DNA of 44,565 bases from a virus. The notes under the pieces were generated by a model. It did not search any database, was not told the DNA's origin, and saw only the letters and a program-made list of their open reading frames with translations. A program made the translations under genes and the position numbers. Location: the IMG/VR virus record IMGVR_UViG_3300023181_000013, positions 1-44,565 of that record; one strand, given 5' to 3'. Numbering within the stretch: position 1 is the stretch's first letter; each line of letters starts with the position of its first letter. Below, in pieces: positions 1-44,565 of the stretch.

Positions 1-127
1 CTGGCGGCGGAAGACGCGAACCCGGCATGGGGGCCAAATAACTACGCCGTGGGGGATCGGGTCTACAAGGCCAGTACGCACCGGGTCTACGAGGCGGCGG
101 CGGCCATGACCTCGGCGGCGCCGAAAG
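1..127. repeat. Terminal direct repeat, left copy (circular assembly overlap)
   Basis: Bases 1-127 are identical to 44439-44565. The repeat lies inside one continuous reading frame and breaks it at an arbitrary point. Its length equals a common assembler k-mer size (127). It is therefore best read as the overlap left when a circular or circularly permuted molecule is written linearly. The non-redundant genome is 44,438 bp. Confidence 0.95.
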
Positions 128-876
128 ACCCCGAGATACCAGCTAATCAGTTTAACGCGGCGGGGGAGGTGACGTACTGGATTGATGACGTGCCTACCAA
201 TAAATTCGCGCTGTTCGACCCGGAGATCAACACACAGACAGTGGGCACGGGCACCACGCTGTCGTACACCTTGACGCCCGGCTATTTCAACGGCTTTGCG
301 CTGTTCGGCTTGGATGCGGACAGCATCAGCGTAGTAGCGAAGGATGCGCCCGGCGGCAGCGTGATCTATACCTATAGCGGCCCGCTTGAAGGATCGGCGC
401 CGGCTGACTATTATGAGTATTTCTTCGACCGCTTCAAGCCGCAGACGCAGTTCATCACCACCGGCATCGACCCGTACAACGACGCCGAGATCGCATTGAC
501 GTTGACCAAAGTCAGCGGTCAGCCGAAAATAGGTATGTTCGCAATCGGCGACATGCGCCCCCTGGGTGTCCCTAAGCGCGGCGCGTCGGTGGAGCCGATC
601 GACTTTAGCCGGGTAGTCACTGACCCCTTCGGGCGCACGCGAACGAAGAAAGGCCCCAACGCCACCGGTCTAACGATCAGCTGCCGGATGAATATCGAGG
701 ACGCCAACGCCGTGTTAGATACGGTCAAGGAATTGCTCGGTATCCCCGTGGTGGTGGTGGGCAGCTCGGCGACAATGTATGAAGCGCTGACCGTATTCGG
801 TCTCATGAGCGCGCGCCAGCAGTACGATGACTTCGGCACGCCGGTAATTAATATCACAGTGAAAGGTACTATCTAA
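1..876 (+). CDS. Tail-tip protein with carbohydrate-binding-like N-terminus (3' part of a gene split by the window ends)
   Basis: The reading frame enters from base 1 and joins 44361-44438 across the circle, giving a 317-aa protein. Near its N-terminus (residues 36-53 of the joined protein) is the pattern W36...Y41..GD45.V..., followed by a second Tyr and Ala. This resembles the small CBM5/12-type carbohydrate-binding modules often found on phage tail proteins. The remainder is a beta-rich body with no family I can name. It directly follows the tape measure gene (ATGA overlap) and precedes the fibre gene (TAATG overlap). It is therefore the only candidate for the distal tail or baseplate component in the usual position. 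No classical Dit or hub domain is visible. The GTG at base 49 would give a shorter protein, but the frame is open across the junction, so the start at 44361 is preferred. Confidence 0.75.
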   Translation: MAAEDANPAWGPNNYAVGDRVYKASTHRVYEAAAAMTSAAPKDPEIPANQFNAAGEVTYWIDDVPTNKFALFDPEINTQTVGTGTTLSYTLTPGYFNGFALFGLDADSISVVAKDAPGGSVIYTYSGPLEGSAPADYYEYFFDRFKPQTQFITTGIDPYNDAEIALTLTKVSGQPKIGMFAIGDMRPLGVPKRGASVEPIDFSRVVTDPFGRTRTKKGPNATGLTISCRMNIEDANAVLDTVKELLGIPVVVVGSSATMYEALTVFGLMSARQQYDDFGTPVINITVKGTI

Positions 877-2339
877 TGGCCGCGACGCCCCCACCAGGAT
901 ACACCCCGCCACCGGCGGATCTCCCGCAGCGCGGCGACCGCGCCACGTTCTCCAACCGCGTTGACGCGTGGGTAACGTGGTTCTCCACGGTCATCCTGAC
1001 GCAGATCGCGGCCATCGCCGCCAACGTCTACGCCAATGCGCTGGACGGCGCCGCCTCGGCCGTCGCCGCGATGGGCTATCGCGACACCGCGCTGACCTAT
1101 CGCAACGCGGCCGAAGCCGCGCGCGACACCGCCCTGACCTACCGCAACGCGGCGCAGGCAGCGCAGACGGCCGCCGAGACGGCGCGCGACGCGGCGCAGA
1201 ACTACGCCGCCGCGCTGACGGCGACGAGCACCACGTCGCTGGTGATAGGCACCGGCACCAAAGTCTTCACCACGCAGGCCGGCAAACAGTTCACCGCGAA
1301 CCAGACGCTCAAGGCGGTCAACCCGACGAATGCCGCGCAGTGGATGGTGGGCACGGCCACGTACAGCGGCACCACCCTAACGCTCGCCGTCACCGACGTC
1401 AACCCGGCGACCAGCGGCAACACCGTGGCGAACTGGGTGATCGGGCCGAGCGGTGAGAAGGGTGTAGCCGGAACGACCGGCGGCATCACCGGCGGCAACC
1501 TGACGGGAGCGCTCAACGAGAGGCAGGCGGCCGACGTACCCGTAAGTGCTACCCCCGATATCTGGAGCGGCGCGGGGAATTCTGTAGTCCTCTCCGGGAC
1601 TGGCACTATCACGGGTTTTACGGCATCTCCGCAAGCGGGCGCTAAACGCACCCTGCTATTCAGCGGTACGGCGACGCTCCAGCAAGGCGCGGGCATGAAC
1701 GTCTATGGCGGTACGCAAACCGTAGTCGCGGGGGATCAAGCAGAAGTTATCCGCATGGATGGCGCTTTTTGGGTCACGGTCTTTAAGCGCGACGGTACCC
1801 CGACAGTGGGCGCCAAGCAGTACATGGTCGTTCTCACGTCCGGCTCGACGTGGACAGTGGACGCAGCCAGCTTCGAGGTGGAGGTGCAGGCCGGCGGACA
1901 GGGCGGCTACAACCGTAACGGAGGTGGCGGGGGCGAGGCGGGTTGGTGCGCCATAAAACGCTTCCGGGATGCAGTAGTCGGCAGCACGGCCGTTATCTCC
2001 ATCGGCGGTGCCTCCGCGCCCGGCACCACCACGGTTGACCCCGCCTTCGGTGGCACCACCACATTTACGCTCTCCGGCTTCGCCGCGCTGTCCGCGACTG
2101 CAACCGGCGCCACCGGGGCGGACATGGTGATTGCACCGCGCCCCCGAACGCCCCGCGTAGGCAGCCTTCTGATGGGTGCCGGCGGGGATTCGAATAACGG
2201 CTTCGGCGGCCCTTCACTGGAGGTGCCGAACGTCACCAACGCGAACGGCTACGGCGCCGGCGGCAGTGGCGGGAACCAGAGCAGCGGCACCGGCGGCACC
2301 GCCACCGGCGGCTGCATCATCATCCGCTACTTCAAATAA
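876..2339 (+). CDS. Tail fibre / receptor-binding protein with glycine-rich tip
   Basis: This 487-aa protein overlaps the preceding tail gene by one base (TAATG). The N-terminus is Pro-rich. Residues about 60-115 form an Ala-rich heptad-like stretch in which a unit reading approximately YRDTALTYRNAAEAA is repeated, typical of trimeric fibre shafts. The centre (about 120-320) is Thr/Ser/Gly-rich beta structure. The C-terminal third carries glycine-rich runs and ends in an IIIRYFK-like strand, as in the polyglycine tip domains of several phage adhesins. It probably binds the host surface receptor. It lies at the tail/lysis boundary, the usual place for a receptor-binding fibre. The exact receptor and any chaperone dependence cannot be read from the sequence. 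Confidence 0.8.
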   Translation: MAATPPPGYTPPPADLPQRGDRATFSNRVDAWVTWFSTVILTQIAAIAANVYANALDGAASAVAAMGYRDTALTYRNAAEAARDTALTYRNAAQAAQTAAETARDAAQNYAAALTATSTTSLVIGTGTKVFTTQAGKQFTANQTLKAVNPTNAAQWMVGTATYSGTTLTLAVTDVNPATSGNTVANWVIGPSGEKGVAGTTGGITGGNLTGALNERQAADVPVSATPDIWSGAGNSVVLSGTGTITGFTASPQAGAKRTLLFSGTATLQQGAGMNVYGGTQTVVAGDQAEVIRMDGAFWVTVFKRDGTPTVGAKQYMVVLTSGSTWTVDAASFEVEVQAGGQGGYNRNGGGGGEAGWCAIKRFRDAVVGSTAVISIGGASAPGTTTVDPAFGGTTTFTLSGFAALSATATGATGADMVIAPRPRTPRVGSLLMGAGGDSNNGFGGPSLEVPNVTNANGYGAGGSGGNQSSGTGGTATGGCIIIRYFK

Positions 2340-2350
2340 GGGGGCACCTC

Positions 2351-2677
2351 ATGGGCTGGGAAAATATTCCACCGAACACCTGCACCATCGACGACCCGGT
2401 GCTGCCGGCTGTTGAACTGCTCGACCAGAATGGCCGAATCATCAACGTCATTGTGGCGTCCATGTGCGACGCCGAATGGCTATGCATCGCCTACGTGGAG
2501 CTGGGCATGTACGAAGCGGAGGGCGTCACGGCGATGACCTGCCGGCCGCGCCCCGACGTGGCGGATCCGGACGTGCCGCCGCCTACCGAGTTCCCGCCAC
2601 CCGGCGACATGCCCCCGCAGCCGGACCCTGATCCGGGCTATCTGGAATCGCCCGCGCCGGAAGCCGAGGAAGAGTGA
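2351..2677 (+). CDS. Hypothetical protein with acidic, proline-rich tail
   Basis: This 108-aa protein is preceded by a strong ribosome site (AAGGGGG, 6 nt before ATG). Residues 1-70 form a compact domain with several Cys (including C12, C38 and C45). Residues 73-108 are a low-complexity Pro/Asp/Glu tail. It sits between the fibre gene and the lysis genes, where fibre-assembly or accessory tail proteins are commonly encoded. I do not recognise a family, so a fibre chaperone role is only a positional guess. Confidence 0.65.
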   Translation: MGWENIPPNTCTIDDPVLPAVELLDQNGRIINVIVASMCDAEWLCIAYVELGMYEAEGVTAMTCRPRPDVADPDVPPPTEFPPPGDMPPQPDPDPGYLESPAPEAEEE

Positions 2678-2713
2678 TAGAATTCGCGTACATCCACCCT
2701 GAAAGGAAATATC

Positions 2714-2842
2714 ATGGCTACCGGCGGCAATGTCCCTGATCCAAACAAACCACCCAGCGGGCGCAGCACGGCCACTCCGGTGAAACCCACCAAGCCGGCC
2801 AAACCCGCGCCGAAAACCTTCGCCCCCAAGGGCAAGAAGTAG
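2714..2842 (+). CDS. Small basic Lys/Pro-rich protein
   Basis: A 42-aa reading frame with a clear ribosome site (GAAAGGAAAT just upstream). The protein is rich in Lys, Pro, Thr and Ala (PTKPAKPAPK-like core) with no hydrophobic segment, so it is probably disordered and nucleic-acid or membrane-surface associated. It ends 3 nt before the next gene's start, consistent with an operon member. Function unknown. Confidence 0.55.
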   Translation: MATGGNVPDPNKPPSGRSTATPVKPTKPAKPAPKTFAPKGKK

Positions 2843-2845
2843 GCC

Positions 2846-3283
2846 ATGAACCGCTCAGATTGGATAGGTCGGGCCTTGTGCTTGGCCATCACGTTCGGGG
2901 TGGCGCAGGCGCAACTCGCCCTGTTCGCCCCGGATAACAATCTGTTGAGCGTTGGTATCAATCAATGCTTGTCTGCTTTAACCAACACTTGCGCCTTGCT
3001 AGCCGCTGCCGCGCTGGTCCGGGGCAAAGCGTCGTTTGACCTCCAGCGCCTAGCCTTCTGCGCTATCGTTGTAAATTTTTTAAGCTTCGTCGCTTACTCG
3101 GCCAAAATCTCGCCGTTAATTTCCGCCCTCAATGTGGCGATAACGGTGATATCCTATGCGCAACTTGCACGAATTCTATGGCCTAGCAATGGCGACCCTT
3201 CTTATCTGTCTCGGCGTTTCGGCGTTTTTCGTTTCGCTTCTTTTCAAAGCCCGAGCTTTCATCTGGAAAAGGAAGAACGATGA
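2846..3283 (+). CDS. Multi-spanning membrane protein of the lysis region
   Basis: This 145-aa protein has about four hydrophobic segments (residues roughly 8-28, 45-60, 68-85 and 90-108) and a short basic C-terminus. Its stop overlaps the next start (ATGA at 3280-3283), indicating translational coupling with the holin-like gene. It could be an additional holin or antiholin, or another inner-membrane protein; no family was recognised. Its 3' third overlaps a second frame encoding a 59-aa membrane protein (3156-3335). The residues after about 110 may therefore be less constrained. Confidence 0.6.
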   Translation: MNRSDWIGRALCLAITFGVAQAQLALFAPDNNLLSVGINQCLSALTNTCALLAAAALVRGKASFDLQRLAFCAIVVNFLSFVAYSAKISPLISALNVAITVISYAQLARILWPSNGDPSYLSRRFGVFRFASFQSPSFHLEKEER

Positions 3284-3335
3284 TCTTGAGCGACGAATTG
3301 CGGAGCATAATCGCCGACATACTGACCAGCCCTAA
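3156..3335 (+). CDS. Candidate 59-aa membrane protein overlapping two genes in another frame
   Basis: An ATG at 3156 opens a 59-aa frame that overlaps the end of the 2846 gene and the first 56 bases of the 3280 gene. It reads as a short N-terminal head, one strong transmembrane segment (about residues 11-31) and a basic, then mixed-charge tail (KARAFIWKRK followed by a helix). That is a plausible single-pass membrane topology. The upstream ribosome site is weak (GGTGAT). It could be a holin partner or a chance frame; overlap with two other coding frames limits confidence. Confidence 0.35.
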   Translation: MRNLHEFYGLAMATLLICLGVSAFFVSLLFKARAFIWKRKNDDLERRIAEHNRRHTDQP

Positions 3336-3555
3336 GACCACAGCGGTGGTCGGCGGCACGTCCGCTGCACTTGGTGCCGCCGGATTGATGGACCTGATCC
3401 ACACCACCCTCTCGCTCGGCGCCATTGCCGCCGGCCTGATCGCCACCCTGGCCCTCGCCCGGTACCATCGCGCCAATGAGCGCAACCTGCGCCTGCGCAA
3501 CCAGATCCTAATGCGCGAAATGATCGACAAGGGCATCACACCGGAGATCGACTGA
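3280..3555 (+). CDS. Holin-like protein
   Basis: This 91-aa protein has two hydrophobic stretches (about residues 20-40 and 43-61), then a highly charged Arg/Asn-rich C-terminus. This is the usual architecture of class II/III holins. A good ribosome site (AAAGGAAGA) precedes it, and its TGA overlaps the endolysin ATG (TGATG at 3553-3557). By position it would form inner-membrane lesions that release the endolysin. The neighbouring membrane genes (2846, 4010) are alternatives for the same role, so the holin assignment rests on topology and adjacency. Confidence 0.65.
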   Translation: MILSDELRSIIADILTSPKTTAVVGGTSAALGAAGLMDLIHTTLSLGAIAAGLIATLALARYHRANERNLRLRNQILMREMIDKGITPEID

Positions 3556-4013
3556 TGGACAAGGCGAAGCTGATCGGTGAGTTGCGCCGCGACGAGGGCG
3601 AGGTGCTGAGGGTCTACGCCGATCATCTCGGTTGGCTGACCGTCGGCGTGGGCCACCTGGTCGACGCGCGCAAGGGCGCGAACCCGGCACCGTTCGGCGT
3701 GCCGCTGAAACTGGGCGACCCGATCACGCAGGCGCAATCCGAGATTCTGCTGCAGCAGGACATCGCGAGCAAGGAGGCCGAGCTGGACAAGGCCCTTCCG
3801 TGGTGGCGCAAGCTGACCGACGCCCGCCAGCGGGTGCTGCTCAACATGGCGTTCAATCTCGGCACCGAGGGCTTGCTCGGCTTCACCAATACGTTGCGCA
3901 TGGTCCAGGCCGGCTCCTACCTGCCGGCCTCGCGCGCCATGCTGGTGTCGAAGTGGGCCGGCCAGGTGGGCGACCGCGCGAAACGCCTGTCCGCGATGAT
4001 GGCGGCCGGATGA
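3555..4013 (+). CDS. Endolysin, GH24 (T4-type) lysozyme
   Basis: This 152-aa enzyme cleaves the beta-1,4 bond between MurNAc and GlcNAc in peptidoglycan. The family's catalytic triad is intact: E14 (in RRDEG), D23 (VYAD) and T29 (WLTVGVGH), with the same spacings as Glu11/Asp20/Thr26 of T4 lysozyme. The length is normal for a single-domain GH24 enzyme. No signal peptide or N-terminal signal anchor is visible, so export presumably depends on a holin. It follows the holin-like gene by TGATG and overlaps the next membrane-protein start (ATGA at 4010). Confidence 0.95.
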   Translation: MDKAKLIGELRRDEGEVLRVYADHLGWLTVGVGHLVDARKGANPAPFGVPLKLGDPITQAQSEILLQQDIASKEAELDKALPWWRKLTDARQRVLLNMAFNLGTEGLLGFTNTLRMVQAGSYLPASRAMLVSKWAGQVGDRAKRLSAMMAAG

Positions 4014-4366
4014 CACCGCGCGACGTCATGCTCGCTGTGCTTGGCGTCGCCGCCGTGTTGCTGGTGGTATCGTTCTGGCGCGCGCACCGCAGCGCACTGG
4101 CGCAGTTCAACATGTTCGACCTGATCACGGAGAACGGCCGGGTGAGCAAGATCGCCCTAGCCTTCATGGTCGCGTTCGGCGTGACCACCTGGATCGTCGT
4201 CTACCTGACGGTGCGCGACAAGATGACCGAAGGCCTGTTCCTCGCGTACGGCGGCCTATGGGTCGTGCCACTGGTGGCCAAGGTTGTTTTCGACAAGAAT
4301 GAAATGCCCGGCACCACCAGCAGCACGGTGACGGTGCAGCAGACCACCGAGGTGACAAAACCATGA
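4010..4366 (+). CDS. Membrane protein between endolysin and spanin genes
   Basis: Starting at 4010 (ATGA overlap with the endolysin stop) the product is 118 aa. It has hydrophobic segments at about residues 5-22, 47-66 and 77-92, and a Thr/Ser/Val-rich hydrophilic tail. The location inside the lysis cassette suggests a holin, antiholin or other lysis-timing protein, but no family signature was recognised. The same frame is open further upstream inside the endolysin gene; the coupled ATG is the sensible start. Confidence 0.65.
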   Translation: MTPRDVMLAVLGVAAVLLVVSFWRAHRSALAQFNMFDLITENGRVSKIALAFMVAFGVTTWIVVYLTVRDKMTEGLFLAYGGLWVVPLVAKVVFDKNEMPGTTSSTVTVQQTTEVTKP

Positions 4367-4833
4367 GCCTTATTCCCACCTGGCCCTTCGTCGTGGGCGG
4401 CCTGCTGCTCGGTGCTGCCGGCGGCGCGGCGCTGGACCACACCATCATGTCCGCCAAAATCGCGCGCATCGAGAAGGCCACGGCCGACGTCGAGCGTCAG
4501 CGCGCGGAGATCTACGCCGCCGACCAGCTGGCCGCGCGCGCCACCGAACGAGGATGGGCCGATCGTCTCGGCCAAGTCGAACAGGAGAAACAAAATGAAA
4601 TCAATCGCGTGCGCGCTGCTGGCGCTGCTGCTCTTGCTGGGGTGCGGAACCGTCCGGACCGCCAGCCCGCCGGCGCAGGTGGAATGCCCCAAGCCGCCCC
4701 CGCTTGCGCGGGTGCCACCGGGGCCGAGCTATATCGATCAGATGCAATTGTTCTTGTCGGGATCGCTCAGCGCGCCGACGAACAGCGCGCCGCCCTCGCC
4801 GCCTGCTACGGCGCCTACGACGCGTTAAAGTAG
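4363..4833 (+). CDS. i-spanin (Rz-like)
   Basis: This 156-aa protein begins with one N-terminal transmembrane segment (about residues 8-27). A long charged helical region rich in Glu, Arg and Ala (about 30-90) follows, then a periplasmic end. This is the signal-anchor plus coiled-coil layout of phage Rz. With the nested lipoprotein at 4595 it would bridge inner and outer membranes and disrupt the outer membrane at the end of lysis. Its start overlaps the upstream stop (ATGA). Its 3' end overlaps a convergent minus-strand gene by 9 bases. Confidence 0.85.
   Translation: MSLIPTWPFVVGGLLLGAAGGAALDHTIMSAKIARIEKATADVERQRAEIYAADQLAARATERGWADRLGQVEQEKQNEINRVRAAGAAALAGVRNRPDRQPAGAGGMPQAAPACAGATGAELYRSDAIVLVGIAQRADEQRAALAACYGAYDALK
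4595..4828 (+). CDS. o-spanin (Rz1-like outer-membrane lipoprotein) nested inside the Rz gene
   Basis: A 77-aa frame lies wholly inside the Rz gene in another reading frame. It has a ribosome site AGGAGAAAC just upstream of ATG. The N-terminus is a textbook lipoprotein signal ending in LLLGC, with lipidated Cys17. The mature part is short and Pro-rich (PPAQ..., PKPPPLARVPPGP), as in lambda Rz1. It is predicted to be anchored in the inner leaflet of the outer membrane and to pair with the i-spanin C-terminus across the periplasm. Confidence 0.9.
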   Translation: MKSIACALLALLLLLGCGTVRTASPPAQVECPKPPPLARVPPGPSYIDQMQLFLSGSLSAPTNSAPPSPPATAPTTR

Positions 4834-4962
4834 CCGCAGGCTTGCGAGCAGGGCCGCCACGGCGAGCAAAACGACAAGCCAGCCTTGCACCGCCAGATCG
4901 CGTTCAGCACGCGCAGCGGCCCGTTTAACGGCTCGCCAGTGCGGGGTGTGCCAGCGGATCAT
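4825..4962 (-). CDS. Small membrane protein (45 aa), last gene of the leftward operon
   Basis: An ATG at 4962 gives a 45-aa protein with a basic N-terminal half (several Arg/Lys) and one C-terminal transmembrane helix (about residues 26-45). The frame remains open upstream to 5091, but that extension is hydrophilic and overlaps another gene. GGGGAG lies 8 nt before the 4962 start. Function unknown; it belongs to the envelope-protein cluster at the operon end. Confidence 0.45.
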   Translation of the reverse strand: MIRWHTPHWRAVKRAAARAERDLAVQGWLVVLLAVAALLASLRLL

Positions 4963-4964
4963 TC

Positions 4965-5063
4965 CTAGATCTCCCCGTCGTCGTTCATCATCGGTGCGCG
5001 CCATGCGCAATAGGCGATGACCGCTAGGCCGACCAATGGCAAAAGCAGAAATGCCCAGCTCAT
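4965..5063 (-). CDS. Very small membrane protein (32 aa)
   Basis: A 32-aa frame starts at 5063, overlapping the stop of the lipoprotein gene (ATGA), and ends 2 bases before the next start. The first 20 residues form one hydrophobic helix (SWAFLLLPLVGLAVIAYCAW) followed by a short acidic tail. The coupling and topology make it plausible, but at this length chance cannot be excluded. Confidence 0.45.
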   Translation of the reverse strand: MSWAFLLLPLVGLAVIAYCAWRAPMMNDDGEI

Positions 5064-5308
5064 TTGCACACCTGTTTGCCGTCAGCGCCAACCACGGGTT
5101 TCAAGTTCGCATTACTGAATGCTCCATCCTCGACATAGCCGACGTACTTGCAGCCGGAGTCGGCGTCCACCAGGATCATGTGGCGATAGGCGTTCTTCCC
5201 GTTGCAGCCCGAGAACAGCGCCAGCACCGAGGCGGCAACAAACAGCGTGCCGGCGAGTCGCGCCCAGCGGGCCCATGGATCGTTGCGGGTGGGGATTGAT
5301 TTTTGCAT
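5060..5308 (-). CDS. Small lipoprotein
   Basis: This 82-aa protein has a strong ribosome site (AAGGAGAG). A charged N-terminal region and hydrophobic segment end in a lipobox-like FSGC, with Cys35 as the lipidation site. The mature domain contains a VDADSGCKYVGYVEDG segment and ends GADGKQVC, leaving a possible Cys pair. It resembles small phage or bacterial 'TGC..Y' proteins (DUF6440-like) from memory, a weak match. It is probably periplasmic-facing. An envelope role such as superinfection exclusion is possible by location only. Confidence 0.65.
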   Translation of the reverse strand: MQKSIPTRNDPWARWARLAGTLFVAASVLALFSGCNGKNAYRHMILVDADSGCKYVGYVEDGAFSNANLKPVVGADGKQVCK

Positions 5309-5318
5309 GATGCTCTCC

Positions 5319-6164
5319 TTAAAGTGACTGCTGGGTGAGTAGGGAAATGTCGCGCATCACGCTTGCGCGCGATCCCACGACGACGTACAGGGTAAAGCGG
5401 TAAATGCCTTCGACGTTGGCCGCGCGCACCACCGCGTTCCACTTCACCACACCATCGGCGGGGAAGCGCCACCGACCGTAGCCTACAGGCCTAGGCGAGT
5501 AGATGCCCATCGCGTGCTGGCCGTCCTGCGTGGACAGGATGACCGGCTGCTCTTGCTCGCCAGGGCCGTCCGACAGGTGCGCGCCGTCGGCGGTGTAGAA
5601 CTCGCTGAATGCGGCCGGCATGTAGGCGGTGAGCGTCTCAAATGTGGCCGTCTGCTTCTTCGGCACCACGTAGGCCACGTCGTAGCGGATCACGGTCGGC
5701 GTGACGAACTGGACGCGCTTCTCGAAATAGGTGTCCGAGGTGCGCTGGCCGGCGACCGGGTTCCAGTAGGCCATCTGGCTGAAGGTGCTGATCACGTTGC
5801 CGGCACCGCTCGACTCGACAAGGCGGCTGCTCGACGGCGACGGGTTGTAGCCGTTGGTCAGATGCGACGCTCCGGCCTCGGTCGGGTTGTCGTTCTCGCC
5901 CTTGCCGTCGTAGGACACCGCGCTTTGCAACTGGCGGCCGTGGTCGGTGTCGTTGATGTACTCCACGCCGTTGCGCACCAGCGAGCAGATGGCGCCGGCG
6001 TCGTGCACGCAGGTGCTGATGGTCGTCCTCCCATCGGGGGCCATGATCGACACAGCCGGCGGCGACGGCCGGTATATCTGCCGTAAGCGCTCGGCGTGGG
6101 CGTCTTGCATGCCGCCGCACGCGGTCAGCATGGCGGCGAGGGCAATTGTGAGGATGGTTTTCAT
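5319..6164 (-). CDS. Secreted lipoprotein of unknown function (281 aa)
   Basis: The start at 6164 gives a signal peptide with lipobox LTAC (Cys16). The mature body of about 265 residues is rich in aromatic and beta-strand-like segments, including YINDTDHGRQLQ, a TFETLTAYMP segment and a final YRFTLYVVVG strand. No enzymatic motif was identified. The frame is open further upstream to 6446, but that region has no signal peptide and overlaps the next gene, so the internal ATG is preferred despite a weak ribosome site. It is a large envelope protein for a phage early operon. Plausible roles are superinfection exclusion or host-surface modification; neither is shown. Confidence 0.7.
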   Translation of the reverse strand: MKTILTIALAAMLTACGGMQDAHAERLRQIYRPSPPAVSIMAPDGRTTISTCVHDAGAICSLVRNGVEYINDTDHGRQLQSAVSYDGKGENDNPTEAGASHLTNGYNPSPSSSRLVESSGAGNVISTFSQMAYWNPVAGQRTSDTYFEKRVQFVTPTVIRYDVAYVVPKKQTATFETLTAYMPAAFSEFYTADGAHLSDGPGEQEQPVILSTQDGQHAMGIYSPRPVGYGRWRFPADGVVKWNAVVRAANVEGIYRFTLYVVVGSRASVMRDISLLTQQSL

Positions 6165-6202
6165 GGTGCGTCCAGGTGATGCCCGCCGTAGCGGGCGGCG
6201 GT

Positions 6203-6565
6203 TTATTTTACGAGCGAGGCGGCGTATTCGATCAGGTATATCTTTGGGGCCAGCAGAATTTGAAGAACTGTCAGCAGGTTGCAGAGCGCGGCGAAAAGCA
6301 GGCCGAAAATAAGCATGCCGGGAAAAAGATTTAGAGGACCGAGTTCCTCCAAGCACCACTTGCGATTCTTCCACCAGGCTGCGAAGACCAGGGACGCGCC
6401 GATTAGTAGCGCCAATGCGATGACGCCCGCCTCTGCGGCCTTCCACACCAGCAGCTGGCGCAGCACGTCCGGCATCTCGGCCAGCAGGAAGTCTTTCGCC
6501 GCCGTCGCGGCGCTGATCGTGCCGTTGAGGATCATCAGCAGCGCGGTTTGCAGTTGTTCGTTCAT
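6203..6565 (-). CDS. Inner-membrane protein (120 aa)
   Basis: This protein has an amphipathic N-terminal part and at least two strong transmembrane segments (about residues 44-64 and 78-104). A good ribosome site (AAGGAGAAACCC) precedes it. It is the first gene after promoter/operator copy A (6589-6627) and so heads a separately promoted unit with the lipoproteins downstream. Family not recognised. Confidence 0.7.
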   Translation of the reverse strand: MNEQLQTALLMILNGTISAATAAKDFLLAEMPDVLRQLLVWKAAEAGVIALALLIGASLVFAAWWKNRKWCLEELGPLNLFPGMLIFGLLFAALCNLLTVLQILLAPKIYLIEYAASLVK

Positions 6566-6588
6566 TTGGGTTTCTCCTTGGGTTGGTT

Positions 6589-6627
6589 GATGTAAGAACT
6601 ATACACGCAAGTATTTACTTGTGCAAG
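6589..6627 (-). promoter_or_regulatory. Promoter/operator cassette, copy A
   Basis: This 39-bp sequence is identical at 9602-9640 and 11534-11572. Read on the minus strand it contains TTGCAC (6626-6621), a 17-nt spacer and TATAGT (6603-6598), a near-consensus sigma70 promoter. The spacer holds the perfect palindrome CAAGTAAATACTTG, and the -35 region lies in a second palindrome CTTGCACAAG. Repressor binding here would block RNA polymerase. It drives the 6565 gene and the envelope cluster. Confidence 0.85.
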
Positions 6628-6631
6628 TTAT

Positions 6632-8038
6632 TTATGCGTAGCCCTTGGCCTTCATCGCCGCAAGCAGCACGTCCTGCACCGAGCGCTTCGTCTCCACCCG
6701 TTCGATGACCATTTCGTCTGCGGAATCCCTTGTTATTATGTTATGAATAAACATCGGCCGATCCTTCCCGGCCTGCATTTGCCGCGTCGGCCCGATGCGC
6801 TCGATGATCTGCAGCCGCTGCTCCAGGTTCCAGTCGTGGCCGAAGAAGGCCATGATGTTGGTGTGCTCTTGCAAGCCGTCGACGCCGTGGCCCATGCTGG
6901 CCGGGTGGCCCAACCACACCTTGCCCTCGCCCGCCTGCGCGCGCCGCACGCCTTCTTGGCTGTTCAAAGCTATGGCGTCCTTGCCAAATGCTTTGAGCAG
7001 GCGCGCGAGGTCGCTCTTGAACTGGATCGAGACCAGCACTGGCATGCCGGCCGCTTCCTCGACGATGTCCTCCAGCGCGTGGATCTTCGCGTCGTGCACC
7101 TCGGCCCATTCGCTACTGCCCGGCGAAAGGTAGGCGGCGCCGTTGGACAGCTGCAGCAGCTTGCCGATCTTCTGCGCCGCGCCCAGCGCCTCGATGCCGT
7201 GCATGGTGCCCATGGCCGCGATCTCCATGAAGGCGCGCTTCTCCATGTCCTGGTACAGCGCGCGCGCCTTGGGCGGCAGATCGACATAGATATTGTTGAC
7301 GATCGGGTCTTTCAGGTCGAACCAATCCTTGGCGTCGATGGTGACGCAGATGTCGCGCAGCGCGCGCTGGATCTGTTCCTGCGCGTGGTCCATCGGCTCG
7401 GTGCCGAAGCCGCTGTACTTCTTGCGGAACCACCGTTTCTTGAAGTCGTCGTACGTGCGGCCGAGCCGCGCGCCCTTGTCGAGGAACCACGCCTGGCCCC
7501 ACAGGTCTTCGAGGCCGTTCGGCGCCGGCGTGCCGGTCAGCTCGACGATGCGCTTGATCTTCGTGTGCGCCACCCGGCCGAGGGCCTTGGCGCGCTGGGT
7601 GCCTTGGCGCAGCCGGAAGCCCTTGAGCTTGGTGCTCTCGTCGATCACCACCGTGGCGAACGGCCAGCGGTCGCCGTAGTGCTCGACGAGCCAGGGCAGT
7701 TGCTCGAAATTTGTAGTGAGGATATTTGCGTCGTACTTCAGCGCGCGCATGCGCTCCTTCTCGCTGCCGGTGATCGGCAAGACGGTGAGGTGGCGCAGGT
7801 GGTTCCACTTGCGCACCTCGTCCGGCCAGGTCGTGGTGGCCACCCGCAGCGGCGCGACGACCAGGATCGGGCGATCGTCGAGCGCCTGCAGGGTGTCCAG
7901 TGCGTTGAGCGTCGCCACACTTTTTCCGGTTCCCATGGAACTCCACACGCCGCAGCGCTCGGTGTCGAGGATGAAGTCCGTTACGATTTTTTGATACGGG
8001 CGGGGGCTAAAGAGTCTTGGCGGAGCGGCGACCAGCAT
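6632..8038 (-). CDS. SNF2-type superfamily 2 helicase
   Basis: This 468-aa ATPase has the SF2 core: Walker A GTGKS (residues 36-40), DEST motif II (133-136), motif III (LTGTPAPN) and a C-terminal helicase domain. The arginine-finger motif VI reads approximately QRLQIIERIGPTRQ. Phage SNF2-like proteins of this size accompany family A polymerases, VRR-NUC nucleases and DUF2800/DUF2815 genes, and are thought to remodel DNA or protein-DNA complexes during replication or recombination. The start overlaps the 3' end of an HNH gene by 32 bases. Promoter copy A begins just after its stop. Confidence 0.9.
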   Translation of the reverse strand: MLVAAPPRLFSPRPYQKIVTDFILDTERCGVWSSMGTGKSVATLNALDTLQALDDRPILVVAPLRVATTTWPDEVRKWNHLRHLTVLPITGSEKERMRALKYDANILTTNFEQLPWLVEHYGDRWPFATVVIDESTKLKGFRLRQGTQRAKALGRVAHTKIKRIVELTGTPAPNGLEDLWGQAWFLDKGARLGRTYDDFKKRWFRKKYSGFGTEPMDHAQEQIQRALRDICVTIDAKDWFDLKDPIVNNIYVDLPPKARALYQDMEKRAFMEIAAMGTMHGIEALGAAQKIGKLLQLSNGAAYLSPGSSEWAEVHDAKIHALEDIVEEAAGMPVLVSIQFKSDLARLLKAFGKDAIALNSQEGVRRAQAGEGKVWLGHPASMGHGVDGLQEHTNIMAFFGHDWNLEQRLQIIERIGPTRQMQAGKDRPMFIHNIITRDSADEMVIERVETKRSVQDVLLAAMKAKGYA

Positions 8039-8483
8039 TGAGATCCTCTCGGTGTTCGTTTATGTGTTCGGCGCGGGTCATCACCTGGAGATTTTCAGGG
8101 CGGTTGTCGCGGGTATCACCGTTGATGTGGTGGACTATCTCGGATGCGGTGAGCGGGCGGCCCAGCATTTGCTCGGCGACGACACGGTGTTCGTGCCGGC
8201 CGCGCACCTTACGGTACCAGGTGGCGCCGGGCGGATCGCGCTGCTTATCGCCGTTGTTCATGCGGCCACGGCGCGCCTGTTCTTCCGAGGTAAAGAGGCG
8301 AGTGTGATGGCCGTGCTTGTAGGTGTGCGCGGTCATCTCGCCGCATCCACAGCCGCATGGCTTCATGCGGCGTTGCGCCTTGAGAACATGGTAGTGCTGG
8401 TTGCACAAGCCTTTGCACCGCACGGGCGATGCGCACCCCGGTTCCGAACAGGTCAATCCCTTGGCCGGCTGGTATTTGCTCAT
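8007..8483 (-). CDS. HNH homing-type endonuclease
   Basis: This 158-aa protein has N-terminal Cys pairs (residues 12-27 and 43-47) suggesting a zinc-binding module. The C-terminal HNH nuclease core reads EHRVVAEQ..., HHINGDTRDNRPENL (about 97-132) and a later His. It is wedged between a NinX-like gene (ATGA overlap) and the SNF2 helicase gene, whose start it overlaps by 32 bases. This is typical of a mobile free-standing endonuclease inserted among phage genes. It would cut a homologous site in related phages lacking the insertion. Confidence 0.85.
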   Translation of the reverse strand: MSKYQPAKGLTCSEPGCASPVRCKGLCNQHYHVLKAQRRMKPCGCGCGEMTAHTYKHGHHTRLFTSEEQARRGRMNNGDKQRDPPGATWYRKVRGRHEHRVVAEQMLGRPLTASEIVHHINGDTRDNRPENLQVMTRAEHINEHREDLNAGRRSAKTL

Positions 8484-8845
8484 GGCAAATCCTCCACTTC
8501 GTCGCCGAACGCGGCGCGCACGACGGCGCGGCAGATGGCGATCAGCGCGTCGGGGCCGTACTCGCCCGTGAATTCGCCGCCCTGTAGATACGCGTAGACG
8601 TCACCCCGGTCGCGGTAATTGCTCTCTTCCAGCCAGATGCGATACTTGTCCCGAAGCGGACCGGTCAACGCCCAGTTCGTGCTGTAGTCGAGCACCTGCA
8701 CAGCGACGATCTTGCCGGGGGCACCCCGGATATTGCGCACGCACAGCGTGCCGTTCGCGCGCAGCTCCAGGTCGGCGACCGGTACGCCCTCGGCGCGGGC
8801 GGTCCAGTAGTCCAGATGGGCGCCGGTGAGATTAGCGGTTTTCAT
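8480..8845 (-). CDS. NinX / DUF2591-like protein
   Basis: This 121-aa protein opens with KTANLTGAHLDYWTARAEG, the characteristic N-terminus of the phage DUF2591 (NinX) family. It is followed by a Tyr/Pro-rich centre and a C-terminal RAICRAVVRAAFG helix. The molecular function of this family is not established; its members sit in early, replication-adjacent operons, as here. It overlaps genes on both sides (14 bases upstream, ATGA downstream). Confidence 0.75.
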   Translation of the reverse strand: MKTANLTGAHLDYWTARAEGVPVADLELRANGTLCVRNIRGAPGKIVAVQVLDYSTNWALTGPLRDKYRIWLEESNYRDRGDVYAYLQGGEFTGEYGPDALIAICRAVVRAAFGDEVEDLP

Positions 8846-9011
8846 ATTTCACCTCGTTGTAGATGAACAGCAGGGCGAAGACGAACGCCGAGCAAAGGGC
8901 GATGCTGGCGCAGATGATGGCAGCGGTGCGGGTCACGTGCGGCGCGATGACGATCATCGACAGCAGGAGCATGAATCCGGCCGCCGAGGCGAGGAAAGCG
9001 CGGGCGCGCAT
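8832..9011 (-). CDS. Small two-helix membrane protein
   Basis: Starting at 9011 (TGATG overlap with the previous gene) the product is 59 aa. It has two hydrophobic helices (about residues 6-25 and 30-50) and a charged C-terminus. The frame is open five codons further upstream, but the coupled ATG is favoured. Function unknown. Confidence 0.6.
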   Translation of the reverse strand: MRARAFLASAAGFMLLLSMIVIAPHVTRTAAIICASIALCSAFVFALLFIYNEVKYENR

Positions 9012-9229
9012 CACGCCACCTCGCACAAGTAACGGCCGGCCAGAACGCCGATCGTTTCGAGCTGCTTGTCGGTCAGGTAGCTCACGTCAAAGCCGCTGGA
9101 ACAGGTGACGATATCGTAGAGTTCGCATACGGTGGTGCATTCCGAACGCGGCAGGGTGTTGCGCACCTGCGCCAGCGCTTTGAGCTGGGCGGCGCGGCGG
9201 ATTTCGAGTTGTTCAATGGATCGGGACAT
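9011..9229 (-). CDS. Hypothetical protein (72 aa)
   Basis: The internal ATG at 9229 has a clear ribosome site (GGAGAACACC), so it is preferred to the longer frame reaching 9349. The first 25 residues are a charged helix. The rest contains two Cys (in TTVCEL and VTCSSG) and a leucine-rich C-terminal helix (TDKQLETIGVLAGRYL). No family recognised; a small cytoplasmic early protein. Confidence 0.6.
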   Translation of the reverse strand: MSRSIEQLEIRRAAQLKALAQVRNTLPRSECTTVCELYDIVTCSSGFDVSYLTDKQLETIGVLAGRYLCEVA

Positions 9230-9276
9230 GGTGTTCTCCGGGGAGGGTTGGCCCGCTGGGTGGCGGGCGGGGTTGA

Positions 9277-9573
9277 TTATTTGACGGGGATTACGGCGCG
9301 CGGCTCGCCGTCGAACTTCGCCATAAACTCGGCGTCCTTGATCGGCCACACCTTCACGGCACCGGAGCCGGTTTTAGTCACGTCGCCTTGCACCCGCTGC
9401 CAGGATGCGTACATGTCGCTCTCGGTCGGCTTGACGAAGTAGTAGACCTGGCCGCGATTGCCGATCTCGACCAGCGCGTCAACGTGGCGCTCCCCCAAGG
9501 TGAATTTGACGAGGCTTTGACCGATTGGTAGGCCGTGGTCAAATTTGATCCGCTGTTCGAGGGTACGTTCCAT
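9277..9573 (-). CDS. Hypothetical protein (98 aa)
   Basis: First gene after promoter/operator copy B (9602-9640), with a ribosome site GGAGAAGAAA. The protein is soluble, beta-rich in the middle (RHVDALVEIGNRGQVYYFV) and ends in a Lys/Pro-rich strand. Its promoter-proximal position suggests high early expression. Function unknown. Confidence 0.65.
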   Translation of the reverse strand: MERTLEQRIKFDHGLPIGQSLVKFTLGERHVDALVEIGNRGQVYYFVKPTESDMYASWQRVQGDVTKTGSGAVKVWPIKDAEFMAKFDGEPRAVIPVK

Positions 9574-9601
9574 TTTCTTCTCCGGTTCGGTTTGCGCTGC
9601 T

Positions 9602-9640
9602 GATGTAAGAACTATACACGCAAGTATTTACTTGTGCAAG
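9602..9640 (-). promoter_or_regulatory. Promoter/operator cassette, copy B
   Basis: Identical to copies A and C over 39 bp. It has minus-strand TTGCAC, a 17-nt spacer and TATAGT, with the embedded CAAGTAAATACTTG palindrome. Its -35 end overlaps the last codons of the 9628-9903 gene, so the TTGCAC also encodes Leu-His. It drives the 9573 gene leftward. Confidence 0.85.
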
Positions 9641-9903
9641 CTTTTATTGCGCACCGCGATCAGCGCCAGGTAATTGGCCTCGGTGTGGTAGCGCCCTTTG
9701 CCGGCGGCCAGCTTGTCGATAGCCGCTTCGAGTTCGGCGATGCGGACGTCGCGGTCAATAACGCGACCAAGGCCGTAGACCGACACCTCTTGGCTTTGAC
9801 GGGCCATCCACCCGTCTAAAGTCACGCAGGCCTGAAATACCTCGTCGGGCAAATCGTAATCAGCGAGGCGCTCGCCGGCGGGGGAGTAGATAGCGATTTT
9901 CAC
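9628..9903 (-). CDS. Hypothetical protein (91 aa), GTG start
   Basis: This frame starts at GTG (9903), overlapping the VRR-NUC stop (GTGA). Residues 1-25 form a beta-hairpin-like segment (MKIAIYSPAGERLADYDL) and residues 50-91 a helical C-terminus (RIAELEAAIDKLAAG). Its last codons lie within promoter copy B. No family recognised. Confidence 0.6.
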   Translation of the reverse strand: MKIAIYSPAGERLADYDLPDEVFQACVTLDGWMARQSQEVSVYGLGRVIDRDVRIAELEAAIDKLAAGKGRYHTEANYLALIAVRNKSLHK

Positions 9904-10202
9904 GACAGCACCTCGTCGACGCCCGCCAGGCTGTCAATCACCACCACGCGCTGCCCCATCTTGCACATGCGCGCGTGCTCGCGCAGCTGGTGCGGCTCGG
10001 CCTTTTTGCCGGGGGCTTTTAGTTCGACCCAGATGGTCAGCTTGTTTAGGGTGTAGAAGCCCGACGGAATTGGCAGCATAACCAGCCGATCCGGCGCGCC
10101 AGTGCGCCCGATCCATTGGACTTTGCGCACCTCGCCGCCCAGTTCCTTGGCGCGCTTGACCAGGTACTTTTCGATATCGCTCTCGCGTAGTGGGCGTTTC
10201 AT
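9900..10202 (-). CDS. VRR-NUC domain nuclease
   Basis: This 100-aa protein is a minimal VRR-NUC (PD-(D/E)XK superfamily) nuclease. An N-terminal Glu-rich helix is followed by GAPDRLV with D38, then WVELKAP with E60 and K62, and finally the Q/H-containing PHQLREH and VVVID strand. Phage stand-alone VRR-NUC proteins are structure-selective nucleases acting on branched or flapped DNA, here encoded with the polymerase, helicase and ssDNA-binding protein. ATGA overlap with the upstream gene. Confidence 0.9.
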   Translation of the reverse strand: MKRPLRESDIEKYLVKRAKELGGEVRKVQWIGRTGAPDRLVMLPIPSGFYTLNKLTIWVELKAPGKKAEPHQLREHARMCKMGQRVVVIDSLAGVDEVLS

Positions 10203-10384
10203 TTCTTACCTCGTTTAAGTTGTGCGCGCCGTGCGCGCTTGGCCTCTTGCTTGCGCTGGTCACGATCAGCCGGGTCGCGCACGGCAGCGTAGGTGGTGCT
10301 CTCCATCGGCACCACGTCGCAGTGGCGGTTCAGCATGCCGCGCATTGCCAAGGACAGCATCAGCGGGCGGTTGGTACGTTTCAT
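10199..10384 (-). CDS. Small basic hypothetical protein (61 aa)
   Basis: The ATG at 10384 has a ribosome site (GAGGTGCGAAA) and is coupled downstream by ATGA. The product is strongly basic at its C-terminus (EAKRARRAQLKRGKK), suggesting nucleic-acid contact. The longer frame to 10498 overlaps another gene and lacks a ribosome site. Function unknown. Confidence 0.6.
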   Translation of the reverse strand: MKRTNRPLMLSLAMRGMLNRHCDVVPMESTTYAAVRDPADRDQRKQEAKRARRAQLKRGKK

Positions 10385-10554
10385 TTTCGCACCTCGCAAT
10401 AGTATTTGATCATGCCGGCCGGGGTCACTTCCTTGACCCGGACGCAACTGAGTGTTTCGGTTTTGGCGGGTGATATTGGCACGTTGATTACCCGCCACTC
10501 AATGAGATAACAGAGCATTACCACCAGCGCCACGAAGACGATTAGTGCGCGCAT
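10381..10554 (-). CDS. Small membrane-anchored protein (57 aa)
   Basis: Starting at 10554 (TGATG overlap), the protein has one N-terminal hydrophobic helix (residues 3-20). A soluble tail with two Cys (SCVRV and YYCEV) may form a disulfide if it faces the periplasm. A longer open frame upstream overlaps the preceding gene and is not preferred. Confidence 0.55.
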   Translation of the reverse strand: MRALIVFVALVVMLCYLIEWRVINVPISPAKTETLSCVRVKEVTPAGMIKYYCEVRK

Positions 10555-10805
10555 CAGTAGTTGCCCCGGCCCAGTTGCTCCAGCACCGACGCTTCGCGCT
10601 GTGGCACGGCGGCAGCGTACCCCGCAATGAGCAGCGCCAGCGGGTCGGCGCCATCGAGCACGCCGAACCAGTGCACCTCGCCGTGCGAGCACATTGGGAC
10701 GACGCGGTAGACGACCCTGTTTGGGTGAAGGATGCTGTTCATCGTGCCATGGACTTCGACGCACTGGCCGGCGGCCGGGCCGCCGAGGAGGAGAACGGTT
10801 TTCAT
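10554..10805 (-). CDS. Hypothetical protein (83 aa)
   Basis: A small soluble protein with an N-terminal MKTVLLLGGPAAGQ beta-loop that superficially resembles a nucleotide-binding loop but lacks GxxxxGK. Cys15 and Cys39 are present. It is coupled by ATGA/TGATG to its neighbours, so it is a genuine operon member, but no function can be assigned. Confidence 0.6.
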   Translation of the reverse strand: MKTVLLLGGPAAGQCVEVHGTMNSILHPNRVVYRVVPMCSHGEVHWFGVLDGADPLALLIAGYAAAVPQREASVLEQLGRGNY

Positions 10806-10939
10806 TTAAAAATCTCCACGGCAGTAAAGACTATGGCGATGACCAGCCACAAAATGCTGATCTGCGTTTGGCGCTTGCGCGTCACGGTAGGTACTTGCCA
10901 AATAGCAAGCATAAGCAGAGCGAACTGAGCGTTGCTCAT
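10802..10939 (-). CDS. Small membrane protein (45 aa)
   Basis: The start at 10939 is coupled to the upstream stop (ATGA) and preceded by AGGTGGTGAA. It has two hydrophobic helices (about residues 4-17 and 28-44) joined by a basic turn (TRKRQTQ). Function unknown; one of many tiny membrane proteins in this operon. Confidence 0.55.
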   Translation of the reverse strand: MSNAQFALLMLAIWQVPTVTRKRQTQISILWLVIAIVFTAVEIFK

Positions 10940-11172
10940 TTCACCACCTGCTGCGCGCCGTGGGTGATATACGACTTGATGTCGGCAACCGCCATGCCAG
11001 TGACCTCGTGGAGCTTTACCACCATGCTGGCGCCCACCGGCAGGCGCGCGTGGCGGATCTTGCTGGCGACCGGCGGCGCCACGTCCAGCGCGCGGCACAG
11101 TGCGGCGTCGTTCTTGCACTTCAAGATGTCGGCGGCCAGGTCGAGCAGCGCGTTTTCGTTTTTCGTGTTCAT
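10936..11172 (-). CDS. Cro/YdaS-like helix-turn-helix protein
   Basis: This 78-aa protein is all-helical. Its HTH-like core is CRALDVAPPVASKIRHARL (about residues 26-44), followed by a GMAVADIKSYI segment typical of small Cro/YdaS-type regulators. A good ribosome site (AAGGACCAAACC) precedes it. It is a candidate ligand for the repeated CAAGTA operators, two of which flank its part of the operon; this is an inference. Confidence 0.65.
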   Translation of the reverse strand: MNTKNENALLDLAADILKCKNDAALCRALDVAPPVASKIRHARLPVGASMVVKLHEVTGMAVADIKSYITHGAQQVVK

Positions 11173-11197
11173 GGTTTGGTCCTTGGGAGGGTCGGGT

Positions 11198-11488
11198 TTA
11201 TTCGGCGGCGTCGGCTTGCTGCTTGTTCAGTGCGAAAGCGGCGCTCAAACCAGGGTGTGCTTCCACCTCGTCGGCGCGGATGAATTCCATTTCGTAACCC
11301 TCCGGGTAGTGTTTAGCGTACTCCACGTGACGATCCGGACGCGAGCCGGGCGTCACACCGAGGTCGCCGGGCGCGAAATACTCGCTGCTGCACCAGTGCG
11401 AGCCCAACACGGTGCCGTCTTCGGCCATGGCGTAACAGATACCGTCACCGCCGCCACGCACGTTGCTGAATACGAAAATCTTTTTCAT
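11198..11488 (-). CDS. Hypothetical protein (96 aa)
   Basis: First gene after promoter/operator copy C. The ATG at 11488 has an AAAGGATAAG ribosome site, so the 21-codon upstream extension is not used. The sequence starts with a beta-strand (MKKIFVFSNVRGG), then a Gly/Cys/Trp-rich centre (GICYAMAEDG, SHWCSSEYF) and an acidic helical tail. The early part looks like a small alpha/beta domain displaying information about colour or state of a substrate, but no family is recognisable. Confidence 0.65.
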   Translation of the reverse strand: MKKIFVFSNVRGGGDGICYAMAEDGTVLGSHWCSSEYFAPGDLGVTPGSRPDRHVEYAKHYPEGYEMEFIRADEVEAHPGLSAAFALNKQQADAAE

Positions 11489-11533
11489 GGTCTTATCCTT
11501 TGGGAGGGTTCTGGCGCCACACAATGCAGCGCC

Positions 11534-11572
11534 GATGTAAGAACTATACACGCAAGTATTTACTTGTGCAAG
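11534..11572 (-). promoter_or_regulatory. Promoter/operator cassette, copy C
   Basis: Third identical 39-bp copy: minus-strand TTGCAC, 17-nt spacer, TATAGT, palindrome CAAGTAAATACTTG. It abuts the stop codon (11573-11575) of a remnant of the DNA polymerase gene and drives the 11488 gene. Confidence 0.85.
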
Positions 11573-11647
11573 TTATTTTTTGTAGCGGTACGACTCGAAG
11601 CCGGCGGCGGCCAGCGGCATGTCCAAGGCCCACGGGGGCGGGGCGCA
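11573..11647 (-). pseudogene. Remnant duplicate of the DNA polymerase 3' end
   Basis: Immediately downstream of the polymerase stop codon, in the same frame, the minus strand encodes PLAAAGFESYRYKK and then TAA. This repeats the polymerase C-terminus (PLAAAGFEAYRYRKD) almost residue for residue, while the DNA is clearly diverged. It has no start codon of its own. It is best read as the old or foreign polymerase 3' end left behind after recombination. Confidence 0.8.
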
Positions 11648-13894
11648 TCAGTCTTTCCGGTATCGATACGCCTCGAACCCCGCCGCCGCCAGGGGTAATC
11701 CGTCCGCCCACTCTGGAGCCTCGGCCATCAGTTCGGCCAGGTGCTCCGCGTTGTACTGCGGCTCGTCGGGCGCTTCGGCCAGGATCTCGTCGTGAATGGT
11801 CAGCACGATGGCGTAGCCGGCCTTTTCGATCGCCACCATGCTGGACGCCATCACGTCGCGCGCGACTGCTTGTGTTATATTTTCGACAATTTTTCCAGAA
11901 TATGTATCGATCCGGCCCCACTTCCGACTGTACTGATTCACGCCCGCGTAGGTGATCTTGGTCCGGCCACCTTCGCGCGTCGGCTCCTGACCTTGGCATG
12001 CGGTGCACGCTTCGAGGTGCGCCACGCCCGGCGGTTCCTCGCCTTGCCAGCCGCCGACCAACACCGTGTGGGTACCGCCGCATGCCGCGCACTCACCGGC
12101 GGAATCGACTTCGAAGTTGCGCTTTTTCTTTTCGGTTTCCAGCTTCGGCGCCGGATAGCATAGCGCACGGCCCGAGGGCAGCACGATGCGCAGCCAGGCG
12201 CCATCGCGGCGGATCTTGAGCATGCGCACCTGCACGGTGGTGCTCGGCGTGCTGATGGCCTCGCGCACCGCCGCGTCGACGTCGCGCCACAGCTGCACCA
12301 CGTTTGCATGGGCGTCGCGCCAGCCGAGCTTCAAGGACTCGCAGACCAGCCAGGCTTTATCGGATAGGCCCAAGCCCTCGGCCGGCTCGCGGCCCTGCTG
12401 GCGGTGCCAAGCAAGCATGATGTTGGCCTGCCCCCACACGTTGCCGGGGATTGAGCTTTGCGCGCTGTTGGCCAGTTCTTCCAGATCGATGCCGTAGCCG
12501 GCGGCGAAGGTGACGAAGGCGCCCACCCCGCCCTCGTACCCCAGGGCGAGTTCTTGAACCTTGCCTTTTTGTCTATCATTTTTAGTAACAGTTTTCGGGT
12601 CGACCCCGAACGACTTGGCGTAGGACAAAATGTACAGGTCCAAGCCGGTGCCGGCGTCGTAGTCGCGGAACGCCTTGAGCTTCCACGTTTCCCCGGCCAG
12701 CCACGCCAGCACCCGGCCTTCGATGTTGGACAAGTCGGCCACCACCAGCTTCTTGCCAGGTGGGGCGGTGATGCAGCCGCGAATGGCGTTGCTCGTCAAC
12801 TGCATCACATTGTCGTAGAGCAGATCGGCGATGCCGGCTTTCAGGGCCTCGATGCCCAGTTCAATGTCCGGGTTCTTCATGGTTGGCCGAGGTAGATTAT
12901 CCGGCTGGAATAGCCGGCCAGCCCACCGGCCCGTGCGCGCGGCGCCGCAGTATTGCTTCGTGCCCCGTAGCCGGCCGTCGCTGCTCACGCAGTTCATCAG
13001 CGCCGTGTACTTGCTGGTGCTGGTGGTGGTCGCCTGCAGTCGGATACGCAGCAGTTCGCGCAAGCCCTCAGGCAGCTCGGGGTCGGCGATGCGGCGCTCC
13101 AAGGTGGACTTCTGCATGTCGGGCAGATCGACGCCGTACTCGGTCAGAATATGCAGCATCATGGCGTCGCGCTTGGTCGCGCTCTCCACCTCGCCGGACG
13201 TCATATCGAACGTTTGCTCGCGCAGCGCCACCTGGGCGACGTCCACCGCCGCGACAGCCGCGCGCGCCAGATCGATGTCCATGCACATGCCGCGCCGGTT
13301 GATGGTCTGGTCAACGTGAAACACCGCGCGCTCGCCGACCAGGGTGCAATTCCATTTCGGCATGCGTTCGTAGCACTCGCGCATGGCGACGATATCGAGC
13401 GAAGCGTAATCCTTGAAGCGCGCCCACTCGGTCGGGTGCGTGGCGGCGGTGGCGCGCCCGCGCTTGAGGTTGCCGGCCGGCGGGATGCAAAACAGGCGAA
13501 TTAAATCCTTGCCGGCCTTGTCCTTGGCCTTGTCGCTCGGCACGCCCAGCACCTCGCACAAGGCCCCTAGCGAACCGGGCAGACTGTGCTGCAGCGCCTG
13601 AACCATGGTGTCGTGCAGGCGCGCCAGTGGAATGTCGATGCCCAGCGCCACTGCCAGGATGGTGGTGTCGAACATCGAACCGTTGTGCCAGACCGTGGTG
13701 ATCTCGTCGTCGACGAGGATCGCCGCAAGGTCGTCGGGCATCGGCGAGCCGCTGGTGAGGTCCCACACCTTGACGGGGCCGTCCTCCAGCGCGTAGGCCC
13801 ACAGCAGCACCTCCGCGCCCTCGGCATAGGCCCACGCGCCATGGCGGATCGGCACCTCGGAAAATGTTTCGAGGTCATGAAAACTCAGTTTCAT
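11648..13894 (-). CDS. Family A DNA polymerase with 3'-5' exonuclease and zinc-ribbon insertion
   Basis: This 748-aa replicative polymerase begins at ATG 13894 (GGAG 6 nt upstream; ATGA overlap with the HNH gene). The N-terminal proofreading domain keeps DxE (D7, E9), an Asn/Asp Exo II (N71, D76) and YxxxD (Y163, D167). Polymerase motif A is DLSNIEGR (D387). The O-helix reads R441-x3-K445-x3-L449-x3-Y453, with Leu where E. coli Pol I has Phe762. Motif C is HDE (701-703). Between the fingers and motif C, residues 602-633 form CxxC-x24-CxxC, a probable zinc ribbon not normal in Pol I. No 5'-3' exonuclease domain is present, as usual for phage enzymes. Confidence 0.95.
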   Translation of the reverse strand: MKLSFHDLETFSEVPIRHGAWAYAEGAEVLLWAYALEDGPVKVWDLTSGSPMPDDLAAILVDDEITTVWHNGSMFDTTILAVALGIDIPLARLHDTMVQALQHSLPGSLGALCEVLGVPSDKAKDKAGKDLIRLFCIPPAGNLKRGRATAATHPTEWARFKDYASLDIVAMRECYERMPKWNCTLVGERAVFHVDQTINRRGMCMDIDLARAAVAAVDVAQVALREQTFDMTSGEVESATKRDAMMLHILTEYGVDLPDMQKSTLERRIADPELPEGLRELLRIRLQATTTSTSKYTALMNCVSSDGRLRGTKQYCGAARTGRWAGRLFQPDNLPRPTMKNPDIELGIEALKAGIADLLYDNVMQLTSNAIRGCITAPPGKKLVVADLSNIEGRVLAWLAGETWKLKAFRDYDAGTGLDLYILSYAKSFGVDPKTVTKNDRQKGKVQELALGYEGGVGAFVTFAAGYGIDLEELANSAQSSIPGNVWGQANIMLAWHRQQGREPAEGLGLSDKAWLVCESLKLGWRDAHANVVQLWRDVDAAVREAISTPSTTVQVRMLKIRRDGAWLRIVLPSGRALCYPAPKLETEKKKRNFEVDSAGECAACGGTHTVLVGGWQGEEPPGVAHLEACTACQGQEPTREGGRTKITYAGVNQYSRKWGRIDTYSGKIVENITQAVARDVMASSMVAIEKAGYAIVLTIHDEILAEAPDEPQYNAEHLAELMAEAPEWADGLPLAAAGFEAYRYRKD

Positions 13895-14424
13895 ATCTTG
13901 CTCCATGTGTACCCGTACGCGGTGCGTTGCGCGCCCCGGATGCACGCGCTAATCGCACTGGGGCTACGGCGGCCAATCAGCTGCAGCGCCGCCTGCGCCA
14001 TGGATGGGTACTCGACCACCGGCCCGCCAGCGACCGGAACGCCGCGCACGCGAATGGCGCCCGTGTTCAAGCCAAGACGCACCGCGTGATCGTGGTTCGC
14101 GGTGCGGCCGAGCCATTCCAAATTCGTGGCGGCGTTGTTCTTTTTATTCCCGTCGATATGGTTGACGTCGAGTTTCGGATCGGCGCCGGGGTGGAAGGTG
14201 AGCGCCACCAGCCGGTGCACGGTCTTGGCAAACGCCTTGTTATCCAGGTGCATGTGCACCACCTGATAGCCACTGTTAATCGTCTGCTGCGCGATGATGC
14301 GCTCACGCACGCGGCGCAGGCCATGGCGCCAGCGCTGCATAAACGACAGCGCCTTCACCCGGCCTTGGTCGCTCACCTGATAGCGGCCCTCGAAGCCCGC
14401 GATGTCTTTCCACTGTTCGGTCAT
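13891..14424 (-). CDS. NUMOD4/HNH homing endonuclease next to the polymerase gene
   Basis: This 177-aa protein has an N-terminal NUMOD4 motif (EQWKDIAGFEGRYQVSDQGRV, residues 3-23). The HNH nuclease core contains VHRLVALTF and NHIDGNKKNNAATNLEW (about 69-104). A C-terminal NUMOD1-like segment (VEYPSMAQAA) would contribute DNA recognition. It is coupled to the polymerase gene (ATGA) and to the gene upstream (ATGA). DNA polymerase genes are a classic home for such elements, and a duplicated polymerase fragment lies at the polymerase's other end. Confidence 0.92.
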   Translation of the reverse strand: MTEQWKDIAGFEGRYQVSDQGRVKALSFMQRWRHGLRRVRERIIAQQTINSGYQVVHMHLDNKAFAKTVHRLVALTFHPGADPKLDVNHIDGNKKNNAATNLEWLGRTANHDHAVRLGLNTGAIRVRGVPVAGGPVVEYPSMAQAALQLIGRRSPSAISACIRGAQRTAYGYTWSKI

Positions 14425-14846
14425 TTCGTCAAATCCTCAAAATCGTTGATAGGGCCGCACTTCGCAACAGCAGCGCGGCACACGTCGCTGGCGGCGCAGA
14501 CGGCCACCACGCGCTCGCACATGGCCACGTCGAACAGCACCATGTGGCAGGCGGACACCGGCAGGTGCAACTGAATCGCCAGCCAGTCGTAGGCGTCGCC
14601 GCGCGAGAGGGTGCCGGACTGCCACAGCGGGTCGAATGCTCCGTGAGCATCGATCCGGGCGCGGGCCAGTGGGCTACCCGGCGCCGCCTTCAGCGCCTTG
14701 CGGTCGATGAACGACTCGGGCGGCACGTGCATGGCGCGCCGGTCGGCCTGCCGCACCTCGGCCTGTTTCTTCGGGCTGCGGTTGCCGAAGAACCGGCGCC
14801 GGCTGGTGCCGATGTGCTTGTCCTCGTGGTCGTCGAAGTAGGTCAT
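14421..14846 (-). CDS. DUF3268-like protein lacking the N-terminal zinc finger
   Basis: This 141-aa protein starts at 14846 (ATGA overlap with the clamp-like gene). Residues about 64-112 (RIDAHGAFDPLWQSG, DAYDWLAIQL and MVLFDVAMCERVV) match the C-terminal part of phage DUF3268 proteins as I remember them. The usual N-terminal zinc finger (CxxC ... CxxC) is not visible; instead the first 45 residues are basic and disordered-looking. It may be a shortened member. Function of the family unknown. Confidence 0.6.
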   Translation of the reverse strand: MTYFDDHEDKHIGTSRRRFFGNRSPKKQAEVRQADRRAMHVPPESFIDRKALKAAPGSPLARARIDAHGAFDPLWQSGTLSRGDAYDWLAIQLHLPVSACHMVLFDVAMCERVVAVCAASDVCRAAVAKCGPINDFEDLTK

Positions 14847-15430
14847 GGCGCGGTCTCGCCGCCCCACTGCACCAGGCCGGTGTCCGGATACTTCTCAGTG
14901 AACGCACGAAGCGGCATGATGACGCCGACGAATTCATCGTCGCGGCCGTAGAACTGCACCTGCGCGCCGCCTTCACCGTTATGTCGGATGATCGGCTGGC
15001 TTTTCACGCCGAGCGCCTTGGCGGCCTTGAGGAACCGCGCCAGGAATTCGACGTTGAACTGCGCCGCCTCGCCGCTGCACTGGCGCGGGATAATTCGACG
15101 ATACGGCGGAAATTTGCCGTCGACGGGAGTGAAAGCGATACCTGCTAGCGACCACTTGCCGTCGTCAAAAGCCAGGGTGACAGTCTGGCTTTTGTTGGTG
15201 ATCGCCAGCTTAACAGTGTCGTTCGGGATAATGACGTCAGGGAGGACGTCCTGCTCGCCTACCAGAACAACGTCGCGCAGTACACCGGCCATGTTGCCGT
15301 CGGTCGCCGCAAGGCGGGTCTCGGTGGCGCGCACCTCGGCGAAAACGCCTTTCAGGTAATAACGCACGTCGGCCTCGGCCGTGAATTGGTAAGCTGCTTT
15401 CAGATGGGCGGTGTTGATGGCTACTTGCAT
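14843..15430 (-). CDS. Compact sliding-clamp-like protein (beta-clamp homologue)
   Basis: This 195-aa protein has an excellent ribosome site (GAAGGAGTCAAA). Residues 21-45 (DVRYYLKGVFAE ... LAATDGN) match domain II of E. coli DnaN (DVRYYLNG...TVATDGH, recalled). GKFPPYRRIIP (105-115) matches the domain II/III linker (GRFPDYRRVLP), and VGVIMPLR (168-175) matches the conserved clamp C-terminus (VVMPMR). Domain I and part of domain III are absent, so about half of a normal clamp remains. A processivity factor for the neighbouring polymerase is the obvious inference; how such a short chain would close a ring is not known. Confidence 0.7.
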   Translation of the reverse strand: MQVAINTAHLKAAYQFTAEADVRYYLKGVFAEVRATETRLAATDGNMAGVLRDVVLVGEQDVLPDVIIPNDTVKLAITNKSQTVTLAFDDGKWSLAGIAFTPVDGKFPPYRRIIPRQCSGEAAQFNVEFLARFLKAAKALGVKSQPIIRHNGEGGAQVQFYGRDDEFVGVIMPLRAFTEKYPDTGLVQWGGETAP

Positions 15431-15750
15431 TTTGACTCCTTCGGATGAAATTCTAGGGGCACATCTTCATGCGCAACGCCACGGGCGCGCGCCTGGTTGT
15501 AAATGCCGTGCGGGTGTTGGTCGCACGACGGGTGGGTGATGCGGTGCGGGAACGGCTCGTTGTTCCGCCCGAGCGGGCCGCCACAGTGGCACAGCCCGCG
15601 CTTGTTGTAGGCCCGCTGCTCGATCCGCCAGCCCTTGCGCGAGCCACACACCTCGCACTTGGGTGTGATGCGGTACTCGTCGGGGTGGATGCGCGACACG
15701 CGGCGGTGGCGGCAAGACGAATTCCTGCAGCGGATCGAGTAGGTGGACAT
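15421..15750 (-). CDS. Cysteine-rich zinc-binding protein
   Basis: The ATG at 15750 (TGATG overlap) gives 109 aa with CRNSSC near the N-terminus, CEVC, then a CHC...C cluster, interspersed with many Arg and His. This is consistent with one or two zinc ribbons binding nucleic acid. The longer upstream frame (to 15906) is an Arg-rich shadow of the neighbouring gene. It sits between the SSB-tail gene and the clamp-like gene, so a replication-related role is plausible. Confidence 0.65.
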   Translation of the reverse strand: MSTYSIRCRNSSCRHRRVSRIHPDEYRITPKCEVCGSRKGWRIEQRAYNKRGLCHCGGPLGRNNEPFPHRITHPSCDQHPHGIYNQARARGVAHEDVPLEFHPKESKCK

Positions 15751-15965
15751 CAGAACGGGATTTCGTCGTCTATGTCGTCGAAGTTGAACTGGCTCGGTTC
15801 GTTCTCGGCAACGCGGCGGAAGTTGGCCGCGATCTCGTCGGCGTCGTCCGCATGCTGACGCAGATGGCGCGCGTTTTCTTCTGCAGCGTCGGCCTCGTTG
15901 CGCCATTGCTCGGCTTGCTTTTCCTTCTCGATTGCTTCGTGCAGCAGTACGTCTTTGAATTCCAT
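15750..15965 (-). CDS. Coiled-coil protein with SSB-type acidic C-terminal tip
   Basis: This 71-aa protein has a ribosome site GGAGAACGAT. Residues 5-55 form one long charged helix (coiled-coil-like, rich in Ala, Glu and Arg). The protein ends FDDIDDEIPF. Bacterial SSB proteins end in an almost identical tip (DDDIPF), which docks PriA, RecO, ExoI, the chi subunit and other repair factors. Here the tip is on a small helical protein next to the phage ssDNA-binding protein gene, which itself lacks IPF. It may recruit or sequester host SSB partners. Confidence 0.7.
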   Translation of the reverse strand: MEFKDVLLHEAIEKEKQAEQWRNEADAAEENARHLRQHADDADEIAANFRRVAENEPSQFNFDDIDDEIPF

Positions 15966-16007
15966 ATCGTTCTCCAGAAAATGCCCGGCGCGAGCCGGGC
16001 GGTGGGT

Positions 16008-16553
16008 TTAGACCAGATCGTCGGCGTCGGCGCCTTCGATGATGTCGAAGTCGGTTTCCTTGGCCGGCGAGCCGCCGCCGAACGCGTCACCCTTCTTGAC
16101 GAACTGGACGCCGCCCAGCGAGAAGCTGACACCCTGGCCCGGCTTGTCGTAGCAGAACACCTCGACCGATGCGTTGACGTAGCAGCCGGCGTACACCACG
16201 CCGTCGGCTTCGGTCACCGGCGAGCGGTCACGGTCGATGACCAGCGGGCGGGTGGTGTTCTTGGCCGTCAGCGCCATCATGCCCTCGTAGCCGTCGTAGG
16301 TCTTCTTGTCGCCGTCGGCGTAGCCGAAGCGGTTGCTGTTGTCGCGGATGCCGTCGACGATCTTCGGCGCCTTGGTCGCGCCCCACTTCAGCGCCGCCGT
16401 CTCCGAGATCGCTTTCTGGACGGCCTTGTCGTTGTCGCTGCCCTTCTCGATCAAGAACGTGGCTTTGAACTTCGGCTCGTCGCCGGCCTGGAACGGCTCG
16501 GCCTTGAACAGGCCAGGGAAGGACAGGCGGACGTTTTGCAGTTTGATTTTCAT
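16008..16553 (-). CDS. Single-stranded DNA-binding protein, DUF2815/Enc34 family
   Basis: This 181-aa protein matches the phage DUF2815 family, whose Enc34 member was shown to be an OB-fold ssDNA-binding protein. Diagnostic stretches include KLQNVRLSFPGLFKAEPF at the N-terminus, FKATFLIEKGS, and the central YEGMMALTAKNTTRPLVIDRD. The C-terminus is acidic (GADADDLV) but lacks an IPF tip. It would coat ssDNA at the replication fork and is encoded next to the DUF2800 nuclease, the usual order in this module. Confidence 0.85.
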   Translation of the reverse strand: MKIKLQNVRLSFPGLFKAEPFQAGDEPKFKATFLIEKGSDNDKAVQKAISETAALKWGATKAPKIVDGIRDNSNRFGYADGDKKTYDGYEGMMALTAKNTTRPLVIDRDRSPVTEADGVVYAGCYVNASVEVFCYDKPGQGVSFSLGGVQFVKKGDAFGGGSPAKETDFDIIEGADADDLV

Positions 16554-16573
16554 GGTATTTCTTTCTATTAAGT

Positions 16574-18199
16574 TTAAATTAAATCGGACAGGTCGTCCGC
16601 GTCGGGCAATGCTTCAAAATCGTCGACCACCGGGGTGATCGTTACTGCGGGGCGCTTGTCGGCCGCTGGCGCCACAGACAGGCCGGCTTCGCTGCGGGTG
16701 ATGAGCGCCAGCAACTTCGGCCATTGCTTCTTGCCGATGATGCCGTCGGCGTACAGCTTCTCGGCCGTGGTCGGGCTGATCAGCGTCCAGTCGTACATCA
16801 CGTCTTGCTTCAGGCGCATCGACTTCATCATCTTCTCGGCCTCGGCGGCATCCGAGAACTTCCGGATACCCTCGCGGCCCTTGACCAGCTTGAAGCCGGG
16901 CACCTCGCCGCCGGCCAGCATGCGTCGCTCCAGCTCAGCGCGCACCGCCTTGGCCCAGCCCTCCACCAGGTCGATCGACTCGCCCAAGAGGCCCAGCTGT
17001 TCGTCGCTGGCGCTGGCCAGGCGCGCCTCGGGGTTCTCCAGGGCCGGGCGCAGGGTGGGCTTTTTGACGATGAAGTGCGCCGGCACCAGGTCATTGATGT
17101 CGTTGCCGATCTCGAAGTCCACCTTGCCAGGCGCCACACCGTGCGCCGCCGCGATGATCTTCTCGGCGTCGATGATGGACACCGCGATCTCGCCTTTGCC
17201 CAGTGCGATCAGGTTCTCGACCACGGGGGTGACGACTTCCACCGTGCGGCCCTCTTCGCCGACGACTTCATCGACGATCACCTCGAAGTCGCCCGCCACC
17301 GTCGCCAGCACCTGGTCGCGCAGCGCCGGGCAACTCGCCTTGGCTTTGCAGAACCGGCACTGGTCGGGGCCGGGGGACAGCATACCGGTGATATCGGCAA
17401 TGGTTTCCGCGCCGTCGGTGACGTTCTCCACCAAGGACAGCGCCAGCTTTCCGGCGGCGATCGCCCGCTGCTCGAAGTCGCGCAACTGTGACACGCTGCA
17501 TTCCCAGGTGTCGACATGGTTCAAGCGCGGCTGGTGGACGGTCATCAACACATACTCGATATCGCCCAGCAGATCAAACTCGTCCAGCGCGCCGAGGGCG
17601 TAGAGCATCAGCTGCTCATTCCATTCGGCATCGACCTGCACACCGCGACCGTACTTCAGGTCGATGACGTGCATCTGCGAGCCGCGAACAATCACCGCGT
17701 CGCTGGTGCCGAACTGGTCCGGGATCACGCCGGCGAAGATAGGCAGGCGCTGCTCGACGTGCAGCTCGCCGCCCTGCGCCGCTTCGCGCACCGCGTCGAT
17801 GTACTTCTGCACCTCGCGGCACATGTCGGCGTCGGCCGAGAAGAAGCGCCCCGAGTCGCGGTCGTCGTCACCGGTCAGATCAATCTCCCAGCAGGTTCGG
17901 TGGTAGCCGACAAACACACGGGTGCCCAAGAAGAACTTCGCATCGTGCTCGCCCTCCAGGCACTCGGACGCCAGGAAGTGCGCGGCGGTGCCCTCGTCGG
18001 CAAACTCGCTGCCTTTGTCGGGGATGTCGGCCTCCATGGCCAGCGAGCCGGCGCACAGGAGCCATCTTTTCGCGCCGCTCGGGGAGAGTTTGGCGTGTGC
18101 GGCGCGGTGCGGTTCGTCCAGGCTGATCTTGCCCGAGGCGAGCGCGGCCAGCTTCTCGCGCTCGTCCGGTCCGATCAGCGGATGAAGTTTGGCCGTCAC
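16574..18199 (-). CDS. DUF2800 RecB/Cas4-like nuclease with Fe-S cluster cysteines
   Basis: This 541-aa protein uses a GTG start 2 nt after the upstream stop. It has the phage DUF2800 signature: [18 protein letters not shown] with C49, H74 in GTAAH, D167 in GTSDAVI and IDLKYG with D180 and K182 (PD-(D/E)XK motif). [10 protein letters not shown] completes a four-Cys iron-sulfur site as in Cas4/AddB. It likely acts as an exonuclease in phage recombination or end processing with the DUF2815 protein. The last residues, DLSDLI, are identical to the end of the methyltransferase gene product. Confidence 0.88.
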
Positions 18200-18201
18200 G
18201 A

Positions 18202-18726
18202 TCAGCCCCGCGCGGCCAGGATCTTGTCGCAGGCGGCGACGACGGCGCCGAACTTGTCAGCCGGCAGCTGGTCGGCCTTGGCGTAGGTCAGGTCCTTGCC
18301 GACGCCGAACGAGGCCAGCAGGTCGACCATTTCCTGCTTGTTCTTGCCTACCTGCACCAGCTTAGGCTTGACGTCCTTCTCGTAGTCGAGCGGGGACGCG
18401 TCGAGCAAATCAGCAGCGTCGAGACCGGCGTTGGCCTCGGCGTCCTTCTCGGCCTTGGCGCGGGCCAGCGCATCGGCCACGGCTTCCTTGGCGGTACTCG
18501 GCTTGCGGTCGGCTTCGACAGCGGACATGACCTTCTTCTGCTCGGCCTTGGCGTCGGTTTCCACCTTGGTGACGTCCGCCTCGATGGTGTCGGTGGTGGT
18601 GTCGGCGGTCAGCGGCGCGCCACTGTTCGCTGCGGCGCGGGCCAGGGCGGTCACTGGCTTGGCGTTCTTGTCGGCAGCGTAGCGGATCGCGGCGGCCAGT
18701 TCCAGGATTGCGTTTTCAATGCTCAT
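18202..18726 (-). CDS. Hypothetical protein, first gene of the leftward operon (174 aa)
   Basis: The ATG at 18726 has a ribosome site (AGGAATAATC) and follows the control region, so the longer upstream frame is rejected. Residues 1-30 form a helix ([19 protein letters not shown]). The middle (50-110) is a low-complexity Ala/Glu/Lys/Thr helix. The C-terminal 60 residues are a small domain ([20 protein letters not shown]..). Proteins of this layout sit upstream of DUF2800/DUF2815 in other phages, but their function is unknown. Confidence 0.7.
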
Positions 18727-18882
18727 AAGATTATTCCTAGTGGGTTGTGGGGTTTGTCCGAATCGACAGGGAGAATGATTACACAAGTATTTACGATACG
18801 CAAGCAATTTCTTGCGAATATTTATTACTTGCGTAAAGTAGCTGTCTGGTTTATCCTTGTGCTTGTCAGTGAAAGGAAGAAC
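18727..18882. promoter_or_regulatory. Divergent early control region with operator palindromes
   Basis: This 156-bp AT-rich gap separates the two divergent operons. On the plus strand TTGCGA (18812-18817), 16 nt, TAAAGT (18834-18839) is a plausible promoter. On the minus strand a diverged copy of the A/B/C cassette is seen (TTGCGT, GTAAATACTTGTG, TAATCA-like -10). The perfect palindrome CGCAAG-CAATTT-CTTGCG (18799-18816) and flanking CAAGTA / TACTTGCG half-sites (18784-18833) share the half-site of the three cassettes, so one repressor could control all four. An origin of replication here is possible but unproven. Confidence 0.75.
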
Positions 18883-20604
18883 ATGACTGCCTTCTATAAC
18901 GAAATTAACCCGTATGCCGCGCAGTGGCTGCGGAACTTGATAGCCGCAGGACACATCGCCCCTGGAGTAGTAGATGAACGATCAATCGAAGATATCACCC
19001 CCGACGAGCTGCGGAACTTCACTCAGTGTCACTTCTTCGCCGGAATCGGCGTCTGGTCCCTCGCTCTACGATCTGCTGGTTGGCCCGATAATCGGCCAAT
19101 CTGGACAGGAAGCGCCCCGTGCCAGCCTTTCAGCGCGGCAGGTGCAGGCGCTGGGTTCGATGACGAGCGGCACCTTTGGCCCGCTTTCCACCACCTCATC
19201 GCCGAGTGCAGACCTGCAGTCCTTTTTGGAGAACAAGTTGATGCGGCGGTTAGGCTTGGATGGTGGGACTTAGTGTCCAGTGATATGGAGGCCACTGGAT
19301 ACGCCATCGCGGGGTCTGTCTTCCCGTCGAGCGCGGTGGGCGCACCACATATCCGCCATCGGCTATTCTTCGTTGCAAAGTGCGGGGCCGAAGCGTACAC
19401 TACAGAAATTGCCCCGCACTGGATAGAAAGCCATGTCAACGAAACAATGCCGAAAATGCCTTACGATCAGGCCCCTAACGGAATTCTTCTCAGAGAAAAG
19501 GGCGGCGGACAAGCGGCGATACACATGCAAAGTGTGCGATCAAGCCCGCCGGGTGAAGTATCAGACCGGGCTGACGATAGAGCAGTGGCAGGCGAAGAAA
19601 GAGGTGCGCAAGAAGCACGCGCCAAAGGAGCGCGACTACTCGCACCAGCGCCGCACCATCTACCGGGCCAATTCGCTGGTCTACCTGGCGAAACAGCGGG
19701 CAGCGAAGAAGGGGATACCCTTCGACCTGGACGCGAAAGCTTTGCAGGCGAGGATAGACAAAGGGTTCTGCGAACTAACGGGGATGCCTTTTCGTCTGGA
19801 CGAAGCACGCAGCTTCGACAGCCCGTCGCTGGATCGGATACGCCCGTCGGAAGGGTACGTGATGGGCAATGTTCGGGTGATCTGCTACGGCATGAACTGC
19901 GCTCTGGGTACGTGGGGCGAAGAACCCTTAATGGTGATGCTGACCGCTTGGCAGAAAAAGAAGGAAACGTAGATGACTCTCCCCTCGACACTGTACAAAC
20001 ACACCGCGAAGACGATGGTGTCCCCCGCAGGCCGCAAATTATTAGCGGTCAAAGCCTCGACGCCCCGCACATCAGAGACCGCACGTACTGGCTGGGCAAC
20101 ACCAGCGGCGCGGGACTGGCGCAGCGCGTCGGCCTCGGAGGAATTCCTGGCGGGGCGGCTGGAGGAAGCGCGGGGCAAGCCGCTGTCCGAGCAGGCATTC
20201 ACCCTGGCGGGCTGGCCGACGCCGATGGCCGGAACGCCGGCGCAGAACGGCAACAACGCGGCAGGCAACAACGACAGCAGTCGCAAGACGGTGGAGTTCT
20301 GCAAACCGGATCAGCCGGCCCGATTAACGGCTTCTGGTCTGCTGCTGACTGGCTCGGATGCCGGGATGGAAAGTGGCGGCCAGTTGAACCCGGCACATTC
20401 CCGCTGGTTGATGGGTCTGCCGCCCGAGTGGGACGAGGCCGCGCCGATTGGCATGCCCCCGCCGGTAAAGAAGGCCAAGGCCACCGCGCCGGCCGCCTCG
20501 CCGGCTACGGCAACGCGATCAACATTGAAGCGGCGCGCATCTTCATTGAATGTGCCTTCGGAACTAGCGGACCTGTTGTAGAAGACCTCAGCGATTTAAT
20601 TTAA
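18883..20604 (+). CDS. C5-cytosine DNA methyltransferase interrupted by an HNH gene
   Basis: Beginning at ATG 18883 (ribosome site GAAAGGAAG), the frame stays open for 573 codons. Motif I is [10 protein letters not shown] (F52, G54, G56), motif [10 protein letters not shown] with catalytic C80, the motif VI position reads FGEQV where ENV is usual, and motif VIII is [13 protein letters not shown] (153-165). The C-terminal [21 protein letters not shown] and GYGNAI segments are typical of phage Dcm-like enzymes. Residues about 184-363 are only the out-of-frame reading of an HNH gene, after which APHIRDR recurs (394-400). The product would be about 240 residues too long; activity is doubtful unless the insertion is tolerated. 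Confidence 0.75.
18974..19273 (+). pseudogene. N-terminal piece of an alternate-frame gene overlapping the methyltransferase
   Basis: A 99-codon frame starts with a good ribosome site (GGAGTAGTAG then ATG) inside the methyltransferase gene. It reads as Ser/Pro-rich sequence ([41 protein letters not shown]), a type I have seen overprinted on phage Dcm genes. It stops at TAG 19271 just where the conserved part would continue. A continuation of the same family is found at 19973-20581, so this is interpreted as the broken front end. Confidence 0.4.
19433..19972 (+). CDS. HNH-like endonuclease inserted in the methyltransferase gene
   Basis: This 179-aa protein lies in a different frame from the surrounding methyltransferase. 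It has an N-terminal zinc ribbon (C6xxC9, C32xxC35) and a basic linker. The nuclease-like core [10 protein letters not shown] ... [21 protein letters not shown] (111-150) is characteristic of a phage HNH-like family (usually SLDRID...GYV.GNV). The ribosome site is modest (AGAAAG). Its stop directly abuts the ATG of the next alternate-frame piece (19973). Divergent duplicates of the methyltransferase APHIR motif flank it, at 19339 and 20062. Confidence 0.85.
   Translation: MSTKQCRKCLTIRPLTEFFSEKRAADKRRYTCKVCDQARRVKYQTGLTIEQWQAKKEVRKKHAPKERDYSHQRRTIYRANSLVYLAKQRAAKKGIPFDLDAKALQARIDKGFCELTGMPFRLDEARSFDSPSLDRIRPSEGYVMGNVRVICYGMNCALGTWGEEPLMVMLTAWQKKKET
19973..20581 (+). CDS. Alternate-frame ORF overlapping the methyltransferase C-terminus
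   Basis: This 202-aa frame begins right after the HNH stop (TAG-ATG). It contains [63 protein letters not shown] and [16 protein letters not shown]. These are segments I recall as conserved in phage proteins overprinted on Dcm-type genes. It lacks the family's N-terminal part, which seems to be at 18974-19273. Whether it is translated alone or was once fused is unclear. It ends SELADLL. Function unknown. Confidence 0.5.
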
Positions 20605-20617
20605 AAGGAGCAACACT

Positions 20618-20968
20618 ATGACCAAGAAACAAACCGGCCTCCAGATGGCCATCGCTTACGTCGGCTGCAAACGCGACTTTGCCCATGCTCTCGGCGTAAG
20701 CGCGCGCCAAATCGGCGACTGGCTCGCCGCCGACGAACCAGTGCCGCGCGCCACCAGCGCGGTGGACAAGGCCGTCGAAAAGGCGGGCAGCTGGAACAAG
20801 CTGGCCGTCTCACTGGGCGTCACCCGCCAGGCCGTGGGCCAGTGGCTGCGCCAAGGCTACGTGCCGCTGGCGCGCGCCAAGGAAATCGAAATGCAATTCG
20901 GCATCCCGCGCAACGACCTGGTGTCGCCGAAGGTGCGCAGCTCGATGGGCGTCGGGGGTGAGCTGTGA
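20618..20968 (+). CDS. Tandem Cro/YdaS-like DNA-binding protein
   Basis: This 116-aa protein with a strong ribosome site (AAAAGGAG) contains two similar HTH units in one chain. Residues about 8-45 contain FAHALGVSARQIGDWLAADEP, and residues 48-100 contain LAVSLGVTRQAVGQWLRQGYVPLARAKEIE plus an NDLVSP end. Such tandem units would bind an inverted-repeat operator as a monomer. It is the first intact regulator of the rightward operon, near the control region, and is a good candidate for a Cro-type switch. Confidence 0.8.
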   Translation: MTKKQTGLQMAIAYVGCKRDFAHALGVSARQIGDWLAADEPVPRATSAVDKAVEKAGSWNKLAVSLGVTRQAVGQWLRQGYVPLARAKEIEMQFGIPRNDLVSPKVRSSMGVGGEL

Positions 20969-21162
20969 GTTACATTCTCATGATGATCTTCGTGTGGCAC
21001 CACCAGGCGACAGGGCCGAGCGCAGACCAGACGGCAACCGCTACGATGGTGGTCGAGTTCAACGACTTGGCCGCCTGCCAGAGCGCCGGCAAGGCCATGG
21101 CCCAAAGCATGGCCCGCTACCCAGTGGGCTGGACGTGTGCCGCGAAAGGAAAGAAGCCATGA
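20965..21162 (+). CDS. Small protein (65 aa), GTG start
   Basis: A GTG at 20965 overlaps the previous stop (GTGA). The first 12 residues are hydrophobic (SYILMMIFVW) and could be a short signal or anchor. A soluble tail with two Cys (AACQSAG, WTCAAKG) follows. It couples to the next gene by ATGA. Small secreted-like proteins of this form occur between regulators in other phages; function unknown. Confidence 0.6.
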   Translation: MSYILMMIFVWHHQATGPSADQTATATMVVEFNDLAACQSAGKAMAQSMARYPVGWTCAAKGKKP

Positions 21163-21476
21163 GATCCCTCGCCCCTCAAGTCCTCGGCGCCATGCCCGGC
21201 ACGCGGGACCAGATTGCAGCGGCCGCCGGCGTTTGCCGGATGACCGTCTCGCGCCAGGTCAAGGCGCTGCACGCGGCTGGCAAGTGCCACATCACCCGGT
21301 GGATGCGCCCGAGCAAAGGGCCGATCATGCCGGTGTTCGCCGCCGGCAACGGCGAAGACGTCGAGCGCCGCGTCCAGGTATTCACCGAATCGGAGCGGTG
21401 CGCGCGGTATCGCGCCAGGCGAGACAAGATCGCCCCAAGCCCATTCGCCGCGCTGTTCGTCCGGGGTGTGCCATGA
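21159..21476 (+). CDS. Winged-HTH regulator-like protein
   Basis: Starting at 21159 (ATGA) the protein is 105 aa. Residues 15-42 (GTRDQIAAAAGVCRMTVSRQVKALHAAGK) are a classic winged-helix recognition segment, followed by an ITRW wing strand. The C-terminal half is basic (ERCARYRARRDK). It probably binds DNA as a transcription or replication regulator of the rightward operon. A longer upstream frame is rejected because the coupled ATG is well placed. Confidence 0.75.
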   Translation: MRSLAPQVLGAMPGTRDQIAAAAGVCRMTVSRQVKALHAAGKCHITRWMRPSKGPIMPVFAAGNGEDVERRVQVFTESERCARYRARRDKIAPSPFAALFVRGVP

Positions 21477-21721
21477 CCGCCCAGCCCCCGCTCGTCATCC
21501 CCCGCCTGATCCCGCAGGCGGCCCGGGGCAACCCCGACAAAGCCACGCCGGCGCGCCTGGTGGCCGCTGTGCGCTGGGACTATGAAGTCGGTCTGCTGTC
21601 GATCGCCCAGTGCATCGAGCGCTACGGCACCTTGCTCCACCCCAACACCGTGCGCGATATCTGCGCCGGCCGCACCCACCCCGACGTCAAGGCGTCGCGT
21701 TTGAAATTACTTTGGAGATAG
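21473..21721 (+). CDS. Small HTH-like protein (82 aa)
   Basis: ATGA-coupled start at 21473. After a Pro-rich N-terminus the sequence RLVAAVRWDYEVGLLSIAQCIERYG ... HPNTVRDICAGRTHPDV resembles a simple HTH domain (helix, turn, and a TVRDICAGRTH recognition-like helix) seen in phage accessory regulators. DNA binding is probable, the target unknown. Confidence 0.6.
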   Translation: MTAQPPLVIPRLIPQAARGNPDKATPARLVAAVRWDYEVGLLSIAQCIERYGTLLHPNTVRDICAGRTHPDVKASRLKLLWR

Positions 21722-21723
21722 AT

Positions 21724-21945
21724 ATGCGAACCTACACCACGCGCTTCGAGGAAGTCTGCGTCAGCCATACCAAACGCTGGAAAGATCCTGAAACGGGCAA
21801 GCCGCGCCAGCAGACTAAAAAGTTCAGCATGACCCTGAACCCGTTCAACAAAAATCCGGACGGCACTGTCCGCACCCGTCAGGATATCTACGCGGCGCTG
21901 GTGGCCCAGCGTGATGCGTGGATCGCCCAAGGAGAAAAACCATGA
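21724..21945 (+). CDS. Hypothetical protein (73 aa)
   Basis: The ATG at 21724 follows a good ribosome site (TTTGGAGATAGAT). The product is small, basic and beta-rich (TTRFEEVCVSHTKRWK, KKFSMTLNPFNKN), with a C-terminal helix (RQDIYAALVAQRDAWIAQG). It couples to the next gene by ATGA. No family recognised. Confidence 0.6.
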   Translation: MRTYTTRFEEVCVSHTKRWKDPETGKPRQQTKKFSMTLNPFNKNPDGTVRTRQDIYAALVAQRDAWIAQGEKP

Positions 21946-22151
21946 TGCGAATTAAACTATTCGGCCTGTTCATCGCCTTCGCCCTGCTGGCGCTGGTGCG
22001 CCCGCGCAAGTGCCTGGAACTGTTGGAGGCGGCGGATGCGGGCACCGCTGCAGTGCATCGTGAAGCGTTGCGCGCCGGTATCCACACCAACGGCCCACTC
22101 GACTATGAGGCGGCGCGCCGGCGCGTGATGGGCAATGCGCCCCGGCCTTGA
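21942..22151 (+). CDS. Small membrane-anchored protein (69 aa)
   Basis: Starts at 21942 (ATGA overlap). One N-terminal transmembrane helix (IKLFGLFIAFALLALV, about residues 4-19) is followed by a short basic loop and a soluble Ala/Arg-rich helical tail (YEAARRRVMG). Function unknown. Confidence 0.55.
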   Translation: MMRIKLFGLFIAFALLALVRPRKCLELLEAADAGTAAVHREALRAGIHTNGPLDYEAARRRVMGNAPRP

Positions 22152-22248
22152 TATCCGTCACCCGCCCACCTGACAATCATCAAACCGCCGGCCCCGCGCC
22201 GGCGCATGATGGAACTCCGATTTATCACTTTTGAGAAGGAGTCCCATC

Positions 22249-22845
22249 ATGTCCACCCCCTCCCACGATTTCACCGTCTGCGTCAAAGCCCTGTCCGGCG
22301 CGTTCGCACTTTCCTCCAAGGCTCTCCAGGCCGAGCTGGCCGTCTCCCTGTTCGTCTTCCACACCCTCGGCGGCGCGTCGTTAGATGCCCGGCGCGAGCT
22401 GCGCGGTGTCTACTCCGACGCCGGCCGGCCATGCCTCAACCACGAGGACCCGGCCTACCAGACCGTGATGCGCCGCATTGGCCGCTCGGCCGCGCTGTTC
22501 GACAAGATCGGTGCGCGCCGCGTCGGCAAGACGGTCGGCGCCCTGGCCCCGGCCGGCGCCATCGCCGCGCTGGTGGAGTTCCTAGCCCCGCTCCGGCTCG
22601 ACACCATGGATGCGGTCGGCGTCTACGTGGGCGCCGCACCATCCGCCACCCCGCCGGCACCCGTTCCCGCGCCTTCGGGATCGGGCCGCGCGCCGCGCCG
22701 GCGGGCCGCTGACAATCCCGATGTCCAGCACGTCAAGACGCGCCATATCGACGTGGCCGTGCCGCCCGGCACCCCGGCGCGCGAGCTGGTGGTGCTGGCC
22801 AATAAGCTGCTCAAGATGGCCCAGGAGATGGGGGTCGAGACGTAG
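22249..22845 (+). CDS. Hypothetical two-domain protein (198 aa)
   Basis: The start at 22249 has an ideal ribosome site (AAGGAG, 7 nt spacing). Residues 1-120 are a helical domain (FTVCVKALSGAFALSSKALQ, HTLGGASLDARRELRG). A Pro/Ala/Ser/Arg linker (about 128-155) leads to a C-terminal segment ending in a leucine-rich helix (ARELVVLANKLLKMAQEMGV). It is the last gene before a promoter and structured leader. Function unknown. Confidence 0.65.
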   Translation: MSTPSHDFTVCVKALSGAFALSSKALQAELAVSLFVFHTLGGASLDARRELRGVYSDAGRPCLNHEDPAYQTVMRRIGRSAALFDKIGARRVGKTVGALAPAGAIAALVEFLAPLRLDTMDAVGVYVGAAPSATPPAPVPAPSGSGRAPRRRAADNPDVQHVKTRHIDVAVPPGTPARELVVLANKLLKMAQEMGVET

Positions 22846-22854
22846 CGGAAAGGG

Positions 22855-22884
22855 TTGCGCCCGGCGGCGGTAGTGGGGTATGCT
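22855..22884 (+). promoter_or_regulatory. Putative promoter before the structured leader
   Basis: TTGCGC (22855-22860), 18-nt spacer, TATGCT (22879-22884) lies in the gap after the 22845 stop. The GGTATGCT core recurs before the second leader at 27003-27010, suggesting a promoter class used twice in the rightward unit. Confidence 0.5.
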
Positions 22885-22890
22885 AGTCGG

Positions 22891-22985
22891 GCCAAGTCAA
22901 CAACCAGTAAGCTCACAGGGGAGCGCTCGCCGGGATTGGTCCGGGACTTGGCAGTCAGAGCGTAACCCTGTGAGCTTTTGTTTTT
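22891..22985 (+). ncRNA. Candidate structured leader / small RNA
   Basis: The transcript from the promoter above would contain a perfect 12-bp stem (AAGCTCACAGGG at 22909-22920 with 22966-22977). It encloses a 6-bp stem (22923-22928 with 22958-22963) topped by two small hairpins (22930-22944 and 22945-22956). A T-rich tail (TTGTTTTT, 22978-22985) follows the closing stem. It may be an intrinsic terminator/attenuator, a riboregulator or a separate small RNA upstream of the 23002 gene. No known RNA family was recognised. Confidence 0.55.
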
Positions 22986-23001
22986 ATAGAAAGCAATCGC
23001 C

Positions 23002-23352
23002 ATGCCAAGCATATTTATCCCCGCACCATCCGGAACCACCGCCCTTGTCGCTTACCTCCACGAAGATGGCCACATAGCATCAGTAGACAACGCCGTTTTC
23101 GCTTTTGAAATCCAAGAGGGCAGCGAGCGCCCCTGGTGCCTCCCTGTTGGAATCGCCGAGATCACTGTAGATGACGACGACATTCTCGGCATCCAAATGG
23201 CGGATGGGACGGTAGCCCAAGACAGTTTTATTTTTGAATCAGCTGACGCCTTTTTCCGTAATTGCAAAGCGGTATTCGCTTTCCGCGCCAAGCGCAAGGC
23301 GGCGGTCCTAGCCGAGCACGAAGCCCGTAAAGCCGCTAAGGATCTGCTGTGA
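23002..23352 (+). CDS. Hypothetical protein (116 aa)
   Basis: Follows the structured leader; ribosome site weak (AGAAAG). An N-terminal beta domain (SIFIPAPSGTTALVAYLHEDG, VFAFEIQEGSERPWCLPVG) carries an acidic loop (VDDDDILG). A basic C-terminal helix (FAFRAKRKAAVLAEHEARKAAKDLL) follows. Its TGA overlaps the primase-helicase ATG (TGATG), so the two are probably translated together. A replication accessory role is possible. Confidence 0.65.
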   Translation: MPSIFIPAPSGTTALVAYLHEDGHIASVDNAVFAFEIQEGSERPWCLPVGIAEITVDDDDILGIQMADGTVAQDSFIFESADAFFRNCKAVFAFRAKRKAAVLAEHEARKAAKDLL

Positions 23353-25523
23353 TGGCTACCAAACCCGAATTGCCAACCCTCCTGCCCGTAGCCGTTGACG
23401 GCATTCCCTCATCAATGCTCGACACATCACGCTGGGCGCCGTGGCGCGCCGTGTGGAACGAGAAGAAGAAAAAATACGAGAAGATCCCGCACCGCATCGA
23501 CCGGCCTGGCGCCGGCCTGTCGACGAAGTCGACCAAGGGCTGGGCACCCTTCCACAAGGCCATGGCCGTCTACCTGCAGAACCCTGGCAAGTTCGCCGGG
23601 GTCGGCTACTTGATCACGGGCGAGAAAATCCCCGGCAGCGCCGCCGATGTGTTCGCCCCTGGCGACCTGGCCGGCGTGGACCTGGACCACTGCCGCGACG
23701 CCACCACCGGTGAGATCGCACCGTGGGCCGCCGAGGTGATCGCCAAGCTGGACAGCTACACCGAAGTCTCGCCGTCGGGCACCGGGTTGCGCGTGATGGT
23801 GCGCGCCGGCATCGACGCCGATACAATCGACCACCAGCAGGGTATCGAGATCTACGGCGGCACCCAGGCCCGTTTCGTCACGATCACCGGGCAGCGCGTC
23901 GACGGGTCGCGGCGCGACGTGCGGGCGGCTCCCCTCGGCGTGCTGGAAGGCTTGGCGGCCAAGTACCGGCGCCAGCGCACCAAGGCCGAGGTGGAGGACT
24001 TGCACCTGCCGCCGCTGATGTCCGCCATGGACCTGCCCGACCTGTCCGATCTGGACCTGCCGCCGCACGCGGCCAACTTCTTGGCTGAAGGCGCAGACCC
24101 TGGCGGGGACAGGTCCGGGGCTTTGTTCGCTACCTCGGTCGCGCTGGCGCAGGCCGGATGCACACGCGAGCAAATTCTGTCCATTTTGGAAGCAAACGAA
24201 TACGCCATGGAAGTGGCGCTCGACCACCGCCGGCAGGACTACGACAAGGCGTTGCGCTACCTGTGGAAGGACCATTGCCGTGCCGGCGCCGCCAAGGCCA
24301 AGCAGATCGACGACGAACTGCGCGACGACTTCGAGGTGATGGAGCCAGTGGCGCCTGGCGCGGTCGACGCCGAGGTAGAAGACTTGCTCGGCGGCGCGCC
24401 CGAGGTAGCCGCCCCCGACGAGCCGCAACCTGTTGATGCATCAGGGGATTTTGACGATCTAGGCCCTGATCCAGACGCGCAAGTAGCCGCCCGCGACCTA
24501 TCCCCGGTGCGCCGTGAGAAGTTCGCGGTGAGCGGGGCGGGCGAGTTTGCCAGTGGCCCGCCGCAGCAGTGGATTATCAAAGGGCTATTGCCCAAGGCGC
24601 AAGTGGGGATGATCTACGGCGAGTCGACGGCGGGCAAGTCGTTCGTCGCTATGGATATGCTCGGCTCCATAGCTCGGGGCCTGCCGTGGCGCGGTATGCG
24701 CACGAAGCAGGGCCGGGTGGTGCTGGTGGTGGCCGAGGGCCTCATGGGCGCGCGCGGCCGTCTCAAGGCCTATGCACAGCACCATGACGTCGACCTGGCC
24801 GAGGTGCCCTTCGGGATCATCGGTGACGTGCCGAGCATGCTGCTCAAGGACGACGTCAAGGCGCTGGCCAAGCAGGTGGTGGAATGGGGCGGCGCCGATA
24901 TCATAGTGCTTGACACCTTGGCCCAGTCGTCGGCCGGCGCAAACGAGAACTCCGGAGAGGATATGGGTAAGGTGCTGGCCCACTGCCGGGGTTTGAACAA
25001 GATGACGGGGGCTATGGTGCTGCTCGTCCACCACGCCGGCAAGGATGCCTCACGGGGCGCGCGCGGCTGGTCGGGGCTGAAGGGGGCCATGGACGTCGAG
25101 ATAGAGGTCACCCGGTCCAAGCTGCTGGGCCGCAATATCCAGCTGTCCAAGGCCAAGGACGGCGACGAGGGTAAGGCCATGGGTTTCAAGCTCCAGGTGG
25201 TGACGATCGGCACCGACGAGGATGGCGACCCTATCACCTCCTGCGTGGTGGAGCACAGCACAGGCGCGGCCGTGGTGGAAGACGCCAAGGACGGCCTCAA
25301 GGACGACCACCGCGCGGTTCTCCGGGTGCTGACCGAGGCGGCGGATCTTGACGCCGATATGCACTATGAAGACCTCCGCCGCGCCACCGTCCCTCACATG
25401 GAGCAACGCGGGAAAGTGGACAACCGGATGCGTGACGCAGGCAAGGCGATCGAGAAACTTGAGGCCTTGGGATACGTCCAGAAAGATGCCGAGAGCCGCT
25501 ACACCCTGAAGTCGCAAGAATAA
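23352..25523 (+). CDS. Primase-polymerase / RepA-type helicase fusion
   Basis: The ATG at 23352 gives 723 aa (a GTG one codon upstream is possible). The N-terminal half resembles phage AEP-type primase domains, with GVDLDHC (D110, D112), YTEVSPSGTGLRVMV (137-150) and IEIYGGTQARFVTITG (165-180). After a flexible acidic linker (330-385) comes a RecA/RepA-like ATPase with Walker A GESTAGKS (423-430), Walker B IIVLD (D521) and the VLLVHHAGKD...GWSGLKGAMD region (557-580). The final 60 residues look like a winged helix. It would prime and unwind DNA for the family A polymerase. Confidence 0.88.
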   Translation: MATKPELPTLLPVAVDGIPSSMLDTSRWAPWRAVWNEKKKKYEKIPHRIDRPGAGLSTKSTKGWAPFHKAMAVYLQNPGKFAGVGYLITGEKIPGSAADVFAPGDLAGVDLDHCRDATTGEIAPWAAEVIAKLDSYTEVSPSGTGLRVMVRAGIDADTIDHQQGIEIYGGTQARFVTITGQRVDGSRRDVRAAPLGVLEGLAAKYRRQRTKAEVEDLHLPPLMSAMDLPDLSDLDLPPHAANFLAEGADPGGDRSGALFATSVALAQAGCTREQILSILEANEYAMEVALDHRRQDYDKALRYLWKDHCRAGAAKAKQIDDELRDDFEVMEPVAPGAVDAEVEDLLGGAPEVAAPDEPQPVDASGDFDDLGPDPDAQVAARDLSPVRREKFAVSGAGEFASGPPQQWIIKGLLPKAQVGMIYGESTAGKSFVAMDMLGSIARGLPWRGMRTKQGRVVLVVAEGLMGARGRLKAYAQHHDVDLAEVPFGIIGDVPSMLLKDDVKALAKQVVEWGGADIIVLDTLAQSSAGANENSGEDMGKVLAHCRGLNKMTGAMVLLVHHAGKDASRGARGWSGLKGAMDVEIEVTRSKLLGRNIQLSKAKDGDEGKAMGFKLQVVTIGTDEDGDPITSCVVEHSTGAAVVEDAKDGLKDDHRAVLRVLTEAADLDADMHYEDLRRATVPHMEQRGKVDNRMRDAGKAIEKLEALGYVQKDAESRYTLKSQE

Positions 25524-25690
25524 ACGTGCAAATAATTACCTTCTTCACTTGAAGATTCGCGAAGATTCAATGAAGAAGGGCTTTCTTCAAATCTTCACTT
25601 CACACCCCCTCTTTAGAGGGGTGAAGAATGAAGATGAAGAAGAAGCAGAAGAAACACGGAAGACGTAAATTTTTACAAGGACAACAGAAC
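25524..25690 (+). promoter_or_regulatory. GAAGA-rich inverted-repeat region before the packaging genes
   Basis: This 167-base gap is unusually purine/pyrimidine-skewed. CTTCTTCA..TTGAA (25540-25553) nearly matches the complement of TTCAATGAAGAAG (25567-25579). CCCCTC-TTTA-GAGGGG (25606-25621) forms a second hairpin, and GAAGA/TTCTTC units recur throughout. It lies where replication genes give way to packaging and structural genes. It may be a terminator/antiterminator or protein-binding site. The HNH frame could also be read from 25628, but the 25691 start fits the family better. Confidence 0.5.
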
Positions 25691-26011
25691 ATGGCCTGGT
25701 CAAAGGAAAGTCGGCAATCCCGTGGGTATGGTGCCGAGTGGGAGAAGGTCCGAGCACAGGTGATCGAGCGCGACCTCGGCATGTGCCAAGAGTGCAAGCG
25801 GCAAGGCCGGGTGGCAGCGGGCCGAGACGTCGACCACAAGGTGAGCAAGGCCAAGGCGGCGCAGATGGGGTGGCGCGAGGACCAGATCGAATCGCCCGCC
25901 AACCTCGAGTACCTGTGCACTACTTGTCATAAAATCAAGTCTGCCCGCGAAACGGGGCGCACCTACCGGCCCAAGGTGCAGATCGGCCTGGACGGATGGC
26001 CGGTGGAGTGA
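25691..26011 (+). CDS. Terminase-associated HNH endonuclease
   Basis: This 106-aa protein starts at 25691 (AAGGA upstream). It matches small phage HNH proteins beginning MAWSKESRQSRGYGAEWEKVR, with C32xxC35, the D48-H49 pair in DVDHK, N71 (ANLEYL) and C76xxCH80. Such HNH proteins are encoded near terminase genes in HK97-type phages and stimulate large-terminase cleavage during packaging. This copy is therefore probably a morphogenesis gene rather than a homing element. TerS follows about 2.5 kb downstream. Confidence 0.85.
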   Translation: MAWSKESRQSRGYGAEWEKVRAQVIERDLGMCQECKRQGRVAAGRDVDHKVSKAKAAQMGWREDQIESPANLEYLCTTCHKIKSARETGRTYRPKVQIGLDGWPVE

Positions 26012-26093
26012 CAATTCGATAGATTTTCCCTATGCCTCTGCGGTATCATTGCCACGCCCTCCCGCTAACCCTCCACCACCAGCGAGGCGCACC

Positions 26094-26423
26094 ATGGCAG
26101 ACGAATTCCCCGACAAAATTACTTTCGGCATTGGCGACGGCAAAGCCCGCGCGCTGGTGCGACTCTCCGACAACACCTACGCCGATCGCACGGCCCCGGC
26201 CGCTGGCGCGGGCCTGATCACCGAGTCCACCGGCCAGGTGATGTTCGACCTCGGCTCGTTGCCCTGCAAACCGAAGTACGACACCGACGGCAACCAGATC
26301 GCGATCACCTATGGCCCGGACCAGAAGGGCCGCTTTGTCCGGCAAACCTCGACGTGGGCAGCGAACAACGTTTGGATGGGCGACTCGGCCTGGTCCCTGG
26401 TGGCCGGATTGGACGCGCCATGA
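26094..26423 (+). CDS. Hypothetical virion-associated protein (109 aa)
   Basis: The ATG at 26094 has GAGG upstream. An in-frame extension to 26049 is Pro-rich and unlikely. The protein is beta-rich ([19 protein letters not shown]..., [23 protein letters not shown]) and coupled by ATGA to the collagen-like fibre gene. This suggests it anchors or accompanies that fibre. No family recognised. Confidence 0.6.
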
Positions 26424-26998
26424 ACCTCGACGAGAACCTGTTTTACAAAAAGATCCTCATGCGCATCCGCAAGGAGCTGCCGGCCGGGAATGGGGCCGCA
26501 GGAGCGACGGGAGCGACCGGGCCGGTAGGTAGCCAAGGGCCGCAGGGCGATCGCGGCGTGGCGGGGCCATCCGGGCCGCAGGGATCGACCGGTGCGACGG
26601 GGGCAACGGGCGCTGCTGGTGCCCAAGGTCCGATTGGCTTGACCGGGGCGACTGGTGCTCAAGGTCCGCAGGGCGATGTCGGCCCGGCCGGCGCCAAGGG
26701 CAACACCGGCGCGGCCGGCGCGGACGCCAAGCGCATCGACACCTACACGGGCACGACCGACTCCAATGGCCTGGTGACGATCACATACACGTCGGCCTTT
26801 GCGGTGATCCCCAGCATCCAGCCCGAGCCGCCCACGGCCAGCAATCAGGTGTGGACGAAGGTGTCCAGCACCACGACAGGCTGTTCGTTGCGTCTTGTGC
26901 AGCGCGCGGCGGTCACCGTGCTGGGTCTGGAGGTGCTGCTGGCCGGTACGACGAACGTGGCTGGCGCGCCAGCACGGGTGGTTGTGGTCGCCGCGTGA
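26420..26998 (+). CDS. Collagen-like fibre protein
   Basis: This 192-aa protein has a 22-residue N-terminal helix and about 26 Gly-X-Y triplets from residues 24-101 ([19 protein letters not shown]-type). A beta-rich C-terminal domain follows ([20 protein letters not shown]..., ARVVVVAA). Collagen-like repeats in phages form trimeric stalks on fibres or head decorations. The N-terminal helix would attach it to the virion and the C-terminal domain would be distal. It is far from the tail-fibre genes, next to the packaging genes, which suggests a head or neck whisker. Confidence 0.8.
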
Positions 26999-27010
26999 TG
27001 GTGGTATGCT
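26982..27010 (+). promoter_or_regulatory. Putative promoter inside the fibre gene end
   Basis: TTGTGG (26982-26987), 17-nt spacer, TATGCT (27005-27010). The -35 overlaps the last codons of the collagen-like gene. It shares the GGTATGCT core with the promoter at 22879 and precedes the second structured leader. Confidence 0.5.
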
Positions 27011-27234
27011 TGGCACAATATGTCCTGATCCTCTGCCCTCGGCACGGTCAGGATCTCTCGTGTACCATGGGCTGGGAGTTCCCGGTCGATCACCGTGACA
27101 ATGCAAGGCCGCGACCTGAAATCGCGTAACCCTCGGTGGTGTTTTACGCTCGGCCTGGCGTACGCAGGCCACAAGCCAACGTCGTGAGACGCAGCCACCA
27201 TCCCGGTGCAGACCCTCCCAAGGAGCCGCACAAC
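27011..27234 (+). ncRNA. Candidate structured 5' leader
   Basis: The 236-base gap has no coding frame of merit but many complementary segments: TCCTGA/TCAGGA around 27022-27053 enclosing TGCC/GGCA, CGCGA/TCGCG (27110-27126) and GGCCTG/CAGGCC (27151-27170). GCGTAACCCT (27124-27133) is shared exactly with the leader at 22960-22969. A normal ribosome site (AAGGAG) follows at the end. It may be a regulatory leader, or a spacer with chance structure. Confidence 0.4.
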
Positions 27235-27780
27235 ATGAACCTGATCCAACTACAACCCGACGATGTGCTGGTGGTCCGCCACCCCAGCCACCTGAATCGC
27301 CCCCAGCTCGATGCCATGTTGGCGCAATTGCGCTCGGCCTTGGGCGAGGCCCAACGTGTGATGATCCTCGACGGCGGGCAAGAGATCGACGTCCTGCGCG
27401 GCGTTGATGCAGAAGCCAAGGACGAAACCGAGTACCTGTTGAGCAGCAAGGCCAATGCGGCGCGCTTGGCCGAAGGCATGGCGCAGGCGGGTCTCGGCCA
27501 GCGTGAAGTCCAACACGTCGACACCCCCGACGAAGAACCCGCCGGCATCCCGCCGCATGTGTGGTTGTATCGCAACATGCTGACCGAGCAGCAACTCGTG
27601 GCGCCGCTCGGCCGCGACGAGACCAATGGGCAGTACGCGGTGGCGATCGATCAGCTGACCGAGGAACAATGGTACGTGCCACACATCCTGGATCAGATTG
27701 CCTTGCGGTCCGACAGCTATGGTACCGAAGCCCGCGACCTGTTGCCCTCGGCGCGGGCACGCATTGTGGGAGAAGCCTAA
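27235..27780 (+). CDS. Hypothetical protein (181 aa)
   Basis: Start at 27235 with AAGGAG 9 nt upstream. The N-terminus is alpha/beta (IQLQPDDVLVVRHPSHLNRPQ, RVMILDGGQEIDVLRG). The C-terminal half contains WLYRNMLTEQQLVAPLGRDETNGQYAVAIDQLTEEQWYVP. Its TAA overlaps the next ATG (TAATG). It has no recognised family and lies in the packaging region ahead of TerS; a virion or packaging accessory role is only positional. Confidence 0.65.
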   Translation: MNLIQLQPDDVLVVRHPSHLNRPQLDAMLAQLRSALGEAQRVMILDGGQEIDVLRGVDAEAKDETEYLLSSKANAARLAEGMAQAGLGQREVQHVDTPDEEPAGIPPHVWLYRNMLTEQQLVAPLGRDETNGQYAVAIDQLTEEQWYVPHILDQIALRSDSYGTEARDLLPSARARIVGEA

Positions 27781-28001
27781 TGCGCATCGTGCTGCTGACC
27801 TTCGACACGGCCCTGACGCAGACCCAGGTGGACAACATGCGCAACGAGGCGCAGCGGCAGATGGGCGGCGACTACATCGTCATCGCGCTGCCGCGTGGCG
27901 TATCGATGACGATGGTCGACGAGCCGGGCGAGTACATGACGCGTTGCGCGGCGGGCATCAAGGCGTTTGCCGGTACGATGCAGGTCGAGGTGCAACCATG
28001 A
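27780..28001 (+). CDS. Hypothetical small protein (73 aa)
   Basis: TAATG-coupled start. The protein is alpha/beta: MRIVLLTFDTALTQTQVDNMRNEAQRQMGGDYIVIALPRGVSM-like opening, then a short helix and strand. It resembles a tiny ferredoxin-like fold by eye only. It overlaps the next gene by ATGA. Function unknown. Confidence 0.6.
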   Translation: MRIVLLTFDTALTQTQVDNMRNEAQRQMGGDYIVIALPRGVSMTMVDEPGEYMTRCAAGIKAFAGTMQVEVQP

Positions 28002-28336
28002 CTCCCGTCGAGAAACAGATCCGTAACCACGCGATGCGCGCTTACCATGCTGCAGCGCGTTTGCGCACCGAGGCCGAGCGTGAGCGCAAGGCGAATTATG
28101 ATGCGTGCATGCGCGCGCTATCCTTGCGTGAGCAAGCCGACCAGGCTGCAGAGCGCGCGCAGCAGCACTCCGAGCGCGCTGCCCAATTCGATAAGGACGC
28201 GGCGGCGAAAGACGACGAGCAGAAACAATGGGAGGCGTTGTTGCCGCCCGTGAGCGTACCTGGTGCCGACGTGGTGGGTGTCGCGGTCGATGATCCCGAC
28301 GCGGCGGCCGAAAACGAGATCGTCCGTCGTTGCTGA
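27998..28336 (+). CDS. Helical charged protein (112 aa)
   Basis: ATGA-coupled start at 27998. Residues 5-75 form one long charged helix with heptad character (EKQIRNHAMRAYHAAARLRTEAERERKANYD...), then a Pro/Val-rich segment and an acidic end. It is the last gene before the TerS upstream gap. It could be a packaging or scaffolding accessory, but no family was recognised. Confidence 0.6.
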   Translation: MTPVEKQIRNHAMRAYHAAARLRTEAERERKANYDACMRALSLREQADQAAERAQQHSERAAQFDKDAAAKDDEQKQWEALLPPVSVPGADVVGVAVDDPDAAAENEIVRRC

Positions 28337-28513
28337 AAAGCAACATGTAACCCGATGCGAGTTGTCATCCGAGAAACATTCCTCCCGAGCAACGTTGTTT
28401 TTCTGCAACACCCGAGGGGGTTGTCAAAAGTGCAAGTAGTTGCTTTCGGTAAGGACCGCGCCGAGCCTCTTTTCAAACTCTAACTCACAATTTGCTGACC
28501 TGAGACTTACACT
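28337..28513 (+). promoter_or_regulatory. Non-coding region upstream of TerS with GTTG/CAAC hairpins
   Basis: This 177-base gap holds several complementary GCAAC/GTTGC units (about 28341, 28367, 28391, 28405, 28418, 28440). One hairpin is CAAC-ACCC-GAG-GGGG-GTTG (about 28407-28425). AAGTGCAAGTAGTTGC (28429-28444) resembles half-sites of the early operator. Such a region before the small terminase is a good candidate for the packaging initiation (pac/cos) site or a late promoter; no direct evidence. Confidence 0.45.
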
Positions 28514-28978
28514 ATGGCAACTCGAAAAACCCGATCCGACAGCGCGACCGCAGCGATAAACGCGGCAAAAAATGCGGCCTCGCCGGACCTGCGCCCACCG
28601 CCACACGTGCAGCTTTCTGCGGATGCCGAGCCGTACTTCGCGGACATTGTGCGCGCACGCGCACGCGAGGAATGGAACGAGCACCAGCTGACGATCGCCG
28701 CGCAACTGGCCGAGTGCATGGTGGAGCAGGAGGAAGTGCGCGCCGAGCTGGCGCTGGACGGCCGGGTGCTGACCAACGAGCGCGGGACCAAGGTGGCCAA
28801 TCCGCTGGTGGGGATCAACGAAGCGCTTGCGCGCCGGCAGATGGCCCTCGGCCGTTCGCTGCAGATGATCGGCCGCGCCACCGGCGACCCGCGCGCGCCG
28901 ACCAAGCAGCGCAAGAACGAGGCGAACGCACGCAAGCTGCGTGCCGAGGTCGAGCAAGAGGATGACCTGCTGGCATGA
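28514..28978 (+). CDS. Terminase small subunit (P27-like)
   Basis: This 154-aa protein has the usual small-terminase layout. A basic N-terminus is followed by a helical domain (FADIVRARAREEWNEHQLTIAAQLAECMVEQEEVRAEL), an LGRSLQMIGRATGDPR segment and a charged C-terminal oligomerisation region (KQRKNEANARKLRAEVEQEDDLLA). It recognises the packaging site and delivers DNA to the large terminase. Its stop abuts the stop of an oppositely oriented HNH gene. Ribosome site weak. Confidence 0.8.
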   Translation: MATRKTRSDSATAAINAAKNAASPDLRPPPHVQLSADAEPYFADIVRARAREEWNEHQLTIAAQLAECMVEQEEVRAELALDGRVLTNERGTKVANPLVGINEALARRQMALGRSLQMIGRATGDPRAPTKQRKNEANARKLRAEVEQEDDLLA

Positions 28979-29776
28979 TCAGATGAGAAACTCGCGCCGA
29001 TTCTTTTTCGCGTTGTTCAGGTCCGCCCACAGCGGCCGCAGGTTCCATAATTGGTTCAGCGCCAGCACGTCCTCGGGCGTGCGCGCAGAGGATATCGGGG
29101 TGATGTGGTCGATCTCCCACTGGTCGCGGTTGTCCCATGACATGCCCTCGGTGAATTGCTTTTCCAAGTGGGCCTTCAGGTCGGCGGGGCTGTACCCTAG
29201 CGCGTCGAAGGTGGTGCCGGACTTCACGGCGTTGACGCTAGCCAATGCCCAGCAGAGCATGCGCGACATGCGTTCCGCCATAGCGGTTGCAGGGTCCGAC
29301 CGGCGTTTTCTACGGATCTCGGCCCGGTATTCTGGGGTGCGCGATACCGGGTTTTCCTGGCGGGACGATTTGCCAAGAGCACGGATAGTCTCGCGCTGCA
29401 AGCAGCCGCAGGACAGCGTAGGATTTTTCTTGCCGAGCGCGTGGGTGTTTTTAGTGGTGCGGGCACCGCATTCGCAGACGCAATCCCATGCGATGCGATT
29501 GTGGCTATGGCGTTCGATCGCCAAGCCCAGTACGGTTAGGCGGCCCACCACCATCCCCGTTAAATCCCGACGCCGCGACGCGGCCGTGGTTTCTTTACGC
29601 AGGCATCCACAGGAGCTGGTCGTACCGTACCGGACTAAGGCGCCGTTTCGCACGACCTCGGCTCCGCAGTCACATCGAAACAGCCATCGGCGAGCGCCAG
29701 AAGCAGATCGTTTGTCCAGAGAAATGGCGGTGAGTCGGCCGTATTTTTGGCCTGATAGGTCGAGTGCTGCGGGCAT
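28979..29776 (-). CDS. HNH endonuclease inserted antisense between TerS and TerL
   Basis: This 265-aa protein has two repeated modules with a GRLT/GRLTVLG strand and zinc-like FRCDCGAEV..SCGCL and CVCECGA..SCGCL motifs (residues about 12-60 and 74-128). A C-terminal HNH core (DQWEIDHITPISSARTPEDVLALNQLWNLRPL) follows. It is on the minus strand with its stop touching the TerS stop, and its start is only 38 bases from the TerL start. This separates two genes that are normally adjacent. It is a free-standing homing-type endonuclease. Confidence 0.88.
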   Translation of the reverse strand: MPAALDLSGQKYGRLTAISLDKRSASGARRWLFRCDCGAEVVRNGALVRYGTTSSCGCLRKETTAASRRRDLTGMVVGRLTVLGLAIERHSHNRIAWDCVCECGARTTKNTHALGKKNPTLSCGCLQRETIRALGKSSRQENPVSRTPEYRAEIRRKRRSDPATAMAERMSRMLCWALASVNAVKSGTTFDALGYSPADLKAHLEKQFTEGMSWDNRDQWEIDHITPISSARTPEDVLALNQLWNLRPLWADLNNAKKNRREFLI

Positions 29777-29814
29777 TTTTGCTCCAAGTAAGTTTCAATG
29801 AAAGCGATAATAGC

Positions 29815-31341
29815 ATGGCGGCGATAAAAAAGGAAACGCGCGGCGAGCGAGTCATACGATTCGCCGAGACGTTTATACGAATTCCAGAAGGGGAGATGGT
29901 CGGTAAGCCGTTGAAGCTTGAGCCGTTCCAGCGCAAGTTCATCCTCGCTATATACGATTCGCCGGTACCGGTGCACACCGCCATCCTGTCCATCGGGAGG
30001 AAAAACGCCAAGACCGCCACCATCATGGTGATCCTACTGGCGCATATCGCCGGCCCGGAAGCCTTGGAGAATAGCCAGATTGCCTCCGGGGCTATGTCTC
30101 GTGAGCAGGCCGCGATTCTGTTTAATCTTGCCGTAAAAGCAATTAATATGTCGCCGGAATTGGCAGCTAGGATTAAGATTTTCCCCTCGGCTAAAAAGCT
30201 TATAGGTCTGTCTAAGAATGTCGAGTATCAGGCTATGGCCGCCGAGGGTAAAACAGCGCACGGAAAATCGTTGGCTCTCGCGGTGCTCGATGAAATGGGC
30301 CAGATTAAAGGCCCGACGGACCCATTCGTGGAGGCAATCGAGACGTCGCAGGGCGCCTACAAGAACCCATTGAAGATCATCATCAGCACCCAGGCGCCGA
30401 CCGATGCCGACATGCTCTCGCTGCTGATCGATGCCCCAGACGACCCGCAGATCGTCAAGCACATCTACGCCGCGCCGGAAGATTGCGCGCTCGATGACGA
30501 GGACGCCTGGTATGCGGCGAATCCCGCGCTCGGTCTGTTCCGGTCCATCGAGGACGTGCGCAAGCAGTGCGCCAAGGCCAAGGCCATACCGTCGTTTGAG
30601 CCAGCCTTCAGGAATTTAGTGCTCAACCAGAGAATTGATCTTGTTTCAAGTTTTGTTAATAAGAGTATATGGGAAGCGAACGGCGCGGAGCCTACTCGCC
30701 GGCCTCGCCCCCGTGTTTTCGGGGGCCTGGACCTGGCCAGCGTGCACGATTTGACCGCCCTGGTGCTGGTGGATGCGGACGACGGGAGCGTTTATCCATG
30801 GTTTTGGCTGCCCGAACACGGCCTAAAAGACAAGTCAGAGAAGGATAAAGTGCAGTGGAACGTGTGGGCGGAGCAAGGATTTTTGCAGACAACGCCTGGA
30901 AAGTCGGTACAATACCGCCACGTCGCACAGGTTTTGCGCAAGATTTTCATTGACTTTGACGTGGAATTGATTGCATTCGACCGGTATCACATGCAACAAT
31001 TGCGCCCATGGCTGGACGAAGCCGACATGCCGATCGAAAACATAGATCGATTTGTCGAGTTTGGCCAAGGAACTAAATCGATGACGCCGGCCCTCCGCGA
31101 ATTGGAAGTCCGTCTGCTCGAAGGGCAACTGCGCCACGGAAACGATCCGATTTTGAATATGTGCTGCCACAATGCACGAGTCGTCGGCGATTCAGATGCC
31201 CGCAAGTTCGACAAGCGCACCGCGCGCGGCCGCATCGATGGTATGGTGGCCTTGGCCATGGCAATCGGCGTGATGCCGCAGAAAGTGGAAGATGGAAAAC
31301 GGACATGGGATGACTATCTTGCGGACATGGCGGTGACATGA
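29815..31341 (+). CDS. Terminase large subunit (HK97-type)
   Basis: The ATG at 29815 gives 508 aa; the frame upstream to 29764 overlaps the HNH start and is not preferred. The packaging ATPase has Walker A GRKNAKT (61-67) and Walker B LAVLDE (155-160). The nuclease domain begins at GGLDLASVHD (D306) and ends near DGMVALAMA. It powers DNA translocation into the prohead and cuts the concatemer. Parts of the coding sequence (around 30120-30190 and 30610-30680) are more AT-rich than neighbours. The ATGA overlap with the portal gene indicates coupling. Confidence 0.93.
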   Translation: MAAIKKETRGERVIRFAETFIRIPEGEMVGKPLKLEPFQRKFILAIYDSPVPVHTAILSIGRKNAKTATIMVILLAHIAGPEALENSQIASGAMSREQAAILFNLAVKAINMSPELAARIKIFPSAKKLIGLSKNVEYQAMAAEGKTAHGKSLALAVLDEMGQIKGPTDPFVEAIETSQGAYKNPLKIIISTQAPTDADMLSLLIDAPDDPQIVKHIYAAPEDCALDDEDAWYAANPALGLFRSIEDVRKQCAKAKAIPSFEPAFRNLVLNQRIDLVSSFVNKSIWEANGAEPTRRPRPRVFGGLDLASVHDLTALVLVDADDGSVYPWFWLPEHGLKDKSEKDKVQWNVWAEQGFLQTTPGKSVQYRHVAQVLRKIFIDFDVELIAFDRYHMQQLRPWLDEADMPIENIDRFVEFGQGTKSMTPALRELEVRLLEGQLRHGNDPILNMCCHNARVVGDSDARKFDKRTARGRIDGMVALAMAIGVMPQKVEDGKRTWDDYLADMAVT

Positions 31342-32645
31342 GCGACAAAGGCAAGCCGAAGGGCTTCTCGCTCAAGGCGATTTACTTCTCGATCCGCGAT
31401 GCGCTCGCGTATCGGCAGATCGACCGCGACCCCGGCAACCGCGACGTGACGAAGGGCAGCTACAACGTCGGCGACAACACCCCCCGGATCGACCGCGCGC
31501 TGCAGCTCTCCACCGTGTGGGCCTGCGTCAAGCTCAAATCGAATGCCATCTCCACCCTGCCGCTGTTCATCTACGAGCGCACCGAGGTCAACGGGCGCGA
31601 GTCCCGCCGCGTGGCTCGCGAGCATCCCCTCTACCGTCTCCTGCACGATTCCCCCAACGCGGACATGACGGCGCGCGACTTCTGGAACTCGATCCAGGTG
31701 CGCCTCGACACATGGGGCAATGCCTACGTGCTCAAGACCTTCAGCGGCGCGCGCATCGTGTCGCTGGACCCCCTGAACCCGGCTTTGATGACGGTGCGGC
31801 GCCCGGCCGGCGGCGACGTGCAGTTCATCTACGCCGATCCGAGCGGCCGGAAAGAATACACCGAGCGCGACATCTGGCACATCAAGGGCTTCACCGAGGA
31901 CGGTTTGACCGGCTTGTCGCCGATCGGCGTCGGCGCCCGATCCATGGCCCGCGCGCAGAGCGCGGAGGCCGCGTCGTCCACCCTGTTCAACGGCAACATG
32001 CGCCCGTCCGGGGTGGTCACAGTCAACGAAATTCTGACCAAGGACCAGCGCGCGCAGATCCAGACCGCGATGATCGACGGCGTTTTCGGCGACGCCACGC
32101 TCGGCCGCCAGTACCTGATGGAGGGCGGCGCCCAGTACAAGCAACTGACGATCAATCCGGTCGACGCCCAACTCATGGAGCAGGTGAGCGCCAGCGTCGA
32201 GGACTTGTGCCGGTGGTATGGCGTGCCGCCGGCGATGATCGGCCACGGTACGGCCGTGTCGAACTGGGGCACGGGGCGCGAGCAGCAGAATCTTGGCTTC
32301 CTCCAGTACGTGATCGACCCGGACCTGGTGGGCATCGAGCAGAGCATCGCCAAGAACCTGCTCACACCGGCCGAGCGCCTGCGCTACTTCGCCGAATTCA
32401 GCCGCGAAGGTTTCTTCCGCATGGACAGCAGCGGCCGGTCGGCGTACTACGACAAGATGATCAAGGCCGCCGTGTACACCCCGAACTTTTGCCGGTCGCT
32501 GGAGAACCTGGAACCGCTGCCCGGCGGCGACAATCTGTTCATGCAAAGCAACATGATTCCGCTCGATATGGTCGGAAAAATCACGAGCACGACGCAAAAC
32601 CCTGATACAATCGCGCAAGACACCACAGGAAACCCGCCCGCATGA
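31338..32645 (+). CDS. Portal protein (HK97 family)
   Basis: This 435-aa protein forms the dodecameric DNA-entry vertex. Family-typical stretches include LQLSTVWACVKLKSNAIST, HPLYRLLHDSPNADMTARDFW, WGNAYVLKT, IWHIKGFTEDGLTGLSPIG and WYGVPPAMIGH. The normal phage_portal length (about 400-450 aa) is kept. It is coupled by ATGA to TerL upstream and to the protease downstream. Confidence 0.95.
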   Translation: MSDKGKPKGFSLKAIYFSIRDALAYRQIDRDPGNRDVTKGSYNVGDNTPRIDRALQLSTVWACVKLKSNAISTLPLFIYERTEVNGRESRRVAREHPLYRLLHDSPNADMTARDFWNSIQVRLDTWGNAYVLKTFSGARIVSLDPLNPALMTVRRPAGGDVQFIYADPSGRKEYTERDIWHIKGFTEDGLTGLSPIGVGARSMARAQSAEAASSTLFNGNMRPSGVVTVNEILTKDQRAQIQTAMIDGVFGDATLGRQYLMEGGAQYKQLTINPVDAQLMEQVSASVEDLCRWYGVPPAMIGHGTAVSNWGTGREQQNLGFLQYVIDPDLVGIEQSIAKNLLTPAERLRYFAEFSREGFFRMDSSGRSAYYDKMIKAAVYTPNFCRSLENLEPLPGGDNLFMQSNMIPLDMVGKITSTTQNPDTIAQDTTGNPPA

Positions 32646-33307
32646 ACTACTTGACCAAATCGATTGACCTGGACCTGAAAAGCTTGACCGACGCCGGCCG
32701 CTTTTCCGGCTACGGTTCGGTTTTCGGCAACGTAGATAAGGGCGGCGATGTCGTCGAGTTCGGCGCCTTCGGCAAGAGCCTGGAGATGTGGGGCAAGTCG
32801 GGCCGCGCGGTGCCGACCCTGTGGCAACACAAGACCGACGAGCCAATCGGCGCGTGGTCGAACCTGACCGAGGACAAGCACGGCCTGCTTGGCGACTCCG
32901 ACCTGTGGATCGAGGACGCGCCGTACGCGCGCATCGCCCACAAGGGCATGAAGACTAAGACCATCACCGGGCTTTCTATCGGCTACCGCATTAAGCGCGA
33001 CAGCTACGACAAGAAAACCGGCGTGACCACGCTCCACGAGCTGGACCTGGTGGAGATCAGCGTGGTGACCAATCCAATGAACGACGCCGCGCGCATGACC
33101 GACGTCAAGAGCATGATCGAGGCCGGCACGCTGCCGACTATGAAAGAATACGAGGACTTCCTGCGCGAGGCAGGCGGGTTCTCAAAATCGCAGGCCGCCG
33201 CGCTCGCCGTGCATGGCCTGTCGAAGTTGCTCCGGGGTGAGCCCGGCGACACCAAAGGCGACGATCTGAGCGCGATTCTGGCCTGTATCCAGAACGCGAA
33301 TATCTAA
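32642..33307 (+). CDS. Prohead protease (HK97 S78 family)
   Basis: This 221-aa protease has the GYGSVFGNVDKGGDVVEFGAF opening. The predicted catalytic residues are H63 (LWQHK), S112 (TGLSIGY) and E138 (LVEISVV). It removes the capsid scaffolding (delta) region during head maturation. It overlaps the portal stop by ATGA and is followed by the major capsid gene 22 bases later. The C-terminal 60 residues are a charged helix of lower conservation. Confidence 0.93.
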   Translation: MNYLTKSIDLDLKSLTDAGRFSGYGSVFGNVDKGGDVVEFGAFGKSLEMWGKSGRAVPTLWQHKTDEPIGAWSNLTEDKHGLLGDSDLWIEDAPYARIAHKGMKTKTITGLSIGYRIKRDSYDKKTGVTTLHELDLVEISVVTNPMNDAARMTDVKSMIEAGTLPTMKEYEDFLREAGGFSKSQAAALAVHGLSKLLRGEPGDTKGDDLSAILACIQNANI

Positions 33308-33329
33308 ACTCACCCCAAAAGGAAACACC

Positions 33330-34505
33330 ATGTCCGATTTGTCCGAAATCCAAAAAGCAGTAGACAAGCTCACCGACCAGGTGCGCGAGAAGGCCGAGAA
33401 AGCCGTCGCCGAAGCCGCGCGCGGCATCCAGATGACCGAAGGCATGAAGGGCCAGGTCGACGAGCTGATGACCAAGCAGACCGAAGCGCGCGCCGAACTG
33501 GACGACCTGATCCAGAAGATGGCCCGCCGTCACTCGGAAGAAAAAGCTTCGCCGAACACCCCCGGCTATGCGTTCATCAACAGCGAAGCCTTCAAAGAAC
33601 ACCAAGGTAAAGGCAAGGGCGAGCGCCTGCGCGTTGGCCATGAGCTGCGCGTCGACGTCAAACAGATCTCCAGCCTGACCGCCAGCGGCGGTACCCTGGT
33701 CGCTCCGGACCGCCTGGCTGGCGTGCTGCCGCTGCCGCAGCGCCCCGCCACAGTGCGCGATCTGCTGGCCCCTGGCCGCACCTCGTCGAACCTGATCCAG
33801 TACTTCCGCGAGCTGGTGTTCACCAACAGCGCCGCACCGGTGGCCGAGGGCACGCTCAAGCCCGAATCCGATCTGACCTTCGAACAGCGTGACGCCAAGG
33901 TGATCAAGCTGGCCCACTGGATCAAGGCCACCACCGAGATCCTGGACGACGCCCCGGCCATGCAATCGATGATCGACGAGCGCCTGCGCTACGGCCTGTC
34001 GTACGTGGAAGACGTGCAGCTGCTGATGGGTTCGGGCACCGGCCAGAACTTGGCCGGCATCTACACCACCGCCACCGCCTACGTCGCGCCGATCACCATC
34101 GCCGGCGCCACCGACATCGATATCCTGCGCCTCGCGTTCCTGCAAGGTGAGCTGGCGCTGCTGCCCGCCGATGCCGCCGTGCTGCACCCTTCGAACTGGG
34201 CGCGCATCGAGCTGCAGAAGGACACCCAGGGCCGTTACCTGATCGGCAATCCGCAGGGCAACCTGGCGCCGACCCTGTGGGGCCGCCGCATCGTCACCAC
34301 CCTGGCGATGACGCAAGGTCAATTCCTGGCCGGTAACTTCCGCCAGTCGGCGCAAATCTTCGACCGCGAAGATGCGAACGTCGTGGTGTCGACGGAAAAC
34401 GGCACCGACTTTGTCGAGAACAAAGTCACCATCATGGCCGAGGAGCGGCTGGCCCTGGTTGACTGGCGCCCACAAGCGCGCGTCAAAGGTGCGCTGACCG
34501 CGTAA
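33330..34505 (+). CDS. Major capsid protein (HK97 fold) with scaffolding domain
   Basis: This 391-aa protein has an N-terminal coiled-coil delta-like domain (about residues 3-80, EIQKAVDKLTDQVREKAEKAV...). The HK97-fold body follows, including SSLTASGGTLVAPDRLAG, LRYGLSYVEDVQLLMGSG and TIMAEERLALVDWRP. A strong ribosome site (AAAGGAAAC) precedes it. The exact protease cleavage site cannot be fixed from sequence alone. A strong intrinsic terminator follows, as often seen after capsid genes. Confidence 0.95.
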   Translation: MSDLSEIQKAVDKLTDQVREKAEKAVAEAARGIQMTEGMKGQVDELMTKQTEARAELDDLIQKMARRHSEEKASPNTPGYAFINSEAFKEHQGKGKGERLRVGHELRVDVKQISSLTASGGTLVAPDRLAGVLPLPQRPATVRDLLAPGRTSSNLIQYFRELVFTNSAAPVAEGTLKPESDLTFEQRDAKVIKLAHWIKATTEILDDAPAMQSMIDERLRYGLSYVEDVQLLMGSGTGQNLAGIYTTATAYVAPITIAGATDIDILRLAFLQGELALLPADAAVLHPSNWARIELQKDTQGRYLIGNPQGNLAPTLWGRRIVTTLAMTQGQFLAGNFRQSAQIFDREDANVVVSTENGTDFVENKVTIMAEERLALVDWRPQARVKGALTA

Positions 34506-34512
34506 AGCAACG

Positions 34513-34537
34513 GCCGGGGAGTGATCCCCGGCTTTTT
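34513..34537 (+). terminator. Intrinsic terminator after the major capsid gene
   Basis: A perfect 8-bp stem GCCGGGGA/TCCCCGGC with GTGA loop is followed by TTTTT. Genes continue 20 bases downstream in the same direction, so it is probably partial, adjusting the ratio of capsid protein to later products. Confidence 0.85.
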
Positions 34538-34556
34538 CTAAAGCCAGGAGCAGAAC

Positions 34557-34793
34557 ATGAAAACCACAGCAACCGCACTCGACAGTTTCGCCCACGACGC
34601 CCGCACTTACGTGGCCGGCGATCCGGTCGACGCAAGCCCCGGTGAGATGGCCGACCTGGAAAAGGCCGGCTTGGTATCCACCAGCAAAGCCGCGCCAGCC
34701 GACAGCCAGGACGACCTGCTGGGCGGCGAGAAGATGGACGAAGCACCAAAGAACAAAATGGCCCCAGCGCCAGCCGACAAAGGTAAAAAATAA
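34557..34793 (+). CDS. Small head-region protein (78 aa)
   Basis: Begins with a good ribosome site (CCAGGAGCAG). The first half is a small domain (TATALDSFAHDARTYVAGDPVD...LEKAGLV). The second half is disordered, with Pro, Ala, Lys and Asp. It lies between the capsid terminator and the SGNH gene and is coupled to the latter by TAATG. Similar small proteins in this position are often connector or head accessory proteins; function unknown. Confidence 0.65.
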   Translation: MKTTATALDSFAHDARTYVAGDPVDASPGEMADLEKAGLVSTSKAAPADSQDDLLGGEKMDEAPKNKMAPAPADKGKK

Positions 34794-36502
34794 TGACCAT
34801 CCGCCTGCTCTCGACGTACGACGGCTTCGCGCCTCAGTCCATCATCACGCTGGACTCGGCGCTGGAGGCCTCGCTGATTGCGGGCGGCAACGCCACCGCG
34901 ACACTGACCGGCGGCACCGTGGCGTATCGCGAGCGGCAACCGGTGATGATCCAGCCGGCGGTACCGAAGCGCGGCACGGTCAGCTTGATCGCCAACCGCA
35001 AGGCCATCGTGCCTCTGACGGAAGGCTCGGCCCTGACGATCACGCCGACGGCCGGCACCACCGGCACCTATCAGCGCTACGACGCCAGCGGCGCGGCCGT
35101 GGGCGCGCTGACGACGATTGGCGCGGCGCCACTGACGATAGGCGCATTCGAAGGTGACTTCACCGTCGAGATCAAGTGCACGACCGGCTCGCTGGTGGCG
35201 AAGACTGCCGATGCGGTGTTGAGGGTCGTGCAGACGTCTCGCCCCGCCAACACGTGGGTCGCCCTGGGGGATTCGATGACCGGTCAGGCCACGAATCCGC
35301 TGGTTGCCGACTACGGCAGCATGACGCCGCCGCTGCCGACGTCGACGACGTTCCCTGCGGTTGTCAGTTTCAATGATCGAGGCACAATTGCATGGGCCAA
35401 CGTTTTCCTGAACGGCCAAATGCAGTTGTTGCGAAACGCCGGCGTGGGTAGCAACCGCGTCGAGCACATCTTGGCCCGGATGGACGCGGATGCGCTGTCC
35501 CTGTCGCCGAAATACGTCAGCGTAATGGCAGGGTATAACAACATTGTCAATAGTGACACTACCGCTAATATCACTGCGGTTTTGGGAACCATTTTCGACA
35601 AGATTTTAGCCAGCGGAGCAATTCTGTTGGCGTGCACGATTCTCCCGAATGCCACGCAAATTAATGCTGTTCCAGCAAAGTTGGTAGTTTATAACCAAGT
35701 CAACAACTTCATCAAGAATTACTGTGCAGCAAATGCAGGTGCATACCTAATCGATGTTGCTGAATCGTTCCTCGACATCACCACCGGGGGAGAGCTATCC
35801 GGCTACTACCAGGTGGACAATATTCACCCTGTGATGAAAGGATCAATCCCGTGGGGTCAGTATTTCGCCGCTCGCGTTTTGCAAATCATAGGTCTGAAGA
35901 GTTCGCCGCTGCCGACCAGTCCGCTCGATCTTTTCACTAACTTCAAGGGCGGGAACATGCTTACCGGCGGCCGCATGGTGGGCACCGGTGGTACCAATAC
36001 AGGTACCGGCATGTCAGGTTCGGTGGCCACTGGCTGGACGCACCAGTTAGAGTACGGCACTGCCACTTCCGTTGCCTCAAAGGTTGCGCGTACAGATGGC
36101 GTCCAAGGGGAGTGGCAGCAGATAGCTGTTAGCTCCGTCACTGCTAGCTCGGCAGTTCGCCTGCAAAAAACGATCACCGTCGCGTCCGGGGCGTTCGCCA
36201 TCGGTGAGACCATTGGCGGCTCGATGATGGAAGTAGCGGTCGATGCCGTCAATGCTGTGTCGTCGCTGCAGCTGATAGCGCAGGTGCAAAATTCCAGCTT
36301 CGCGGATATCGAAATCCACTCGTGCATGCTGAATGGACCGGCTTCGGTAGTCACACCTTTCGGCACGGCCCTGTTCCAGATTCCGGACTTCGTTATTCCG
36401 GCGCTTACTAATCATATCGTGTTCAAACTGATCGTCACCCTGGCTATCGGCTCAACGATCACATTGCGAGCAGGCCGCGCAGCATGCCGAAACTTGAGCT
36501 AA
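34793..36502 (+). CDS. Capsid-adjacent SGNH/GDSL hydrolase
   Basis: This 569-aa protein has a beta-rich N-terminal anchor (1-145). The SGNH catalytic core (152-365) shows GDS with nucleophile S161, an oxyanion Gly in AGVGSN (about 217), block III GYNN (N249/N250) and DNIHP with D342 and H345. A beta-sandwich-like C-terminal domain (375-569) of carbohydrate-binding appearance follows. SGNH enzymes deacylate or de-esterify glycans and lipids. Being encoded between the capsid gene and the connector, it may be displayed on the head. A tail attachment is not excluded. Confidence 0.82.
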   Translation: MTIRLLSTYDGFAPQSIITLDSALEASLIAGGNATATLTGGTVAYRERQPVMIQPAVPKRGTVSLIANRKAIVPLTEGSALTITPTAGTTGTYQRYDASGAAVGALTTIGAAPLTIGAFEGDFTVEIKCTTGSLVAKTADAVLRVVQTSRPANTWVALGDSMTGQATNPLVADYGSMTPPLPTSTTFPAVVSFNDRGTIAWANVFLNGQMQLLRNAGVGSNRVEHILARMDADALSLSPKYVSVMAGYNNIVNSDTTANITAVLGTIFDKILASGAILLACTILPNATQINAVPAKLVVYNQVNNFIKNYCAANAGAYLIDVAESFLDITTGGELSGYYQVDNIHPVMKGSIPWGQYFAARVLQIIGLKSSPLPTSPLDLFTNFKGGNMLTGGRMVGTGGTNTGTGMSGSVATGWTHQLEYGTATSVASKVARTDGVQGEWQQIAVSSVTASSAVRLQKTITVASGAFAIGETIGGSMMEVAVDAVNAVSSLQLIAQVQNSSFADIEIHSCMLNGPASVVTPFGTALFQIPDFVIPALTNHIVFKLIVTLAIGSTITLRAGRAACRNLS

Positions 36503-36511
36503 CCGCACGCA

Positions 36512-37069
36512 ATGATCAAAGTCATCACGCCACCGACCGACGAACCGATCACCCTCGCGGAGGCCAAGGCCAACTTGCGGGTGATCGGAACCGACGAGGA
36601 CACCGACATCACGCGCATGATCCGCGCCGCGCGCCAGATGGCCGAGGAACGGCTTAACCGCGCGCTGATGCCGCAGACCTTGGCCTTCGGTGCGGACGGC
36701 TTCTGCATGGTCCTGAAGGTGCCGCGCCCGCCGCTGCGCGAGATCAACAGCATCACCTATGTCGACAGCGACGGCACGCCGCAGCCGCTGGCCGACTACC
36801 TGGTGGATGAGTTCGCCGACCCGCCGACGATCAGCGCCGCGCCCGGCGCCAGCTGGCCCTCCACCCGTGCGCAAGCCGGCGCCGTGATCGTCCAGTACCA
36901 AGCCGGATACGCCGATGCGTCCAGCGTGCCAGAGCCGATCCGCCAGTGGATGCTGCTGGCCATCAACGCGTTCTACGAGCACCGCAGCATGGTCAACGAG
37001 GGCCAGACCTACGCGCTGCCCGAGGACTTCTACAAGTGGCTCCTGCAGCCGTACGTGGTGTACCAATGA
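36512..37069 (+). CDS. Head-tail connector (gp6-like)
   Basis: This 185-aa protein matches the phage gp6/gp15-type connector: MIKVITPPTDEPITLAEAKANLRVIGTDEDTDITRMIRAARQMAEERL, then a beta region and an IRQWMLLAINAFYEHR helix. It forms a ring under the portal. It starts 9 bases after the SGNH gene with no obvious ribosome site and overlaps the next gene by ATGA. Confidence 0.88.
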   Translation: MIKVITPPTDEPITLAEAKANLRVIGTDEDTDITRMIRAARQMAEERLNRALMPQTLAFGADGFCMVLKVPRPPLREINSITYVDSDGTPQPLADYLVDEFADPPTISAAPGASWPSTRAQAGAVIVQYQAGYADASSVPEPIRQWMLLAINAFYEHRSMVNEGQTYALPEDFYKWLLQPYVVYQ

Positions 37070-37410
37070 TCACCGGCGGCCAGTTCGACCGGCGCGTCAC
37101 CATCCAGCGCCCGACGGTGGTCGACGACGGCGAGTACGGGCCGCAGCCCGGCGGATGGGAAACCGTCTTCGCGCGCGTGCCCGCCCAGGTGTGGGATACG
37201 CTGCCAGGCAACGCCGAGCGCAACGGCCAGGCCATCAACCTGTCCGAGAAGCCGGCGCGTGTGCGCATCCGCTACCTGCGCGGCATCAGCTCCGACATGC
37301 GGGTGATCGTCCACAACGAGGTCGACACTATCCACCAGATCAGCGCGGGGCCGGCGGAGATCGGCCGGCGCGAGTGGCTGGAATTCACCATAAAGGAGTT
37401 CAGCTCGTGA
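37066..37410 (+). CDS. Head-closure / head-tail adaptor protein
   Basis: Starting at 37066 (ATGA), the 114-aa product reads GGQFDRRVTIQRPTVVDDGEYGPQPGGWETVFARVPAQVW and WLEFTIKEF. This is the pattern of Phage_H_T_join (SPP1 gp16-like) stoppers that close the portal channel after packaging. It overlaps the next gene by GTGA. Confidence 0.85.
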   Translation: MITGGQFDRRVTIQRPTVVDDGEYGPQPGGWETVFARVPAQVWDTLPGNAERNGQAINLSEKPARVRIRYLRGISSDMRVIVHNEVDTIHQISAGPAEIGRREWLEFTIKEFSS

Positions 37411-37898
37411 GCCAGGAGAACATCACCGGCGGCGCGGCGCTCGACGCCTTGCTCCAGACGCTGCCCGCCAAGCTGGAGACGAACATCATGCGCTCCGCGC
37501 TGCGCGCGGGGGCCAAGGTGTACCTTGATCAGGTCAAGCAGAATATCCCGGTGGAGCACGGCCTGCTGCGCCAGTCGGCGCGCATCACCACGCGTAAGAC
37601 CCGAGACGGCCAGGTGTCGGCCAGCGTCAAGGTCGGCAACGCACTGGCCTTCTACGCCCACATGGTGGAATACGGCACCCGCGCCCACCCTATCACCGCG
37701 CGCGCCATGACGGTCAACGGCAACACCGTGCGCAGCGTCGAGCACCCAGGCTCGCGCCCGCACCCGTTTATGCGCCCGGCCGCCGACGAGAAGTTCTCAC
37801 AGGCCGTGGCCGCCGTGCAGACGCAGATCCGCAAGCGCTTGACCAAGGAGGGCTTGGACGTGCCCTCCGCCGTGCCGCCCGACGAGGCCGCCGCATGA
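37407..37898 (+). CDS. HK97 gp10-like tail/neck protein, GTG start
   Basis: GTG at 37407 (GTGA overlap, AAAGGAG upstream) gives 163 aa. Key stretches are MRSALRAGAKVYLDQVKQNIPVEHGLLRQSARI, VKVGNALAFYAHMVEYGTRAHPI and RPHPFMRPAADEKFSQAVAAV, characteristic of the HK97-gp10 family in siphophage neck regions. It is needed for head-tail joining. Longer upstream frame rejected. Confidence 0.85.
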   Translation: MSQENITGGAALDALLQTLPAKLETNIMRSALRAGAKVYLDQVKQNIPVEHGLLRQSARITTRKTRDGQVSASVKVGNALAFYAHMVEYGTRAHPITARAMTVNGNTVRSVEHPGSRPHPFMRPAADEKFSQAVAAVQTQIRKRLTKEGLDVPSAVPPDEAAA

Positions 37899-38311
37899 GC
37901 GCCGTCGCCATCGTCCGCGCGCTCCTGATAGCCGATCCTGCGGTAACGCTACTGGTGCCGGCCGACCGGATATACGCTGGCGCCGTCGCGCAGTTCTCGG
38001 TGCTGCCGGCCATCAGCGTGACCCGCATCTACGGCGACGAGATCAGCACCATCGCGCGCCGCCAGCCGGGCAAGACGATGCGCACCCGCGTGCAGGTCAC
38101 CGTGCTGGCGAAGGACCCCAAAGGGTACGAAGTCAGTGAGAAAATCTTGAAAGCCGCAGCGCTCGGCGCCGGCGTCCACACCGGCACGGTGTTGTCGTAC
38201 CACGTCAAGTCCATCCTTCAGCAGGGCGAAGGCCCGGATCTGCCGGTGGGCGACGATAAAATCCATGAAAAATCACGGGATTTCATGGTAACTTTTTCCG
38301 AACCGAATTAG
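37895..38311 (+). CDS. Tail terminator/completion protein (DUF3168-like)
   Basis: This 138-aa protein couples by ATGA. It shows the DUF3168 pattern: AIVRALLIADPAVTLLVPADRIYAGAV, LPAISVTRI, RTRVQVTVLAKDPKGYEVSEKILKAAALGAG and a C-terminal strand. Such proteins cap the tail tube and bind the head. It is followed by a hairpin-containing gap and the tail tube gene. Confidence 0.82.
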   Translation: MSAVAIVRALLIADPAVTLLVPADRIYAGAVAQFSVLPAISVTRIYGDEISTIARRQPGKTMRTRVQVTVLAKDPKGYEVSEKILKAAALGAGVHTGTVLSYHVKSILQQGEGPDLPVGDDKIHEKSRDFMVTFSEPN

Positions 38312-38326
38312 AATACGGTATCGGTT

Positions 38327-38359
38327 TGCCCGCCCGTCACGCAATGGTGCGCGCGGGCA
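38327..38359 (+). other. RNA hairpin ahead of the tail tube gene
   Basis: TGCCCGC (38327-38333) pairs with GCGGGCA (38353-38359), a 7-bp stem ending just upstream of the AGGAG ribosome site of the tail tube gene. It lacks a T tract, so it is more likely an mRNA stability or translation element than a terminator. Confidence 0.45.
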
Positions 38360-38378
38360 TTCAACAGGAGAAAACATT

Positions 38379-38876
38379 ATGCCGTTTCCAGCAGATTTCG
38401 AGACCTACGCAGGCACGCGCCTGTTCATTAAAGCCGGCCGCCCAACCGACGACACCGAGGCCGCGTTCGAAACGTACTTCGGCGCCGGCGCACTGGAGTT
38501 CACCGTCACCCAAGTGGGCGCCATGGAAGGCCGCCAGTCCAACACCTCCGAGCTGGACGTCGTGAGTCAAGGCCTGGTGCGGCGCCGCGTCGGCAACTAC
38601 CAGCTGATCGACTCCGAGTGGATGGTGCTGGAGGAAGGTGAAGACGGAGACACCGATGCGTTCGACGCCGCCGACACGGTGATGCGTGACCGTTCGGTCG
38701 CCTCGTTCGCCGTCGTGCGCCAGTCCGGCTCGGTGCTGTACTGCACCGCGCAGGTGTCGAACCTGTCCGAGTCCGGCGGCGGCAGCAACGACAACCTGAC
38801 CTACGCCATGACCCTGCTGTTGCAGTCCGAAGCCCTGAAAGCAGCGACCCCGGTCATCCCGACCCCGGCCGCGTAA
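38379..38876 (+). CDS. Major tail tube protein
   Basis: This 165-aa protein has a strong ribosome site (CAGGAGAAAAC). It is beta-rich with FTVTQVGAMEGRQSN, SELDVVSQGLVRRR and LTYAMTLLLQSEALKAA, and lies between the tail terminator and the tail assembly chaperone genes, where the tube protein is always encoded. A double-hairpin gap follows, perhaps protecting the abundant transcript. Confidence 0.82.
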   Translation: MPFPADFETYAGTRLFIKAGRPTDDTEAAFETYFGAGALEFTVTQVGAMEGRQSNTSELDVVSQGLVRRRVGNYQLIDSEWMVLEEGEDGDTDAFDAADTVMRDRSVASFAVVRQSGSVLYCTAQVSNLSESGGGSNDNLTYAMTLLLQSEALKAATPVIPTPAA

Positions 38877-38909
38877 GAACCCGGCCACTAGGCCACAACC
38901 AGCACTGAC

Positions 38910-38944
38910 GGTCACCTGTCGCCCTTGGGAGGGCGCAGGTGGCC
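38910..38944 (+). other. Strong RNA hairpin after the tail tube gene
   Basis: GGTCACCTG-T-CGCCCT (38910-38925) pairs with AGGGCG-CAGGTG-GCC (38930-38944) around a TGGG loop. That is fifteen base pairs interrupted by one bulged T. No T tract follows, so processing or mRNA stabilisation is likelier than termination. Confidence 0.6.
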
Positions 38945-38978
38945 GAAGGTGCATTAATCCTCCCAAGAAAGAATCCAA

Positions 38979-39425
38979 ATGAAAAGCTTGAAATCCCTCG
39001 CCATTCTGCCGGTCGGCAAGTACCAAGTCACGGACGCCAAGGGCGACGTGCAATACGCCGAAGACGGCACGCCGTGGACCATCACCCACCACAGCCCAGG
39101 CACCAAAGTTTTCCAAGCCGCGTTGCATTCCTTCACCGAGAAAAAATCAGGCGGCCTGTCCGCGCTGATCAACGGCAAGGACAGCAAGCGCGAAGCCGAC
39201 GCCGACGCTAAGGATTTGGCCGTATTCCTGGCCGCGATCACCATTTCCTTCGACGGCTTCGACTACGAGGGCCGCGTCGGCAATGCGGCGTACCGCGCAG
39301 CCTACGAGGATCTGGAGATTGGACACATCGCCGCCGGCCTGAACAAGTTTGCGGGTGATCGGGGAAACTACTTGCCAGAGCAAGCGACGACCTCCACCGA
39401 TTCGTCCGCTTCGCAGCCTGGCTAA
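38979..39425 (+). CDS. Tail assembly chaperone (gpG-like)
   Basis: This 148-aa protein is the short product of the G/GT pair. It is mixed alpha/beta (PVGKYQVTDAKGDVQYAEDG, ITISFDGFDYEGRVGNAAYRAAYEDLEIGHIAAGLNKF). It precedes the tape measure by one gene-length, the fixed position for this chaperone. It coats the tape measure during tail assembly and is not in the finished virion. A slippery heptamer at 39362 allows fusion to a second frame. Confidence 0.82.
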   Translation: MKSLKSLAILPVGKYQVTDAKGDVQYAEDGTPWTITHHSPGTKVFQAALHSFTEKKSGGLSALINGKDSKREADADAKDLAVFLAAITISFDGFDYEGRVGNAAYRAAYEDLEIGHIAAGLNKFAGDRGNYLPEQATTSTDSSASQPG

Positions 39426-39847
39426 ACGCAACGCCCGAGGCCAGCACCTCGGACACGAAGGCGCCGCCAGAGAAACCCCGGCGCGATACGATCGAGGCCA
39501 GCGGCTTGCCGCTGGAACTGCCCCCGGTGTCTTGGGGGCGTGACCTGTTGGACTACCTGTGGGAGATAGGCCCGACCAAGAAGGACGGGCCGATTGAAGC
39601 GGTCGATTTGGTGGCGTGGGAGCACCTGCTTGGTATAGAATGGCAACCGTACCAGTCGCGGCTGCTGATCAAATTGTCCAAGGCGTATTTGGGCGAATCG
39701 TTCGCTGCAACAAAGCGCGAAGCACCTTGCCCATGGCCTGAGTTCGAATCGAAATGGCGGTGGGCGCGGAACCAAAAAGCGGAGAAGTCCCTCGACCGCG
39801 AGGAAAGGCGCCTTGAGCGCAAGGCCAAGAAACTGGAGAAGTCCTAA
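38979..39847 (+). CDS. Tail assembly chaperone fusion (gpGT-like) by -1 frameshift
   Basis: Slipping back one base at GGGAAAC (39362-39368) joins the first 130 codons of G to an open -1 frame at 39368-39847, giving a protein of about 289 aa. The T part reads LARASDDLHRFVRFAAWLN..., then GLPLELPPVSWGRDLLDYLWEIGP and a basic helical end (LDREERRLERKAKKLEKS). In lambda the homologous shift occurs at GGGAAAG. The T domain would recruit the tail tube protein to the chaperone-coated tape measure. The -1 frame has its own ATG at 39506, but that start lacks a clear ribosome site. Confidence 0.85.
39362..39368 (+). other. -1 ribosomal frameshift slippery site GGGAAAC
   Basis: The zero frame reads CGG GGA AAC, so the heptamer has the canonical X XXY YYZ phase. 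A small stem (CTTGC-CAGA-GCAAG, 39371-39384) begins 2 bases later. The -1 frame is open from 39359 to 39847. Confidence 0.88.
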
Positions 39848-42800
39848 TGACGATTGTCAGCGATGTTGAGATCCGCCTACGCGCTGACATAGCCCGGCTT
39901 CGACAGGACATGCAGGCGGCGCGGCGCGATGTGAACACCGCGTTGGACGCCATGAGCGCGAGCGCCCAGGCACTCAAAGGGCTGCTGACAGGGCTGGCCG
40001 GTGGTCTCTCCATCGGCGCTTTCGCCTCTTTCATCAAGCAAAGCATCGACGCCGCCGACGCGCTCAACGATTTGAGCGTGCGGACCCGCGTGGCGATTGA
40101 GGATCTCGCGGGCCTCGCCTACGGGGCCAAGCTCTCCGACACCCAGCTCGAAGGGGTGGGAGCGTCCATCACCAAGCTGGCGCAGAACATCGGCAAGGAC
40201 GGGGCCAAGTTCCGCGAACTGGGCATCACCGCCACCGAACCGCTCGAAGCGTTCAAGCAGCTCTCCGACATTTTCAAGAATATCCAAGACCCGCAGCAGC
40301 GCGCGGCCTTCGGCGCCGAGGTGCTGGGCAAGTCGTGGCAAGAGGCGGCCGTGCTGCTCGACAACGGCGCCGCCGGCATCGACGCGCTGATCGGCAAGGG
40401 CAAAGAACTGTCCGGCATCACCGAGCAGGTGGCCGCCGACGCCGGCGCGTTCAACGACAAGATCGACGAACTGGGCTTTGCCGCTCAGGGTCTCGGCACG
40501 CGCATCGCGGCCAGCCTGCTGCCGACGCTCACCACCTTGGCCGATGACTTCGCTACCAACGGCAAAGAGCTGGACAATGCGGCGGATAAGTTCGCCCCGC
40601 TGACCGAGATTCTGCGCGTGTTTATTATTCTGGCGGGCAACGTCGCTTTCGTAGTGAAAGCCGTAGCCACCGAGATCGGCGTGTGGGCCGCGCAGCTGGG
40701 GCAGTACTACAGCGCGTTGCACCAATTTACCACGCTCGATTTCAAAGGCGGGGCGGCTACGCTGAAGTCCGCATTTGGCGCCGGCGGTATCGGCGACATG
40801 GCGGCAGAGGACGCGGAGAAAGCGCGCGCCGCCTTCGACGTGTGGGAAAAGAAATGGGTCGACCTCGGCACCACGGCGGCGGCCCAAGTCGCACCGGTAA
40901 AGGACGCGGGCGACGCCATAGCCAACAAGCTGATCGCCAATGCGACCGCCGTCAAGGTGGCCACGTTCCTCAACGCAGCCGAGATCGACGCCGCGCGCAA
41001 GAAGTCCGCCGACCAGGCCGCAGCCGCAGCCGACAAGGAGCAGAAAGCCTACGCGGGCCTGATCGCGTCCATCAAAGAGAAGATGGCCGCCGACCAGCTG
41101 GAGATCGACGGCGGCGACACGCTGACCGATTCGCAGAAAGCGCGCATCAAGCTAGACGAGGAACTGGCCGCCGGCAAGATCGTGTTGACCAAGGAGCACA
41201 TCAAGGAGATCCGCGCGCTGCTCGACAACGCGCAGGCGCTGGAGAAGAACGCCGCCGCCGCCAAGCAGGTGCGCGCCGCCGTCGCCGCTCTGGCCGACGA
41301 GCGCGACGCCAACTACACCGCGCTGGTGGCCGAAGCCGCCGCGAACGAGGACTTGGTGGCCGTCTACGGCAAGACCAAGATCGAGATCGCGCGGATGACG
41401 CTGGCGCGCGACGAGGATCGGCTGTCGCAGCGCGCCGCGCTGGACCTGAGCGAGGACACCGTGGCGCAGCTGGAGCGCGAGATCGAAGCGCGCAAGCGCA
41501 ATATCGCCGCCATGGGCAACCTTGAAGTGCTAGACAAACAGAAGAAGGCCAGCGACGATGCCGCCGCCGCGCAAGTGTCGTTCTGGAAAAGCATCGACGA
41601 CACCGCGCATGCGACGTTCGTCTCGATCCTCGACGGCAGCAAGGATACCGCCACGCGCCTGAAGGATACCTTCAAGAATATATTCTTCGACTGGCTGTAC
41701 CAGATGACGATCAAGAAGTGGCTGATCAACATCAGCACCACGTCCAGCGGCGTAGGCGATATCGCCACGGCATTGAGCGGCGGGGCTTCGTCTGGCGGTG
41801 CGGCCAGCGGCGTCAGCCTGATCAACGCAGGCAAATCGATCTACGAAGGATTCACCTCGGGCTTCGCCGGGGCCGGCACCGCGCTGGGGGGCTACGTCAC
41901 CACGCTGGGCAACCTATTCGGCTCGTCGGCTACCTCGGCATTCGGCGCCGGCATGGGCCTGACCAGCAGCCAGGCCGCAGCCGCGTCCGCCGCCTACAAC
42001 AGCGCGGGCATGGCCAGTACCGGCTCGGCGATCACCAGCGGTTCGGCCGTGGGCGCCGGTGTCGGCATCTTCGCCGGTGCAGCGGGCGGCTACCTCGGCG
42101 GCAACCTGATCTCCGGCCAGTACGGCAGCAAGAACACCGTCGCCGCCGGCACCGCCATCGGCGCGGCCATCGGCAGCATCGTGCCCGTCGTCGGCACCGC
42201 ACTGGGCGCGCTGATCGGTGGTTTGCTCGGCGGCGTCGCTAATCGTCTGTTCGGCATGGGCGAGAAGAAGGTACAGAGCACGATCATCGACGGCTCGCTC
42301 ACCGCGGCCGGCGCGACCGGCAACAACATCAGTACCTGGACGCAGAAGGGCGGCTGGTTCCGCAGCGACAAGAAGGGCACCGACAGCACCGCGCTCTCGA
42401 GCGAGCAGTCGGCCGCGTTCTCGTCCACCTACAAGGCCATCCTCGACGTGTCCAAGGTGCTGGGCGACACCATTGGCGCGGACACCTCCGCGCTGTCGAC
42501 GCGCGTGCAGAAACTGAGCATCGACCTGACCGGCTTGGCGACGGACTCCGACAAGCTCGGCGCCATCACCAAGTTCTTCGAAGGCGTCGCCGACAGCATC
42601 GCCGTCGAACTGGTGCCGAACCTGACCAAGTTCCAGAAGGAAGGCGAATCGCTCAGCGTGACGATGGAGCGCATCGTCACCAACTACGCGAACCTCGACA
42701 CCATGCTCGCCGCAGTCGGCACCTCGTTCGGCGCGGTAGGCGTCGGCAGCATCGCCGCGCGCGAGAGCTTCATCGCTGTCAACGGCGGCCTGGAAGCACT

Positions 42801-44364
42801 GGGTAGCGGCCTGACCTACTTCCAGCAGAATTTCCTGACCGAAGCCGAGCAGCTGGCCCCGGTGCAGAAGCAGCTGACCGACGCGCTCAAGTCGATGGGT
42901 GTGGCCGGCCTGACCACCAACGATCAGTTCAAAACCTACCTGCTGGGCCTGGACAAGACGACCGAGGCCGGCGCGACGATGTTCGCCCAGCTGCTCGCAC
43001 TGGCGCCGGCGTTCAACGAGATCACCAAAGCCACCGAGGCGGCGGCCAAGGCTGCGGCGGACGAAGCCAAGGCCAAGGCGCAAGCGGAGGCCGAGATCGC
43101 CGCCGCCCAAGTGAAGGCGGCTCAGGAAGTCGTTGCCGCGCTGGCGGCGACGAACAAAGGCTATCAGGACCAGATCGACGTTATCCTCGCCGCGCGCGGC
43201 GGAGAGGCCGCCGTGCGCGCGCTGGAGATCAAGGGCATGGACGCCAGCACGGTGGCGCTGTACGACCGCCTGGCCGCACTGAAGGCCGAAGAGAAGGCCA
43301 CCGCCGACGCCGCGCAGGCCGCCAAGGATCTGGCCGCCGCGCAGATCGCGCAGGTCAATGCGATGGTATCGGCGATCAATGCCGCCTACAGCGACTTGGG
43401 CAAGGTGGTGGACGCGCAGAAGACCGCCGCCAAGACCGCACTCGACGCCGCGCTTGCCGCCATCAACGACAGCATCACGGCAGTGACGACGAAGATCGGC
43501 AACCTCAAATCGCTGTCCGACGCACTGGCCGCGCCGATCACCGCCGTGCGCAGCGCGCAGCAGAGCGTGGCGTCGTACGGCGCGGCCCGCGCGCAGGTGG
43601 TAGCCGCCATCGCAATCGCCAAGGCGAGCGGCGTCTTGCCGTCGGCCGACAGCCTGAGGGATTCGCTCGCGGCACTGGGCAGCAACAGCACCGACAATTA
43701 CGGCAGCATGACCGAGTACCTGCGCGACCAGGCCGCCGCCGGCCGCGACATCAAGGAACTGGGCGCGATCACCGACTCGCAGCTCTCGGTGGCCGAGCGC
43801 ACCCTGCTCGCTCTCCAAGACCAGAAAACCGCGACCCAGCGCGCCTACGACGCGCAGATCGCGCGGCTCGATGCGATCCTGGAAGAACAGCGCAAGGCGG
43901 TGGCGATCGCCACCGGCACCTCGGCCACACTCAACTCGTTGCCCGGCGCGCTGGCTACACTGGCCGAAGCAATCGCCGCGCTCAAGACCGCTGCCGCGAC
44001 CAACCCGGTGGCGGCCGAAACTGGTAACATCGGCGCCATCGAGAATCTGTATAGCACTCTGTTGGGGCGCAATGCCGACGCGGCCGGCCTGCAGTTCTAC
44101 CTCGACGAGATCGCGAAGGGCACCAGCTGGGAGGCCATCAAGCAGGGCTTCCTCAACAGCCCCGAGTACCTGCAGAACCAGAACAGCGGGGCCAACACGG
44201 TGGCCGAGCTGCGCACGATGAATGCGCGCATGGCAAGCGTAGAGGAAAACACCATGCGTACGGCGAATAGCTCCAGCACCACGGCCAGCAGCACGAATAA
44301 ATTCGCGAACCAGTTCGAGCAGGTGTCGTCAGGCGGCACCGCTATTTACACGGAACCAGCATGA
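39847..44364 (+). CDS. Tail tape measure protein with C-terminal DUF4214 domain
   Basis: At 1505 aa this is the longest gene. Residues 1-640 are helical with many Ala, Lys and Glu coiled-coil segments. About 640-790 are Gly/Ala/Ser-rich with hydrophobic stretches likely to enter membranes. The rest returns to long helices, and residues about 1397-1440 (IENLYSTLLGRNADAAGLQFYLDEI ... FLNSPEYL) form a DUF4214 unit. By the usual 0.15 nm per residue the tail would be about 225 nm. It starts by TAATG overlap with the GT frame and ends by ATGA overlap with the next tail gene. Confidence 0.92.
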   Translation: MTIVSDVEIRLRADIARLRQDMQAARRDVNTALDAMSASAQALKGLLTGLAGGLSIGAFASFIKQSIDAADALNDLSVRTRVAIEDLAGLAYGAKLSDTQLEGVGASITKLAQNIGKDGAKFRELGITATEPLEAFKQLSDIFKNIQDPQQRAAFGAEVLGKSWQEAAVLLDNGAAGIDALIGKGKELSGITEQVAADAGAFNDKIDELGFAAQGLGTRIAASLLPTLTTLADDFATNGKELDNAADKFAPLTEILRVFIILAGNVAFVVKAVATEIGVWAAQLGQYYSALHQFTTLDFKGGAATLKSAFGAGGIGDMAAEDAEKARAAFDVWEKKWVDLGTTAAAQVAPVKDAGDAIANKLIANATAVKVATFLNAAEIDAARKKSADQAAAAADKEQKAYAGLIASIKEKMAADQLEIDGGDTLTDSQKARIKLDEELAAGKIVLTKEHIKEIRALLDNAQALEKNAAAAKQVRAAVAALADERDANYTALVAEAAANEDLVAVYGKTKIEIARMTLARDEDRLSQRAALDLSEDTVAQLEREIEARKRNIAAMGNLEVLDKQKKASDDAAAAQVSFWKSIDDTAHATFVSILDGSKDTATRLKDTFKNIFFDWLYQMTIKKWLINISTTSSGVGDIATALSGGASSGGAASGVSLINAGKSIYEGFTSGFAGAGTALGGYVTTLGNLFGSSATSAFGAGMGLTSSQAAAASAAYNSAGMASTGSAITSGSAVGAGVGIFAGAAGGYLGGNLISGQYGSKNTVAAGTAIGAAIGSIVPVVGTALGALIGGLLGGVANRLFGMGEKKVQSTIIDGSLTAAGATGNNISTWTQKGGWFRSDKKGTDSTALSSEQSAAFSSTYKAILDVSKVLGDTIGADTSALSTRVQKLSIDLTGLATDSDKLGAITKFFEGVADSIAVELVPNLTKFQKEGESLSVTMERIVTNYANLDTMLAAVGTSFGAVGVGSIAARESFIAVNGGLEALGSGLTYFQQNFLTEAEQLAPVQKQLTDALKSMGVAGLTTNDQFKTYLLGLDKTTEAGATMFAQLLALAPAFNEITKATEAAAKAAADEAKAKAQAEAEIAAAQVKAAQEVVAALAATNKGYQDQIDVILAARGGEAAVRALEIKGMDASTVALYDRLAALKAEEKATADAAQAAKDLAAAQIAQVNAMVSAINAAYSDLGKVVDAQKTAAKTALDAALAAINDSITAVTTKIGNLKSLSDALAAPITAVRSAQQSVASYGAARAQVVAAIAIAKASGVLPSADSLRDSLAALGSNSTDNYGSMTEYLRDQAAAGRDIKELGAITDSQLSVAERTLLALQDQKTATQRAYDAQIARLDAILEEQRKAVAIATGTSATLNSLPGALATLAEAIAALKTAAATNPVAAETGNIGAIENLYSTLLGRNADAAGLQFYLDEIAKGTSWEAIKQGFLNSPEYLQNQNSGANTVAELRTMNARMASVEENTMRTANSSSTTASSTNKFANQFEQVSSGGTAIYTEPA

Positions 44365-44565
44365 TAGACAATGACGAAGACGCAAGCAGCGTATTGTCGC
44401 CAATCCAGATTACGGCGGGGATGATCACAGCCAGCTCGCTGGCGGCGGAAGACGCGAACCCGGCATGGGGGCCAAATAACTACGCCGTGGGGGATCGGGT
44501 CTACAAGGCCAGTACGCACCGGGTCTACGAGGCGGCGGCGGCCATGACCTCGGCGGCGCCGAAAG
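44361..44565 (+). CDS. Tail-tip protein, 5' part (continues at base 1)
   Basis: The ATG at 44361 overlaps the tape measure stop (ATGA). The frame runs off the window; its last 127 bases repeat bases 1-127. Joined at 44438/1, the protein is 317 aa and begins MIDNDEDASSVLSPIQITAG. This supplies the N-terminus that the frame at base 1 lacks. Confidence 0.85.
   Translation, partial: MIDNDEDASSVLSPIQITAGMITASSLAAEDANPAWGPNNYAVGDRVYKASTHRVYEAAAAMTSAAPK
44439..44565. repeat. Terminal direct repeat, right copy
   Basis: Exact copy of bases 1-127; remove one copy to close the 44,438-bp circle. A true packaged terminal repeat cannot be excluded, but placement in mid-gene argues against it. Confidence 0.95.

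Follow-up and report, generated by a model that had tools for sequence, protein, structure and literature searches.

Strand pairing suggests that the half-motifs of the bacterial sliding clamp DnaN follow round the ring in the order II-B, II-A, III-B, III-A. Herpesvirus UL42 is a monomeric processivity factor with the PCNA fold, composed of two full domains and strongly basic. The DnaN pocket for clamp-binding motifs comprises 18 positions (R152, L155, T172, G174, H175, R176, L177, P242, R246, V247, N320, Y323, V344, V360, M362, P363, M364, and R365), and the conserved residues of the DnaN dimer interface are Ile78, Phe106, Ile272, and Leu273 (PMC11139829). The monomeric I272A/L273A variant of beta retains DNA binding but no longer tethers Pol III, and its affinity for delta, a subunit of the clamp loader, exceeds that of the dimer about 50-fold (PMC11139829). 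Phage N4 gp8 is described, in the passage of PMC12817073 that cites it, as inhibiting host replication via the clamp loader. Here, we describe a half-sized relative of DnaN, the mini-clamp, encoded in a 44.6-kb virus record (44,565 nt, about 63% G+C; the whole stretch analyzed is called the window below). The mini-clamp family is real, widespread, and mislabeled, and there is a small chance that it represents a new clamp architecture.

Results

The mini-clamp coding sequence (14843 to 15430, minus strand; 195 amino acids) starts with the ATG at 15430 and ends with the stop codon at 14845 to 14843; a ribosome-binding site, GAAGGAG (15436 to 15442, minus strand), was read directly from the sequence a few bases upstream of the ATG. 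Nei-Gojobori omega was 0.05 to 0.15 in seven pairs of homologs (0.09 for the window protein and L013), and this purifying selection shows that the mini-clamp is not a decaying fragment. The gene lies in a leftward operon, all on the minus strand, that runs from an exonuclease (DUF2800, PD-(D/E)XK; 16574 to 18199; PF10926, 299 bits; phrog_69) through an Enc34/gp2.5-like ssDNA-binding protein (16008 to 16553; PF10991, 126.9 bits; phrog_112), a 161-amino-acid protein (15421 to 15906; phrog_17384 only), the mini-clamp, a DUF3268 zinc-finger protein (14421 to 14867; PF11672, 63.6 bits), and a NUMOD4/HNH homing-type endonuclease (13891 to 14424; PF07463 and PF13392) to a family A DNA polymerase of 748 amino acids (11648 to 13894; Pfam PF00476, 51.8 bits; phrog_17), the gene of which lies 0.95 kb downstream of the mini-clamp; a SNF2/DEAD helicase of the same module (6632 to 8038; PF00176, 61 bits; phrog_62) follows further on. 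The mini-clamp open reading frame overlaps its neighbors on both sides, by 10 bases with the 161-amino-acid protein at its start and with the DUF3268 gene at its end, which suggests co-translation. The endonuclease frame, between the mini-clamp and the polymerase, has a 4-base overlap with the polymerase start. Elsewhere in the window, a gene for a primase/helicase-type replication protein (23349 to 25523, plus strand; phrog_906, 187 bits) is on the strand opposite to the polymerase operon, and a lipase/esterase-like gene (34793 to 36502, plus strand; phrog_6102, 90 bits) stands within the structural gene block.

An earlier note on this DNA had read the product as a half-sized beta-clamp-like protein that lacked domain I and kept only part of domain III, and had proposed structure prediction and profile searches as checks. 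The open reading frame is real, and the likeness of its product to DnaN is far above chance. With the window protein alone as the phmmer query against the PDB, the significant matches were DnaN chains only (best E value, 9.9e-8); BLASTP against Escherichia coli DnaN gave an E value of 3e-12, and a profile of 61 family sequences matched only DnaN in the PDB (best E value, 1.8e-28). The Pfam domain DNA_pol3_beta_2 (PF02767, the DnaN central domain) scored below threshold in the window protein (23 versus 27 bits) but was matched in 60 of the 61 family members at an E value of ≤0.1. The monomer predicted with AlphaFold2 (pLDDT 94.8, pTM 0.88) had a clamp fold, and the best 50 PDB fold matches listed were all DnaN (E values from 2e-10; TM-score, 0.66 to 0.71 by query length); neither the model nor the profile search gave a non-clamp fold. 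Judged by sequence comparison and the predicted structure, the window protein is a clamp in both ancestry and fold.

In the AlphaFold2 model, the secondary structure runs beta-alpha-beta-beta-beta, beta-alpha-beta-beta-beta, alpha-beta-beta-beta. The first segment (residues 1 to 62; 15245 to 15430, minus strand) corresponds to the first half of domain II (sub-profile against DnaN II-A, 4.7e-20), the second (residues 63 to 116; 15083 to 15244, minus strand) to the second half of domain II (sub-profile against DnaN II-B, 1.1e-13), and the third (residues 117 to 176; 14903 to 15082, minus strand) to the linker and the second half only of domain III, with a sub-profile match to DnaN III-B (5.3e-6) and to III-A at background only. 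Collinear BLASTP blocks pair residues 10 to 117 with E. coli DnaN 138 to 251 and residues 125 to 175 with 319 to 365, so the retained piece of domain III is its second half. DnaN residues 1 to about 125 (domain I) are missing, and residues 252 to 318 are replaced by about 7 residues, as the earlier note had supposed in outline; the chain holds 1.5 clamp domains in place of the three of DnaN. A MAFFT placement of the third helix on the first half of domain III was ruled out by the sub-profile and BLASTP results, both of which gave the second half. We are highly confident of this anatomy, a complete domain II plus the second half of domain III. Given the DnaN ring order, the three retained half-motifs (II-B, II-A, and III-B) would follow one another without a gap and have the pocket at their center, and the deletion would take out exactly the ring-closing neighbor, III-A. 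A C-terminal tail that includes W189 (14846 to 14902, minus strand) has no counterpart in DnaN. A tryptophan occurs in the last 40 residues of 40 of 61 relatives, often as P-x-W; the tail was modeled with fair confidence and might lie in the pocket or over the half of domain III that is left open.

All 18 pocket positions fall in segments that the mini-clamp retains, among them the DnaN signatures quoted in the earlier note. DVRYYLKG (15347 to 15370, minus strand) belongs to the DNA/loading loop and the pocket and carries R152, Y154, and L155 as R23, Y25, and L26, mostly near-invariant in the 61 sequences. By the family alignment, ATDG (15296 to 15307, minus strand) contributes T172 and G174 to the pocket as T43 and G45; FPPYRRIIP (15086 to 15112, minus strand) forms the II/III linker and supplies P242, R246, and V247 as P108, R112, and I113; and VIMPLR (14906 to 14923, minus strand), which includes the quoted MPLR, is the C-terminal strand with the equivalents of V360 to R365. 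R152, L155, T172, G174, P242, R246, M362, P363, and R365 are unchanged in the window protein, and H175, R176, and L177 have become N, M, and A. Across the family, subsite I is nearly complete and subsite II partial, with Y or F at the Y323 position in 35 of 61 sequences and L in 25. Mean column entropy was 1.08 at pocket positions versus 2.33 elsewhere (p = 5e-6; 61 sequences), and of the 16 positions with the strongest conservation, 7 were pocket residues (p = 2e-4), although such conservation could also reflect the needs of the fold. In every one of the 61 members, the three helices that face DNA have a net positive charge (+4.0 versus −3.9 for the remaining core; 1.8% of circular shifts reach the observed value), which suggests real contact with DNA. 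The pocket for clamp-binding motifs and part of the helix surface that faces DNA are both built from the retained half-motifs, and the mini-clamp probably binds clamp-binding motifs.

Relatives were found in 213 phage records (Escherichia phage ChristineMuster_Bas80 is one of the carriers) and at least 503 confirmed IMG/VR stretches, typically with 30 to 40% identity to the window protein. The best PHROG match was phrog_3007 (110.7 bits; residues 2 to 176 versus 2 to 186 of 190), the proteins of which (e.g., Burkholderia phage BcepC6B gp31, Bcep781 gp15, and Sodalis phage SO-1 gp7) are homologous to the mini-clamp over nearly its whole length. The window member has the C-terminal tail, whereas members of the Sf11/SO-1 type lack it, and its gene stands in a replication operon, whereas those of SO-1, Sf11, and Bcep781 are isolated among structural genes. 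Earlier annotators had already spotted the likeness to a clamp, Bcep781 gp15 being recorded as “DNA Pol III b subunit fragment” and SO-1 gp7 as “putative DNA polymerase III beta subunit; possible moron gene product.” A functional study or paper on the family was not found among the open-access papers searched, where absence is weak evidence. PHROG 3007 and 12598 (e.g., L006:7001-7537 and L012:4995-5513) carry the label “RusA-like Holliday junction resolvase,” which has spread into RefSeq phage records. For BcepC6B gp31 (L004:6992-7594), the annotated start at 7079 looks about 29 codons late, with homology from near a GTG at 6992. A scan of the genome collection with the window protein alone gave no match, and one with L038 as the query gave seven remote relatives in bacterial assemblies; the remote matches L117, L119, and L121, in Candidatus Giovannonibacteria and Niyogibacteria assemblies, may be host DnaN or short clamps. 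A fused mini-clamp copy in a 1,394-amino-acid polyvalent protein (A0A6J7W9M3) was set aside as a weak match (TMq 0.39).

The pairing with a family A polymerase stressed in the earlier note is genuine in this genome, but it is no rule, since about half of 40 carriers go without. Among these 40 carrier records, which include some incomplete IMG/VR records, a family A polymerase (phrog_17) was detected in 20 (one a weak 13.8-bit match) and a family B polymerase in 1; Pol III alpha and a DnaX/HolB-type clamp-loader ATPase were each found in none. Complete isolates, such as Sf11, AB4P2, P400, and Ab9, also showed no polymerase of family A or B and no Pol III alpha. The polymerase family occurs in 1,223 phage records versus 213 for the mini-clamp. 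In one and the same module order (exonuclease, ssDNA-binding protein, polymerase, VRR-NUC-type nuclease, and helicase), the mini-clamp is present directly after the polymerase gene in BcepC6B and Acinetobacter phage 4316 and, as checked by profile, absent from the equivalent modules of BPP-1, K1G, and vB_EcoM-606R2. The gene is thus a cassette that the polymerase module may carry or lack. In vB_EcoM-606R2, a gene with a TIR-like domain (L114:4375-5136) fills the slot that the mini-clamp occupies in BcepC6B and Acinetobacter phage 4316, which suggests that accessory genes have a hot spot there. A regex scan found no clamp-binding motif common to the carriers' polymerases (the window polymerase gave one weak match, L107 two). 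The sequence QLGLL at exonuclease residue 401 was considered as such a motif and is taken as chance, because it is not conserved in relatives. Neighbor clustering over 81 loci returned no single partner gene; the mini-clamp was divergent from terminase genes in 25 loci and within 7 kb of a family A polymerase in 20.

Discussion

I78, F106, I272, and L273 all lie in segments absent from the mini-clamp; with domain I and the first half of domain III missing, there is no DnaN-type dimer interface, and closure into the usual dimeric DnaN ring would not be expected, in line with the earlier note. Since the socket is kept and the ring-closing parts are lost, the mini-clamp probably competes with the cell's clamp or adapts it and is no ordinary clamp itself.

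We tentatively favor a ring-less accessory clamp module that would rival the host clamp or sequester its loader, ahead of a ring-less processivity adaptor, a novel ring, and a PCNA-like trimer; of the two suggestions in the earlier note, a putative decoy for clamp-binding proteins fits best. The precedents for this preference are monomeric beta, with its tighter hold on delta, and the targeting of the clamp loader by N4 gp8. An accessory, mostly monomeric mini-clamp would compete with the host clamp for clamp-binding proteins or would trap the host clamp loader. A carrier that brings its own family A polymerase would benefit if Pol III were blocked, and a Pol III-dependent carrier might, speculatively, benefit from timing or from selective inhibition of, for example, Hda, MutS, or repair polymerases. 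The anatomy, the conserved pocket, the lost ring closure, the accessory distribution, and purifying selection all support competition, as do the polymerase modules without a mini-clamp and the lack of a common clamp-binding motif in carriers' polymerases. Against it stand the basic helices in every member, which a pure decoy does not need; the location of the gene, in the window's lineage, beside or close to the polymerase within a replication operon; and the only partly kept subsite II, with the window's changes at H175 to L177.

These basic helices are also what speaks most strongly for the next reading, a somewhat less probable one, in which a monomer or open oligomer would touch DNA through these helices and hold a phage or host polymerase in its pocket, with a logic like that of UL42. 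The shared operon with polymerase, ssDNA-binding protein, exonuclease, and helicase in the window, BcepC6B, and Acinetobacter phage 4316, and the position directly behind the polymerase gene in the latter two, fit such an adaptor. They are offset by close polymerase relatives that manage without a mini-clamp, by carriers without a detected family A, B, or C polymerase, by the partner polymerases' lack of a common clamp-binding motif, and by the failure of monomeric beta to tether Pol III (PMC11139829).

Two further readings keep a ring. Arithmetic and symmetry allow a putative closed D2 ring of four chains with three half-motifs each (4 × 3, as DnaN has 2 × 6 and PCNA/gp45 3 × 4, 12 in all), in which each III-B would pair with a III-B from the neighboring chain, and the unpaired domain II edges would join one another; the retained half-motifs, consecutive round the ring if DnaN topology holds, and the preserved basic inner helices agree with it. 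We nevertheless consider it improbable, as no DnaX/HolB-type loader occurs in the 40 carriers, D2 symmetry puts pockets on both faces, unlike in known clamps, and conservation gave no direct hint of self-interfaces. Such a tetramer, a long shot, would be a new clamp stoichiometry with peptide pockets on both faces, loaded without a phage DnaX/HolB-type loader. The PCNA-like head-to-tail homotrimer suggested in the earlier note has the clamp fold and the half size in its favor and is very doubtful: it does not follow from 1.5 domains per chain, against two complete ones in PCNA, head-to-tail closure would need an edge that is part of the missing III-A half, and neither the family-profile search nor the listed PDB fold matches included PCNA-like or gp45-like chains. 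The RusA-like Holliday junction resolvase named in PHROGs and many RefSeq phage records has practically no claim, for although the best PHROG match, phrog_3007, bears that name, the Pfam RusA domain was found in 0 of 61 members, the DnaN central domain in 60, and the listed PDB fold matches are all clamps.

Hundreds of tailed phages, among them enterobacterial phages that are easy to grow, carry what is apparently the best-connected hub of bacterial replication cut down to a peptide socket. If the mini-clamp is a clamp competitor or loader trap, as we favor, it would be a natural inhibitor of a recognized antibacterial target and, for phages, a general strategy of takeover; a ring-forming mini-clamp would be a new clamp architecture. 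In either case, the RusA resolvase label is unsupported and hides the family from replication researchers.

Among known systems, the mini-clamp shares with bacterial DnaN (E. coli, 2POL/1MMI) the sequence and fold of domain II, the second half of domain III, the clamp-binding-motif pocket, and the C-terminal MP-R strand, but has 195 instead of 366 amino acids, lacks domain I, the first half of domain III, and the dimer interface, and carries an added C-terminal tail. With PCNA and T4 gp45 it has in common the general clamp fold and a short chain, whereas these proteins have two complete domains, form trimeric rings, and show no detectable sequence similarity to it. UL42, unrelated in sequence, may be a working analogue of a ring-less clamp that touches DNA. 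Monomeric beta I272A/L273A likewise keeps the pocket without ring closure; unlike the mini-clamp, it is a laboratory mutant with the full three domains (PMC11139829), of which the mini-clamp would be, in logic, the natural analogue.
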